Origin: Sclerodactyla briareus
Taxonomy: Eukaryota; Echinodermata; Holothuroidea; Dendrochirotida; Sclerodactylidae
Assembly (NCBI GenBank): GCA_026419785.1
Contig: JAODTK010005110.1
Coordinates: 124,001 to 188,000, forward strand
DNA: 64,000 nt
Direction of reading: 5' to 3'
Both the position numbers and the translations under genes were made by a program. Under the pieces are notes generated by a model. That model saw only the letters and a program-made list of their open reading frames with translations. It was not told where the DNA came from and ran no database searches. The first letter of the stretch is position 1. Every line of letters starts with the position of its first letter. Shown piece after piece: positions 1-64,000 of this stretch.

Positions 1-2600
1 GTATTGTGAAAGTTAGGTTCTAAACTGCTGAATGCACGCCAGGCATCATCGGAGGTGTTTTATCTTGTTAATCTTGGCTATTAAATGCATTGCGTGGTGC
101 GGTTGGATTGCTGGCAGAAAATTTGTGGGCAGTTTTTTACTGGTGTTGTAGCTTTGGTAGTTATTTACTTAAATAAACATCTGAAAGTAGATTATTTAAC
201 TACATCATAAGCATATATGAAATACTTCCAAATCCCAGTAACCCCAACGATTTACGGCATTTGTCATTTTCCATGTTCAGTTGCAGATTCGGATATTTGT
301 GGATCTGGTGTTGCTATTGTAGTTGTGATTCAAACTTTTAGTTGTAGCATAAATGTAGTTGGAGTGCAATTGGGTCATCGATAGTCATATCATCGAACTC
401 GCTTACAGGTTTCCTAACAGCTTCATAACACTCGCAGTATTACAATTAATCATTCGTACCGATTGCTGTTTGTTGTTTCTGGGTCTCTTTGAATTTCATT
501 ATTATATCCATATGGTACCCTTTCTCTAATTTTAGATCTTAGGCATCTGTAAACATTTTGATGACCGACTACCAAGTCTACTTTGCTACGAGCCATCTTG
601 CAGTGAGCTTTGATAGTGATTGTAAACTCTTTGTAAATCTACTGGCGAATTAATACAATCCTCTAAAATAGACAAAACTTTCGTTTAGCATCTAAAGATG
701 TGCCAGGTGTCGAAAACTTGTTTTTGTTTGAGTTTGTTCCCATAAAATACAATAAAGCCAAAAGTTCTCTCATGCTATCAATGAGTGTCTCGTGTGCCAA
801 TTATCTGTTAGACCCTTCGATTTGTGGTATGACACACCCTCTCCAAGCGCCTTCTACTACTTCTTTACTTGAGAAAGGTAGAACTGTGTATCTAAGCTGC
901 ACGAGGTTGATTTTTACCAAAAGCCATTACAGTTGCATCTGTGTACCCTTCATGTATTGTGTAACTACTAGTGTCAGATTACCGTCTAATACAATTGAAT
1001 TCCTAGCATAAGCAGTGCCTAAACCATTACTATGGGTATTGACGTGCTGCTTCCAATTTGATTCTGTGAAACATGAACCGCTGACATATGTCTCCTATGC
1101 TGACATGTCTATAATCATTATTCATGCTTTAATGATTTTGACATGGGTGGTGGGACAAATCATTTCCTTTTAGCAGCCTTCGACAAAGTTAATAGACGAA
1201 ACCTATAAAATCTTCAATTCTACTGTCTGTATTTGGAGGTGGTCAGAGCTGACACCACATCCTGAGGTTCTACACCACATTACAAATAAAGTTGAAGTTT
1301 TCTTTTGGCACAAATTGCATCGGGTTTGAGTTCCAACTCGTTATAGACCCTCATCATATTGAACGTGTGTAATCATAATTTGCAAATAAACTGGTAGATC
1401 ATGTCAAATGTGTCAGTATTTTCAATATGTATAGTTTGACTTGTAAAGTCTGTTTTGCTCAAGGCTCTTTAATGCCTGGTTGTGGAATATATACTACTAA
1501 CTTTGTATCTTTTTGAATAATTGTGCTTGAAATGCCGGGGTTAACATGTTTTTATTTTAAAAACATCATATATTTAAATAAATGAATCATACTTATGAAA
1601 TCAAACCTTTGAAAAGTCGTTTTGACGTGGAGAAATACTATAGACACTAGGGCAGGAAAATTTAACAATGACTTTGGGAAATCAGCTATATTTTGATTAG
1701 GTTATTACAATATTTCAAAGGTGAAAAACTATGTATAGAGTTTGGTATGATGTAAGTGGGGGGGGGTCAAAAAAAATTCCATTTGCCCGCTGGCCTTATA
1801 CATGTGGATCGACGGTGCATTTCATCATCACCAGTGATTATATTGGGTGGCGATTAAGGTCAATAGATACAATGGGAATTTGAAACTTTTAAGTTCCAGA
1901 AAAAATGCTATTAAATTGTCTGAAGATATTGCAAGACTTTTTTCTTTCACTTAATACAGGTTGGGTGTGTGATGTGTGATACATTGGAAAGTGGACATGC
2001 ACCATTAAAAGCTATTTATTTACACGTGAATCGAATTTCGTCCACCACTACTAATTTAACGGAAAACCTCTAAATGTGGTGTCATTCCATTGGGGGGTCG
2101 TTACCCATACTACGGAAGTAGCATACCTACAGAATGGAGCCACTAAAATTGAACAACTGTGGAAAATGGCATAATTAATGAAATGAAATTCAGCATTAAA
2201 GATGCAGACGATTGTACGATACTAATAATAAAGGGCTGCCCACTTGATAATTACTTTAGAATAAACCTATGTTAAATAAATGGTATATTTGGGAAGTTCT
2301 AATACATTAGCACCTGCAATATGATATTTCGCATATCAATGAGGGTTATGAAATTATGATTGTGATGGAAAATCTATAATGGGAAATTGTACCAAATGAT
2401 GTAACACCAATTCTTGTTAATGATATCATGGGGTAACTTTTATGTGGGATGATTTTTCATCACCTCCTATGGTTAAGTTGAATAGTGATCATAATGTTAT
2501 GATGTTTGGTATATGGAGAAAAAACAATATAACCATGGATTACTACACGAATTGATTTCACAAATATACCTTACTATTCTCTGAAATGGTATAAGCCGAT
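1..2600. other. AT-rich stretch without a recognised gene
   Basis: No open frame of convincing length or composition and no family motif is seen on either strand. The composition is AT-rich and even. The 103-codon open frame at 700-1011 shows no domain, and no splice sites were identified around it. A short G run lies near 1758-1766. Confidence 0.5.
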
Positions 2601-2631
2601 GAATGGTCAGAGTACTACGTTATGTTCATAA

Positions 2632-3250
2632 TTGTGTGGTCTGTGTTTTGGTATCACCAATGAGGGTATGAATTGTTTATTGCACTCTTTTAGTGATAAT
2701 TCTGGTATGTATTACAAATTAACTACACTATTTAAAAAAATCAAACGAATACTAAATGCGCCATTTATCCAAATTTACCGCAGAATGAGGGTACTTTCAC
2801 TACAAAAAAGTGATGATATCAAAAAACTAATAGAAGCTAAAAGAGATAAATGAGTTTTCCCTGTAATGCAAAGTATAACAAATATTATTAATACTATAAC
2901 TGCACTAGAAAACATTTCAGAGGTGTGTGGAGATGTTACTTGCGCTTCAGGAATTGCAGCATTGGTTGGGTATTACTTCACCCTGTTGGAATTTGCTCTG
3001 GAAGGTGTTGCTATTGCTTTGTGGTGTTATGTGGTTGCAACAAATGTTTTCATAAAAAACTCAACTAAAACTAAAAAACATAATGAAATTAGCATTTTTT
3101 GCAGAGTCAAAACTACATACTATTTGTGAATATACTTCACAGGCTCTGGAATGATGGTGCTATCAGTCAAGAAGAGTTTCTACTTATTACCAAAGACCAG
3201 ACCAAGTTCAATGAAATGAAAGAAAGTCATAGAAGAAGCAAAAACCTACA
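2632..3250 (+). pseudogene. broken coding fragment, probably mobile-element associated
   Basis: Two consecutive plus-strand open frames (2632-2853 and 2866-3129) are followed by further open sequence to about 3250 in shifted frames. The second holds a hydrophobic stretch of about 35 residues (2930-3050), then a basic segment (KTKKHNEI). After one frame change comes a charged helix-like stretch containing SKLHTI, QALNDG, ISQEEFLLI and FNEMKE. From memory, this order (hydrophobic segment, KKHxxI, AxxKLxxI, ALxDxxIxxEEF, xxMKE) recurs at the C-terminus of uncharacterised multicopy proteins in cnidarian and echinoderm genomes; I know no function for it. At least two indels break it here. It could instead be decayed host coding sequence. 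Confidence 0.35.
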
Positions 3251-3660
3251 TCTGTCCCAGATAATATAAACTCGTACACAGCACTCTAGATAAACAAAGA
3301 GAGCTTATTCAAATTGTTGGATACCATGTACATACACGAGATGGTGGTTCACACTAGTGCTTATTGATATAGACCTGAGGCCCCATAAGTTATATTCAGA
3401 GGGACCTTGGGTGAAACTAAGTAATATTTAGAGAGACCTTGGACGATGTTGGGTGAATGCCGCCAGAACCCCATTACATACGTACTATATTCCTCTCCAG
3501 GATGTTACACATGTCCGAGAAACAGCCTCCGAAATGTTTTCGTGAAAAGTGCCAACTAAGATGTTCCAATCAAGCGGAGCGCCAAAGGAGGTTCGTCTGG
3601 CAGAGCCCCGAGATTGCAGGAAACTGCTCAAGTTCAGGGTGTACGAAGGTGCAATGCGCA

Positions 3661-4034
3661 CATTTTTTTTTTTTTTTTTTTTTTTTACTCAGCACTGGCC
3701 GGACAATGGACCTACTAACGAGCCCGGCAAGGGTGGGACCGGATATATCGCACCGAATTGTCAGCGCGAAACCTCACCAGGTGGTACACGGAACAAGGCG
3801 ATGCCTCTTTTGCGTACTAATGTGAAGGAGGGGTACTTACACGCCGACAGGGCAACTAAAGTAACAGATGCTACCCCATATTTGCCCTGTTCCTATCCTC
3901 ATGCTGAGCGCCAAGCGAGAAAGGCAACCAGGTCCATTTTTAAAGCTTTGGTATGACCGACCGGGATTCGAACCCGGCCTACGGGTGGTGGAAAAGAGGA
4001 CGCTCTACCAACTGTGGCTAACCACTAGAAGTAA
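3661..4034 (-). mobile_element. tRNA-derived SINE (minus strand)
   Basis: On the minus strand the head contains a tRNA-type A box (TTAGCCACAGTTGG followed by TAGAGCG, about 4000-4020) and a B box (GGGTTCGAATCC, about 3963-3974). An unrelated body follows, ending in an A-tail seen as a run of about 27 T at 3661-3687 on the plus strand. The head cannot close a 7-bp acceptor stem, so it is not a functional tRNA gene. No clear target-site duplication is visible. Confidence 0.65.
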
Positions 4035-7000
4035 TGTGTTTGAAGAGGGACAGTTAGTGCGAGTTTTGATATTTCAGATTGGTTTAGTCTGTTAATAGGG
4101 ATTGTAAAATAATATTTTCACTGTCTTGACACGTTTCTAATTTTGTCAGCCAGTCCGTCGCGTGCCATTCGGAAGCCTAAACGCGCTCAAGTGGCTGCGC
4201 GCCGCTAGTTGAGAGGGCCTTCCCTAGAACTTCAATGATGCCAACGCTGAAACTGTGGTTTCGAAGAGAAAGTTATTTCGTTCATAGTGACTTGACTGAC
4301 CTTCGATAACGTGACGTTTTCTTATGAAAATATCACAACTGCATGAGGCGCATCATGTCCTACAAGCATTAGGTATCCAATGCGTATACACCGATGACAT
4401 AGCAGGTATCGAAGCCAACCTGGGACCCCTGTAAGAAAAAAAAATGGGGCCAGATGGAGCGGGAGCTGTTCGTGTCTTCAAACCTCTTCCTTATCACATA
4501 GGCTATCCAAAAATTGGGAATTCGCCGCAAGTTTGACTGCCTGGTTTCTCTTGCCGATGGCAAAGGAATAAAAGAAGTGTTAAAAACACATTCCGAGGTT
4601 CCGAGTTTGAGGGGCGCAACAACGGGGTTCGGATAGTGTCTGGGAAACCCCTCCCCTTTATCTATATGAGGGCCCCACATGTATTTTGTACACAAATGGT
4701 GTTGATCTCTAGTACCTGGATCATCTTAACTGATCACATTCGTCCGTTCCTCTTTCGTTCTCATCACTTTTCATCCTTTCTTTTTTTCCTTTCTTCTTCA
4801 CTCCTATCCCTCTTTTCCTCTCCTCCCCTCCTTTCTCTTCTTCATGTTTCCCTCTTTCCCATCTGTCTCGCTTTCCGTCCACAAACTTCTCTGCCTTTAT
4901 CCAACATGGCCAAGTAACCAGTAAACTTTGCTTTTCTCCATATTTTCCCTGAACAATGCAATAGCGGTGTCTGCAATTGTCCCTATATCGAACATAGTCA
5001 TCAACCCCCATAACTGCTGCATGCAGTATCATGTGTGTGGTATTGAAGGTCAGGGTGTAGTTGGAAGGGAAATATGCGGGAACTGGACTTTGAAAACGGA
5101 AACGATGACATGGGTTACTTTCGGAACTTTACAACCACTTGAAATACTACACGAGGCATGTCGAGTGCAGGCAGATCTGTCCCACACATACATAGGGTAC
5201 AACTACGCTGGTGCCGTGCATTTATCGACAGTATATTAAGAACATCTACTCTGATACGTATTTTTTTTTTTTTTTTTTTTTTTTTTATCTATCCTATAGC
5301 TGATGGCTGTGTTGGAATCGCAGGACCCTTTCTTCAGGATTGACTTGTTCAAGGTATGTCTGTAATCTACTCATACAAATAGTTCGTTTTACAGGGCCAA
5401 TCCTAAATATGCATGGGTCGTTACACCTTAGCTGCAAACATGAATTCAAAACGCCTCACTTTATTCTATTTGACTCCTACTGGTTCAGGGAGCCATGGTA
5501 ATGCTTCATTCGAACCCTGGCCGTACTGAACGTGGTTGAGCCATGTAAGGCTCATTATGGAACCCTGGCCATACTGAACGTGGTAGAGCAGCATCAGCGA
5601 TAACTTGCTTCATCTTTTCGACTAGTGCTCAGATAATAGAGAGGCAGGGGTGTACCCAGCCCAACCTGCTTGCGGGACCGCCATTTCCACGTTCTCCTCT
5701 AAAGGACCAATCAGTGAACTCTAATTCCCCCAATACTTTCACAAGAGAGGGTGATCCTGCAATGAGGTATACACAAGCATAAGTGTCCGTTTGTGAGAGT
5801 GCGCTAGGTGAGCACACAAGAATAAGTGTTCAGTTTGTGCGTGTGTGTGTGTTCGCGTTTGAGGTTTCGTGATTGTTTTGTCCGCAAATACCTCCGCTTC
5901 GAAGAAGCTGAAATTTTGCACACGCATCACATAGTGACAAACCACGTTTTTCCATCGGAATCGAACTATTTGTTTTTCTACAAATTTGTGGAATTCGGTT
6001 TTGGGGAATTGGCCATTCCGGGAGAAAACATCATTTCACGATTTTTCCCCGTTCTCCAAGATGTGATAATTGTGGTGATTAACAAAACAATACCCGATTA
6101 ATTGAATTTTTCTAACAAGACAAAAGGTAACAAATTACAAACCGTCTCCTTGCACTTCGGCAAACATTACCTAAATTGGTGAATTTAGGGAGGAAACGGC
6201 TAAATTCTGTAGTGTTAAATTGTGACAGGCAAAAAGTCTCGAAACACTGGTTTAACCTGATTTTTCCCCCTAAAATTACATTATGAAGTATGGATTCGGG
6301 TAAAGACACAACTCTCATTTCATTTCATATCCTAAAACTGCACTGGCTGGAAAATGGCCATGAAGGGGGTGGTAGTTTTTTGTTTGTTTTAAGGGGTGTA
6401 GTGGCAAGAATCCAGCAACGTATTTCTCATTGGTCGCCACATTATTCAAATCGGAGCAAGGCAAACCTAGGAGTGGAAACTTCTAAGCGGGTGTGAACAT
6501 TGCACAGCTGGCAGTGGGGAAGCATACATCAATCAAACCATTACCTAGACTATAGGTAGCTACCATTTAGGCTAGCAGTGACAGTTGAAACTTCAACATT
6601 ACTTCGCCTATAGGCCTAGTCAAAATGAATACTCTCACTCTAAAAAAAATAGTCTAGTCAAATCGGAGAGGAATACTTATCAAAGGGAACCCGAACAGAT
6701 TCAATCGAGTCAAATATTTGGCTAGTTTCGGTTCATATATGACTATATTCCGCTCAAAACCAATCATTTTCGAAAACAAAAATCTTTCAGTGTGGAGAGA
6801 AGACTGTTTTGAAATGCCTGATATAGGCCACTCTCGGGACCTAATTGCCCCATTTTCCGACCGAAATATTACACTTTGAGCAGGAAATTGAAATCAAACA
6901 GTGGAGAACAATCGAAATCCGCTCATATAAACACATCATTTATACCAGATAATTCTATTCCAGTCCGGTCTTTACGGAGATACGGGACCCCTACATTGAT

Positions 7001-8940
7001 GTGACACACTGCTATTACTTTGCCCACACACTCGACCGGCCTATTTCACCTTCCTCTTGAGCCCAGGTAAAGTTTTCACCAGGTATATACACCACCCACC
7101 GATCATGGCATCCCGAATTTACCATACTCTGACCAGTGCATTTTTGAGATGCAACGCGGCTGGAAGTTGACAGACATTTTTCTAACATATTGTCAGAGAG
7201 GAAATCCCATTCCACCAACGGACAGGGAATGCTCGAGACAAGAATGTGAAAGTACAGCCAAATCCGTACAAAATGTATACAGAAGTAACAGAGTCGAATG
7301 CGTATCGCATATTTTAAAGTAAGGGCAGAATCAATCCAGCATAGGAGGCTAAACCCCCAATATGGTTATGACGATAGAACAATAGGAGAACAAATGGCGG
7401 CCGTAAATTCTGGGGTCGAGTCGAAGGTGCTACCCCTCAGTGATAATCCGCGAAGAGGAAAATCAAAAAAAAAAAAAAATTGACAAGACAGTCCAGAAGG
7501 CTATGACAACTCTATCGCACCTTATTCACGTGGTATTCCATAAAGTCAAAAATGTTTGAATGTGATAATAATAAAGCATCCAGTTATTTGCAGAGGCATG
7601 GATTAGCATGCCTATAAGCTTATTACAGTGTTTTGATCGAAATGAATAGTTCGGAGTTTGTTATTCCTGCCGAAGGCAAAATGAATTTATGCGGTCACGC
7701 TCCGTGCGTGTGTGTGTGCGGTGCTGTGTGTGGCAAAGGTATCAAATTGTAACAAACCATTTTGGAGGGAATTGGGGTCGTATGAACAAGTTTTGTTCGA
7801 TGGGCGAACTACATGCTGGCGACTACTTTGACCTCATTTGACCTTTTGACCTCGTTTGACCTTTTGACCTCGTGACAATGACCTCGCTAATTTTTGTGAT
7901 GACCAGATTCGTCTTGTTGAGACAAACCAAAACGTGAATGAAGTGAATGTAATACAACACTCCTATCACGAGCTAACTCAAGAACGCAAATGTGTGAATG
8001 GTCAAAAAAGCCTAAACAATGGAATGTGTTAAAGTCGCGTTTGATCTTGCCATATTGGCAACAAAACATTTTGAAGGGATGTTGTAATGGGAAGTTTTGT
8101 TCTCTAGGCGAACTGCATGTAGTTAGCTATTGCATGGGAGTCTTGAACTTATATTTCATGTGGCCACCTGCCACTCAGCAAATGAGATGCTTGTGTCAGA
8201 ATACAATGTTTTCTTTTACATAATTGGCCTAAGACAAACTTTGACGAAACCCAGCACAGTCTACGCACACATTGAGTTTGAGCTGAGTTGGGCTTACAAC
8301 AGTAGATGAAAATCTTCAGCATCTTTAGCATTTTAGATGTCTCCAAAACCGTTCTGTTTAAAAAAAATAGTAATATTAATAATATTTCAACGTTAATTAG
8401 ACAAGAGAACAGATATCTTTTAACATCTGGCAACGACGAACGGCCCGTTTACCTAGCCCTATCGAAAAAAGGAATACGTTGTTTCGTGGAAGACTACTTA
8501 TCAGTACCAATACTGGTATAACTGGCTATACTTGAAACTGCCGACTCCTCTGCTTGTTGCCTCTACCCCCGCCCCCCCCCCCCCCTGTTGCTGTGCGGTC
8601 AGGTCAAAGCTTATTTGAGGTTCCAACAGAGTGCGATCGATGTCTGAAATAGCCTATCAATCAATACCTACCCAGGGGTCATATATGTGGAGATTCGTAG
8701 CAGCCAATATGGCAAGGAATCACTGAACAGTGTTGCGTTCTTGTTTCATTATGCAATGATATTTTCAAAATCTTTGGAGATCGGAATGACTAAGTTTTCA
8801 GGGATGCCGGTGAGATTCAGGCAATAGTCAACTTGTCCATTATACACAAGCTTCAATTTATAATTCTTGTTGGAAGTTAGAATGCAATGACAGCACTGTT
8901 CGTATAGTATAATGAACCAATCAGTAATCGTATTTTGTTC
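4035..8940. other. non-coding stretch with scattered simple repeats
   Basis: No supported gene. Contents: a pyrimidine-rich tract (about 4740-4885), a T run (5260-5286), a short direct duplication around 5504-5586 (each copy with ACCCTGGCC and ACTGAACGTGG), an A run (7467-7479), a TGACCT half-site cluster (7829-7884, listed separately) and a C run (8571-8584). The open frames here show no domain or splice context. Confidence 0.5.
7829..7884 (-). promoter_or_regulatory. cluster of six TGACCT (AGGTCA) half-sites
   Basis: Exact TGACCT copies start at 7829, 7839, 7847, 7857, 7865 and 7879, all in one orientation. The spacers are 4, 2, 4, 2 and 8 bases. AGGTCA is the canonical nuclear-receptor half-site, and direct repeats with 4- and 2-base spacing are recognised arrangements. 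A trivial 18-base tandem duplication explains the regularity equally well, and similar TGACC-rich repeats occur elsewhere in this window. Regulatory function is only a possibility. Confidence 0.3.
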
Positions 8941-8944
8941 ACAG

Positions 8945-9241
8945 TTATCATGGATGGCTAACCAGAAGCAGCGCCAGATTCAAGAGCATGGTAGAGTTAA
9001 CACGTGACTTGGACCCAAACGATGTTGTGCCCTACCTTATTGCCGAGGAAGTTTTGCTCGAGAGGGATGTAGAGAAATTAGAGGGGCGCCGAACAAGAGA
9101 GGAGAAAGTTAGAACTCTGGTCTTCACCTGCAGACTAGGGGGAAGAGGGCGTTTGATGCCCTCTAACAGTCGTTACGCCATTCGAGTGGTACGAGGGACT
9201 CATCAGCAAGTTAGAAGAAGAGGAAGCATGCCTGAAGCGAG
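8945..9241 (+). CDS. exon encoding a CARD domain (5' part of a CARD/GBP-like gene)
   Basis: An acceptor (TTTTGTTCACAG, ending 8944) precedes ATGs at 8950 and 8954; the second starts MANQKQRQIQEH. The open frame from 8988 then gives a typical CARD helix pattern: VELTRDL, then NDVVPYLI, then EEVLLERDVEKLEG, then RRTREEKVRTLV. One frame change later it continues with LQTRGKRAFDAL, and after another with TPFEWYEGLISKLEEEE. The motif with DVEKLEG, the RxxKxxxLxxxLxxRGxxAF helix and the total length of about 90 residues are CARD hallmarks. CARDs mediate homotypic adaptor binding in apoptosis and innate immunity. A donor (GTAACA) follows at 9242 and leaves one base (phase 1). The frame is broken by single-base shifts near 8987, 9128 and 9160 although the protein pattern stays intact, so sequencing error is as likely as decay. 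A caspase, adaptor or NLR CARD is equally possible from this exon alone. Confidence 0.6.
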
Positions 9242-11871
9242 GTAACAAATTGATGGAATTGAGGCGTAGCTCGTTATGAGTGACTCTGTTCAATGTTTGA
9301 TGTGGAGTCACAGTAAGCATTGGAATAGGGGAACAATTCAGTATACGCCCTCCGACAAAACAAAAGCCGTGCAACTGTCACACATCGAGCTAGTGACCTG
9401 TTGCAAACGAGGATAACATAGTACTTTTGTGAAAAGATTAGGTAGTGAAAAACAAAATTCCAACTGAGTAAAAAAGTATAGGAGTGTCCGAACATAATGA
9501 TGGTTTACCGTATGGAAATACCTACTAAAAATATCTGAGCGTAGCATCACTATCAGCTGGCGCGTAGCGTACGTGACCATTTTGAAAATAGTGTATATCA
9601 GATCGCATGAAGGCCACCTCCGGCTCCATGAAAGGCCTTATTAATTTTTCATTGGAGAAACTCGAGAATTTAGCTGACAAATGTTGGCCAAGCGCGGGTT
9701 CTGCATGGAGGCAATATGTTGTTTGAAGAAGAAAAATGATGCAGTGGAGCGCTACTACGGGCTGGCGCGGAGCCGTGGAAACTTTGGTCATTCCGAGACT
9801 GCAGATTACTGGTGTACTTTTCAATTTAGGAGCTGGGGTGAGGCTGGAATCTCCCTAGCCCTGCTAGCTGTGTTTGAGAACTGCATTCGGGCTAGGGGCG
9901 GTGATTTGTCATTGAAGGACATGTAATTGCTCGAACGCATTACCATTCGTTCACGGAGTTCCTACTTGGTATTCTCCCAAATTAGATTTGAAGACAGTTG
10001 GTACGCGTAGCGGAAACCCTATGATGTAATTTGTACATTATGAAAGTATGTTTTGTATTTGTAATTTAAATGCAATTCAGCTATGTATGGCGCGAGAGTC
10101 GAAAAGTGGCCCAAAAATAGCCTTCAGTTTTGGTTCACTTGCAATAACTCGTTCTGTGAATGAACTTCAAACCTAGAACCTAAAATCAAGGGCAAAACTG
10201 GATACCTGGGTGAGAGCAAAGAAAACTACCGGAATCCTAAAAGGTAAGTGTGTAACATACGGGCAACAGTATACAATAAACTTTCGCATTTCATCGAGAA
10301 AATTAACTCTTTTATGGGGGGAAGACTGGGGTCAGTTTCGGGAAAAAATGAAAATTGTGAGAACTTGAAAGTTGGCAAACTTTAGCTTGTTAACACAGTA
10401 ACACGGTCCACCTGGATGGATGAAGCTCATCCTAGGTATGTGGGTTCCCCCATCATGAGTACATGATCCCTATTGTTTCGAGAACAGGTCAGAGGTCACT
10501 GGGGTTAAAAGAGGTCAAAGTCTGAAAATCTTGTTAACACAATGAGTCCAGGATGCCTGGTTTGTTCAAGTTGCAAATTGGTTTGCAGCTTTCTTATGGG
10601 GAGTACAAGAACCAAATTTTAGCTTGTTAACACGATTCCTCGACCCCACCTGAATGGAGGAAGCTCATACTTGATATTGGTCTCCCCTAGTGATACATAC
10701 TCCCATCGTTTTTTGGGGTCAGATCTAAAGTCATCTGAGGTTGGAAGAGGTCAGGCTGGAAATCTTGTTAACACGATGAGTCCAGAATACCAGGTTTGAT
10801 CAGGTTGAAATTTGGTATGCAGCTTTCTTATGGGGAGTACATGATTTTAGTGTAGACCGGGTCCAGTTTGGAAAAGAAAAGGGGGATATTGTGAAAAATT
10901 GATATTGCTTGATAACAAAACCTCACCTCGATTGATGAAGTTCATTCTAGCATGTGAGTGCTCCAATTCGAGTTCTACATGATCCCCATTGTGAATTTTG
11001 TGAGCATGAGAAGTTGACAATGCTCAGCTTGATCAAGTCAGAACCAGTCAAGGAATCCTTAAGCCATCTGGCTTTTTTTTCAAATCGAAACATCTAATAC
11101 AGCAGCCGTTGTAAATATGCGGAGTAACTCACTGCTCATCAAACCTTTTAATCAAAATCGACCCCTGTCTGATCACTATTTTCATGAATTAGTGCTAGCG
11201 GACCAATCCAGCAAGGCCCTTGGTACTCTCAAAGAACAATATCTGTAGAACAGTCGCGCTTTATCCATTACCTTCATGTATGTTCACAAGATTGCAAACG
11301 TGAAAAATCAAAATTCTATTGTATTTTTGTGCCGTAACTAAGGATACGTGCCGTTTTAATCCACATACATGTTTTCTTTACATTCTGAGACATTCAATGT
11401 CAGTTTTGCAAATATTAGCCCGCCCCCCAAACCCAACCCAACCCCCCCCCCCCCCCAACCCCCCCGCCCTCGGGTTTGTGATGGATTCCTCTGGTCCATC
11501 CTTCCAAAGATCAATTGAACACCCTTCGACAGAGGCATGTAAGTTTACTGATAAAATACTGTTCTGCTGCCTCTCTTTACCTTCGTTGCTCTTCGCTCTG
11601 TAGTTTCCGTGTATTTGATGTACTATGTAGTTCGTATACCGCACTTTTTGTTTGTCGGATCGGTTTTCCTTGTCGATTTCACAACTGTTTTCTTTTTTGC
11701 TGAAAACAGGAGGACAACAACTGTAGCGCAATGAGCATATACTTTTTCATACTCAATGTAAATTTTCACTCTGTGCATGTGTAGTTGTAGCTAACTGTGG
11801 TTTGGCTAGTACTGTTGGTGCATGATTGACTCCAATGATTACATTTTCCTCTATAATATATTTGCTTGCAG
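9242..11871 (+). other. putative intron of the CARD/GBP-like gene
   Basis: It is bounded by GTAACA (9242) and TTTGCTTGCAG (ending 11871). It contains a degenerate tandem repeat (10370-10990, listed separately) and a C-rich tract (11419-11466). No P-loop or other GTPase motif was found in it. An open frame at 9681-9926 has no recognisable domain. Confidence 0.45.
10370..10990. repeat. degenerate tandem repeat, unit about 240 bp
   Basis: About two and a half copies of a unit are visible. It contains CTTGTTAACAC, GATGAAGCTCAT or a variant, GAGGTCA, ATGAGTCCAG and GCAGCTTTCTTATGGGGAG. The block with GTTTGCAGCTTTCTTATGG occurs near 10585 and near 10820. A related single copy lies at about 37140-37520, so the family is dispersed as well as tandem. 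Confidence 0.6.
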
Positions 11872-12376
11872 ATTCTGCTCCGGAAGCAGGGCCACCGGTT
11901 CCTACAAGCAGGTCAGTTCTCACAGCAGGCAATAGCCTCTCGGGAGGGCCTGCAGAGATGAGTCCAATGAACAGGGATCCTCCGCCACGCTTGTCTGCCA
12001 CTTCCAAACCACCCCCTATTCCACCAAAGATAAAATACCCCATCCGTCCCAAAAAGCCGTCGTTAGGAAATTACGGCCCGAGGAAGACTCCAATGGATAG
12101 CAACCGTGGTGATTCCTCTGGCGTCGAACCCAGTTCCTAGCGTCCCAGAATGGGCAGCAGAAATCACTACGCCGAGCGATATTACTAACAAATCGCGCAG
12201 CGACCCAGAGAAAATTAGGCAGCGTGATTCCAATGGACAGGTATTCCAAGGAGGTTACCCAGGTCAAGACGACAATCCTCATGCAAAGCCCTTGATAGCC
12301 CCATCGGATAATAGGAAATCTCAGGCTAATCTCTTACTCCAGTTAAGAATAACTGCAACACTTCTGATCCCTGTGA
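11872..12376 (+). CDS. exon part: proline-rich linker of the CARD/GBP-like gene
   Basis: The exon starts after the acceptor TTTGCTTGCAG. It needs one base from the previous exon, and the CARD exon supplies exactly one (G plus AT gives Asp), so the phases agree. The open frame runs DSAPEAGPPVPTS and continues Pro/Ser-rich with PPPRL and PPPIPPK stretches to a stop at 12138. After a frame change it stays open to about 12390. A short motif recurs: SPMNR, TPMDSNR and, in a third frame, IPMDRYS. PxxP stretches could bind SH3 domains, but this is only inference. It lies between the CARD and the helical modules and reads as a flexible linker. Confidence 0.45.
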
Positions 12377-13560
12377 AAGTTGTTCAATGAACTGAAGGAG
12401 AAATATCTCGACCCTGTAGATTTGGGGAGCTGTAGGTTTGCGGAATACCAACAGGCTAAAGGGAAAATCTTGCGGGAGTACGACGAGAAAGCGAGAGGTC
12501 CAACCAAAGAAACGGTCAGAGAAAAAGTCCGCGAGGAGATCGATAGAAATTTGGATCTGAGTGAAATCCCAGTAGCTGATTTCGCGTTCAGAGATGCTCT
12601 CGAGTCGCACCGAGATGTACTAATCAACATCGTCAACGAAGGACCATTGGATGTGGGAGTCATTGCGGAAAAATTCAAACTTGCGGATGAAGAGGTTAAA
12701 GACGAATTTCACAGTCGATGCCAAGGTATCAATCTCGCTAAGCTGGAGCAGAACACATTAATGCTACTTCAGAAGCTGGAAGAGAAGAAACAGCATTTCC
12801 TGCAGGTGAACAACACACTAGCGCACCATCGATGTGGGGGGAGTAATGCTAACAGAGAGCAGTAGCAAATGTACTCAAGGATTCTAGAAAATTGTACAAG
12901 AGAATTACTGAGATGGATCTTGCAGATAACATGAACATCACCGCCAAATTTGAAGAAATAAAAGAAAACATCTCAAGTACTCGACGAAATGCAATGGGAC
13001 CTACCAAAGTGCATGTCAGAATGAGAGCAAAGAAAGAAATGGAGCGGGACATTATTCGTCTGAAGAAAGTAATCTCGAACGAGGCTCTAACGATGGCGAT
13101 TAACATGTACCACAAGAAAACAGCTGATATAGCAGAGGAGGGACCTGTGGAGGACGCAGTGCTGGCAAAAAAGCATCGGCATGCAGTGGAAGAAACGAAG
13201 AAGTGGTTCAAGGAAAGACTGAAAGGTTTCGAAGAATTGGCTGTCAAGGACAATGAACAAATCCTAGACGATTTGACCAGAGCTCCCGAAGTACAACTAG
13301 TTGTTGTAACTACGGGAAATCTCTCTCACTGTGTAACGAACTTTCCGATAAAATCGCAAATGAGACGGGAACTGCCGCAAAACATTTGATACCTGTAATC
13401 AATCTGGAAAGTTTGAATGCTCAGGGTGACGGCTTTGCGAGACTGGACCAGCTTAAGGAGAGTTCGATGAAGCAGTATGACGACAACTTGGCTCGTGGAA
13501 CCAGCAAAGAAGCCTTCAAGATTGATGTGTGAAGAACGGATTGACCGCTGCTTGATGAAC
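12377..13560 (+). CDS. exon part: three helical modules resembling GBP C-terminal domain
   Basis: Three open frames follow one another with frame changes: 12380-12865, 12892-13389 and 13305-13533. Each begins a similar module of about 155 residues. Module 1 has AEYQQAKGKILREYDEKARG, GPTKETVR and an acidic-basic helix. It continues with ALESHRDV, NEGPLDV, EEVKDEFHSRC and LLQKLEEKKQHFLQVNN. Module 2 has AKFEEIKENI, AMGPTKVHVR, ALTMAINMYHKK, EEGPVEDAVL and EETKKWFKERLKG. Module 3 has LDQLKESSMKQYDD and ARGTSKEAFK and then breaks. The pattern AL..Y....P....L..H..E..A..F followed by L..LE.KK..F...N fits, by eye, the helical middle/C-terminal domain of guanylate-binding proteins. No P-loop (GxxxxGKS) or RD motif is visible in this exon or upstream. 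The assignment is by recall and could be another long-helix family. Confidence 0.45.
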
Positions 13561-13999
13561 ACAAGAAAATACCTTGCAGTATCTCATCTGCAACTGAAGG
13601 AGTAACTACACGATACACGTAATAACTGTAAAATAATGAATATAAGCTTGCAGGCACCCAGCCACCCAGTCTGGATTCCCCATTTAAGGACATTTGCAGA
13701 GCCACCTTTAGGACGAGAGATGGAAGAGGAAAGCAGAGTTGAATGACAGGAGCCAATTGTCGCACATGATGAGATGCCTCGTTCAAGAATTACCTGCGCG
13801 GTCAGGTTTACCCAGCGACAATTACGTTTTTACAGCTTCCATTATGATGCAACACGCACACAACTGGAGTAGCCATCCTTATGAAAGTCATCGGTATAAT
13901 CGGAGAGTTTGAGACGGGAGTTCTGGACACAGACCATTCCACAACTATGAGAATTCTGGCAACTATGTCTGGGTAGATGAGCTGAATCCTATGTTATAA
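13561..13999 (+). CDS. possible Tyr/His-rich tail of the CARD/GBP-like gene (broken)
   Basis: Downstream of module 3 the sequence still looks coding but shifts frame several times. Between about 13855 and 13990 one frame reads NWSSHPYESHRYNRR, one stop, DGSSGHRPFHNYENSG and then NYVWVDEL. It is rich in Tyr, His and Asn and unlike the intergenic DNA. It may be the C-terminal tail, followed by the microsatellite region. No domain is recognised and the end of the gene is not defined. Confidence 0.25.
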
Positions 14000-14121
14000 C
14001 TGAACGCAGTACTCAGCCAGATAAGTACTAGACTGCCAATCTTTCAGCAGCAGCTATGTGTGGTCGGGTACTCGCAAATAGTCTTCTTGGCTTAACTCAT
14101 TCAGTGGGTTGGTGTAATATA

Positions 14122-14327
14122 CATACATACATACATACATACATACATACATACATACATACATACAGACATACATACATACATACATACATACATACAT
14201 ACATACATACATACATACATACAGACATACATACATACATACATATGTTTGTCTGTCTGTCTATATATATATATATATATAGATATATATATATTATATA
14301 TATATATATATAGATATATATATATAT

Positions 14328-14365
<38 letters not shown>

Positions 14366-14480
14366 TTATATATATATATATATAATATATATATATATAT
14401 TATATATATATATATATATAATATATATATATATATTACTTAATACTTAGACAGACAGACAGATAGATAGATAGATATAG
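14122..14480. repeat. compound microsatellite (CATA)n-(TA)n-(GACA/GATA)n
   Basis: About 120 bp of ACAT repeats with a few GACA interruptions is followed by GTCT units, then about 170 bp of TA repeats with AATAT interruptions. The tract ends in GACA and GATA units. Open frames across it in both directions are low-complexity artefacts. Confidence 0.95.
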
Positions 14481-15479
14481 ATATTCGTTCGTAATATTAA
14501 GTCTGAATCAACCTATATAGATTTCGGTGTTTTCAAGAACTGCTGTTGTTTACATTCTAATTTAACTGTTTGAGTCAGGTGAAGACAAGGTGAGACAACA
14601 GCCAACAGGTAATCGTTATTTTATTGAATTCAGATGTTAGTATAAACAAATGGAAAATAGCTGCTTCAAATATAACATATCTATTGAATTATGAATGATT
14701 TCTAAATTAATGACTAATAGGCAAACAGGAAAGGATATTCAACTTGAACGTTATTTATTTCGGAACTTATTTCAAAAATGTTACATTATAACAAGTTATT
14801 GTATCAGAAAGTTATGAATACGTGTAACATCTGTACTCAATACTGATCAAATATAATACTGTTCAGCTAATGAAGCTATTATTGTATTCTTCACTCTGGG
14901 GAAAAACATTATGGACCAGATTTGGACCATACATCATTTCTATTCCACGCCAGTTGTTCTCATTTTCATGACGGAGCGGTGATATCATTTTCCCACTGAC
15001 AACTATCTACTACCTCCTTACTGTCATTGTCGAATGCCTTCAAGTCCTCATCCGCACGATCCCACCCTCTTTTTCCTTTCCTGGGCATGTTGGGTGGGCT
15101 GCGTCATAACAATGTTATACCGTGTGTCAGGGAATATAGCCGAAATTTAGCTAATCTCGGAATAAATTACTTACCAAAAGTGTTCTCCTCCAATGTGTCA
15201 ATGGAGGGTAGCATTATATAAAAAAGTTCACCTCACTTTAAGACAACCGTGACAGCACGCTCACTGCTAACATCTGAGGTGCCTAAAACAGCATCCGGCA
15301 GAAATGGATCGCATATATGCCCCACTGTATCATTGCTTCATCGCGTTTTTTTAGGTTTTAGCAGAAGATGCTGAATGTGATGGTAAAGCTGGTACAGGGG
15401 CACAAACTATCCAATTTTCGTGAATATATCTATTGGTGCATACGTTCTCTGACTGAGAGACAGAGGCGTTACTTGCTCT
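14481..15479. other. AT-rich stretch without a recognised gene
   Basis: No coding pattern, domain or RNA gene is seen. A 64-codon open frame at 15027-15221 has no recognisable features. Confidence 0.5.
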
Positions 15480-15900
15480 CCACTCACGTCTTCACCGGCT
15501 TTTTTTCAGCCATAGCGGGTCACGGCAAAACTACTGTTTGACATGTTTTGACGTTTGTGCAGAGTATATTGATGAACATTTGGACATCTTTCTTGATGTG
15601 CAGGCTACCAAGGAAGAGGTAATTGCGGTTAGTATTGCGATTCTCCAGTTTATTTATCACGCTCCAGATACCACTCTAAGACAACTCGGTACTACATGTT
15701 TTCACATAAGGTGGCTGGCTGCTGAACTGATCAAACAGAGACGCTACCACCAGCAGAGGCTGCAGCTGCACAACATTCTCTTCGTGCTCATCTCAAATAC
15801 GTGACTGGATTCTGTTGCAGAGCATGTCGTTGGACCCTAATGAATCTATTTCCCATGCTCTACTTATCCCTTATCGTCCATGCACCACCCCAATATGCAA
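15480..15900 (+). pseudogene. fragment of a recurrent mobile-element-associated protein
   Basis: In shifting plus-strand frames the sequence reads HVFTG, then SAIAGHGKTT, then an open frame (15538 on) with AEYIDEHLDIFL, TKEEV and QFIYHAPDTTLRQL. In another frame come RYYMFSHKVA and ETLPPAEAAAAQHSLRAHL. The order H-FTGCDT-like, S-x-GHGK-like, RYxMF, LPP-xxAAxxHxLR is, from memory, that of multicopy uncharacterised invertebrate proteins that usually end in a Cys-rich segment. The Cys-rich end is not visible here because DIRS-like sequence follows at once. At least three frame changes occur. I know no function for the family. Confidence 0.4.
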
Positions 15901-15929
15901 CCGAGAGTCTTGCATATTACATAGTACCG

Positions 15930-18105
15930 GTTGGCAACCCCGTCGCTCCTCTCTTTTCCCCAGACTTTTCGTCTGATTATCGAGTGTTTTGTTATTACCA
16001 CGAGCGGGGCGCGGTGATCGTCCGTCTGAACGGTCACCCTGCAGGCTATCTCCCGCCGGCAGATAGAGGGGGAGGAGTGGGGTCCGCGGGTTCGCAACAG
16101 CCTGGGGAGAAATCGAACCGAGGGCATGGGTTCGGGGTGATACCGGGGTGTCGATTCAAGTTCACATCCGATCGCCCCAGTTCGACCTCCCCCTCGAAAC
16201 CCAGGTGCCTACAGACCCACATCAACGCCGCGCGGTGGAGGACAAGTTCGACGCCTCGCTACGAAACCGGGTCACCGAACCGCTGCCTAGTGACCACGCT
16301 TACCCCTTCTTCTGATCGCGGGTCTCCCTGGTCGCAAAAAAGGCACCTGTGCTGCCTCATCCTGAATCAGCGCCCGTTCAACAAAGATCCGTCTGCCCGA
16401 GGATATTCCGGATGGAGTCCCTCTCCACCATCATTCCGATTCCGACGATAGACTTGAAGGACGCGTTTTTGCACGTGCCCATTCACTGTCGGTTTCCTGC
16501 CTCTCGCTACTGGTGGCAAGCCATTTTCAGTCACTCCCATTGGGCCTGTCGACGCCCCGGGAGGTCTCACGAGGGTTTGCAGGCCCATTCTCGCTTTCCT
16601 TCGGCGGGAGGGCATCACGGTCTGTGCGTACAATGGCGATTGGTCAGTTGATCAACGACGAGAAATTCTCGCTCAGACCATCTCAGTCCATCCAGTACCC
16701 CAGCACCGTCCTCGATCTTGGGGCAGGTCGCGCCTCCCCTCACTGGGGCGTGCAACCGACGTCACGGCGGCTGCGACGTCCGAGTCCCTGTGGTTCCAGT
16801 GCTGGTGGACAGAGCCGCATAGGTTCCCGCCCCTTTCGCGACTCTCACACCAGGGTGACAGTGACGACAGATGCGTCGGTAGCCCGCTCGTCAATCTCTT
16901 TGCGACGGCTAGCAATGCGCGGCTCCCGACCGTCGGCGCCAGGCGTTTTTACTCGGCGGCGTGGAAGGTCGATGCCCTCTCCTCTCGAAGGGACGGTCTC
17001 CCCGCGTGCTACCCTGTGCTTCGTCAGTCAGGTTCCCGCGAGGCTCCTGGATGGCGACGCCACCAGTCAGTTAGTTGACCCCTGATAGCCGACCCAGTCG
17101 TAGTTCCACCAGACCCGCGATTTGCTGATCGACCCTCCCGCTCCGGCCTCCCGACCCCCTTCGCTCACTCAGACAGAAGACGGATAAGCTTCGGTACTAC
17201 GTCACGCGCGCCCTGTGTCTCTTTGCGAGGAGACTATACAACAGCGCTGCCGAGCAAGCGGTGATTCTGGACTGATTGCAAACGATGCAACATCATTCCG
17301 CAGGCAGTCCGTGCGTGCGCCACCGATCACGGTTGTGATCTCATTGATTATGAGGGGAAGCAGGTGTCGATCTGGAATACTGTTTTCGTCATTGTGTCGG
17401 CATCATCGCGGTTTTCGGATGGGTCGTCTCTTGGTGACAATGACACCATACGACAGCTCTTGCGGAGGATGTTCAACGAGCGTCCCACGACGCCTCGCTT
17501 GGCTGCAGCGTGGTCTCTCACTGACGTCCTCGGCACACCGGCTGGGTCGTCGTACAAGCCCAGGCACAGGCAACACTGGAGCGTCCTTTCTCATAAAACC
17601 GTTCTTTTCTTTCTTGCCCGCGACGTACCTCCGGGCTGCAAGAGTTGTGGCCGTAAACTAACTGCTCTCACTACAACCGGGTTATCGTCGGCACGGTCCC
17701 GACGGGATACGCCTCCTTCTAGACCCGGCTTTCTTAGCGAAGAACCAGTCGGTTGCGCTCACCGTCACCTCAGGAGATTTTATCCCCCGAAGACAAGCGG
17801 CCGGTCCCCCGTCCGGGTCTTGCGCTGGCACATCGAGAGGACACGTTCGATCCGACATCATGATCAGCCTTCCCTCCCGCCTACGCAGCCGCATACACCG
17901 ACTTCCAAGGGATTCTTCCGCTGCTGGATCGTTGACTCGATTCAGCCACACGTTTTTCCTATTAGTGCGCCATGCCATGACTTCAGGGACCTCACGGCTT
18001 CTCCACAGCCTGCGGGAATTCTGAGGCATCACAAATGGGGCATTCGATGCACGAACTTCATTGAAGGAGTTAGACTCCTGAGAAGACTAATGCAATCACT
18101 ATGGT
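15930..18105 (+). mobile_element. truncated DIRS-like element, copy C (pol region)
   Basis: The GC-rich plus-strand segment carries the pol order of DIRS-type YR retrotransposons, in several frames. An RT start (SLVAKKG near 16330) is followed by FRMESLSTIIP (16405) and DLKDAFLHVPIH (about 16450-16490). Then come LPLGLSTP (16530), ILAFLRREGI (16590), and at about 16625 a CAYNGDW segment in place of the usual Y-x-DDW. RNase H/linker follows: NLFATASNARLP (about 16890-16925) and KVDALSSRR (16970). A downstream tyrosine recombinase region is likely from spacing, but I could not place its catalytic residues. No inverted terminal repeat like those of copies A and B was found, so this copy is probably truncated at both ends. 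Most of the large open frames here are shadows. Confidence 0.7.
16405..17000 (+). pseudogene. degenerate DIRS reverse transcriptase/RNase H
   Basis: This is the coding remnant within copy C. The DLKDAFLHVPI motif is the RT block with the first catalytic Asp (TIDLKDA). The second catalytic block, normally YIDDW, reads YNGDW in the best frame, so one Asp of the pair is not encoded as sequenced. The NLFATASNARLP block is characteristic of the RNase H end in DIRS elements. At least four frame shifts separate the blocks, so no intact polymerase can be made from this copy. Confidence 0.65.
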
Positions 18106-19393
18106 GAAGCAATTTCAAACATGTGCTCTAGAGAACTGATATACGGATACCTCTATTGATATTCACCTAATAATATATGGTACCCAAACCTACACACAGG
18201 CTGACATAGGTGGACACAGCGATTTGACCAGTTTAATTTTGTCAAGGAGTAAGATCGTTGTCCAAACTAGCTTTTGCAATTGATTCAGTGTTAGAGAAAT
18301 CCCCTGGTTTGACTCTTCGACGAGTCGACTGAGGAAGATGAATATTTGAAGAAAAATGAGCATAAATAATATTGAAATGAATGCTATCGTTCGATTACCT
18401 CATCTACAAGAAGAACTTCAGTCAAATTTACAGCACTCAATCATTTCTGTTCCCGGAGAAAATTATTATCAGTCCGTGATTTGAAAAAAAAAAAGAAGGC
18501 CGGCTGCAACAAATGTATATGTTTTGCAACAGAGACGTGTTCACGAAATTACGAATTGACTTAATGCTATCGTTTCAACAAAATTTTTCAATGGTAACTC
18601 TTGTATCAGTAAATACAATAGATTACCACATTGTGGGTAGCTTCGTGGTTAGAAAAGGAGGACATGAAATAAAGGCTGAATGTAACGATTTCAGTTGAGA
18701 ATTCCAGTTACTATTAGTGTTTTAGGTACTCCTACTTCCAGAGGTTGCCACGCGTCCTCCTATGGGAGTTGAGGTGATTTTTTTTTCTTCAGATATGTCA
18801 TTGAAAACCTTTACAACATATTGATCGAAATTGTAAGGAATTAGTTACCGATTTTCCAATCTACCCGACTAGTGTATCATTCTTTGTCTTAACCCATATT
18901 AGACAAAACAACTAACCCCTAAACTGTGCTCCACGAACTTTCGATGACGGTGTTTCGAACTCTTGTTCGATCTTAAGACTGGAGCTGTACTCGCAGAGCT
19001 AATCTCCGGATATGAACTGTTTGACTGCATGCTCCAGGCATAACGTATAGCTATGCTGCCATGTGCTTTAATCACAACTCCATTGAATAGATCATTCTAT
19101 TCATTGGTCATTCTATGGTCATTCTATTTCGCTTGGTTACCTACTCTGCAAAAGAGAAGGCGTGTTTCACAAACTTGTAGTATCAGACTTTGTTTAGCGG
19201 AACAATCGCCAATTCAGATCATTATAGTAAATGGTTCTAGTTACAGACCAGCGTCCGGGACCAGCGTTCGTACAAACTAGGGCGAATTCAGATCAGCACT
19301 GAATTAAGGGGGCAGTTCACTAGTGGGCACCAAATCGGAAAAAGTAGCGGAGGGGTTCATAATGGTGATTGTACCCATTTTAATTTCCGCCAG
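18106..19393. other. stretch without a recognised gene
   Basis: Moderately AT-rich, with an A run near 18484-18494. Short open frames such as 18513-18698 have no domain or splice support. Confidence 0.5.
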
Positions 19394-19655
19394 TGGTTGG
19401 GAAGGGGGCCAATAATTTTGCTGATGGGGCTGCGACTGACTATATACGCGGAGCGCCACGATCGTTTAGCGCCGAGCGTAATAGAGAATTTTGGGAGCCT
19501 GAGAGTCCTCTAGATACCAGGGAATGGCACTTCATGAGCCATTTGAGGGTTCCATATTATCATGTTCCGGTGAATTTTAATCCGGAGGGAAGACCTCTCC
19601 CTAATTCTCGTCATGGGTATCACCGTGTTGGCTACCGCCCATACATGTTATGGCA
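19394..19655 (+). CDS. candidate internal exon, unknown protein
   Basis: A 262-bp open segment lies between a good acceptor (TTTAATTTCCGCCAG, ending 19393) and a near-consensus donor (GTAAGTG at 19656). One frame is open throughout, with balanced protein-like composition: NNFADGAATDYIRGAP, SAERNREFWEPES, FMSHLRVPYYHVPVNF and RHGYHRVGYRPYML. It is rich in Arg, Tyr, His and Pro. I recognise no family. It could be an exon of an otherwise unseen gene, or a 3' exon of the gene ending near 14 kb, whose broken tail is also Tyr/His-rich; that link is speculative. Confidence 0.35.
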
Positions 19656-20750
19656 GTAAGTGAAAAAACAGTGGCTCTCTTTACCTCGGACATGACTGTT
19701 GTGAAGGTTAATTGCGCTGGTTAGTTGCGCTGGAGCATGTTCATGTTATATCCTTATAGACGTATGAGACCAGCCCATTACCCCCAGGCTTGGAGCTTTG
19801 CCCGCAGTTGATGCGAAAGGAAGAAGCCACTGCGCACAAAGCGCGCAAAACTATCAGGCTATTGGTTGTCAAATTTAGATATTTGGGCGAAAATTCCGGC
19901 GATTCAAGTCTTTTCCCTATTCGACTTGTCCAGTTTTGTGCCCATTCGTTGGACTATATTTTACTCGGATTTCAGTCTTCCTTCCTCAGAACAGAAACTC
20001 TCCGTGTTTGCCTTCGTGGCCTGCCTGCCTAACAGACCCTACTCCTTGGTCTTTAATAAACCATGGGATTGGCGGTATAACCACAGTCATTGGAATCACT
20101 CCCCCAACAAATTCAACGCCAACTGCACTCAGTGTACTCCATTCCGCAAACATATACAACTCATGATACAATGTTTGAATATGTGGGTCCTGGATTATGA
20201 TAATATATCGAAATTTTGAACAGTTCCATCCTTTGCGCAGGTATGAATACTGCAGACACTGCAGACAAAAAAAAAAAAACGTCTTATTCGCGCGTAGCGC
20301 GATATTTTTTCTAGATTCTTCGAATTCGCATGCGCAACATGACTCGTTATGCTTAAATGAAGTTCTTTTTATAACTATTGGAGTGTAGGGACAAGTTAAG
20401 GAGCGCATTTTCCTGGGTGAGTGGGCACAAATCTACCATCAAATAGTCGAAGGGGGTGCGACTCCCTAGTCCCTGTATACACTATATGCGACAAACGCAT
20501 TCAAATTGCACTTTCTGGTCAAGAATCAAAACAGTCCAGATTAGGAACCGTAGTCCGTTACACTTTCGAGCTATCTAAACAAGGCAAATCCAGGTTGCTA
20601 GCTGTCAGATGCCGACGAAAATGGTTCATCTTCGGTTTCCCCGACTATGAACTGCATACCCACTAGTTGGTGTTTGTATAATACCAGACAAGAAAAAAAA
20701 AACCATCAGAGTGCATCGGTTAACAACTATAACTAACACTATTATTATTA

Positions 20751-20804
<54 letters not shown>

Positions 20805-22465
20805 CGTTGTTCTTCCACAACCGTCCTCCTTGGTTCGTTCTTTTAATGTCCTGTCCCTCAACGACTCTGAGTCCTTCCCGGACTCTGGTGCCCACATCCT
20901 CTTGATCCTCACATCCGCAGGCCCGCAGGTCCTTGTATTTTTCTCACTTTTTCTCTTTCTTTATTATTGTTTTTAGTATTATTCGAGCACTTGAACGGCG
21001 CTCTAAGCCGAAACCGGAGCGAGTAAACAAAGACAACACGTTAGTGGTCTACGTATACAGGTATAGGAGGACTCGTGACTACAAGGGACCGACTCGCCTC
21101 TCTGGAAGCGGAGCCAGCCCTCATCTAAGAACGGGGGATGCGAACCGGGTCAGTCAGAGGAAGAGCGCCTGTGGTCAATAGGATCCCATCACTTCTCGCA
21201 ACGTGATAGTCCCCAAATACTTAGAAGAATTGAAAACATTTAAATACGTTGAAACAACTTTATATTAACTGGCGGGCCCGTGTAGCTTATTGCCGAGGCC
21301 GCTAGAATGCCGGCCCATTCACACAATCGAAAAAAAACACCAAAACGTGCAGCCTCCTTTTGGGGGCGCTGGATACTTTTCAAGTCAGCTCACCGCATCG
21401 AGTAGAAAAAGAGAGTAGACTCTAGGCGGGATCGACAACCCGCTGGTAGCAATGATACAAGCTCCTTGTGATGATGAAGGGACAGATGCGCGCACAAACA
21501 TCTCCAAATGGAATTTCACTATTTTTTAAACATGTTCAATTGACCTGATTAGACATGTTCGGGGAAGCATCCAGAATAACACCCAGGTTTTTTCTCTACA
21601 GGAAAGTGGTTAACACACACATTGCAACTTCCAAACTCCATAAAGAGTTGGCAAGAACTTTTGTTTGTAGAAACATTAACATCATTTTTTTCTTGATTTA
21701 GTAAGGGTCAATATTTTCCACCATCCCACCCTTTGATGTCTTCGTAATGCTACCGTATAGCGCGCACCCCTTAATTCTGGTTAAAACTCGACCTATAGCT
21801 GTATTTCCCTCATATAACGTGAATGTGTTTTTTAATAAACTCACGAATGTTTTCTCCACATATGAGGGGATGTGTATAGGGTGAAACTCTGGGGACCATG
21901 ATGGAGCTCGGAGAGTATGTCAGTCGGTGCCACCCTCGAGACGCATTTTAGAGATCGACTTCTCAGATACGTCTAAACCACGCTGACTGCACCACCTAGC
22001 TAAAACTGTCTTTCAAGTCGCTGTTATAATGATGTTGTGATCCACAGTATGAAGCTGCTGACTGCCATTAATAGGCATAAGAACAGCCTTGGCCAGTATA
22101 TTGATTGAAAAATATTGTATATTTATTTTGCCCATAGTAAGGCAGTCTCGGTACTGTGTTCTCGTTATAGGCAGATAGAAACTGCTCTTCAAGACCATTG
22201 CCATCCACTGGCCGTAACTACTTTGAATTTCACATATTTTTCTATCATTTGGATGAGAAAGATATATTTAGCTACAGGAAGATAACTCTTCAGGGCGCTA
22301 GGATCCAAGTGTTGGTAGGTTTTCTTCAAGCAACTAAGTGGGCAGTGTCCAAAGGAACGATTTGCTAAGAAACTTTCATATTGATTTTATTATTCGTATA
22401 TTTCCTCCTCCGCTTGAGTAACTCGAAGTTCAAATACCAACACCGTCATCAATCCCAGTATCAGC
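19656..22465. other. stretch without a recognised gene, one microsatellite
   Basis: No supported gene. An ATT microsatellite lies at about 20741-20803, with A runs at 20268-20279 and 20692-20702. An open frame at about 20980-21178 is Arg/Lys-rich with no recognised domain. Confidence 0.45.
20741..20803. repeat. (ATT)n microsatellite
   Basis: About 20 uninterrupted ATT units. The poly-Leu and poly-Asn open frames over it are artefacts. Confidence 0.95.
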
Positions 22466-22800
22466 TTGGGCATTAACAGCTTCTCCTTTCTCAATGACCT
22501 CATCAGCGCCTCATCTTTATGGATTCACTGGCTCCATATCCGATGGATTAAATGCTCCTTGAGTAGTCATAATGAGCAAGTGCGTGTTGATGGTGCTACA
22601 TCAACAGAACTGTTCCACAGGGTACTGTGCTTGGTCCCCTCTGCTTTTTTTTTTTTTTTTAATGACCTGCCAACAGCCTAGCGTGTAGAGCACCCCTCTT
22701 TGCCGATGATCGTCTCTTGTACAAAGCCATCAACTCTAAGAACGACATTTGCGCATTGCAAAGAGATCTTCACAGTCTACACAGCCAGGTACAGACTGGA
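22466..22800 (+). mobile_element. LINE reverse transcriptase fragment (CR1/L2/Jockey-like)
   Basis: In shifting frames the segment gives FLNDLISASSLWIHWL (thumb-side block with WI), VDGATSTE, VPQGTVLGPL, NDLPTA and LFADDRLLYKAI, ending LQRDLHSL. VPQGTVLGPL-x-FINDLP followed by FADD is the RT core (blocks 4-5) of CR1/L2/Jockey-type non-LTR elements. FADD holds the catalytic Asp pair and is intact. A T run (22644-22661) replaces the expected LLF residues between block 4 and INDLP. Only about 110 residues remain, so it is a dead fragment. Confidence 0.8.
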
Positions 22801-25800
22801 ACCAACTGTAGAGCTAGTAGAACTGAGATGATGCAGCAACATACATATCATAGAGTGCATGGTAATATCCGAGAATGGGAGGTCTTAGTCTTGGAGGGAG
22901 GGGGAGTGAGGTCGGGACCCACGGGAAGTGCGCCGTCATTCATAGCCTCACCCCCTATTGGCAAATAAGGCAATTTATGGGCACCATAGACACATGTGCT
23001 GCAATATTTGCTGTTAAGACAACAGGTGTTGTGTTTGAAACGTCTTACTGAACAGTGAAAAAATTGTTTTGTGTTAACAACCTATTAGTCACATGGGTCA
23101 TTGGGGATGGTTTCTGACCCCCACCCCCTTGCATAGCCCATGAATCAGACAATAGGCTTTTACAGGGAACCATTCAAGTTCAAAAAAAAAGGGGGAGATG
23201 ATTCAACATTGTGCCTATTATAGGCCTGTGTTTAGTAAGATGAGACCGTGGTGGAAACACCTAGATTACAGAGCATGAAGCACCCATACCAAAAGGAGTG
23301 TTTTAAAACAATTCAGAAATCATGATATTCACTTGAATTGTAGTAATCAAATACCCTTCAATTGAAATACATAGCCCTACTGGGTTAAAAGCTGTTTTTA
23401 GGTTCTAACGAACAACTACATATTCTTACATACATGTGTCTTACAATGTTATCTCGCTTGGTAATGAAATTTCGCCCAATATCTCCCCAAAAACATGTTA
23501 GTTCACAGAAAACCTTTCCAAGGACAAGACAAGACTATACAGGTTTGGTTTTCATGATGATATCATGCTGATCCAAAAGCATTCAAGAGTCTAGTTCATA
23601 GCTAACCAGAAAATGGGGAACACTGGAGTAACTCTAATGAACAGAGACACAGCATGTAATAAGAGAAAGCCTACAAAGCATTCAAGATGAAGAATTCAGG
23701 AGATCTGTTTGTCCAACGTGTTCTAAATAGAAGAATATTGAAAGAAGGTATTAATCATATACTAAGTAGTGTATTCATTCTAATAGAAGCCCAGCTAAGT
23801 TAGAGACACCAGTGTTTTTCTTGAATTTGTTGTGACTTATTGTGTTCTAGAAATTAGCAAACTTGAAGAGAAAGAATTCTGGTCCTAATTGATGATCATG
23901 ACTGTTGCACCCTCATTTCATTGAATGTAATGTCCCTTCTACATGCTTGCATAGATTCATTCCTGCTCCAGTTCATTTTGCTGGTACGAGGCACCATGAT
24001 GGCATTTGTGTCGTTAGATACAGGTACTAGTTCTGCGAATCACTTCCTCTAATAAACGCACATGCTTGTATCCGTCTACTATAGTAAGTACAGCATGTAC
24101 TCGATCACTCTCCAAATTGTACATACTTTGATTACACCTCCAATGAAATTCTCTGACACAAGATCTTCTAATTACCTTGTCGTTAAGGGAATGCGATCCT
24201 AGTTTACTATGAAACAGCAACGAATGGGATTATCTAATTTCGAACCTTGAGCACAGTACTGGGCAACGCTCCGTGTGGATAGTTGCATCACTGATCTCAT
24301 AACTGTATGGAGTGAGGGAGGGAATTCCAATGGCAAATTTTCCTCAAAACCAATGAGGCTTGTAGCAGTCTCCATTCATAGTAATGAAAAATCAGGAGTC
24401 AGCGTGATCACATCACAAAGATGGGCTGTACTAGACTTCTGAAAGGTATGGGCAAGCTAAACCAGTTAATCTGCTCCAAGCTGTTATTGTGTGTTATATA
24501 AACATATTTCATTCAAAATATCCTATTTGAAATTAACTCAATTTTTTTTTTTTTTTTGCATTGGAATATATTTTTCATGAAGGGGACCATAGAGTCCATG
24601 TCATAGTCTTTCTCAAAATGTTCTCCCAGGAAAATATTAGGTTTTCATTAGGTGTTGTGATGGACACAAGAGAGACTGTACAAAATTACCGACAGGCATG
24701 GGGCATGGACATGTTAATTCTTTAGCTTTCTCTGTTTCTATAGGAATTAAATATTTTTGAAGAAGACAGTAACGTTCATATCAATGTCTTTTCTCAAGAT
24801 GTTCTCCCAGGAAAAGAATAAAGAGAGGCACTTTAAAAGACAAAATCACAGCACCACTTAACATAAATTAGGCTTTCAAAATAATTCAGATAAATTAGTA
24901 AGAGTAAAGTAATATGCGAAGTTATCAATATTTTTTTTAATTCTTAAATAGTTTCAGTAATAAAAAGTAGAATATAATTATGCAAACCTATGGAAGCATA
25001 TACAGGAGTAAATAGACCAAAGCTTACTAGATAGCTTTCATAACCTTCCAAATATTCTAAATGCAGCTTGGTAATTTAGCCTCCACAGGCACAATGTGTG
25101 AATGACATACTCTTCCATCAGTTCATGGTGATATATAGCCAGTCTGATTGAACTTGGACGAAGGCCCAGTTTTATTTATATTGAGTTGTTGTTGAGTGCC
25201 TAGTTCAGAATCTGGTGTTTGTCTCCATCTATTCGTAAATTATATCAGATATTACAATGTTCGGGAACCTTGATAACAAAATCACCATAATATTTCCTAT
25301 GAAGATGAAGTCCAGTCTCTTTCTATCACCATAAATCTGTTCAGAATTTTTCCTTGCATGAGCTTTCAGACAGTTTTGTACACTTTAGAATGAAATAGTT
25401 CGGGGGTTTAGGACAACAGCTTGAGGTATGGCCATACTGCTATATGTCTGTTAGCCTAAAGACTCCTTTAGCATACATGCATATGGCTTATACAGATCTT
25501 TCTTCTGCAAATGCCATAAGCATTGAAACACATCTTTGTGTTTTATGCTTAAATTGGAGGCTGAGTTTATTAAATAAAATTTCAGGGTTGACGCATGAAC
25601 ACTGCTATATGAGTTTAGGCATGTGGAAGCTACGATACACCAATTAATGTGGAAGCTACGATACACCAATTAAGGTTAAAATATATCACATCTTGATTAA
25701 AATATCTACTTTGCAAAATACAATTTGATGAATGACACACGCTCTCCCAAAGTCAGCTTTAGTATAATTTGAACAATGTGAGCAAATAAAGCAAAACAAA

Positions 25801-26140
25801 AAATACTTTTGCATGAAACTAATACATAATTGAAGGAATATAGCGAAATCTCAAAGAAGAAAGAATGTTGTCCCCTGCATAGTCTGTAATAATATTGCAC
25901 CTTATTTATCAGTGGTAACTATTTTGTACGTTCCACAACTGTGGTTCAAGAATCCATACAGATCATTTAGGAACAGTGGGATATGGTGAGTTTATTCTAC
26001 AGCATGGGGGCAGAGTAAATCCATCAATAATTTGTGAGTCTCCTTTTCAAAACATTCAATATTGATGGTAGTTGTTTGAATTGGTCAAAACTCTAATAAT
26101 GCATTAATGCATGATTTAGATTCGAATCAGTAATGGAAGC
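22801..26140. other. AT-rich stretch without a recognised gene
   Basis: No supported gene. A T run lies at 24542-24557. A perfect 26-bp tandem duplication (TGTGGAAGCTAC with GATACACCAATTAA) lies at about 25622-25673. The open frames are short and featureless. Confidence 0.5.
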
Positions 26141-26149
26141 ACTACTATG

Positions 26150-26720
26150 GAGCATGGCAGGCATAAATAGCGTGGGTGTGACACCCCTCAGCCAACAATA
26201 AGCCATGGACATGGCAGCATAAATAGAGTGGGTGTGACACCCCTCCAGCCAACAATAAGCCATGGACATGGCAGGAATAAATAGAGTGGGTGTGACACCC
26301 TTCCAGCCAACAATAAGCCATGGACATGGCAGGCATAAATAGAGTGGGTGTGACACCCCTCTAGCCAACAATAAGCCATGGACATGGCAGGCATAAATAG
26401 AGGGGTGTGACACCCCTCCAGCCAACAATAAGCCATGGACATGGCAGGCATAAATAGGTGGGTGTGACACCCCTCCAGCCAACAATAAGCCATGGACATG
26501 GCAGGCATAAATAGAGGGGTGTGACACCCCTCTAGCCAACAATAAGCCATGGACATGGCAGGCATAAATAGGTGGGTGTGACACCCCTCAGCCAACAATA
26601 AGCCACGGACATGGCAGGCATAAATAGGTGGGTGTGACACCCCTCCAGCCAACAATAAGCCATGGACATGGCAGGCATAAATAGAGGGGTGTGACACCCC
26701 TCCAGCCACAATAAGCCAAT
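26150..26720. repeat. 57-bp tandem array, about 10 copies
   Basis: The units run GCATAAATAG, GTGGGTGTGACACCCC, CCAGCCAACAATAAG and CCATGGACATGGCAG. Most are 57 or 58 bp and differ by one-base indels and by GAGGGG versus GGTGGG versus GAGTGGG. Each contains a near-perfect palindrome (GGGTGTGACACCC), a TATA-like CATAAATAG and the palindrome CCATGG. The minus strand is open in several frames, with a 19-residue periodic peptide (SHPxIYACHVHGLLLAG), because the unit lacks minus-strand stops and 57 is a multiple of 3. No domain, start context or splice evidence supports translation. Confidence 0.95.
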
Positions 26721-26760
26721 CTCTGAACAGCAAGAGTCAGTCTCTGAGCGGCAGTGAGCG

Positions 26761-26955
26761 CCCATATATAGTCAGACAACATGAGTAGGGAGGTGTCCAA
26801 TGTTAGAAAACGGGAGAAGAAAGAAGAGAAACTGTTTGAAGAACATCCATGTGGTGACGGCGGACAAAACTGCACCTCGGGCTACAACTCCCCTCCCCCA
26901 CCTCTTTTCCCGGTGCCCAAGAAAAAACAAAAAGATCAGGAATATACAAAAACAA
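26761..26955 (+). CDS. candidate first coding exon with TATA box downstream of the array
   Basis: A TATA-like CCATATATAG (26761-26770) is followed by ACAACATGAGT with an ATG at 26781. The open frame encodes a basic, proline-containing N-terminus: MSREVSNVRKREKKEEKLFE, then NCTSGYNSPPPPLFPVPKKK. A donor-like GTATGT begins at 26956 and leaves phase 1. The ATG lies only about 10 bases after the TATA-like element, which is too close for a standard 30-bp TSS spacing. Transcription may therefore start further upstream, in the 57-bp array with its own TATA-like repeats. No family is recognised. Confidence 0.3.
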
Positions 26956-27418
26956 GTATGTCAGTCTCAAGAAGTCTTTTCACCACCCCCCCCCCCCCCC
27001 CCCACCCATGAAAAAATTGTGTAATATGCCCCTGCGGGTGATGTTAAGAGTGGTCATGTTTTACCATAGTTGACCACCACAAACGGAGCATTTACACCAT
27101 CAGTGAAATTCAGGAGGAAAGATCTTGGACCATTTAAGCCCAACATTCATGGAATATTGACTATAGGTATATGATTGTGACATATTTAAACAGTACACAT
27201 TATGTTAGCCTACTGGCTTGTCTGTGTTATGTGTGCAATTATATTGTCAACACTAGGACCCAAAAATAGTCTACTGTGTATGTGCATAACCCGAAAGCAT
27301 TTCCCCTTGGAAGAATGGCAGTTTTCAGGGGGTAAGGTTAGGTCAATGCACCATCATCACAAGTTCAATTCCATCCTACGGATACTCAGAAGCTGCCATG
27401 ACCTCTCAGTTCTTACAG

Positions 27419-27604
27419 ATCTCGGGTGCACCGCTCGGAGACAGAGGTGATATACCTTGCAGTTGTCGACACCCTATCTCATTCAGGCCTGCACCTCGAC
27501 CGAAACGTGGGCCATGCCATGGGGGCTTGAAGGCCACCGATAGGCTGGACGAAGAAGAACGCAGCTTACAGTTAATTAGAATTGATCTTCCAAAAAGTAT
27601 ATAA
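27419..27604 (+). CDS. candidate terminal exon, unknown protein
   Basis: An acceptor (CTCTCAGTTCTTACAG, ending 27418) is followed by 61 open codons to a stop (TAA, 27602-27604). They read ISGAPLGDRGDIPCSCRHP, then RPAPRPKRGP, then LDEEERSLQLIRIDL, which is protein-like. Direct joining to the exon ending 26955 is out of phase (1 versus 0), so either another exon lies between or an indel is present. No polyadenylation signal is obvious. No family is recognised. Confidence 0.3.
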   Translation: MSGAPLGDRGDIPCSCRHPISFRPAPRPKRGPCHGGLKATDRLDEEERSLQLIRIDLPKSI

Positions 27605-28796
27605 AACTTCTTCAATTTGTAACAACCTATATCAGATTTTCTTAAATGAAAAATCATTAGTTTTAAGTTTTAGTGAGAGTCAGAAAGACTAAAAAAAAGT
27701 CTTCAGAAACCAAATGAGGCGATTGCCCCCCGTATTCTCGCCTGTGCGCGATCAGTGGGTTCTTTTATCAGTCACAAGGCAAACAATTACAAGGCATTAC
27801 ATGTGTGCCTTCAGATATTGGTATAGCATTAAAATGCCCATACTAATCAGTGGACAATTTCAATTCATAGGGACGGATTGTTGACCATGCCTCTATGGCC
27901 ATGTCTATACCACACAGGTACTACGTTTGTGGAAAATTGTGACTAAAATTGCCTAAATTATGCAGATTAGACCCAATACTTGACCTCCAGTGATCCATTC
28001 TCCAATCTCATGACCAACGGTGGATGGCACTTATATGTTTCCTGGAAATCCAAAATACTTGAAAATTGAACATAAATTAAGCAAATATACGTACCAATTC
28101 AATAACCAACCCCCAGTGATTGAATCTATGAAAATTGTGGGGGCTAGGGGTAGACCCTACCCATCAAGTTTCCTTTGTGGGAAAAAAAAAAAATAAAAAA
28201 ACTTTTGTGGGGAATAAAACTATGCAAAGTAGAACACTGAAGGACCTCCAGTGACCTCCAAATCTATGTTAAAAAGGTTGGGGCTAAGGTATAAACCATA
28301 CCCAACATGTTTCATGAAAATCTAGCAACTTGAAAATTATGCATAAATTATGCAAATTAGACAGGGTGGATGACTGCAGTGGACCTGAATAATGTTAAAA
28401 AAAAGTACTTTATGTTATTGTTATTACCTGGAGCAACCAAGAGAATTACAGTCTCCACCCAGCACCAAAAAATGGTAGGATGTAGCGAATACAAGAAATA
28501 ACAGCCAGTACAACGTTACAAATATGAATGCCAAGAGTTGACATGTGCAAGAAGTAATTCAGGATTGGATAAATACCAATCTTCAATTTCTTGGCACTGA
28601 AAATTGTGTTTATTTGCTTTTTCACAAGTTAGAATTCAACTTGTTCTTCATGTTGATAATTAATGAAAAGTTTCATTGGCGATAAGCAAGAAAAGAAACA
28701 AAACCAAGAAGAAACATTGGCGACTTAGTGCTCCTTATTGAATTCCTTTTTTTTCGTGCCTTAGGTGCTATCAAATTGGTTATATTGATTCACAAA
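27605..28796. repeat. dispersed/tandem repeat of ATGCAAATTAGAC type
   Basis: From about 27940 to 28400 at least two degenerate copies of a unit carry ACTTGAAAATT, CATAAATTATGCAAATTAGAC, CCTCCAGTGA and GGGGCTA. Related single copies occur at about 39190-39420 (plus strand, with GCAAATTAGACAATAATTGACC) and 61470-61520. No gene is seen in this interval. An A-rich run lies at 28182-28200. Confidence 0.55.
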
Positions 28797-28830
28797 AACT
28801 TACTGGTTGGTGAATCTGTGAAATACGATA

Positions 28831-28930
28831 CTTACCCATATTGCACTTTGCCCACCCCACACCGCGCTATTGAACATCTATAGAGCAACGTTTTTACAGT
28901 CGTCCGGGCTGGCAACCCTATCGTCCTTCT
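28831..28930 (+). repeat. left inverted terminal repeat of DIRS copy A
   Basis: It runs from CTTACCCATATTG through CCCACCCC, ATTGAACA and TTTTTACAGTCGTCCGG. It pairs, with small indels, with the complement of about 37028-37112. Confidence 0.75.
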
Positions 28931-29046
28931 ATTGTCTTTCTAGGCAGAGGCGTCCAAGGGGATTGAGGGGCGAAGGCCCGCGATACGACGAAGGAGGACG
29001 CCCGTGATGGCCCGGAGGAAGAGTGGGGACGGTAGGGGGGTTAGTC

Positions 29047-29147
29047 CAATATGGGTAAGTATTCGTTAGTTCACAGATTCACAACTCAGTAAGTTTTGTG
29101 CCGAAAAGCTATTCACTTACTCACTTACCCCATATTGAACTTTGCAC
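29047..29147. repeat. internal complementary region (ICR) of DIRS copy A
   Basis: The first half (CAATATGGGTAAGTATTC, then TTCACAGATTCAC and CAGTAAG) is the reverse complement of 28797-28842. The second half (CTATTCACTTACTCACTTACC, CCATATTG) matches the reverse complement of the right end (about 37085-37125). The ICR is thus complementary to the head-to-tail circle junction of the element. It overlaps the 3' coding end. Confidence 0.8.
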
Positions 29148-29520
29148 CAGACTAGCAAGGGCCACTGGAGGCGGATCCGTGCCGTCACGACAGGGGTTGT
29201 TGGTCGGGTTTGTAGATGCAGAGCAGCCCCCATGCCGGCTAGGCCGAGAATGGTTGGAGGAGCTGAATTGATGGAACGAACGTCGTGTGGTAAACCCCAT
29301 CGACGCTCGCATACCGTCTCTCGAAGAAGCGTAGCTCGGGAGGAGAAAGAGGCAGGGCCGACTCTCCAGGCTCGCGGTGCAACGAGGTTGGGTAGGGTGG
29401 TAGTTGCACATTGTGAACTCCGAGCAAAACCTTGCTCAGAGATATGCGGCCTTGCGAGGCTCTCTATCACACGGAATGGGAAAGCCTTCGATGCCGGAGT
29501 GAAAAGCTGACTACATAGGA
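29110..29520 (-). pseudogene. 3' coding remnant (tyrosine recombinase end) of DIRS copy A
   Basis: Minus-strand frames end in RDGTDPPPVAL and SSIWGK, matching the end of copy B's recombinase frame (NRDGTVPPPVAL, NAIWGK). Upstream residues (LRFFERRYASVDGV in one frame) do not clearly show the His-x-x-Arg box. The frame is broken several times. Only a C-terminal remnant is supported. Confidence 0.5.
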
Positions 29521-29524
29521 AGCA

Positions 29525-30580
29525 TAGTGTTGTAGACGAGGCGGCCTCGAGGCCGATTTTCCGGCCTCGTCCCAGGCCTCGGCCTCGTTTTTTCCCTGAG
29601 GCCACCCAATCTCACAGTGTACAGGTGAAAAGACTGAGCCGACCTCGGGCCTCAGAGGGTGCCAGCCTCGGGACTACATCAAGATAGGAAGAACGAGGTT
29701 TGAGGGTGTTGACGCCGAACTTCTTTGCACCCAGTACCAGTGCCGTGACCCGCAACTTGGAACACCCACACCTGACGCCTCCAACGTGGATAGAATTCTG
29801 ACGGTGCAGAGTTAAGTCTTCGAGGTGTGAACCCGACCCACGGGGGACCGCCGTGGGGTTCGACCCCACAGCCTCGAAGAGGCTCTGACCCTGGTCGGAT
29901 GTCGAAAGAGTAGGGGCGCGGCTCTGAGACCGCGGCTGGAGTACCAATCTGGCCCGGAAGGGCCTTAAGAGTCGGAGCACGGGTGAGCCCACCCACGGCT
30001 CGGGAGAGTCGATCGGGCCTCAGGAGGGCAGAAAGAGTCGGCAGGCCCGATCCACTGCTCGGTAGGGCCGACTCACACAGGAGGGTCAGGGAGAGTCGGG
30101 ACTACGCTTATGAAGCTCGGGATGAACCAATACCAGGGGACGATGAACAAGGAGCCGCCGGAGCGTGGGACCATTGCTCTGGAGAGTCGGCCGGCTCGAT
30201 CCTCGGTCGGTAGAGCTGATCTCACCCAAGAGGGCAGGGCAGGAAGAGACTGACCACTGCTCTGGTGAGGCGGCAGGTCCGATCCTCAGCTCCGTAGAGC
30301 TGATCTCACCCACGAGGGCAGGAAGATCGGGCTCCGGTATGGCAAGACCGGTATGAGCGAACCACTGCGCGGGGGAGCTGGCTTCGGATGGCATGAAGAG
30401 TCGGTCCGGGCTCCAGAGAGAAGGAAAGTCGAACCGCGGCCGGAGGTTTGAAGTCTGGCCGCAGGAGAGTGGAGAAAAGGGGGATGAATGAAGGCTCCGG
30501 AGGGGTCGGTAGGCTACCCTCGGCCCGGGAGGGAGAGCCCGTCTGGCCCAGGAGGCTGATCTGATAGAGTCAGACACGGA
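29525..30580. repeat. GC-rich tandem array in DIRS copy A
   Basis: It opens with GGCCTCG-rich repeats (29535-29610). From about 29950 to 30560 degenerate units of roughly 60-90 bp carry GGAGGGCAG, GAGAGTCGG, GATCCTC and AGAGCTGATCTCACCCA; the last block recurs exactly near 30218 and 30298. Open frames across it on both strands are repeat artefacts. Confidence 0.6.
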
Positions 30581-30647
30581 CGGAACTGGAAAACGGGAAG
30601 GTGCCCATAGGCTCGGGAGAGCCCATCTAAATCAGGAGGGCCGAAGA

Positions 30648-30649
<2 letters not shown>

Positions 30650-30710
<61 letters not shown>
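30650..30710 (+). repeat. poly-G tract
   Basis: About 60 bases of almost pure G, interrupted by one T. Its length in the assembly is unreliable. The poly-Gly and poly-Pro open frames are artefacts. Confidence 0.9.
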
Positions 30711-30711
<1 letters not shown>

Positions 30712-31009
30712 AGTCCCGACAACAGGCCCGGAGGGTCGGAAAGAGGTCGACCAACGGTCGAGAAGGCCGACAGAGCCGGTCAGGTGAGAGCCTACCCACG
30801 GATCCGGAGGGCAGAGACCGGTTCGGGAAGGCGAAGAGACGGTTCACGGATCTGAAGGGCAGGCCCGCATGGAGTTCCTAGTGAGGCAAAGTCCCAGCTG
30901 GGAACACGGAACGCCCACCACCCGTGGCACTCCGCTGTCAGAGGGGTCCGGCATAGGCCCGGTCTGTAACAGGGCCATCTGTAGGAGACGCTACCCGGAG
31001 GTAAGCCGG

Positions 31010-31500
31010 TGGTTGCTCCGTAAATGGGAAGGACGGTTCTGTCTCTCAGCGAACGGTGGCGGGCCGGGTTCGCGCGAAGTGTGGGACTTCAGGAAAAACG
31101 GCGTCCGATGGTGAAGGGTGATGCACTGCGTTGAAGTAATGAAGTAAGCCATGGGGTCCCGGATGTAGACGGCAGGAGGTCTGCAGAGAGCACGGCTACA
31201 CGGGGTGGAGGCCCAAATGACTCCGTAAATGGCCGTGGTTCTTTTTTTTTTTTTTTTTTGTCTTCAGCGGACAGGAGTGGTCGATCGAGCGAACGTGTTG
31301 GCTTCGGAGGAAAGCGCGTCCGACGTGAAGGTGAGGACTGCGTCAGAATGTGAGCCCTTGGGTCACGGAGTAGACGGCAGCGACGGCTGCACGAGAGCAC
31401 GGCTACTCGGCGGGGAGACGGTTGCTCCGTAACGGGCTGTATGGTCTTGTTCCCTCAGAAAGCGCGTGCGACGTGAAGGTTGTGATAAACTGCGCCAAAG
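31010..31500. repeat. tandem array, unit about 200 bp, in DIRS copy A
   Basis: Two to three copies carry CTCCGTAA, a T-rich or CTGTCTCTCAG junction, GCGTCCGACGTGAAGG, GTAGACGGCA and GAGAGCACGGCTAC. One copy has a T run (31241-31259). It lies where the pol genes would be expected in copy A. Confidence 0.55.
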
Positions 31501-33040
31501 AAGATTGGGTACACGGAAGAAGAGCGGCCGAGATCTAACTCTCGCAGAGAACGAGGACGTCGGCCGAGAGAGGGAACGAGCACTAGGTCAAGTAGACTAA
31601 CAAAGGCGAGAGTAGTCCGCCAGACAAAACTCCGCAGTCATATGCCGGGCGTTTCCTGTCGTTGAGCCCCCGATACTCTTCAGTAAGCTGTCTATGGAGG
31701 CGAGCCCTCTAGAGGCTCGGCTACGGAGGTGAGCGGAGGGGCCTGGTAAGAAACCGAGGGAAGATAGCAAACTGCTAGCCTCTCCCACGGAAGCCGTAAG
31801 CGTGGAAGCCCGCCCCTGGCCGGAATAACGGCCCTGGTCCTAGATGGCAACGGCTGTACTGTTGCCAGATAGTGGAGCCTGCAACTCCGCCCCAGTGCTC
31901 TCGCCCGGGGGGGGGGCAGGATAGATTAGGGAGTCCATTCGCATGGACATAGTTAGTGCTTCCAGCATCAGTGGCCTCCGCGAGCCCGCGGATTTCTCTT
32001 TGAAGAGATCGACTCTTGGCAGGGGTGGCGCTTCCTGGGCGCCGCAGCAAACCCCGCCGCTGACCCGAGCGGCGCCCTAGTCTAGGTGAGGAGGGCGATA
32101 CAGTAGTCTGACGTAGACCTGAGGTGGAAGACTCCTTCCAAGTGGCGCCTTCAGCGGATTAATTTATTCAGTCCGTAGCTGCGCACTCTTGAAATTATCC
32201 CGCGAGGAGGCCCCGACCCGCGATGGATGGCTGACTGAAGGCAACTGTTACCGAACGGGCTGGTCACCAGGCCATGTGCGCTGTCCGTGCGCCTTCAGTC
32301 ACCCGTGCTCTAGTCTGACAGACTGGCCATGGATGAGGAGGAGGGCCACCGGACCAAAGAACGCGATAGAGAGTCAATTGTTATTTAGCGACAGCCGTAG
32401 CGACGTCTTGTCCGAACTGAGTAACTATGTCGGAGAGGAACGAGAACAGTCTTGGCGAGCGGGGACCTTACAACGTCACTCGCAAGAAAAAACAAAAAAA
32501 GACGCCAGCGATAAAAGTTTGGCCCTAGGTTGATCGGGGATCAACGGCACACTCACAAAGATGCTGTCCATCTGACCCCCGAGAACTACCGGCGGGTAAT
32601 AGCTCGCCGGTCCTGGATGTTAGAACACACTGCTCACTTGAGTCGCAGTGCCTGACAAGAGAGACTCCGGCGCTTACAGCGTTGCGAACGGACTGCCTCG
32701 TATTCCCGGAGACCTCCCGAGAGATTCGGTATCGGGGAGCGTCTTGTCCCATCGTCCTTCCCTCTTGCCCGGAACCCAAAAAGATGATGTTCCTGAGGGG
32801 CCGACGCGGCCTAACCTCCCCTACGGCAGGAGGCCGGGAGAGTCAAAGGAGCGTCAAGCCGGACGGGACCCCGGAACGTCGGCCGCACTAAACTGTCTGA
32901 AAAACCCGCGAAACTGGTCGAAAATCGCCCCGAAGGGCTCGCGGCTTGGCTTTCCAATGTAAACTTCTCTGCCTAAGCAGCTATCCGAATCCGAGCAGAG
33001 ACCCTTCCTGGGGGAGATGTTGACGATTGTTAGGCTGTGC
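31501..33040 (-). other. GC-rich interior of DIRS copy A, gag-like at most
   Basis: Minus-strand open frames (31597-31788, 31775-32050, 32525-32779, 32854-33198) are GC-rich. No RT block (DLKDA, Y-x-DDW) or recombinase box can be placed in any of them. They may be gag or spacer remnants of the element. I make no functional call. Confidence 0.3.
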
Positions 33041-33049
33041 ATGTAGGGC

Positions 33050-33690
33050 TTGGATCGATCCCTGGTCCCCGGGATCCCTGGTCCCCTGGCGCTGGTTCTG
33101 ATGCCTGAGACGTACCGGCCCGCCGGATCGCGGCGCTGGGGGGATACGGTCCCGAATTGCACTCGTCGGGGGACCTGGCCGTTCGAGGTGTAACCCACCA
33201 GTTAGGACCGGCTGGGCCGGCCCCGACTAGATTGTCGGGGGAACCCGGGTCGTCGAGGTGTAACCACACCCCGTTCGAACCGGTGGGCCGGCCCCGACCT
33301 ATCCTGTCGGGACCTCCGGGCCGTCCCGAGGTGTAAAGACACCCAGTTCGGACCCGGCTTGGGCCGGGCCCCGACCTATCCATGTCGGGACTATGGGCCG
33401 GCTTAGGTTGAACGACACCCCGTTTCGGGCCGCCAGGCTGGGCCGGGCCCCGACCTTCCTGTCGGACCACCGGGCAGTCCCGAGGTGTAAAAAACACCCC
33501 CGTTCGACCCGGCAGGGCCGGCGGCCGACTTACCAGTGCGGCCTGGACCAGGCAAAGTCGAGCCACCTCGGCCCCTCGCCCCCGCCTGGGTCGCCCCGAC
33601 CCTCACTGTCGGGACCGCCGGACCGTCTGAGGCCCCTGTAACGACACCACGTTGGGTCCCTGCACGAGGGAAATTAGGACAGCAGAGAAC
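33050..33690. repeat. GC-rich minisatellite in DIRS copy A, unit about 80 bp
   Basis: About six degenerate units carry CCGACCTATCCTGTCGGGAC, CCGGGCCGTCCCGAGGTGTAA and CACCCCGTTCG. One or two units of the same motif occur at the corresponding place in copy B (about 54440-54520), so the array probably grew inside the element. Its long open frames (for example 33030-33566) are repeat translations. Confidence 0.7.
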
Positions 33691-33761
33691 CGGTCCTCCT
33701 CGACGTGCGGAGACGAGCCACCTCGCCCGCCCCCCGGCCTTAGGGTCATGCTGCCCCAGAT

Positions 33762-35687
33762 TCTTAGTCTATGATTGCTAGGAGGACCCACAGTTGGCAC
33801 CCCCCCCCCAGACTCTCCGTGAGTGGTACATTTTGTCCGGGGACAGTCTGAACATTATTTTACATGTTACCATCGAAAATGTTTGGGATGAACTCTGCAC
33901 AGCCGCCATTTTCCAAAATGGCCGCCGTTTGGGACTGTTTTCCATATCAGGTCATAAAGGTTCTATGGTTAGTATTCTGGGCGTTATACTCATATTTCTG
34001 GGTCAAGGGATCCCGTCAGAACAACAAACTTACCACTGTGCTTGCGGCCGGCCATTTTTGAAATTCAAAATGGCGCCAAAATGGCCGCCAAAGTGAGGGG
34101 AGGATAAATCACAAAATAGGCAGGAAACATAAAGGACATTCTGCCAAATTGGGTCATAGTTCGTTGATGTCTGGTGCCCGTTAACATCAAGACAATTTGC
34201 AATTGTGCTGCTGGAAACACTTTGAAAGGAAAAACCAAAAGGGCTGCCAAAATGGCCACCCAAATGGCCGCCAGAACGCATAAAATTACCTAGTTATGCA
34301 GGAATACACACCAAAATATGCAAATTGGGCAACAATCAATGTGGTTGTTTTTATTCCTAGTGATTATTAGAAGTTATTTGAACAGGTTAGCACTGTTAAC
34401 ATTTTCAAAAAATCCAAGTGGCAGCTAAAATGGCCAAAATGGCTGCCAGAATGTATGAAATTACAAAATGCAGGAAATACATACAAAATATGCACCCAAT
34501 TGGGCAACAATCAATGGGGTTTTCGATTCTAGTACTGATTTATTAGAAGTTATTTACCAAAACAGGTGACACTGGTACATTTTTGAAAATCCCAGATGGC
34601 GGCCAAAACAGTCACCAAATGGCCGCCCAGAACGAATATATATAAATAATAAATATATATAAAATTAAAAGTACATAGTAGTATGCGGGAAATACACAAA
34701 AAAATATGCACAATTGGGCAACAGTCAAGTGATTTTTTTTTTATTCATAGTGATTATTAGGAGTTATTCCCAACAGTTCGCACTGTTAACATTTTCAAAA
34801 CCAAAATGGCGGCTAAAATGGCACCAAAATGGCCGCCAGATGTATGAAATTACATAATATGAAACCAAAATACCCCAAAACAACCAAACAAATAGACAAG
34901 TGGGCAACAATCAATGTGGTTTTTGATCCTAGTGTGATTATTAGAAGTTATCCCAACAGGTTGACACTGTTAACCTTTTGAAAAATCCAAGATGCCGCCA
35001 TCTGGATTTTTGAAAATGTTAACGTGCTAACTTGTTGGGAATTAACTTCTTATAATAACTAGGAAAAAAATCACATTGATTGTTGCCCAATTGTGATATT
35101 TTGTGTGTATTTCCGACCATACTATGTAATTTTATTCGTCTGCGGCGATTTTGTGGCCATTTTGGCGGCCATGGCCACATTTGGATTTTTCAAAGTGGTT
35201 TACAGCAACACAAATTGCAAATTAGTCTTAATGGTTACTGGGAAACCAGAATCCCAAACTAACTAAATACCCAATGTGGCATATTTCCTTTGTTTCCTGC
35301 AATTTTTGTGATTTCCTCACTTTGGGAGCCATAGTTTGGTGCCATTTTGGAATTTCAAAATGGGCCGCCGCAGCACAGTGGTAATTTTGTGCTCTGACTG
35401 GGCGCCATGGACCCAGACAGAGAAAAATATGGGTTGTTTTTTATTTATACGACTAGAATAAACCATATAACTCTTGTATGACATGATATGGGTGGTGCGA
35501 ATGAAGGAAACCAGTCCCAAACGGCTGCCATTTTGGAAAAATGGGCGGTGGCAGGTTCATCCAACATTTTTCGATGGTAACATTGTAAAATATTTTTCAG
35601 ACGGGTCCCCCGGACAAAATGATACCAATCACGGAGAGTCTGGGGGGGAGGGGGGTGCACGGGGGTCCTCCTAGCTCTGACTAAGAG
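33762..35687. mobile_element. foldback (large inverted repeat) element inserted in DIRS copy A
   Basis: The left end (TCTTAGTC, GCTAGGAGGACCC, C run, AGACTCTCCGTGA, ATTTTGTCCGGGG) recurs inverted at the right end. The complementarity continues inward for hundreds of bases: TACCATCGAAAATGTT, CCGTTTGGGACTG, TACCACTGTGCTTGCGGC. The symmetry centre is near 34993. The left arm (about 1.2 kb) is longer than the right (about 0.7 kb) because it carries about four tandem units of roughly 180-200 bp, each with AAAATGGC/CGCC motifs, TTGGGCAACAATCAA and TGATTATTAGAAGTTAT. No transposase frame is present, so it would be non-autonomous. No clear target-site duplication is visible. Confidence 0.75.
34265..34990. 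repeat. about four tandem units in the left arm of the foldback element
   Basis: Units begin near 34270, 34450, 34625 and 34845. Each contains GCCGCCAGAA or a variant, AAATTAC, CAATTGGGCAACAATCAA, AGTGATTATTAGAAG and AACAGGT, then CACTGTTAACATTTT. One inverted unit is present in the right arm (about 35000-35180). Confidence 0.7.
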
Positions 35688-35939
35688 CTCTATGCCTGTG
35701 GACTCACGGTGCTAACGAGCACCGGCCACGGGACCCGGAAGGGGCCAAGTCGGGGACCGTCTCTCTTCTTCGAGCGCGCCATATCACTGGGGCTTCTCTG
35801 CCGTGGTAGTAGGTCTTCGTAGGACAAGGCGGCCGCCTCACAGCGTTCCTCTGTCCCAGGTAGCGATATGGCCGGAAGGTCCGGTAGCCGACACACTTTA
35901 CTTGTATTGAGGAAAGTCCCGCTACGGAAAAAAAAAAAA

Positions 35940-36445
35940 ATATCATTACAGGAGTATACCTCTCCCGAACGATTACAATAACAATATCCAAATAGGAAGC
36001 ACTCCCGACATGAAATGTGATATGTTCATAATACGGTGTATTGCAGGATAAGATTATACAAAATACATAAATCACCGATAACGAACGGTATTACCATACG
36101 TGAATCACAGATCGGAATTCATTTCCGACCCTTTTGGGGGGAGATAGGCGCTAGGTAATAATAATAGGTATTGCGGTATAATGACTATACGAAATACAAA
36201 TATCGGCCGGCAAAATATCACAACAGGAATCAATTCCCGACATGATAAGCGGAAATTAATAGTATACGAGGTATTGCAGATGAGAATATACAAATACAAA
36301 CCATCAGCGATAACGACGTATACAATTAGAATATCACAAGAAGGAAATCACTTCCGACATGATATGCCAAATGTCATAACCGTAGTGTATGGCAGTATTA
36401 AGACATACAAAATACAAGTAATCGGCCGGTAACGAACTCACCGAT
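35940..36445. repeat. tandem array in the leader of DIRS copy A, unit about 120-150 bp
   Basis: Three to four copies carry AGGAATCAATTCCCGACATGA or a variant, GGTATTGCAG, ATACAAAATACA, ATCGGCCGG/TAACGA and a central AATATCACA. No comparable array is seen in copy B. Confidence 0.6.
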
Positions 36446-36469
36446 ATAAGAGAAGTTAACTTAGGACTC

Positions 36470-37010
36470 CAAGCCAGTTAACGAAAAAGTACCACATTCC
36501 CCCCGCTCTCACCCCTCTTGAATAAATTCCCGAGCGCCGCGCGCGGAGAGACCAACACCCCCGGGAAGAGAGAAAGGGGGAAGGGAGGGAAGGGGGGAAA
36601 AAAAAACCCCAAGGAAGGGAAGGGAGAGGAGGGGAGGGAGGGGGAGGGAGGGGGGGGGCTCACTAGGGAAAGACCGGACAAAAGTCCCGCCCCACTGAAC
36701 CTAACACAATATGAGGAGCTACCACACCCCCGCGTTGTTAGGCTACGGGGGAAGCCATGCAAAGCCCTATTGTGCTAGGAGAGCTAGACAAAGATGGACG
36801 TACGCAAAACGGCGGATCGAGCGGGAGAATGAATCCAAACCAACATCATGCAAACCGCTAAGTATAAACATATCCCTGATAGACGAAGTCGGACGAAAAA
36901 ATGCTCCTATCAAGATTCTGAATGTCGATTGAACGCAGATGGGTGATTTTCGGCTTTGAAAAATCGATGAAATTCTTAACCAAATGCTCATAACTAAACG
37001 TTCAACTGGC
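36470..37010 (-). other. 5' leader of DIRS copy A with a strand-biased purine tract
   Basis: The plus strand is almost pure purine at about 36560-36660. It is followed by GGAAAG, ACCGGACAAAAGTCC, CCCGCGTTG and CTATTGTGCTAGGAG. The same order occurs in copy B (55380-55640: purine tract, ACCGGACAACAGTCCAGCC, CCCGCGTGGTG, CTGTGCTAGGA), so this is conserved element sequence and not host DNA. Confidence 0.65.
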
Positions 37011-37027
37011 AAACTAAAAAGGAAGAT

Positions 37028-37125
37028 AGGGTTGAGCGCCGGACTACTGTAAAAGTTGCCGCCTGTTCAATGGCGCGGGGTGGGGTTGCACATTGCAATA
37101 TGTGTTAAGTTGAGTAGTGAAATAG
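37028..37125 (-). repeat. right inverted terminal repeat of DIRS copy A
   Basis: It carries CCGGACTACTGTAAAAG, TTCAATGGCGCGGGGTGGGG and TTGCACATTGCAATATG, ending GAGTAGTGAAATAG. It pairs with the left terminal repeat and with the second half of the ICR. Confidence 0.75.
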
Positions 37126-38848
37126 AGTTTCTGTAGACCAATTGCTGGCTCAACAAAGTGCTTGACCAGGTCTGGCTTGGAAAATCTCATACTGCTACCA
37201 GGTCAAGGTCATCTGGGGTTAGCTGAGGGCAAAGTCAGGAGAACTTGAAAGGCTCATGATGGTTGTCCTTCAATTGAAATATGGTTTGCAGCTTCCTTAG
37301 GATAGGGGGGGGGGGGATAAATTTGTTTCTATGGATCAACCCATGGGTCCTTCTAGGTGAAACATAGGTACTTGCACAAAATTTGATTTTTATCATATCC
37401 ATCTATAACCCGGCATCGTGCATATGTAGGGAATACTTTGTATGACCGTCCCTATAAATAATACATGACCTCTACTGTTCAAGGGCAAGGTCAATAAAGA
37501 TCCATTCCTTCTGGTCTGAAGTCCCTATTGGGGAAACTTGGCATTTAGCAGAATCAGATGGCCTAATTGGATTCAAATATCAAGTTATACAAGTTAGATG
37601 TTGCATCCCCAGAAATGTAGCCCAATGCAAATTCATAAGGAAGTTTCCACACATTCCTCATCAAGAGAGTTTCTAGCAAGGGCCATGTAATTGCATGAAA
37701 CCATGCCGAACTAACGAAATAATGACCTGAACATCCTATAACCCTATGTCGACTCTCCTTCGTGCCGACCTAGTATGTGGAGCATAATAATTTTCCAGCA
37801 AGCATTGAGGCAATATGTCAAGTATTTTCTCATTCATTGCATATCAAGAAAATCATGATTCCCACTACCTTTGCAGACCGTGAGGCGCGTGCAGCAATGT
37901 CCTCCACAATTAGTCTACTATACTAGTGGCTAACTTCAAATTTGGTAAGAGTGAATTCGGACATTGACAAAAAAGACAGCACAGTAGTTCCTCATATTTT
38001 TGATCATCAATGTAGAATTTTGCTTAATCCGTCCTCATAATTTTTCAGGATTTTCTGAGGTCTTTTTGGGGGCGGTCTTGAACATGGACTCGGGAAAACG
38101 GAGTCCCCGAATCCCAGCATGAGCCGAGTCCGAGACCCGAGTCCACGTCGACGAATCGTCCCTAGTCTAGACTGTACCGAGTCCTCCCACACTGGATCAG
38201 AGGTAGCCAGGAGAGGTTAAGGTCCGAAGTTCTTGTAAATATAATCAACCTGAAGATCAGGATTGAATTTGCTCTAAACTTTTCATATTTCTGAGGTCCG
38301 AATGATCTTGTGGTAGCAAGACATCATTAAGCATTTGGCTTTCTGGTTTTTGTATAGGAGTGTGCCATTTTTTTTTTAGGTGCATAGCCTTTTTGGTCTT
38401 CCAAACTGTACATTTGTTGGTCCCCACGTATAGGCAAGTTGATCGCTAAATAGCAATTACTGTTGCTGGTTTCGCTCAAGCTGTCAATCAAGTCTCTGTG
38501 ACAACCGAAGCAATCGGCTCCATTCCTTGATTGTTTTGTCCTAGATTGACTTTGGGCTAGCAAATTATGCAATTTTGTTTTTGTTCGATTGAGCTCAAAA
38601 GAATTTGTTGTGCACTGTTCCATCTGTGCGTATCACTGCGTATACTGACACATCATATTATTGGTATCGTACATATATAACTGTGAACTGGTATTAATTC
38701 CACAATCTGCCAGCCGCCATACAATGAAAAATACTTCATTCGGATGGTAGCAGTATGTCAATCAGTCCTGTTTTGTACGTATGGGAACAAACTATGTACT
38801 CCCAATTCCATTCAATTTCGTAGGCGAAAAAGCTAACACAGAACTTAC
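37126..38848. other. non-coding stretch with dispersed repeats
   Basis: A copy related to the 10.4-kb repeat occupies about 37140-37520 (GACCAGGTCTGG, GGTCATCTGGGGTTA, GGTTTGCAGCTTCCTTAGG, G run). A GACTCGGG/GAGTCC-rich patch lies at about 38085-38185. No gene is supported. Confidence 0.45.
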
Positions 38849-38924
38849 TTGCTTCTTCATTAAGTTCCGTAGTAAGGCACTGGATGAGGGCGCTAGATAC
38901 CTCCACTGTGAAATCTTCAGAGAT
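38849..38924 (-). CDS. candidate exon of a minus-strand membrane protein gene
   Basis: It lies between an acceptor (TTTGTTCCTTGCCAG) and a consensus donor (GTAAGT) on the minus strand and is 76 bp. The frame ISEDFTVEVSSALIQCLTTE continues LNEEA and is open throughout. It begins in phase 0, which matches the phase-0 end of the exon at 39930-40123. The join creates a potential N-glycosylation site (RYN followed by IS). It would be the segment after the hydrophobic helix. No family is recognised. Confidence 0.35.
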
Positions 38925-39929
38925 CTGGCAAGGAACAAAGATATGAGTTAATAGTGTGCTAACACCTACATTTCTTGAAATGCCACGAAATACAGATGAA
39001 CAGCCCAGTGTGTAAGAAAACTCTGAAGGGCTCACCTGAGGAAGATATTTCACGACAAAAAAAAAAGCATCATAAAGGTGACCATAGTTTGCCAGCCTCT
39101 AAATTCTTCACATATAAACAGCACTAATCAGTGACTATTCCCACTGCCACAACTTTAGACTGTTTTGCCCCTTTCTACTAATTGGGTGAAAAGGTAATAT
39201 GAAAATATTTGCTGAATTGGGCAAATTAGACAATAATTGACCTCCAGCCACCCCTCCTCTCACGACTATAAGTGTCATGGAAATCCAACAATCTTTCAAA
39301 AATCATGCAAACCAATAACCTCAATTCTATGCTTAAATTCCTCAGGACAAAAGGTACACCACAAACACAAATATTCATGAAAATAGGACAAAATAAATTA
39401 TGCAAATTAGACTATTAATTAAGCAGAAAAATGTGATCAGCTCACGTTAGCTCACGTAAGTACTATCTTGTACCTATAAAGCCAAACTAACTCACCATAG
39501 CTCTTACAGTTTGTCTGTAATCCTTCTGAATAAACATATAAACACACACACACTTAAAGAAGTGATCACTCAGTACATCTCTCCCTGAATTTTGTTCCTT
39601 TTGTTCGTTTGGTGAGACAAAAATGACACTGCAAATTGTTTGGTAAATACCACTCCCTATAAGACACACATCATAATGCAAGAAGCAGACTTGGTCAAGT
39701 TCCGTTCTTGAATACAGCCACTGATTTCTGTCAACTAAGCAAATCTGTTCTCAGCTTTATCAGCTCAGATTACCTAATCAGATATGTAACAACCAATCAG
39801 CATATGTGTGTCACCCTGTGGAAGTTGTAAAATGCAAGTACGAGACGAGCAGCTGTGGTGGAGGTGGGGTGATATGGAGCAGAAAGAAGGGAAGAAGAGA
39901 AGAGAGTTGATACTTACATGAATACTTAC

Positions 39930-40123
39930 GTTATATCTGCTAACATTGTAGACTAGAGTAGCCGCGGCAGCGACTAGATCCACAACAGTACTGAGCAGGG
40001 ACGTCACGATCAATGTGATCATGATCTGTATGTTTGAGGTCGGCTTCCGTCCACGGTGCACACCCACTCCTGCTCAGACTTCACCCAGAGGGCGCCCTTC
40101 CTAGTAGAACAAGCATTACAGAG
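39930..40123 (-). CDS. candidate exon with a hydrophobic segment (minus strand)
   Basis: It lies between an acceptor (TTTCTATCCTACAG) and a consensus donor (GTAAGTATT). The first part is open in one frame: LCNACSTRKGALWV, then SEQEWVCTVDG. The second part is open in another: IQIMITLIVTSLLSTVVDLV, then AAAATLVYNVSRYN. That stretch is a hydrophobic run of about 28 residues, long enough for a membrane helix. One indel is needed to join the two parts. It ends in phase 0, compatible with the next exon at 38924. A polytopic membrane protein is possible; no family is recognised. Confidence 0.35.
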
Positions 40124-43100
40124 CTGTAGGATAGAAAATAATCAGAATCATCATCTCATGCTCTTCAAAATTATATATAATCAAGTGCTATCCTGTGAAA
40201 ATTGACACAATTTCAGAAAGATATCAGATCAGTAATTTGGGGGGAACAAAACCAATTTGCACACTTGGATCTGTCGCTAATTTGTTTTTCTAAAGAATGG
40301 GTTTCTACAACAAAATTGTGTTTTACCGAATCAACGAGAGAAAGTCATTGAGTTATTTGCAATTTTGGTAGCATGTATTAGAAAGTGCCCTTCTTTGAAT
40401 ATCAATGAAAAGGTAGAGGTAGAATGGAAGAGGTGATTATTTTTTTATATCTTTGCCTGGAATGCGACTGTTATCAGGAGATTCTAGCGATAGAGAGGAG
40501 GCAACATACATAGCAAACAGGAGGCTGATCAAGGGCCCCTTGCCATATTGTTCACGGATTAGCCCATAATCATGTGCATTCTCTTTTCAACTAGTGCTCA
40601 GCTGATAAGGGCTATTCCACATCGGACTGATTTCACGATTAGCAAATCAAGTGCGTTATCATTGTAGCTGAAACACCAGAAATGAGGATTGCTCATTTTG
40701 GCTTCTGAGGAACATGTTGTGACTGGACCTTTACCAACCAGCCTTAACGCCCACTGTGTGCCTACCTGTGAGGCAGTTCAAATTATCCATGATAAAGACT
40801 TATAATAATAATAATAAAGAGGTGTTATATAGCGCTTTATGCAAAGCCTCAAAGTGCTCCACAAAAGAGAAGGGAAATCCGAAAGATAGATTATCGAGGT
40901 GTTTGTGCCTTTGGAATCTGTGCTTGCGGCTTCCCAAAAGTCGTCAGGCTCAGGGTCGTCAGGTCAATATCTAAAGTAACGCAGGTACTGATAACGTGAA
41001 CTTCAGTTGACCCCTGTAAGCCAGAGTCCATAGATCATATAGGGGAGCACACTAATCAACACACTGAAATGATATATTTACTCGAATACCACGAAGGTTA
41101 TGATTTCTCTGCCAAATACGAACGTTAAAAATTGGCGCAATCGAGAAGTTTCTTCTTTCCGGGAATTAAGGCCAATCCCGACGCCTACCAGGAAATCAAT
41201 TCACAGATATGTTCTAAAGCTAATTAGTGAGCATCCAACCAAATATGAACTTAATTGAAATAATTCCTGTACCTTTATTTCCAATTTTAAGCCTTCAATT
41301 TTTCCGAACGTTAATGTGGTACCTCTCTTGCGCAAGCCTGCAGCTGCGCTGCTAATTCTGTAAAGTTTAGCTCACTATTCTTGAAAAATTCAACTTTTCT
41401 GTATTTTATCGAGTTGTTAGGTGCCCTGAAGATTCTATAAAACAATAATAGAGAACTTCAAGAGATCTTTACACGATTACTATCAGATCAATCATCAAAA
41501 TAATCAGTGAATTTGGGGTCATATTGGTATATCTTCTATTCAGTTGCTCGTGTACACTAAATAACAACTTACGCAGCCAGATGATCGGACAAAACGGGAT
41601 ACTAAATTTCGTGCAAATATTGATCCATGACAGCCTTAAACTACTTTTCTCATTTGCTACTTCCCCCCAAAAAAGAGCACCTGTAAATCAGATTTCGGGT
41701 GCTACTTTTGGATTTTTGAGTGCTCCTCCATTTTTCAGTTAAAAGCTAAAATCATGATAATTTGGCCTCATTAATGAGCATATTCATATTAACTCAACTG
41801 CACTCTCAAACAACCATATGATACTCTTCACACTTCACAGTAGTCCACCCTTGAACAACAGCTGCCAAGGAACAGACGGAATTGAACATGAATTAGGGCT
41901 TACCTAAGTTTTTGCATGTGTGTGTAGTGGGTTGGTATGTGTAGTAGGGCTGTTCGTTTTGTGCAGAATACAACATAAAACAACTGTAACGAATATTCAT
42001 CATCTTCCAATAATTCATTGCAGTTTATTTGTTCCAAGATCTGGCTCAAAATTAACCTTCAACAATTCATTGTGTGGTTGTTTTCTCTTCAGTTGTGTGT
42101 TGCTACAAGCCTGTCACAAAAGAAGAGGTCATGGTGGCCACTTTATTGAAAGACCCAAATTCCCTTTGTACAACCAGATTTTGACATGACATTGTCCACT
42201 GAAATACTGTTTTTGTCAGCAACCAGGACATCTCTTCCTCATCGCTTGTGAAAAAATATTCAGTGAAATATATTCCCCTTTGAACATTATTTCGGTACAT
42301 TCCCATCCCATCATTTCATGATTCAATCGTTTTTGTGACATTGTAAGATGTTGGTGGCCATGTGCGTGTAGTCGTGTACAACACTGACTGGATGCAATGT
42401 CTCGTACCTTGCAGCCTGCAAGCTGCGCGGATCGCTGCTTGCATCAGCTTCTATCTGCCGTGTTGTACAGGGCCCCCCCCCATTCAAATTCTACACATGG
42501 CCTGCACAGCTAGAACCTGTAGGTCAGTAAGCTATGCAGCAGTTGGCACATGAATATGTGAGCTCCATTGCTTGGACTCTTGCAGTGTAACAGTGCAAAT
42601 TGCATTGCATGTGTTTTAAAATTGTTCAATATGCCCGTCGATTATTCCCTGTATTGAATGTTAAGCCAAAAAAAAACAATGATTTTCATGTGCATGGCAA
42701 TCCACCAATTCATTAATGCATATACCAGCGTTGGATACAGTTTCAGTATAAAAACAGATTGTCATCATGTAATTGACGATTAAACTAAGCATAGCCTAGA
42801 TGCAGCTTTTCAGCTGGAAAATTTCCAGATTTTGTTCGAAAGTTTCATCGTGAATAAATTCATTGTAATAATCCTGGAACAATGTCAGACTAATAATAAC
42901 CCTAACACCTGAAAGATTAGTCTATCAGAACATATTTTATCACATAATTTGCAGAGCCCAACCTAAAAACATCAAACCAAATCAAATTATTATCCCATTT
43001 CATTAGATCGCTACAGACTAGACATGTAGCCTAATGATAATTTCACATAGGCTACATTGTGTGGTTTGGCTACCATTTCTGAGCCATGTGCAAGAATATG

Positions 43101-43699
43101 GTCAATTCACTGAATAATGGAAGAAACAATTATAAATAACAGCTTCCACAATGATTTTTTATCACATTTACAACAACTTTGAGGCTGCGCTTTGCTTCAG
43201 TATTAGGCTAAATTGAGGCAATAGTTACGTGGCAGCATTGGCTCATGTAGGCTACTTGTAGTGTATGCAGTAAATGGTGTGTTCATGATTAGAATTCTAT
43301 TATCGGAAAGGGAGAGGGGGGCTATGTGTGGAAATACTTGTAGCGAATTACAACATCGTTCCAGTATGCACGATATGTCAAGTGAATTCATCATTTTGTA
43401 TTTAGCCAATTTTGAGCAGTGATTGTTTCAGTTTATGTTGCTTTCAGGTTTTGCAATAATGGCTATGTTACGATCGAACCTTGGTAGTAATTTACTGATA
43501 CTGATAGTGATCATGCCATAACGGACCTGCCGGTCGTTCCAACCTATCCAGACAACGGGATTATATTGCCGTTGTATTCTTGGCTGTTCACAGAGGAAAG
43601 TATGGCGCATATCCGGACTGTTTTTAAGAATTTTGAAGTCGCGTTTTAGCAGGTTTTTCCAGCGGAAATTTGGTGACATATTTTCCCCCCACACTGCAC
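40124..43699. other. mostly non-coding stretch
   Basis: At about 40800-40935 there is a copy of a widespread repeat type (AATAATAATAA, TATAGCGCTTTATGCAAAG, CCTCAAAGTGCTCCACA). At 42093-42184 (+) a weak candidate terminal exon follows TTTTCTCTTCAG, with one open frame (YKPVTKEEVMVATLLKDPNS) ending in TGA. It has no other support. The rest shows no gene. Confidence 0.35.
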
Positions 43700-44560
43700 C
43701 TTGGCACATCTAGCTGGAACATGGGGGGAATTTTACGGTTCGAAATTAGCTCAATTTTCATTTTTGTTTATTCGCCCCCGTACTGGCGATTTCGGTTGCA
43801 CTTTTCATCAGCGTTCCGGGGGCCAATTTGCAACTCCGCCCCGTGTTTTCAAGCCCTTTTGTCAGGTAAGCCATTCCACAGAGAAGGACCTATCCAGAAA
43901 CTCTCTTCACCTTAAGTGCTGGTGTTTTGTCTTTTTTAACAGTGTTAGATTTTGTGAAACAGTGGTAGTGTATGAGAAGGACCGTATGGTGTGGTAGGGT
44001 CATAAGGTATTCAGGAGCAATACTTGTACAATGGTAAAGAGAATCTTGAATGAAATACGAGCCTGTGACAGGAACGTCAAATGAAGTTCGGACAGAACAG
44101 GGCTGATATGTTGTCTTTGGGGGGTCTTAGTGACGATCCTGGCAGCTGCATTTGAGTGGAAGGCCTGAAAGTAACCTATTGCAGGAAGTGTGGGCTGAGA
44201 AGAGACCGATGATGGGCCATTTCTCAGCTAGTGGCTTGGTCGAGATATTTCCTAGTTCTCCTGATCTGATAGATGCCATACCAACCAGATTGACACAACT
44301 TACGAACATGTAATTTGAGATGAGCTTACTGTCAATGACAGCTCCAAGATTACTCGCATCGTTAATCCGTGTGAATGAGGGTTTTTAACTGTGTGAACAG
44401 ATGGTAGAGATCACAAGTACAAAATTTTGATTTGATCTGTACAACTTCGAGTTTTGGCTCATTCATTTCAAGCATCTCACAAGAAAGACGGTTCGATGCC
44501 TACCACGCTGATACGGAGACTTGCACCTCAGGGAGTACGTCCCCCCCCCCCCCCCCCCCC
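43700..44560 (-). mobile_element. 3' part of a CR1/L2-like LINE (minus strand)
   Basis: Minus-strand frames read in order: MNEPKLEVVQI (near 44460), SKFCT, ASNLGAVIDSKL (near 44350), RKLCQSGWYGIYQIRRTRKYL, LLSGLPLKCS and DRH. Then follow VTGSYF, SIAPEYLMTL and, toward the 3' end, a decayed stretch. The order W-x-NxxKxE, NLGxxxDSxL, VxxLCxxxxxxxxxIRxxRxxL, YCNxLLxGLP-like, APEYL is that of the region C-terminal to the RT core in CR1/L2 elements. There are many frameshifts. It is an old, 5'-truncated copy. A C run (44541-44562) marks its upstream edge. Confidence 0.65.
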
Positions 44561-47500
44561 CCCTTGTAGCAGAAGATGAAAGTCATTATCGCGTGTTGTC
44601 CGTCATTTTCTTCTGGTTCCCGGATGATCTCTGGGTCTAGGAACACCAGCTGTAGAGTCTACTAGGGGCAAGCAGTAGCTCAGGCGGGACGGTCCACCGT
44701 CATCAGCATTTTACCTACAAAAATGGGACACTCGTGGCACGGATCAATAGGACAATGGCTGTGAAAGTTGCTAGAATCTGAACGCCATGTTAGTCTCGCT
44801 AACAGATTTATGAACTATTCCCCCCCCTAACAACACTTATCGTATATTCTAAAAATGCCAATGATGTAGTCTACAGCATTAAAACCTAGTTCCTGATTAA
44901 CAAGCATCCAACATATAACTGAAAGCTTGATACACTTCAGACAACTGATGTCAATATGTGTTGCTACTGAATTATTCAATATTTCAAGTAACTCCAAGTT
45001 AATAATAAGAATAAATAAATTAGCAACTTATACAAGAAACAAAAAGAAAGAAGTTATTGTAGTGATAGACATGATTTGTTTTTTTGCTCAAACTGGTAGC
45101 CTTGCAGAATTAAGTATTTATGTGGGAGCCTGTTCCAGAGGTGTTGGGGCAACTACAGGGAAGGCACGGTCAGTCTATCTCGTACGAGGACTTGGCCAAG
45201 GATGCAATCTGAACTTGCCCCCCCCCTCCCCCTCCATTCCCTCTCCCAGCTGCCATCACCATGTTCAGCCTAGGTCTGAACGGAAAGAGATTACTGAAGA
45301 TCCGTAGTATCCTTAGGCTCAGTATATACACGATGACACTATGACAATATCCGTACTTAGGTTGTATGCAGTACACACTAAACACACAGCTGTGACTTGT
45401 AGTAACCTCTGTGTCCACACAGTAAAGAAACATGGATCCTAGGCTCTTTCTATTATGTCTGTTCACCTACACCCAGAAAATTCGGCTCTACACCCACCTT
45501 GATTTATACCTCTATGGAACAATTTTTAACAACAGAGGCAGTGGCAGTCAACTGAGACAAGAAGTGATCACTAACTATTGTTCTTCTTTCTGCCCCCATG
45601 CAATTACTTTTCAGTGACAGCTTAGGGCACTAGGCGGTTGGAAATAATTTTTAATCTTGCTTTTGTCTCAACTCTGCACTCTGCTTCCTGGTTTGAATAA
45701 ATCATTCGCTAAAACCTTCAACGGTGTGCTCAGGGTGTTAAACAGGCAATAACAAACAATTGTACAAGTCCCATCTCTCTCACATCATATGAAACGAATG
45801 CAACTTTTGATGAGAATTTCATATTGACCTAGACTTTAATTTAGCTATGAAAATAAGAGTAGCTGTTCATCGTAGCCTAGATATGCCTGGTCGCACAATT
45901 TTTTTTTGTACTTCCCTCCTCGTGCAGGGTGAGTGCAATGAATGCCCCGATACAACAATTACATAGAGATTACCAATACTTACCTCATATTCCAAGATCG
46001 TTTAATTAAGAACCTCCGGTTGGCAAAACCAAAGTGCTTGACAGACCATGTGATCGACAGTACATGTTGCTTATGTCTGTCTCCCCATACCTATCCTAGT
46101 TGCCATGGCCTCCTTAACTTAGCACAAATGTTTAGCATAGGATTTTTTATTACGTCGCATATAAGCAGCTATTCTTCTCGACAGTGTGACAATCACACTC
46201 CTTGTTTTGGGCTTTTGCATGGAAAAGTGTGAAACATTTTCAATTCCCAGTTTTGGCAAACGTTCACGCCACTTCCTTCTCTGAACGTTTAAATTCCCCT
46301 TATCTACCGTATTCATTCCGCTATGTGCCCAGGGCGCTTGCAGTTCCAGGAGGGGTGCTTACAAAAGAGTATAACTTTCCATAATTTTTATATTCATTTT
46401 GGGTGATTCTTGGGACTAACACTGTACGTGAACAAACTTCAAATATTGCACAGGAGAGAAAACAATGTCCTTGCTACATTATTTTCCACCACAGTGCACC
46501 CCCCCCCCCCCTCCCACCCCCCTTCCCGATAATGAACTTCAGCCATAACACAACCTAGTTTTATATGTTTGTGTCCCCCATCTGCGCTATATATAACACG
46601 CTCAAACCACGAATGGGCCTATGGTAATACCCTCACACATACTGCATGCCACCACCTAACCATTGCCTCCATTTGGCATTGATAACCGTAAGCAAGACCG
46701 CACGTCAGGAATTTGATTGTGAAAGAGCTAAAACCCTTTCATTATAAACGTTTCTTTCAGTGAAATTGTTGGCATCACTACATTCATTCATGGTATTGAG
46801 TACTGTAGGTCCTGTGAGTCACAGGCCACAACATACATTAATCGCGGAGCGGTCAATCGCTAGCGTTCGAGTGATTCGGTGTTAATCACAGTGTCAATGC
46901 ACAAACCCTATTGACCTACTTTGTGTGGGATGATGATGAAATGATGTGACGTGGCTGCCCACGTACATTTCATTGTACACACGATAAGCCATGTTGTTTG
47001 TGGTATGGTGTATGCTGTAGGCAACTTCGCAATGAATTGAGCAGTAGTGCTGTGCTTCTGCTGGCTGCGAACAGAAAATATATTTTCAGATTTTTCGGCC
47101 ACACACATATCAACTTTATTTTACAAAGAGTTTTCCAAAAAAGAGCTTGGGCACTAACGGGAGATGGGCGCTTCGCGGAATGAATATGGTATCCAATTTA
47201 CCAACCTCCTGCAATATGCTACGATAACAATTTTTTGCACTGTTTTGAACTTTCCAAGTGTGGTAGTTGATAAACTCTTCCTTACTCAGAGCAATATTGG
47301 GTAAACACTGTATAACAATCAAACAAAACTGTGGCAAAAGCTGTTAAACAAAACATTGTTTAATGTTACTTGTTTGTTTTCACGATATATAAGCAATCAT
47401 ATAATCACTGTGTAGAGTTTAAGAGACCTGTCATGTCATTCCTTATCATCGTAATATCAGTTCAAAAATGTTTTCATATTCAGAGCATAGCTGGTTTAGC

Positions 47501-48797
47501 TATAATTACTTTGTGCTGGGAAAATAAAGTCCATGCATAACAGTCATGAGTTTAGAATATCAGTTTATTGGTTATTTTTTCCAATATTCATCAAATAGTG
47601 GGTGAATCATGATGCCCATGTGTCATCTTCCAAATTGACATACATGGCGAGCAGCAGCTATTCTAGTCAGTACTCGTATGAAGACCTGTGGCAAGGGACG
47701 CCGTACTGTGATTTACGTAAGTACTGGTATACTGGTCAACCCTAATTGTGAACTTCTTTCCTATGTGTGTAAGTAGCCAGGTAATACTTAACCATCACTA
47801 TTCATAAAGCCTCAACTCCAACATATTATTGTTCAACTTCGTCAAACCACATCTAAGCAAAGTCAATGTTAGGATATCATAAGTGTATGTGTCCCCCTGT
47901 CATAGGCTGGACATCCTTCGTCTAGAAGGGAAATTCCCCCCCCCCCTCCTCTCCCGGATCCAAACTGAATCACTGTAGAATTTCATACACCATCATACAA
48001 CATGGATTAAAACGGTACAAGAACTGAATGCGAGTTAGGCAATCGAAACCGAGTTGAGATTCCTCAGTATCATAAAACATGTTTTTTGAGGTATGTAATT
48101 CTCACCTGTGCCAGTTCAAAGGTAATCAGCTGTCTGTGGCCTCCAGATCACAGCTTGATAGGTCAAGCAGTCACCTCGCATGGGGGGGGTGTCACAACTG
48201 ATCCCTGACAGACAGAGACAGTGGCGCATCCATCTGTAATCTCACTGATCTTCTGGAACATTTGTTGTTGTAGATCTCGCTGAGCAAACATGAGAATATT
48301 GGTAGGGTGTATGGGTCCACAGCTTCATTAGTGGAGGTAGTGTGTGGATTAACACTGGATATATACAGTATACAATGCTCTCAAATCCATACTACAGGTT
48401 TGCTTTTCATATGCCTCTTGCACAGTGTTGGCATTGGGTGCGGTTTTTGCCGACGGTTAGTGATGGATAATTTTGCACGGCGACTCAACGCAAATGGGTC
48501 CTGTGCTCATTAATCATCTGCGTCGTCCAAAGAGGACAGTAATTTTGTATACCAAATCAGTGCTAGCTGGGCGTGGCCTTACTATCATTCTCTTGAGACG
48601 TCTATGAGTATGGTGTCACATGACTCCGTCAGCCAATCAGGTTTTCCGCTTCCAATGAGGCTAATGACGTTATTATCTAACACTAACATTCAACGAAAAT
48701 GCAACATTATGTCAGAATGCAGATGTTATTGCACGTGTACCTCCAGGAAAAACGAATGTCCTAAAGTATTTCTGTGTAAACCTCCTTTCCACCTTAC
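44561..48797. other. non-coding stretch with a dispersed repeat and C runs
   Basis: A fragment at about 45050-45175 (TTGCAGAATTAAGTATTT, GGGAGCCTGTTCCAGAGGTG, AAGGCACGG) resembles the distal half of the AGCGCTTTA-type repeat also seen at 40.8 kb. C runs lie at 46499-46511 and 47937-47946. No gene is supported. Confidence 0.4.
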
Positions 48798-48945
48798 CTA
48801 AGACGAGAAAGCCGGATGGAGTAATTGAAGGTTTGTAAATGTCATCATCGGCGCTAGAAAGACAAGGCACCAGATTCTCCAGTTCGGGATTTCCATCTCG
48901 AGAGCAATGCCTTGGAGGCTGCCTTTTACCTCTACACAGCTACGG
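48798..48945 (-). CDS. candidate exon of a minus-strand gene
   Basis: It lies between an acceptor (TTATTTCTTTCCAG) and a donor (GTAAGG) and is 148 bp. The frame that starts in phase 0 reads GKRQPPRHCSRDGNPELENL, then VPCLSSADDDIYKPS and ITPSGFLVL, and ends in phase 1. It contains one stop (TAG) at its second codon, perhaps an error or a misplaced acceptor. The phase-0 start matches the end of the upstream exon at 57323-57588. DIRS copy B would lie in the intron between them. No family is recognised. Confidence 0.35.
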
Positions 48946-49299
48946 CTGGAAAGAAATAATAATACGGATAGTTTATGTACAACTAAGGGCGTGCGAAAAA
49001 TAAACAACGCTTTTGAATGCGTTGAAAGAAAGAACAAAGAACCAACGAGAATGATAGAAGTTCAATTTGTGGAAATCTATAGGTGCTAAAAACGTTTTTC
49101 ATTTAGTTGCAATAGCCTTACAGCATGATACATCATACTAAAATAAAACTCTCCGAACAGCTGCTTATGAAATGCTATCCTCCATTACTCCCCAGGACCA
49201 AAGGTTCACTTTTAAATGCATTGGCAATGAGACAAAGAGCCCAGACAATGTGCATACTTCACAAAAATCCCTGGTTTGTGAATCTGTGAGCTCCGAATA

Positions 49300-49378
49300 C
49301 TTACCCAATTGCACTTTCCCCACCCCGCGCCATTGACAATATGGCAATCTTTACGGAAAGATCCGGGCTGGCAACCCC
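49300..49378 (+). repeat. left inverted terminal repeat of DIRS copy B
   Basis: It carries CTTACCCAATTGCACTTT, CCCACCCCGCGCCATTGACA, TGGCAATCTTTAC and CCGGGCTGGCAACCCC. It pairs with the complement of 55833-55930. Confidence 0.8.
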
Positions 49379-49496
49379 ATCGTCCTTCTTATTTTTCCAG
49401 GCCGAGGGCGTCCAAGGAATGAGGGGCGAAGGACCGTGGTTCGAAGAAGGAGGACGCCCCGTGATGGCCGGAAGTGGGGACGGTTGGGCGGGACCG

Positions 49497-49600
49497 TCAA
49501 TATGGGGGTAAGTATTCGTAGCTCACAGATTTCACAAACCAGGGAGTTTGTTTGAAATTATATTCACTTACTCAACTTACCCCATATTGCATTTGCACCA
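49497..49600. repeat. internal complementary region (ICR) of DIRS copy B
   Basis: The first half (CAATATGGGGGTAAGTATTC, GCTCACAG, CAAACCAGGGAG) is the reverse complement of the left end at 49269-49312. The second half (TATTCACTTACTCAACTTAC, CCATATTG) matches the reverse complement of the right end at 55905-55941. The variant bases CCAGGGAG are shared by this copy's left end and its ICR and differ from copy A (TCAGTAAG). Confidence 0.85.
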
Positions 49601-50520
49601 GACGAGCCCAGGGCCACAGGAGGCGGAACCGTGCCGTCACGATTGGTTTTTGGTGATAGGCGTAGAAAAGTCTGTTGTAACACAGCCCTGGCGAAGGAAA
49701 AACTATAGGCCGAGACGTGGTGAGGGAACGGGGAGACGACGGCGTTGGGAGTCTTCCACGCTGTCGCCCGCATGATGTCCTCTACCGGGGGACCCTGTAT
49801 GAAACCATGCTCGCGAAAAGTAGCAAGACTCCGCACATCATGAGCCCGAGTAACCTCCTGCTCGAAGATATGTGAGTCTTATGAGGTCTTATCCAGCGTC
49901 GATAAGGTTTGTCCTTGACGGGGCGTTGTGAAAGGTTGTTGTGGTAGGAGAAAACGGTGATCGTGTTGTAGAATTAAGCTTGGTCTTTCCAAGGACATCG
50001 CAGGGCCCGAACCGGGCCCCAGCGTTTGTCTTCCTCCACTGTGGACCAACGCCCATAGTAGGCAGGTAGATTTCCTGGGGAGTGAACGAAAATGTCTGGT
50101 TCTTCGACAGGAAGGAAGGGTCTGGAAGAAGACGGGATTTCCGAACGAGTCCTGGCGTAGGAAACTGGTTTCGTAGTTTAAGCATGAAGGCAGCTTCACG
50201 GTGTGCCGAGGCTCCGCGACGAGAAATAGTCTTTGAGTAACGTGTGACGAGAGTGGCTGGATGCATTGGCTCGAAGGGCGGCTCCGCTAGGGACCCGGAG
50301 GCGTCCGTGAGGGACACGAAGGTGGGAGGTTTCGACGGAGGTTTCGGTGAAAATCCCGGCAGGAGGAGTTGGCGTAATTGTTGTATTATGGTGTTGGAGC
50401 CGACTGAGGAGCCACCGGCGAAACCGCGATGGACGGCGGCAAATGGCGGATCTATAATTATGAATGGTCGATACCTGTTGCCTTCGTTGAGAGCTCCAAC
50501 AGAAAGGACGACAACTCGCT
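49564..50520 (-). pseudogene. DIRS copy B tyrosine recombinase region
   Basis: The clearest block lies at about 49640-49850. EVTRAHDVRSLATF holds the His-x-x-Arg box of tyrosine recombinases. It is followed by VEDIMRATAWKTPN, the Gly/Ala-Trp helix seen in DIRS recombinases, and then HHVSAYSFSFARAVL. The catalytic Tyr usually lies just before the R/H-x-V-x segment. As sequenced that position reads Pro in the FPHHV string, so the nucleophile is not clearly encoded. The C-terminus reads NRDGTVPPPVAL and NAIWGK, overlapping the ICR. The protein should integrate the circular intermediate. Frames 49889-50317 and 49879-50199 cover its N-terminal half. Confidence 0.6.
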
Positions 50521-50639
50521 CAATGACGCTTCCAGGGAATCAATGTTTGAGTCTGAGGCCCAGGTCCCGGTACCTGGCAAGACGAGCGTCGTAAGTGGCG
50601 TATGTAGACTTCATGCGTGCTGCTGTGGGGCAACTGTGA

Positions 50640-51520
50640 AGGTGTTGTTGGGGAAAAAAAAAAAAATTGAACCGCTTTCATCCTTGGAAGGTTTACGACA
50701 CTTTCCACACAGAAAGATGGAGGTTCTTCGGCCGTGGTAATTAATCTGACCGGCCTTCTGGAAACTGCGGAACTGGGACTGGTGAGTCTGGAAAAGTCGC
50801 AGCGGGAGGGAGATCGCGAGTAGGCGAAGACAAGAGAAGAAAGAAGAGAGCGGAGAAAACCATGGTGTTGAGTGGCCAGCAAGGGGCCACAGGAGAATTG
50901 CTAGCGTCTGGAGGCTGTCGACCCATGGTGAGCAACCTGCCGACTTGGCTGAAAGGAGGGAAGGCGTATGCGTACAAGGCGAGGTCCCATGCGGAAGGAG
51001 GAAGCTGGCTGTTCTCCACGCCCGCGGGTGAAACCTGCGACTGCCAGAACGTTGGTAGGTTGTGTTGGAGGCCGTCCGCGAGGGGAGAGGTCGACGTGGC
51101 GGTGCTACAGGATCGAAAAAGTGGGTCTGCCCACCTCTGGGAGGAGGAGACTCCACTCGTTGTGGTTCGAGTCGAGACAAAACGCGCCGCCGTTACAGGT
51201 GAGTTTCCCCGCTAGGTGCGTGGCCCTCAGCTTGATGTTGAGCTGATCGCCATGGAGAGAAGCGTCCAGACCTTGTTGGGCAGGGAGGGAGATTTTGGTT
51301 CCCCCTCTCTGTTGATATAGGAAAACGGCTGCCGAGCTGGTTCCGACCCATCACTGTCACACTGTGGTCCGTGAGGCCCGCCGAACACCCAATGGAGTAA
51401 TGCGTTGGAGATGGCCGCGCCTCCAGGAGGTTGATGTGTTGTCGAGCTTCCTCCGAAGCCAAAATCCCGAGGCCATCCGTCCTGCCACGTCGCACCCCAT
51501 CCTGTGAGGGAGGCATCGGT
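50640..51520 (-). pseudogene. DIRS copy B RNase H/linker region
   Basis: Near 50940-51019 the minus strand reads NSQLPPSAWDLALYAYAFPP followed by FSQVGRLLT. This is the AYAFPPFS signature that follows RNase H in DIRS pol. It is followed by VAPCWPLNTMVFSALFFLL and DLPPAATF (about 50780-50910). The upstream part (51060-51500) is expected to hold the RNase H core but is scrambled by frame shifts, and no catalytic residue could be assigned. An A run lies at 50655-50666. Confidence 0.6.
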
Positions 51521-51699
51521 GGTGGTAACGTTTGTCCTTGTCGGTCTTGGTCCCGGAAGGCCCTTCGTGGGCTGTATTGTGTCGCTTAGTCCACCAAAAT
51601 AGGAAGGTTGGGCTTCCGCGTGTAACGGGACGATAAGCGTGAAGTTGTTGTCCCGGGACGGATTGTAGTAGTAGGTAGTCCCGTAAGAGGCGCTGACGC

Positions 51700-52600
51700 G
51701 GACGCCTCCTGAGTACTGCAGAAGAGATCCCAGACATCGACCAGACTGACCAGGCCGCTAGGAAACCGCCGCCACGGACTTTGCTGGAGGAAAAGAAGAA
51801 ACGTTTGTTGGCCAAAAAGCAGTCGGCTGACCCTGACGTTGTTGTCGAACCCCGTTCCGGTGGAAAGAAGCCGACCTGCCTGCAAGGTCTAAGGTCGCGC
51901 CGAGGTATAAGCAGTGATCGACTGAGACGGTAAGAGGGACGACTTCTCCTCGGTGATAAGCCACACGAGACTCGTAGAGTAGGTCGATGACCCTCTGTGT
52001 GTGGTTGTCGCCTGATGTTGCGTTTCTGACTACGATCAGCCAGTCGTCTATGTAAGCACACACTGAGAGATCGCCCTGACGAGTAGGTGGGCCAGGAGGG
52101 GCCTCGTGATCCTGGTGAAACCCGAAAGGCGCCGTGGAGAAAGGCCGACCGAACGAAAAGGAAGGAAGCGAAACTGATAGTCTCTCCGCGGTTAGCGGAA
52201 CGCTAGAAGGAAGCGGGCGGGTTCTTCGAATGAATTACCCCGTGCAAGTAAGCATGCTTGAGGTCTACGGAGGTAGCCCACCCCCCTGCTGGTAGTATGG
52301 GTATAATCCTGGCTAAGGTCTCCATCCGGAAGTGCTTGGGCCAGTTGAAGCGCTATTTAGGGCCGTTCGGTTTAGAAATCGGCCGCCACTGGTTTCCTTT
52401 CTTGGAGCCAGGAAAAAACTTGACCTGAACAGCGGGGCCACGGTGTGGTCATGTGAGCAGGGGGGCTCACAGCCCGCTTCGATAAGAGGGCATCCAGCTC
52501 GGCCCTCCAGAATTCCCGCTTGTCTGGACGAGGGGGAACTGGTGTTTCTTGTGCAGGTAGTTTACGGTCGGAGGTGAGAGTGAACTCCAACCCGGTAAGC
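51700..52600 (-). pseudogene. DIRS copy B reverse transcriptase
   Basis: Reading from high to low coordinate, FWRAELDALLSKRAVSPPA (52370-52560 region) is followed by SWLQERK or KKGNQWRP in adjacent frames. Next come FRMETLARIIP (about 52300) and SVDLKHAYLHGVIH (about 52240). The active-site block CAYIDDWLIVVRN (YIDD codons at about 52044-52055) follows, and then HCLYLGATLDLAGR (about 51890). Both Asp residues of YIDD and the Asp of VDLKHA are present, but at least three frame shifts separate the blocks. It would copy the element RNA in the cell. Confidence 0.8.
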
Positions 52601-53039
52601 CATCAGCTACGGACGTCCAGACCCACGGACACGGCTGGATCGTCCCCCCACTCGTTGCGTACAGTAGTAAATCTCCCCCCACCGGCGGGGACTCCGGTGG
52701 AGTGGACCCTTATGGGTGACCCTTTACTGACCGCGAGATTCTTCGAGCCCTGCTGGCGCCCTTGGAAGAGGTCTTGCCTCCGGTAGGGGGCGACGTTCCC
52801 TGTTAGGATGACGCTGAGAGTCCCCTCGCTCTCAGACGGTTCCCCTTGTCTGAAGTAAAACTCTCGACTTCGGATTGGGCTTGGAAGGCGGTGGATTGGG
52901 CAGAAACGCTGTCTTCAGGCCAGCTTCCTTCATGAACTTTAACTTAGCTGCCTCCGAATTCAAAGTTCGTCGAATTTCCCTGCAAAAGAGGTCCCCGGCC
53001 TAGGAGAGGGAACTTACTTAAAGCCTCCTTCATAATGTG

Positions 53040-55060
53040 GACAGAGACATTCGCTGGACCTGAGTCCAGAAACAATTTGTCCCTACACACCGAGGGCCCG
53101 ACATGAAGCCACCTGCGAATTGGTCGAATGTGAGGAGGGCGATAGGACCAAGAGATGGCGATGACATTCCCGGTCTCCTGTCGAGAGACTCCCGAAAGAC
53201 CCCGCTTCTCTGAATGACTTCTTGACCCAAGTCTCCGAAATCAGAAGCGACGTCGACGTGTAGCGAAGTCCATTACGGAGTGAAGTGAAGAGTCGATGTC
53301 CGAAAGAAACACAAAACAGTTTCTGCTGATGCGGGTCCTTAAAGATCCCTTTAGCTGAAAGTGCTTCCCATCGGCAACTAGTCTTGCCAGAGCCGGATCG
53401 GGGATAGGTGGACCGAGAGGGAAAAGAAAAGGAAGGGAAAGGAAATAAGCTCTTGCCACTCCGAATCTTCGACTCTGACGACGTTTTAGCCTGCGCTTCG
53501 GGAGCGCGGGCCACTTACTGTTGGCGACTTGCTTCGGAACGGGAGAAGCCTGCCGTCCACTGGCATCGTAGTACATGGTCGCTCGCTTGGACCGCGCGTT
53601 CAGTGATAGTCGAGATTCCCTCTACTGCGGCGGCTCAGGCGGGGGTGGGGGGGGGGTGGTTTTCTCGAAAGCCCAGAACCCGCGGATTAGTCCTGGGATA
53701 GTCAAACGCTCCTGGGGGATCTCTGTGCCAAGGAGCGCCACGGTACATTCCTCATGGTCAGAATCTATGCAGAACCCGACGGCTGAGGATCTCGACGGTC
53801 CACTGTTGCCTGACCGTACCTCCGAGAGGCCGCCCGGCCCGTGGCCGATAACTGGGAGTGTCAGCTGCGAGGGCCCTGGGATCTGGGTGGCCATAAACTG
53901 GCGAAGAACTGGGGAAATGTCCGCGAAGCCACCCTGTAAATCCTGGGCCGGTAGGCCTTTACTTCTCTTCCCGGAGGGGGAGGAATCGCTATCGAATCTG
54001 AAGGCAGAAGGAATCTGACGACGCGGACCCCCGCTTAACGGCTTGGATTCTAGGCTTGTCTGCGGACGTTTGGCTTTATGCTTCCGCGAAGAATGGAAAC
54101 AACGCCCATGTCCGGATCTGGGAGACCCCGAAGACGAGAAATGTGGGTTTAACTTGTGGACCGACTGGGCTTAACTCTTGGAGTCCTAGCTTGCTTCGAG
54201 TTCATGAGAACCCTAGTGCGAGGAAGGAAGAGCGGAGATGCGGGCCGTTCCGAGGAGCCTGACCGACCCTCTGGGCCGCTACCAGGCGCGGTCGTCCGCG
54301 TGCTGGTCCGAAGCTGGGCCGGTACCGGCCCCGTTTGTCCCGGATCGTCGGTCCGGGCTCAGAGGACAGGCCGGGCCGTCCCGGCCCGCCGCAGCCCCGT
54401 CCGTACCAGACGCGGGCCCTGGGCCAGGCCAAGACGAGCCACTCCGGCCCGCCCTGCCTGGGTCGGTCCCGGACCTCACCTGTCGGGAACCTCCGGACCG
54501 TCCGAGGTGTAAGACACCCCGTTCGGGTCCGCCCAAGGGGAAGGACTGGCAGAGCCGGCCTCCTCTACGTGCGAGACAACCGTGGAAGAGGCTGCCTCGG
54601 TGTGACTTTAGGGACGTTCCTACCAGCTCTACCGAACGGGACGACCCAGAGCTTGGTGCCTGTGGGATCGCGGAGGAGAACACCACGGGGCCCCGGACGG
54701 GGCAAGCTCACGCCTGTCATTTCCTCGGGCGACGCTCTTCTTCGGGGCCCTCTTCCCCCTAGAAGGCTTCTTCGTCGAGGCTTGACGAGACGGAAGACCC
54801 CTTGGAGCCACGTCCCCTGCTTTTTTCGACTCCCAAACGGCGATCTCGAGAAAGAAACGATACTCGGGCCACGGTGCGCAAACCTCACACCTGCGACTTT
54901 GAGAGCATGGTATTTTTTTGCCAGGGCCGGGGGGCACGTGGAGTCTGCCCCGTTGAGAACGGTCGGGAGACCGGCAGCTGGCGCACCTTTCATATCTGAA
55001 GGAAAAGGGGCGCGTAAGGGGTATCTCCGGAGCAACCATTGCGCCGGACAATAAAATATT
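53040..55060 (-). pseudogene. DIRS copy B gag-like region
   Basis: The first part (minus frame 54629-55132) has a Cys/His-rich stretch: RCASCRSP, then GPGKKIPCSQSRRCEVCAPW, then EYRFFLEIAVWESKK. It continues basic and proline-rich. A minisatellite-like GC stretch follows (54240-54540), a shorter version of the array in copy A. The second part (53083-53576) includes PDPALARLVADGKHFQLKGS, then RISRNCFVFLSDIDSSLHSV, which looks like a structured gag middle. I infer gag from position upstream of RT and composition; no catalytic motif exists. Most open frames on the plus strand here are shadows. Confidence 0.5.
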
Positions 55061-55379
55061 TGTGTATAAATACATAACAATATAACAAATAGGAGACTCA
55101 AACAAACAAGCAATCGATAATGTGAGCGACATGCGAAGACATTAGCATAGAGAAGAGAAAACTACAACCAAAAACAACATATGGTGAGATTCGAGGAGCC
55201 AACAGTAACGGCCTACGTCCGATAACATTGCAACATGATCATTGAATTTGTATAACGATACACAATATACATTAAAAGGAAGGTCGCCAATCTCGACGGG
55301 AAGTAAATCAAACCCAAGTTAAGTTAACAAACCCCAAAATCCCCGGTCTCCCGCTTTCAACCGTTTTGCTTAACGATCC

Positions 55380-55870
55380 CTAGCGCCGGCGCGGGGAGCA
55401 CACCGGAAGAAGGGAGGGAGGGGGAAAGGGGGGAACCCCAGGATGGGATTGGGAAGGGAGGGTTAGGAGGCTAGGGCTAGGGAAAGCACCGGACAACAGT
55501 CCAGCCTGACCGAAACTAAACACAATAGAGAGCCCACACACCCGCGTGGTGTTTAGGCTAGGGGGGAAACACACCTCCTCCTGTGCTAGGAACAGCCTAG
55601 GCTAAAGAGGACTACGCAAAAAGGGATCCAGCGAAAGAAAAATCAATCCAAAAATCACTCAACCCGCTAAGGAACTTCTCTTCTGACGAAGCGATCGTGG
55701 AAAAATGACCCGCGGCTTCTAACGAAGAGAACGTAGATAAATAGCGATTTCAGCGATGTTGAAAAAACACGTGAAATAATGAGCCAAGATGCTCACGAAC
55801 TTTCAGGTTCGGCTGGCAAAATGAGAGGCGATGGGGTTGACCAGCCGGACTTCAGTAAAGATTGCCAGTA
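55380..55870 (-). other. 5' leader of DIRS copy B
   Basis: It is homologous to 36470-37010 of copy A (purine tract, ACCGGACAACAGTCC, CCCGCGTGGTG, CTGTGCTAGGA). A 15-bp direct duplication (AGTAAAGATTGCC) lies at about 55854-55881, next to the terminal repeat. Confidence 0.65.
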
Positions 55871-55941
55871 AAGATTGCCAGATGTCAATGCGCGGGGTGG
55901 GGTGCCAAGTGCAAATGGGGTTAAGTATTGAGTAAGTGAAC
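55833..55941 (-). repeat. right inverted terminal repeat of DIRS copy B
   Basis: It carries CCAGCCGGACTTCAGTAAAG, CAATGCGCGGGGTGGGG and AAGTGCAAATGGGGTTAAG, ending TGAGTAAGTGAAC. Confidence 0.8.
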
Positions 55942-57322
55942 TAGGATTATGGTTATCACAGAGCCCACTGTCGAGGGGCAGCCACCTGTGTTTTCCCATG
56001 TTACAGACAGGGCTAATGAGGTAATTCAATAGTTAGTTCTATATGTGTTTACAGGGATCTTTTAGAGGATCCTCAAGTCCCATGGACTACTTTCGGCCGA
56101 TGGACATAATACCACCAAGTACTCCGAAATGGTGCAGAGAAGTAAGTTCGAGAAGGATGCTGGTTGGGGGGTTTGACATCTGACCATATTAATTTGGGCT
56201 ATTGAAGGCCCAGGATGTGTACGTGTGATTGCTGTTCTCTAGTACCTATTATTTATTAAAGAACAGTATCGATGGAGTGCCACTGCCGATACAGACAATT
56301 GGGCATGCACATGGATTCACCGAATAGAAAAATGTAAAGAAATGATACATGTGTACATGTGTACTTTTACTAGCCACATGAGGCTTCTATTCAGAATGAA
56401 TTCGGAATTATGGGAAATCAACCTCAGACTGAATATATACTGATACGATTAGGAGAATAAAACACATCTGCTCGGAGCAGGCCTTAATACAAAACCCGTA
56501 GTAGTAGTTGCAGGTAGTAGGTCTCTTAGCCTCAGGTGAGCAGTTAAAGGGCAACTGCAGGTTGGAATTAAAAAGAGGTTATATTGTGAGATGAAAAACT
56601 GGATAGATAGTTCCAAACCCCATTGTCAATACGATGTTCATATGTAGCTTTATTGGCGAGAAATTGGGGAGAATCCAATGTGCAATGATGCATGACATCA
56701 CACATGAGACAACACAGGAAATTATGTTATGGATTTGAAATGTTCATCTTGTTGAATAAGTCATGTTTAGCAGAAGTCTGTTGTAATTTTCTCACCAACG
56801 TACCATCCCCACCTATCAACAACTAAGCAATCCTCTTCTCCCACAGAATACATTTTTTCAAAGTGAAATTACTGTTTGAAGTTAACAATGGAAAACAAAT
56901 AATGTTTGCAGGTTGTGCAGGTATGACATCACTTTTGCCATTGATGGATGCCATTTCGACTTGCCCGCAATACAATGCTTCCGAAACACAAACTTCAAAT
57001 GACGATAACTCCGTAACGGAAAGTCTCTTGAACTTCCGGTTTGGACTGACACATTTCAGTTTTTATTCCAGCTATTAAATAAACCCCTGTATGAATCAGC
57101 CTGAAGTTTGTCCTCAAAAGTGATGCTTAGATGGCTGGGAATGTGACTGTCATGGGACGAGGTCGTTTGTTGGTCCTTGCTGAAAGGTGGTTGGGGGATG
57201 TTGACTGAGACGACGAGTCTGGTAAGATAAGTGTTTGATCAGCATGGTTAGCGATGTAGCCGGAAAACACTCAGGACAAGGTGGTACTTTGTGACCATGC
57301 CGATTTGGAGGAGTAGACTCAC
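55942..57322. other. stretch without a recognised gene
   Basis: This is probably intronic relative to the minus-strand gene. At about 56540-57060 a repeat-like segment (AAAGGGCAACTGCAGG, TTGGCGAGAAATTGGGG, GATGACATCACTTTTGCC-like) may be a small dispersed element. No coding support. Confidence 0.35.
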
Positions 57323-57588
57323 TCTAGGGGGACGTGTCTTTGCCTTCTTGTCAAGCTTGCCAGCCACAAGGAAAAATGATGTAGGAGAAGAACACCTGTT
57401 TAAATGATGATGGTGAAGACGAAGGTCAAGATATACATTAACATCTTCAAATAGTACCAGTTTGTAGCGTTTCCTGCGAACCTCGCTTTCCTGGTGCTCC
57501 ATCAATACCTCTTCAATGTTATCTCCAGTATCGGCATGAGGTAGGCAACATCTGATAGCAGTGGTGGCACTCTCACCTTTGTCTTTCT
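57323..57588 (-). CDS. candidate exon of a minus-strand gene, charged protein segment
   Basis: A 266-bp segment lies between an acceptor (AAGTGTCTCATCAG) and a consensus-like donor (AGA followed by GTGAGT). One frame is open for all 88 codons: KDKGESATTAIRCC, DTGDNIEEVLMEHQESEVRR, KRYKLVLFEDVNVYLDLRL, HHHHLNRC, SFFLVAGKLDKKAK and TRPPR. It starts in phase 1 and ends in phase 0. Both fit the neighbouring candidate exons (59.1 or 58.7 kb upstream, 48.8 kb downstream). The composition is hydrophilic with a short His run. No family is recognised. Confidence 0.4.
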
Positions 57589-58725
57589 CTGATGAGACAC
57601 TTATCAGGAAACAGACATGTTAATGTGGAATATTGCACACAAAGCATGGAAGTCTTTCACCTCAGATGTCACATCCCAGAAAACAATGGCAACTTTCTGA
57701 GGCAATACGAAATTGCCATTCACAAAAAAAAATATGAGTGAAAACAATTTATGCATGAAAGCCTAGAGAGGAGAAGTGGTAACAGGGACAGCTGCAAGCT
57801 TATATCATATTCACAAACAATGCTGCTCTATATGGCTACGGTGCAATGCATAGGGTGACCAATTCCAACTGGCTATAACTGAGAACAACCTGAACAAAGT
57901 GCATAGCATAAGGAATAGATCTGGGTGGGAGAGAATTTCCAGAATCGAGAGTAAGAGTTGCAAATCAAAATAATGTCAACTTTAATAAGCTGAAATGTTC
58001 AGGAGAATTCAAAACTGGGAGAGAAATCCTTCACAGAGAAAATATTTTGTGATGAAAAAATGTGAAAAATCTATAATCCATCCCTTAGCAGACAATGCGT
58101 CTGAAACATTGACATAACCGGACAATACCACAAGGGTCACCTTTGGGTGGGGGGGATGTCGGGTGGGAATGTCAGGGTGGGAGTTGTCAGGGAACCGCAA
58201 CATTGTATTTCACCTGAATTTCAACTACTACCAGGTACCTGCTGCAGTGCACAGCATGTACAGGCAATATTAAGGGCAGTGTTTGGAATTTGGGGTTGCC
58301 TGGTTGGCATTGACAGGGTTGTCCACAAGCTTCAGTGTGATTACTGACATGGACAGACAATCAGTCTGCGAATGGAGCAGGGCAATGGGATGTCACCTCA
58401 ATGACAGGGTACGGCAATGTCACAAACCGTGCAATAACGGATCTAGTGTCATCTACGGTAAGGGTGGGGGGCGGTAACAAGGTCTGGGAAGGGGTATCAG
58501 CATGGTGTTCACCTTGCTGACAATGTAAGTCAAGTATGGCAATGTCGCAGTGACGTATCTGGGTATTCATTGGAGGGTGGGGGGGGGAGCTAACGAATTT
58601 TCAGTCCACACAGCTGATCTTATTCTGTATATTGATGTATGCAGTTTAAGTCATCAGAGAGGGCTGTCAAACATTCCCAGATCTTAGTTCCCAATATATC
58701 TACTCAAGGTTCCCTTTATTCTCAC

Positions 58726-58797
58726 CTGTAACCATCTTTAGACTCCTGTGAGTCACCCTGAGGCACCCTCCTACAGATAGTGTTCCAGGCTGTACTC
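58726..58797 (-). CDS. candidate small exon (minus strand)
   Basis: A 72-bp segment lies between an acceptor (CATTTGCTTCCCCAG) and a donor (ACAG followed by GTGAGA). The phase-1 frame is open (VQPGTLSVGGCLRV, then THRSLKMVT) and ends in phase 1, so it can be included or skipped without changing the downstream frame. Confidence 0.25.
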
Positions 58798-59114
58798 CTG
58801 GGGAAGCAAATGGGTACTTCCCCTCATCTCCCCAGCAGCTCTGCTACTGCACCTATGTCTCTTCAGTTTCCTAACCCCGTCCAAATTTTTGTTCTCAGTC
58901 TTTTAAATCTTCTGCAGAACGGATGAAGGTTCTATAAGATATATACTGTGGAGGCAATGCCCCTGAATCTTCGGAGATCATTTCACAAGAAAGCATCACC
59001 ACGACACAACACACATGATTACACATGACTACATGCCACAGTGTGTTCACTCATGCCATGCAAGGTTTCCATATTCTGACATGTATGCTACACAAGCCGA
59101 CAGTTTACACTCAC

Positions 59115-59169
59115 CAGAGTTGCCCCCTTCTGCCGACCGACCAGCCACGCCATTGACAGCCATGCTGCC
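59115..59169 (-). CDS. candidate exon with a start codon (minus strand)
   Basis: It has an acceptor-like CACAATCAG and a donor (CTCTG followed by GTGAGT). It contains ATG in good context (GCAGCATGGCTG) and reads MAVNGVAGRSAEGGNS. It ends in phase 1, matching the starts of both exons downstream. It may be the first coding exon or an internal one, since a phase-0 start also fits the exon at 60180-60305. Confidence 0.35.
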
Positions 59170-60179
59170 CTGATTGTGTTTGTGATCGTTGGGTCAGCGT
59201 CACCTGGAGTCACTCCGCTCTCAGCATAGCACCAATCGGGCTGGAATAGAGAGAGAAATGGCACTCTTGTTCAACTGCGGAACAAAAAACGCTGTAGGGT
59301 TTAGAGTATATATCAAATGTGGGAATTGGTTTCTGAAGGCTATTCTCTGTGATATATATTTCCTGCCAATTTCATTCGTGATTAGGCTTACGACTAGTTG
59401 TCAACTGTCAGTCGTTTACGTGTTTTTTGGCAGCATGTTTATCTTGATTGGATTGGAGAGAGTTGAGAAGGGGCTTTCAACCATTAGCAGGCATTTAAAA
59501 TCTTTTTTTGTTAAGTCTCCACCTTGCCTGTGAGCTTCGCCCATCTGTGTAGGTGGAAAATTCAACATACATGTAAAACATAGGGTAACATTCAATTCAG
59601 ATCACATGCAGCCTTCACCCATAGGGAGCACGACCAGATAACAAACAAATCACACCGGAGAACTTGATTGACATAGACTGCCAGAATCATATTTGCTCAA
59701 AAAAAGCCCATTGTTATATGCAAATCTGAACGGCTGAGGAATTATTCGCCAGAGAGCACACAGCTGATCACTATTCAGCCTTCTTCATCAAAACGTGCCC
59801 TAATGCAGCAAACAGCAAGTAGACAAAATTTGGGCGTGCCCAAAGCAGTTTTGCAATGATGAAAAGCTCCAGGGCAGGGTGGGATAGGTAGAGAGGTATC
59901 CTAATCTTGTACAGTGTATGTAGAACTGAAAGTGCAGAACTTTCCATGTTTTCAGTAAGTTGCCCCCTAACAGTGTAATCAGCTCACTTGCACATGAAGT
60001 ACGCTCCGTACAGTATGGTCTCTGTGTGCTCTCTCATGAAATCCTTCACAGGCATATATAACTAACGCTTCTATGCAGAGTGACAGAATGAAAGACTTCA
60101 TTAGGGTTGACTTCATAGGGTTTAAGTATATTGACAGATTGTGAGAAATGGTCTAGACATTGCCAGCGGGATTGCTTAC

Positions 60180-60305
60180 GATCATTGATTTCTTCAGGCA
60201 ATGCTGTGATGTTTTCAGGGGTCTTTTGGATCCAGTCAGAAATGTGGCCACTCGTTGCTGAAGGTGTTGCAGTGTGATGTTGAAGAGGTCATATCGCTCA
60301 CCGCC
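60180..60305 (-). CDS. candidate exon (minus strand)
   Basis: A 126-bp segment lies between an acceptor (TTCGTCCATACAG) and a donor (GTAAGC). It is open in phase 0 throughout (GGERYDLFNITLQHLQQRVA, then TFLTGSK). A second frame in its 3' half (SDWIQKTPENITALPEEIND) looks more protein-like, which suggests one indel. It could be an upstream exon of the same gene or belong to a neighbour. Confidence 0.3.
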
Positions 60306-61839
60306 CTGTATGGACGAATCACATACAACAAATAAATCCTGTATTCAATACGGCAATATGGTGCTATGCTTGGTATTTCCAGTGACAGGAAGTGCGAACA
60401 CAAAAGTGGCAGCATGACATGTTGAGATTATTGGTCGAAAGCAAATAAGCAAACTCCAAATCTCCTTCATAACATTCTGTTTTCGGAATGCAAACACACT
60501 ACCAGCCCCAAACGGAAGCGTCCAGCCTCGAGCCCGATTACTATCGTTTTGACCGGGGAGAGAACAATTATTTAATGTAACAAGTAATCACAAGATTCCT
60601 TAATACTCTTATTACATCTTACAAATCAGTAGCAGATCAGAGGACAAAGTACTATATGATCTAGTATGATTAAAATATTGGAAATGTGCAAAATTTAAAG
60701 AATAAGCCTGTCACGAGTGCAGTATAAGGATATGATAATGAAGGGATGAAGATCAGTTTCCGGTAGTAATTGAAACAAAATCACACACGCAGCCCAACCG
60801 TAGGCATGTTGATCATTCGAAACTCCTCTGACAAAAAACACATGATTTCTTACCAGCACGAAACTTAGTAGTTAATTTCCCCATTACTTATCAACAATAA
60901 CATACAAAAATGGATGAATTGGTTATGTTTTCGGAGTGTAGTCAGTTTTTTTAGTCACCGTTTGAAAATAAGTCATAACGATACAAGCAATGCACAAAAC
61001 TTTGTCTGTACCCGACTACTGTCGAGCTGTGAGCATGCGCACTTGCAAAACCGTGAAAAGGCTTATTGAGGTAGAGGTAGGTGATGATGTTTCAGTTTTT
61101 AGCAAACATCAATGCATGCATGTAAAAGGTAGTATCCCAGGTTATAAAAGTCAATGAATGCAGGAGTTTATTAATATTATTTGATTCAAAAGAAATAAAC
61201 CGCTCTCGCTCGATTTTAATAAGGCGAGCTGAGTGGTATAAAAGTTTATTCTCTCAAACAGGCGACGCCACCAGTGTCTGCCTGGGTTACGCGATCGTGT
61301 TTTCATCTATTAATCACCATGAGAACAATATCAAGGAATTTAAATGAGTTGCTTAAGATCTGGTATTAGCATTGACAGAAACACCCTATATCAGTGACCA
61401 TTTCAAATCCATAAGGACTGTGATTATTGACCAGTTACAGATAAGTTTGTGGAATGCTGACTAAGTTGCTTAAATTATGCAATTAGACAATAATCAACTT
61501 TCTGTTGAACCATTATCAGTTCATTATCTCAGGAACAATTTGAACCACACTTAATACATTCAGTAGAATTCACCCCACGAACTTGAACATTGGCATGAAT
61601 AAAGCTAAAGCAATTTATACACACTGCATAAACCCTTGTGACCGATCATTTTGGCAACAAGGACAAGGTAGACACAGCTCATAGTGAGTGAAAATTGGTC
61701 TTATCTAATAAAGTTGGTCGGTATATTCTCAGTGTCACCCACCCCCCCCCCCCCAGCCTATCTACACACCAGAGCTTATGCAGGTGTACCTGCAAAGTGA
61801 CCACTATGTCTCTCTTGAACAAGTTTAGGCGAAACAAAA
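60306..61839. other. stretch without a recognised gene
   Basis: AT-rich. It carries one copy of the TTATGCAATTAGACAATAATC-type dispersed repeat (about 61470-61500) and a C run (61740-61755). No coding support. Confidence 0.5.
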
Positions 61840-64000
61840 ATCAGGTTTGACCCTACGGACCTTTGATTGACCTTCAATGACATGGTGGTTTTATAAAAAT
61901 TGTTACTCTCAATGTGATTCATCCACTCTAGAAGATTATTGCATTCCCATGAAAACGCCCAATGTTTATTGCGAAAAAGCATAAATTAAACTTTGACCCC
62001 TGTTGTAACTACCAAAGTAAGGTTCCGATCGAAGCGCGGGGAGATGGTCCTCCATGAAGCAACAAAGGTATCACATAACCAACAATACCAGTTTCTATTT
62101 TATTTTGCCCGAACTCCTTAAATAAGCACAGTTACAAGACTCAAGACTTTAACACAGGACCACCGACAGAGGTCAAAATGAGGTCAGAGGTGCACACACA
62201 TTGCAGGGTTTTTTCAACAATTATATCACAATGGTGAACCTTCCAGCCGTCAACAGATACTCAATTTTCTGATTTATGGCCAGAAAAAAGTTTTTGACCC
62301 CTAAGTGACCTTGAATGACCATTAATACTGGCCGTTTCTATGAAAATTGTTTGTAACTATCCGTGTGATACATCCACTCCAGGAGCATTTTGCATTTGAT
62401 GAAACATGACCACTGCTATTGCCAAAAGGTACTACAATCAGTTTTTGAACCCTACGTGACCTTTGATGACCTTCAAGACATGGCGGTTTTTATAAAAATG
62501 TTACTCTCCATGTATGATGCATCATCCTAGAAGCATATGCATCCAATGAACACGCACCAATGTTATTGCGAAAAAAGCTATTAAATTAAACTTTGACCCC
62601 GTGTAATTCCCAAAGTATGCGTCGCTCAAGCGGGAGTTGGTTTCCTTCCATTTGAACCACACAAAGGTTTATCACCTATCCAAAACAATAACCAGTTTTA
62701 TTTTTGCCCGTAACTCTTAAATAAGCCCTTATTCAAGACTCAAATTTAACCACATGACCACCCGACAGAGGTCAAAGTGAGGTAAGAGGTCACAAATGAA
62801 GGTCAACCAAGTAATCACAAGCGTGAACCTTACAGCCTCACAGATATTCACTCTCTGCATTATGCCAGAGGGAAAGGAGAAAACAGTTGGACCCTAAGTG
62901 ACCTGACGGACTTCATGACAGGAAGTTTTTTAAGAAAATTGTAAATCTCCATGATACGTCCACTTCTAGGAGCATTTGGCATTCGAGACATGCCCAGTTT
63001 GCTATTGCCAAAAGTACTAAAATAAGTTTTTTTACCCCTACGTGACCTTTGATTGACCTTCAATGACATGGCGGTTTTTATTAAAAATTGTTTACTCTCC
63101 AGTGATGCATCCACTCCTAGGAGCATATGATTCAATGAACACGCCCCATGTTATTCGCGAAGAAAAAGCTATTTAAATTAAACTTTGACCCCTTGTAACT
63201 ACCAAAGTCAGTGTCCGATCGAAAGCGGGGTTGTTCCTCCATGAGCACACAAAGGTCTATCACCTATCCCAAAAAAACCAGTTGCATTTTTTTTGCCGGA
63301 AACTCCTTAAATAAGCCAATTTATTTCAAGATCAACCTTTTAAACAAACATGACCACCGACACAGTCAAATTGCGTCAGAGGTCACACACAGCAGGTCAA
63401 GTCAATTATATCACAATGGTGAACCTTCCAGCCCTTTCACGATTATTCAAATCTCTGATTATGGGGCCAGAAAACAGTTTTGACCCTAAGCTGACTGATG
63501 ACCTTTAATGACATGGAAGGTTCTATGAAAAATTGTAACTCTCCATGTGATACATCCAAGCCTAGGAGCATTTTGCATTCTTGATGAACATGCCCTGTGC
63601 TATTGCCAACAAGTACTAAACTCAGTTTTGACCCCTACGTGACCTTTTTGCTACCTTCAATGACATGGCGGTTTATAAAAATTGCTTACTCGCCATGATT
63701 GATGCATCCACTCCTAGAAGCATATTGCAAAGTCAATGAACACGCCAAATGTATGCCCGAAAAAGTATTAAATTAAACTTTGACCCCTGTAAATACAGAC
63801 GAAGTATGTAACCGATCGAAGCGGGAGTTGGTCTCCTCCATGAAGCACACAAGGTCTATCACTATCCAAAAATAACCAGTTCTATATTTTTTGCCATGTA
63901 CCTCTAAAATAAGCCCACATTTATTAAGATCACCTTTAACCACATGACCACACGACAGAGGTCAAATTGAGGTCAGAGCAGTCACCACACATTGCAGGTC
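61840..64000. repeat. long-period tandem array, unit about 597 bp, runs off the window
   Basis: The anchor AAACTTTGACCCC recurs at about 61988, 62587, 63180 and 63776, giving spacings of 599, 593 and 596. Each unit contains GATCGAAGCGGG, a CCTCCATGAAGCACAC block, CTTAAATAAGCC, GGTGAACCTTCCAGCC, and two related copies of a block of about 165 bp. That block runs TTTTGACCCCTA, GTGACCTTTGATGACCTTCA, TGACATGG, AACTCTCCATGTGAT and CATCCACTCCTAG. The copies differ largely by single-base indels. The end lies beyond 64000. Confidence 0.9.

Follow-up and report, generated by a model that had tools for sequence, protein, structure and literature searches.

A probable frame-broken CARD gene with a proline-rich linker, tandem helical modules and no detectable GTPase in Sclerodactyla briareus

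In the 64,000 nucleotides of Sclerodactyla briareus DNA analysed here (the window), we find what we take, on balance, to be a single animal gene for a CARD adaptor that is broken in the assembly and whose intact ancestor had the order CARD, proline-rich linker and helical modules, with no GTPase. Judged from its sequence, the stretch 8945-9241 is as good as certain to encode a CARD. No single unbroken reading frame runs over 8945-13605, and a full protein is most likely not produced from this copy.

The CARD exon (8945..9241, plus strand) has splice-like borders, ttcacag| on its 5' side and GCGAG|GTAACA on its 3' side. In a single frame (open frame 8928-9242) it matched the Pfam CARD family (PF00619) over positions 9-56 of the 85-position profile with E 1.3e-5 and 25.6 bits, above the curated cut-off of 23.9 bits for that family. 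Joining it to pieces from other frames, with an X placed at each break, raised the match to 45.6 bits (E 7e-12) and extended it to profile positions 9-84; the trimmed single-frame version scored 26.5 bits in the same run, and it is this rise that places the pieces of the CARD in several frames. The pieces were picked by eye among the frames, a choice that can add a few bits but hardly 19. When the same stretch formed part of a long three-frame scan, it scored 20.3 bits, below the cut-off. Searched against PDB sequences, the single-frame piece found no natural CARD at E up to 10, the only match being a designed protein at E 1.2; the joined pieces matched RAIDD best (E 5e-5), followed by CED-3 (0.011) and CARD8 (0.04). 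The probable start ATG and the N-terminus of the CARD lie at 8954..8989 on the plus strand, in a frame that differs from that of the next piece, and this segment is covered by the CED-3 alignment yet falls outside the Pfam match. No second CARD copy was detected in the window by tblastn at E up to 5. The initial annotation had proposed a CARD-like exon from residue patterns, and the Pfam matches in one frame and over the joined pieces bear this out. The likeness to the CARDs of RAIDD, CED-3, CARD8, BCL10 and CARD9 consists in a nearly full-length profile match over the joined pieces, whereas the sequence described here differs from them in its broken frame and in the proline-rich segment and helical repeats to which its CARD is attached.

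Frame changes within the CARD exon occur at ∼9118-9130 and ∼9167-9186 and probably also at ∼8984-8990, and a TAA at 9164-9166 lies in the frame of the middle CARD piece. At 297 bases, the exon leaves little room for introns between these breaks. Further frame changes were located near 12067-12137, 12300-12387, 12800-12860 and 13300-13320; these four fall in the linker or between the modules and could be introns, and a candidate GT...AG intron of 50 bases, phase 0 on both sides, is present at 12806-12855. Another change, at ∼13527, falls by eye within a motif held in common with helical module 1. The change at ∼13527 and the two or three within the CARD exon are hard to explain otherwise than by decay or assembly indels, and both pseudogene decay and assembly indels fit the frame breaks. 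It is possible, although we do not prefer it, that the gene is intact and working and that its breaks result from indel errors in a draft long-read assembly together with one or more missed short introns. Frame changes number three to eight, depending on how the ambiguous ones are read, against a single stop; some breaks coincide, by eye, with short runs or repeats, namely six G at 12836-12841 and a CT repeat at ∼13320; and the protein-level similarity of the modules is still strong. However, the TAA in the middle CARD piece fits an indel error only if a frame change precedes it, and several breaks lie, by eye, away from homopolymers. We keep to the reading that the copy here is probably a pseudogene.

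The CARD exon would be joined to the helical exon through a putative GT...AG intron at 9242..11871 on the plus strand, placed by its motifs and its phase (phase 1 on both sides). A good splice acceptor ends at 11871, and base 9241 together with bases 11872-11873 makes one codon that is in frame with both the last CARD piece and the linker, a fit between the two exons that has one chance in three of arising by accident. Within the putative intron, at 10376-10844, lie two neighbouring imperfect direct repeats of ∼235 bases each that are 77% identical. The proline-rich linker (11872..12137, plus strand) is the open frame that follows the acceptor, and Pfam returned no family for the frame containing it (11826-12137). 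A second open frame on the plus strand, 12067..12387, would continue the linker, with a frame change or an intron on either side (the intron alternatives were read by eye only), and it likewise matched no Pfam family. Both the linker and the common orientation of the CARD and helical exons had been claimed initially, and both are confirmed: a proline-rich segment is present from 11872, and the CARD exon, this segment and the helical modules are all on the plus strand. Because the CARD exon and the helical part are 2.6 kb apart, they could belong to two neighbouring genes or fragments, one contributing the CARD exon and the other being a helical-repeat gene that starts at or near 11.87 kb. We consider this improbable, as the two parts share a strand, their splice sites are phase-compatible (at one chance in three) and no Pfam domain above its cut-off lies in between, the DUF3742 and DOCK-C2 matches being weak and below theirs. 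The CARD exon and the helical exon are thus likely to belong to one gene.

Helical module 1 (12377..12862, plus strand) consists of a GPTKE-containing helix pair followed by a three-helix unit (residues 65-155 of its fold model), and module 2 (12853..13386, plus strand) has its parts in the same order in a different frame. The two modules matched each other by BLASTP (E 3e-10, database of seven sequences) and by Smith-Waterman alignment (z 14.4, a score reached by 0 of 1000 shuffles), from which we conclude, on sequence grounds, that they are homologous as proteins. As their nucleotide sequences gave no blastn match at E 1e-3, likeness at the protein level alone suggests that they were long maintained as coding sequence. 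A partial module 3, comprising a GTSKEAF helix pair, is recognized at 13320..13529 on the plus strand by its likeness to module 1; its frame, 13257-13529, resembled module 1 (5 of 1000 shuffles, BLASTP 0.003) and showed no resemblance to module 2 (778 of 1000). A tail in another frame follows at 13528..13605, also on the plus strand, its likeness to the corresponding part of module 1 being judged by eye, and ends with a TAA at 13603-13605. The three longest stop-free runs on the plus strand of 11871-13605 span 178, 162 and 107 codons; none of 500 Markov shuffles reached their sum, and two of 500 reached the longest alone. The minus strand of the same region also holds long stop-free runs (158, 121 and 105). 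Within the range originally claimed, 8945..13999, the modules reach up to the TAA, and nothing was found to support 13606-13999 as coding. Directly past the gene, at 14117-14436, is a (ATAC)n and (TA)n array. Elsewhere in the window, tblastn yielded no copy of the modules better than E 2.5. A scan of IMG/VR with the module alignment gave 514 stretches that fit the pattern and no relative, a result that is weakly informative on an animal gene in that the collection is viral.

The initial annotation had further described the modules as resembling GBP C-terminal helices, and of this the helical modules are confirmed and the GBP identity is not. Neither GBP nor GBP_C (PF02841) was matched in Pfam at E up to 10 by single-frame or joined pieces, a null that should be read knowing that the HMMER filters discard weak matches; the joined frames gave only Laminin_II (0.086) and DUF7363 (0.098), both below cut-off. 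PDB sequence searches with module 1, module 2 and their profile returned 7, 3 and 7 sequences, all designed bundles or unrelated proteins, and of the 215 Foldseek matches to the module 1 model (E up to 10), none reached 0.001. The module 2 model was too poor for use (mean pLDDT 45.7), and neither an atlastin nor a GBP is among the 50 rows in its VIA list. In the predicted structure of module 1, the three-helix unit at residues 65-155 gives a tentative superposition on the atlastin middle domain.

Whether the modules descend, as they may, from the middle domain found in GBP/atlastin GTPases, or are a lineage-specific helical repeat unrelated to GBPs and atlastins, with a three-helix bundle that is merely similar, is a question on which we give the second answer an even chance. 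Against an unrelated repeat, six of the top nine rows in the comparison with the module 1 model were atlastin-1 (five entries, one protein) or RNF112, and module 2 aligned with atlastin-1 at a score reached by 8 of 2000 shuffles, as compared to 800 for reversed atlastin-1. The registers of the two likenesses also speak against it: by structure, module 1 residue 65 corresponds to atlastin 353, and hence 71 to 359 if ungapped, while by sequence module 2 residue 78, which aligns with module 1 residue 70, corresponds to atlastin 359, so that the registers nearly agree. The same shuffle test gave 1318 of 2000 for module 1 against atlastin-1, and an averaged profile of the two module sequences gave 40 of 120 against the same protein. 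By hhalign, 4 of 150 column shuffles reached the score, and the reversed profile came close (16.8 vs 18.5); against three GBPs alone, hhalign gave a weak match in another register (score 16.0). The comparison with GBP1 that had been suggested at the outset was mostly null by sequence, with 195 of 2000 shuffles for module 1 and 1916 of 2000 for module 2. One alignment of module 2, with GBP1 290-592 (12 of 1000 shuffles), was attributed to coiled-coil composition and discounted, because the figure became 151 of 1000 when the C-terminal part of GBP1 was removed and reversed module 2 did better there (52 of 1000). As compared to the middle, three-helix domain of atlastin-1 and RNF112, the modules are in tandem with no GTPase found, and the likeness is weakly supported statistically.

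That no GTPase is visible, as first noted, holds as far as our searches reached. The three plus-strand frames of 1-63002 were scanned against Pfam with stops as X, at an E cut-off of 1 in one scan and 0.1 in the others; the GBP GTPase (PF02263) was not detected, and no family passed its curated cut-off, with DUF3742 (0.0059), DOCK-C2 (0.12), RVT_1 (0.037) and PBP_sp32 (0.048) as matches below it. These scans could overlook a GTPase that is weak or split, given the sub-threshold score of the CARD itself in a long query. A P-loop pattern searched on both strands in open pieces at least 35 residues long had four hits, all at 30.4-34.2 kb and none in 8.9-14 kb.

The pairing of a CARD with GBP-like helices, if the modules here are GBP-like, is shared with zebrafish Gbp3 and Gbp4. 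These proteins have an N-terminal GBP part that includes the GTPase and a C-terminal CARD (PMC4932187), whereas our gene has its CARD at the N-terminal end, with no GTPase found. The same source reports that bacterial clearance by Gbp4 requires Asc and the GTPase activity of Gbp4 (PMC4932187). This precedent, together with the broken state of our gene, would accommodate a decayed CARD-GBP gene whose GTPase exons were deleted, so that its GTPase-less order is damage and not design. We regard such a loss as quite improbable: the linker leads into the helical modules with no Pfam trace of a GTPase, the helical part is repeated, and the CARD is at the opposite end from that in zebrafish. Among the listed titles and opening lines of abstracts from the open-licence literature on GBP and CARD, invertebrate or echinoderm GBPs, zebrafish gbp4, and atlastin and GBP evolution, none named a CARD in combination with a GBP part that lacks its GTPase.

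Further features were noted elsewhere in the window. A minisatellite with a 57-base unit (∼10 copies, 94% matches) occupies 26147-26718, and open frames on the minus strand, 164 and 182 residues long, overlap it. G+C-rich islands (up to 0.62) at 15.7-18.1 kb, 29-34 kb and 49.9-55.2 kb carry long overlapping open frames on both strands and are, from this frame pattern, candidate pieces of DIRS-like retroelements; Pfam assigned no family at E 0.1 to seven ORFs of the 15.7-18.1 and 49.9-55.2 kb islands or to three from elsewhere, and two of these ORFs lie on the minus strand. A weak RVT_1 reverse-transcriptase match (E 0.037, 14.2 bits, below cut-off) is found at 22582-22776, G+C-rich tandem repeats of 71-77 bases at 33177-33521, and ∼62 G in a row, with few interruptions, at 30649-30710.

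CARDs in general associate with others of their kind to form helical oligomers, by which caspases or NF-kB modules are activated. The intact ancestor of the gene described here, which we put at ∼600-675 residues comprising a CARD, a linker rich in proline and two or more helical modules, with no GTPase, would be expected to act through homotypic contact of its CARD with that of a partner such as a caspase or a RAIDD-like or BCL10-like protein. The helical repeats could serve as a dimer or scaffold arm that gathers CARDs, and SH3-type domains could dock on the PxxP stretch; linker and repeats would display the CARD and draw copies to one another. In place of the GTPase activity on which zebrafish Gbp4 depends, a protein of this kind would require another trigger. 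Of the adaptor or scaffold that had been envisaged, the CARD, the linker, the helical repeats and the apparent lack of a GTPase are retained, but with its frame broken this copy is unlikely to be a working adaptor.

We can also entertain, as a tentative and rather unlikely extension, that some invertebrate lineage has a family of CARD adaptors in which a tandem GBP/atlastin middle domain, freed from its GTPase, serves as the oligomerising arm, and that our copy is one of them in decayed or mis-assembled form. With the copy broken and the GBP link weak, the value of the finding is that of a lead. If intact relatives exist, they would stand beside the zebrafish proteins as another case of CARDs combined with GBP-like parts, and in them, with the CARD on a helical stalk free of any GTPase, GBP-like scaffolding would be separated from GTP hydrolysis. 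Were the extension true, inflammasome-like scaffolds would have been built from a dynamin-family stalk.
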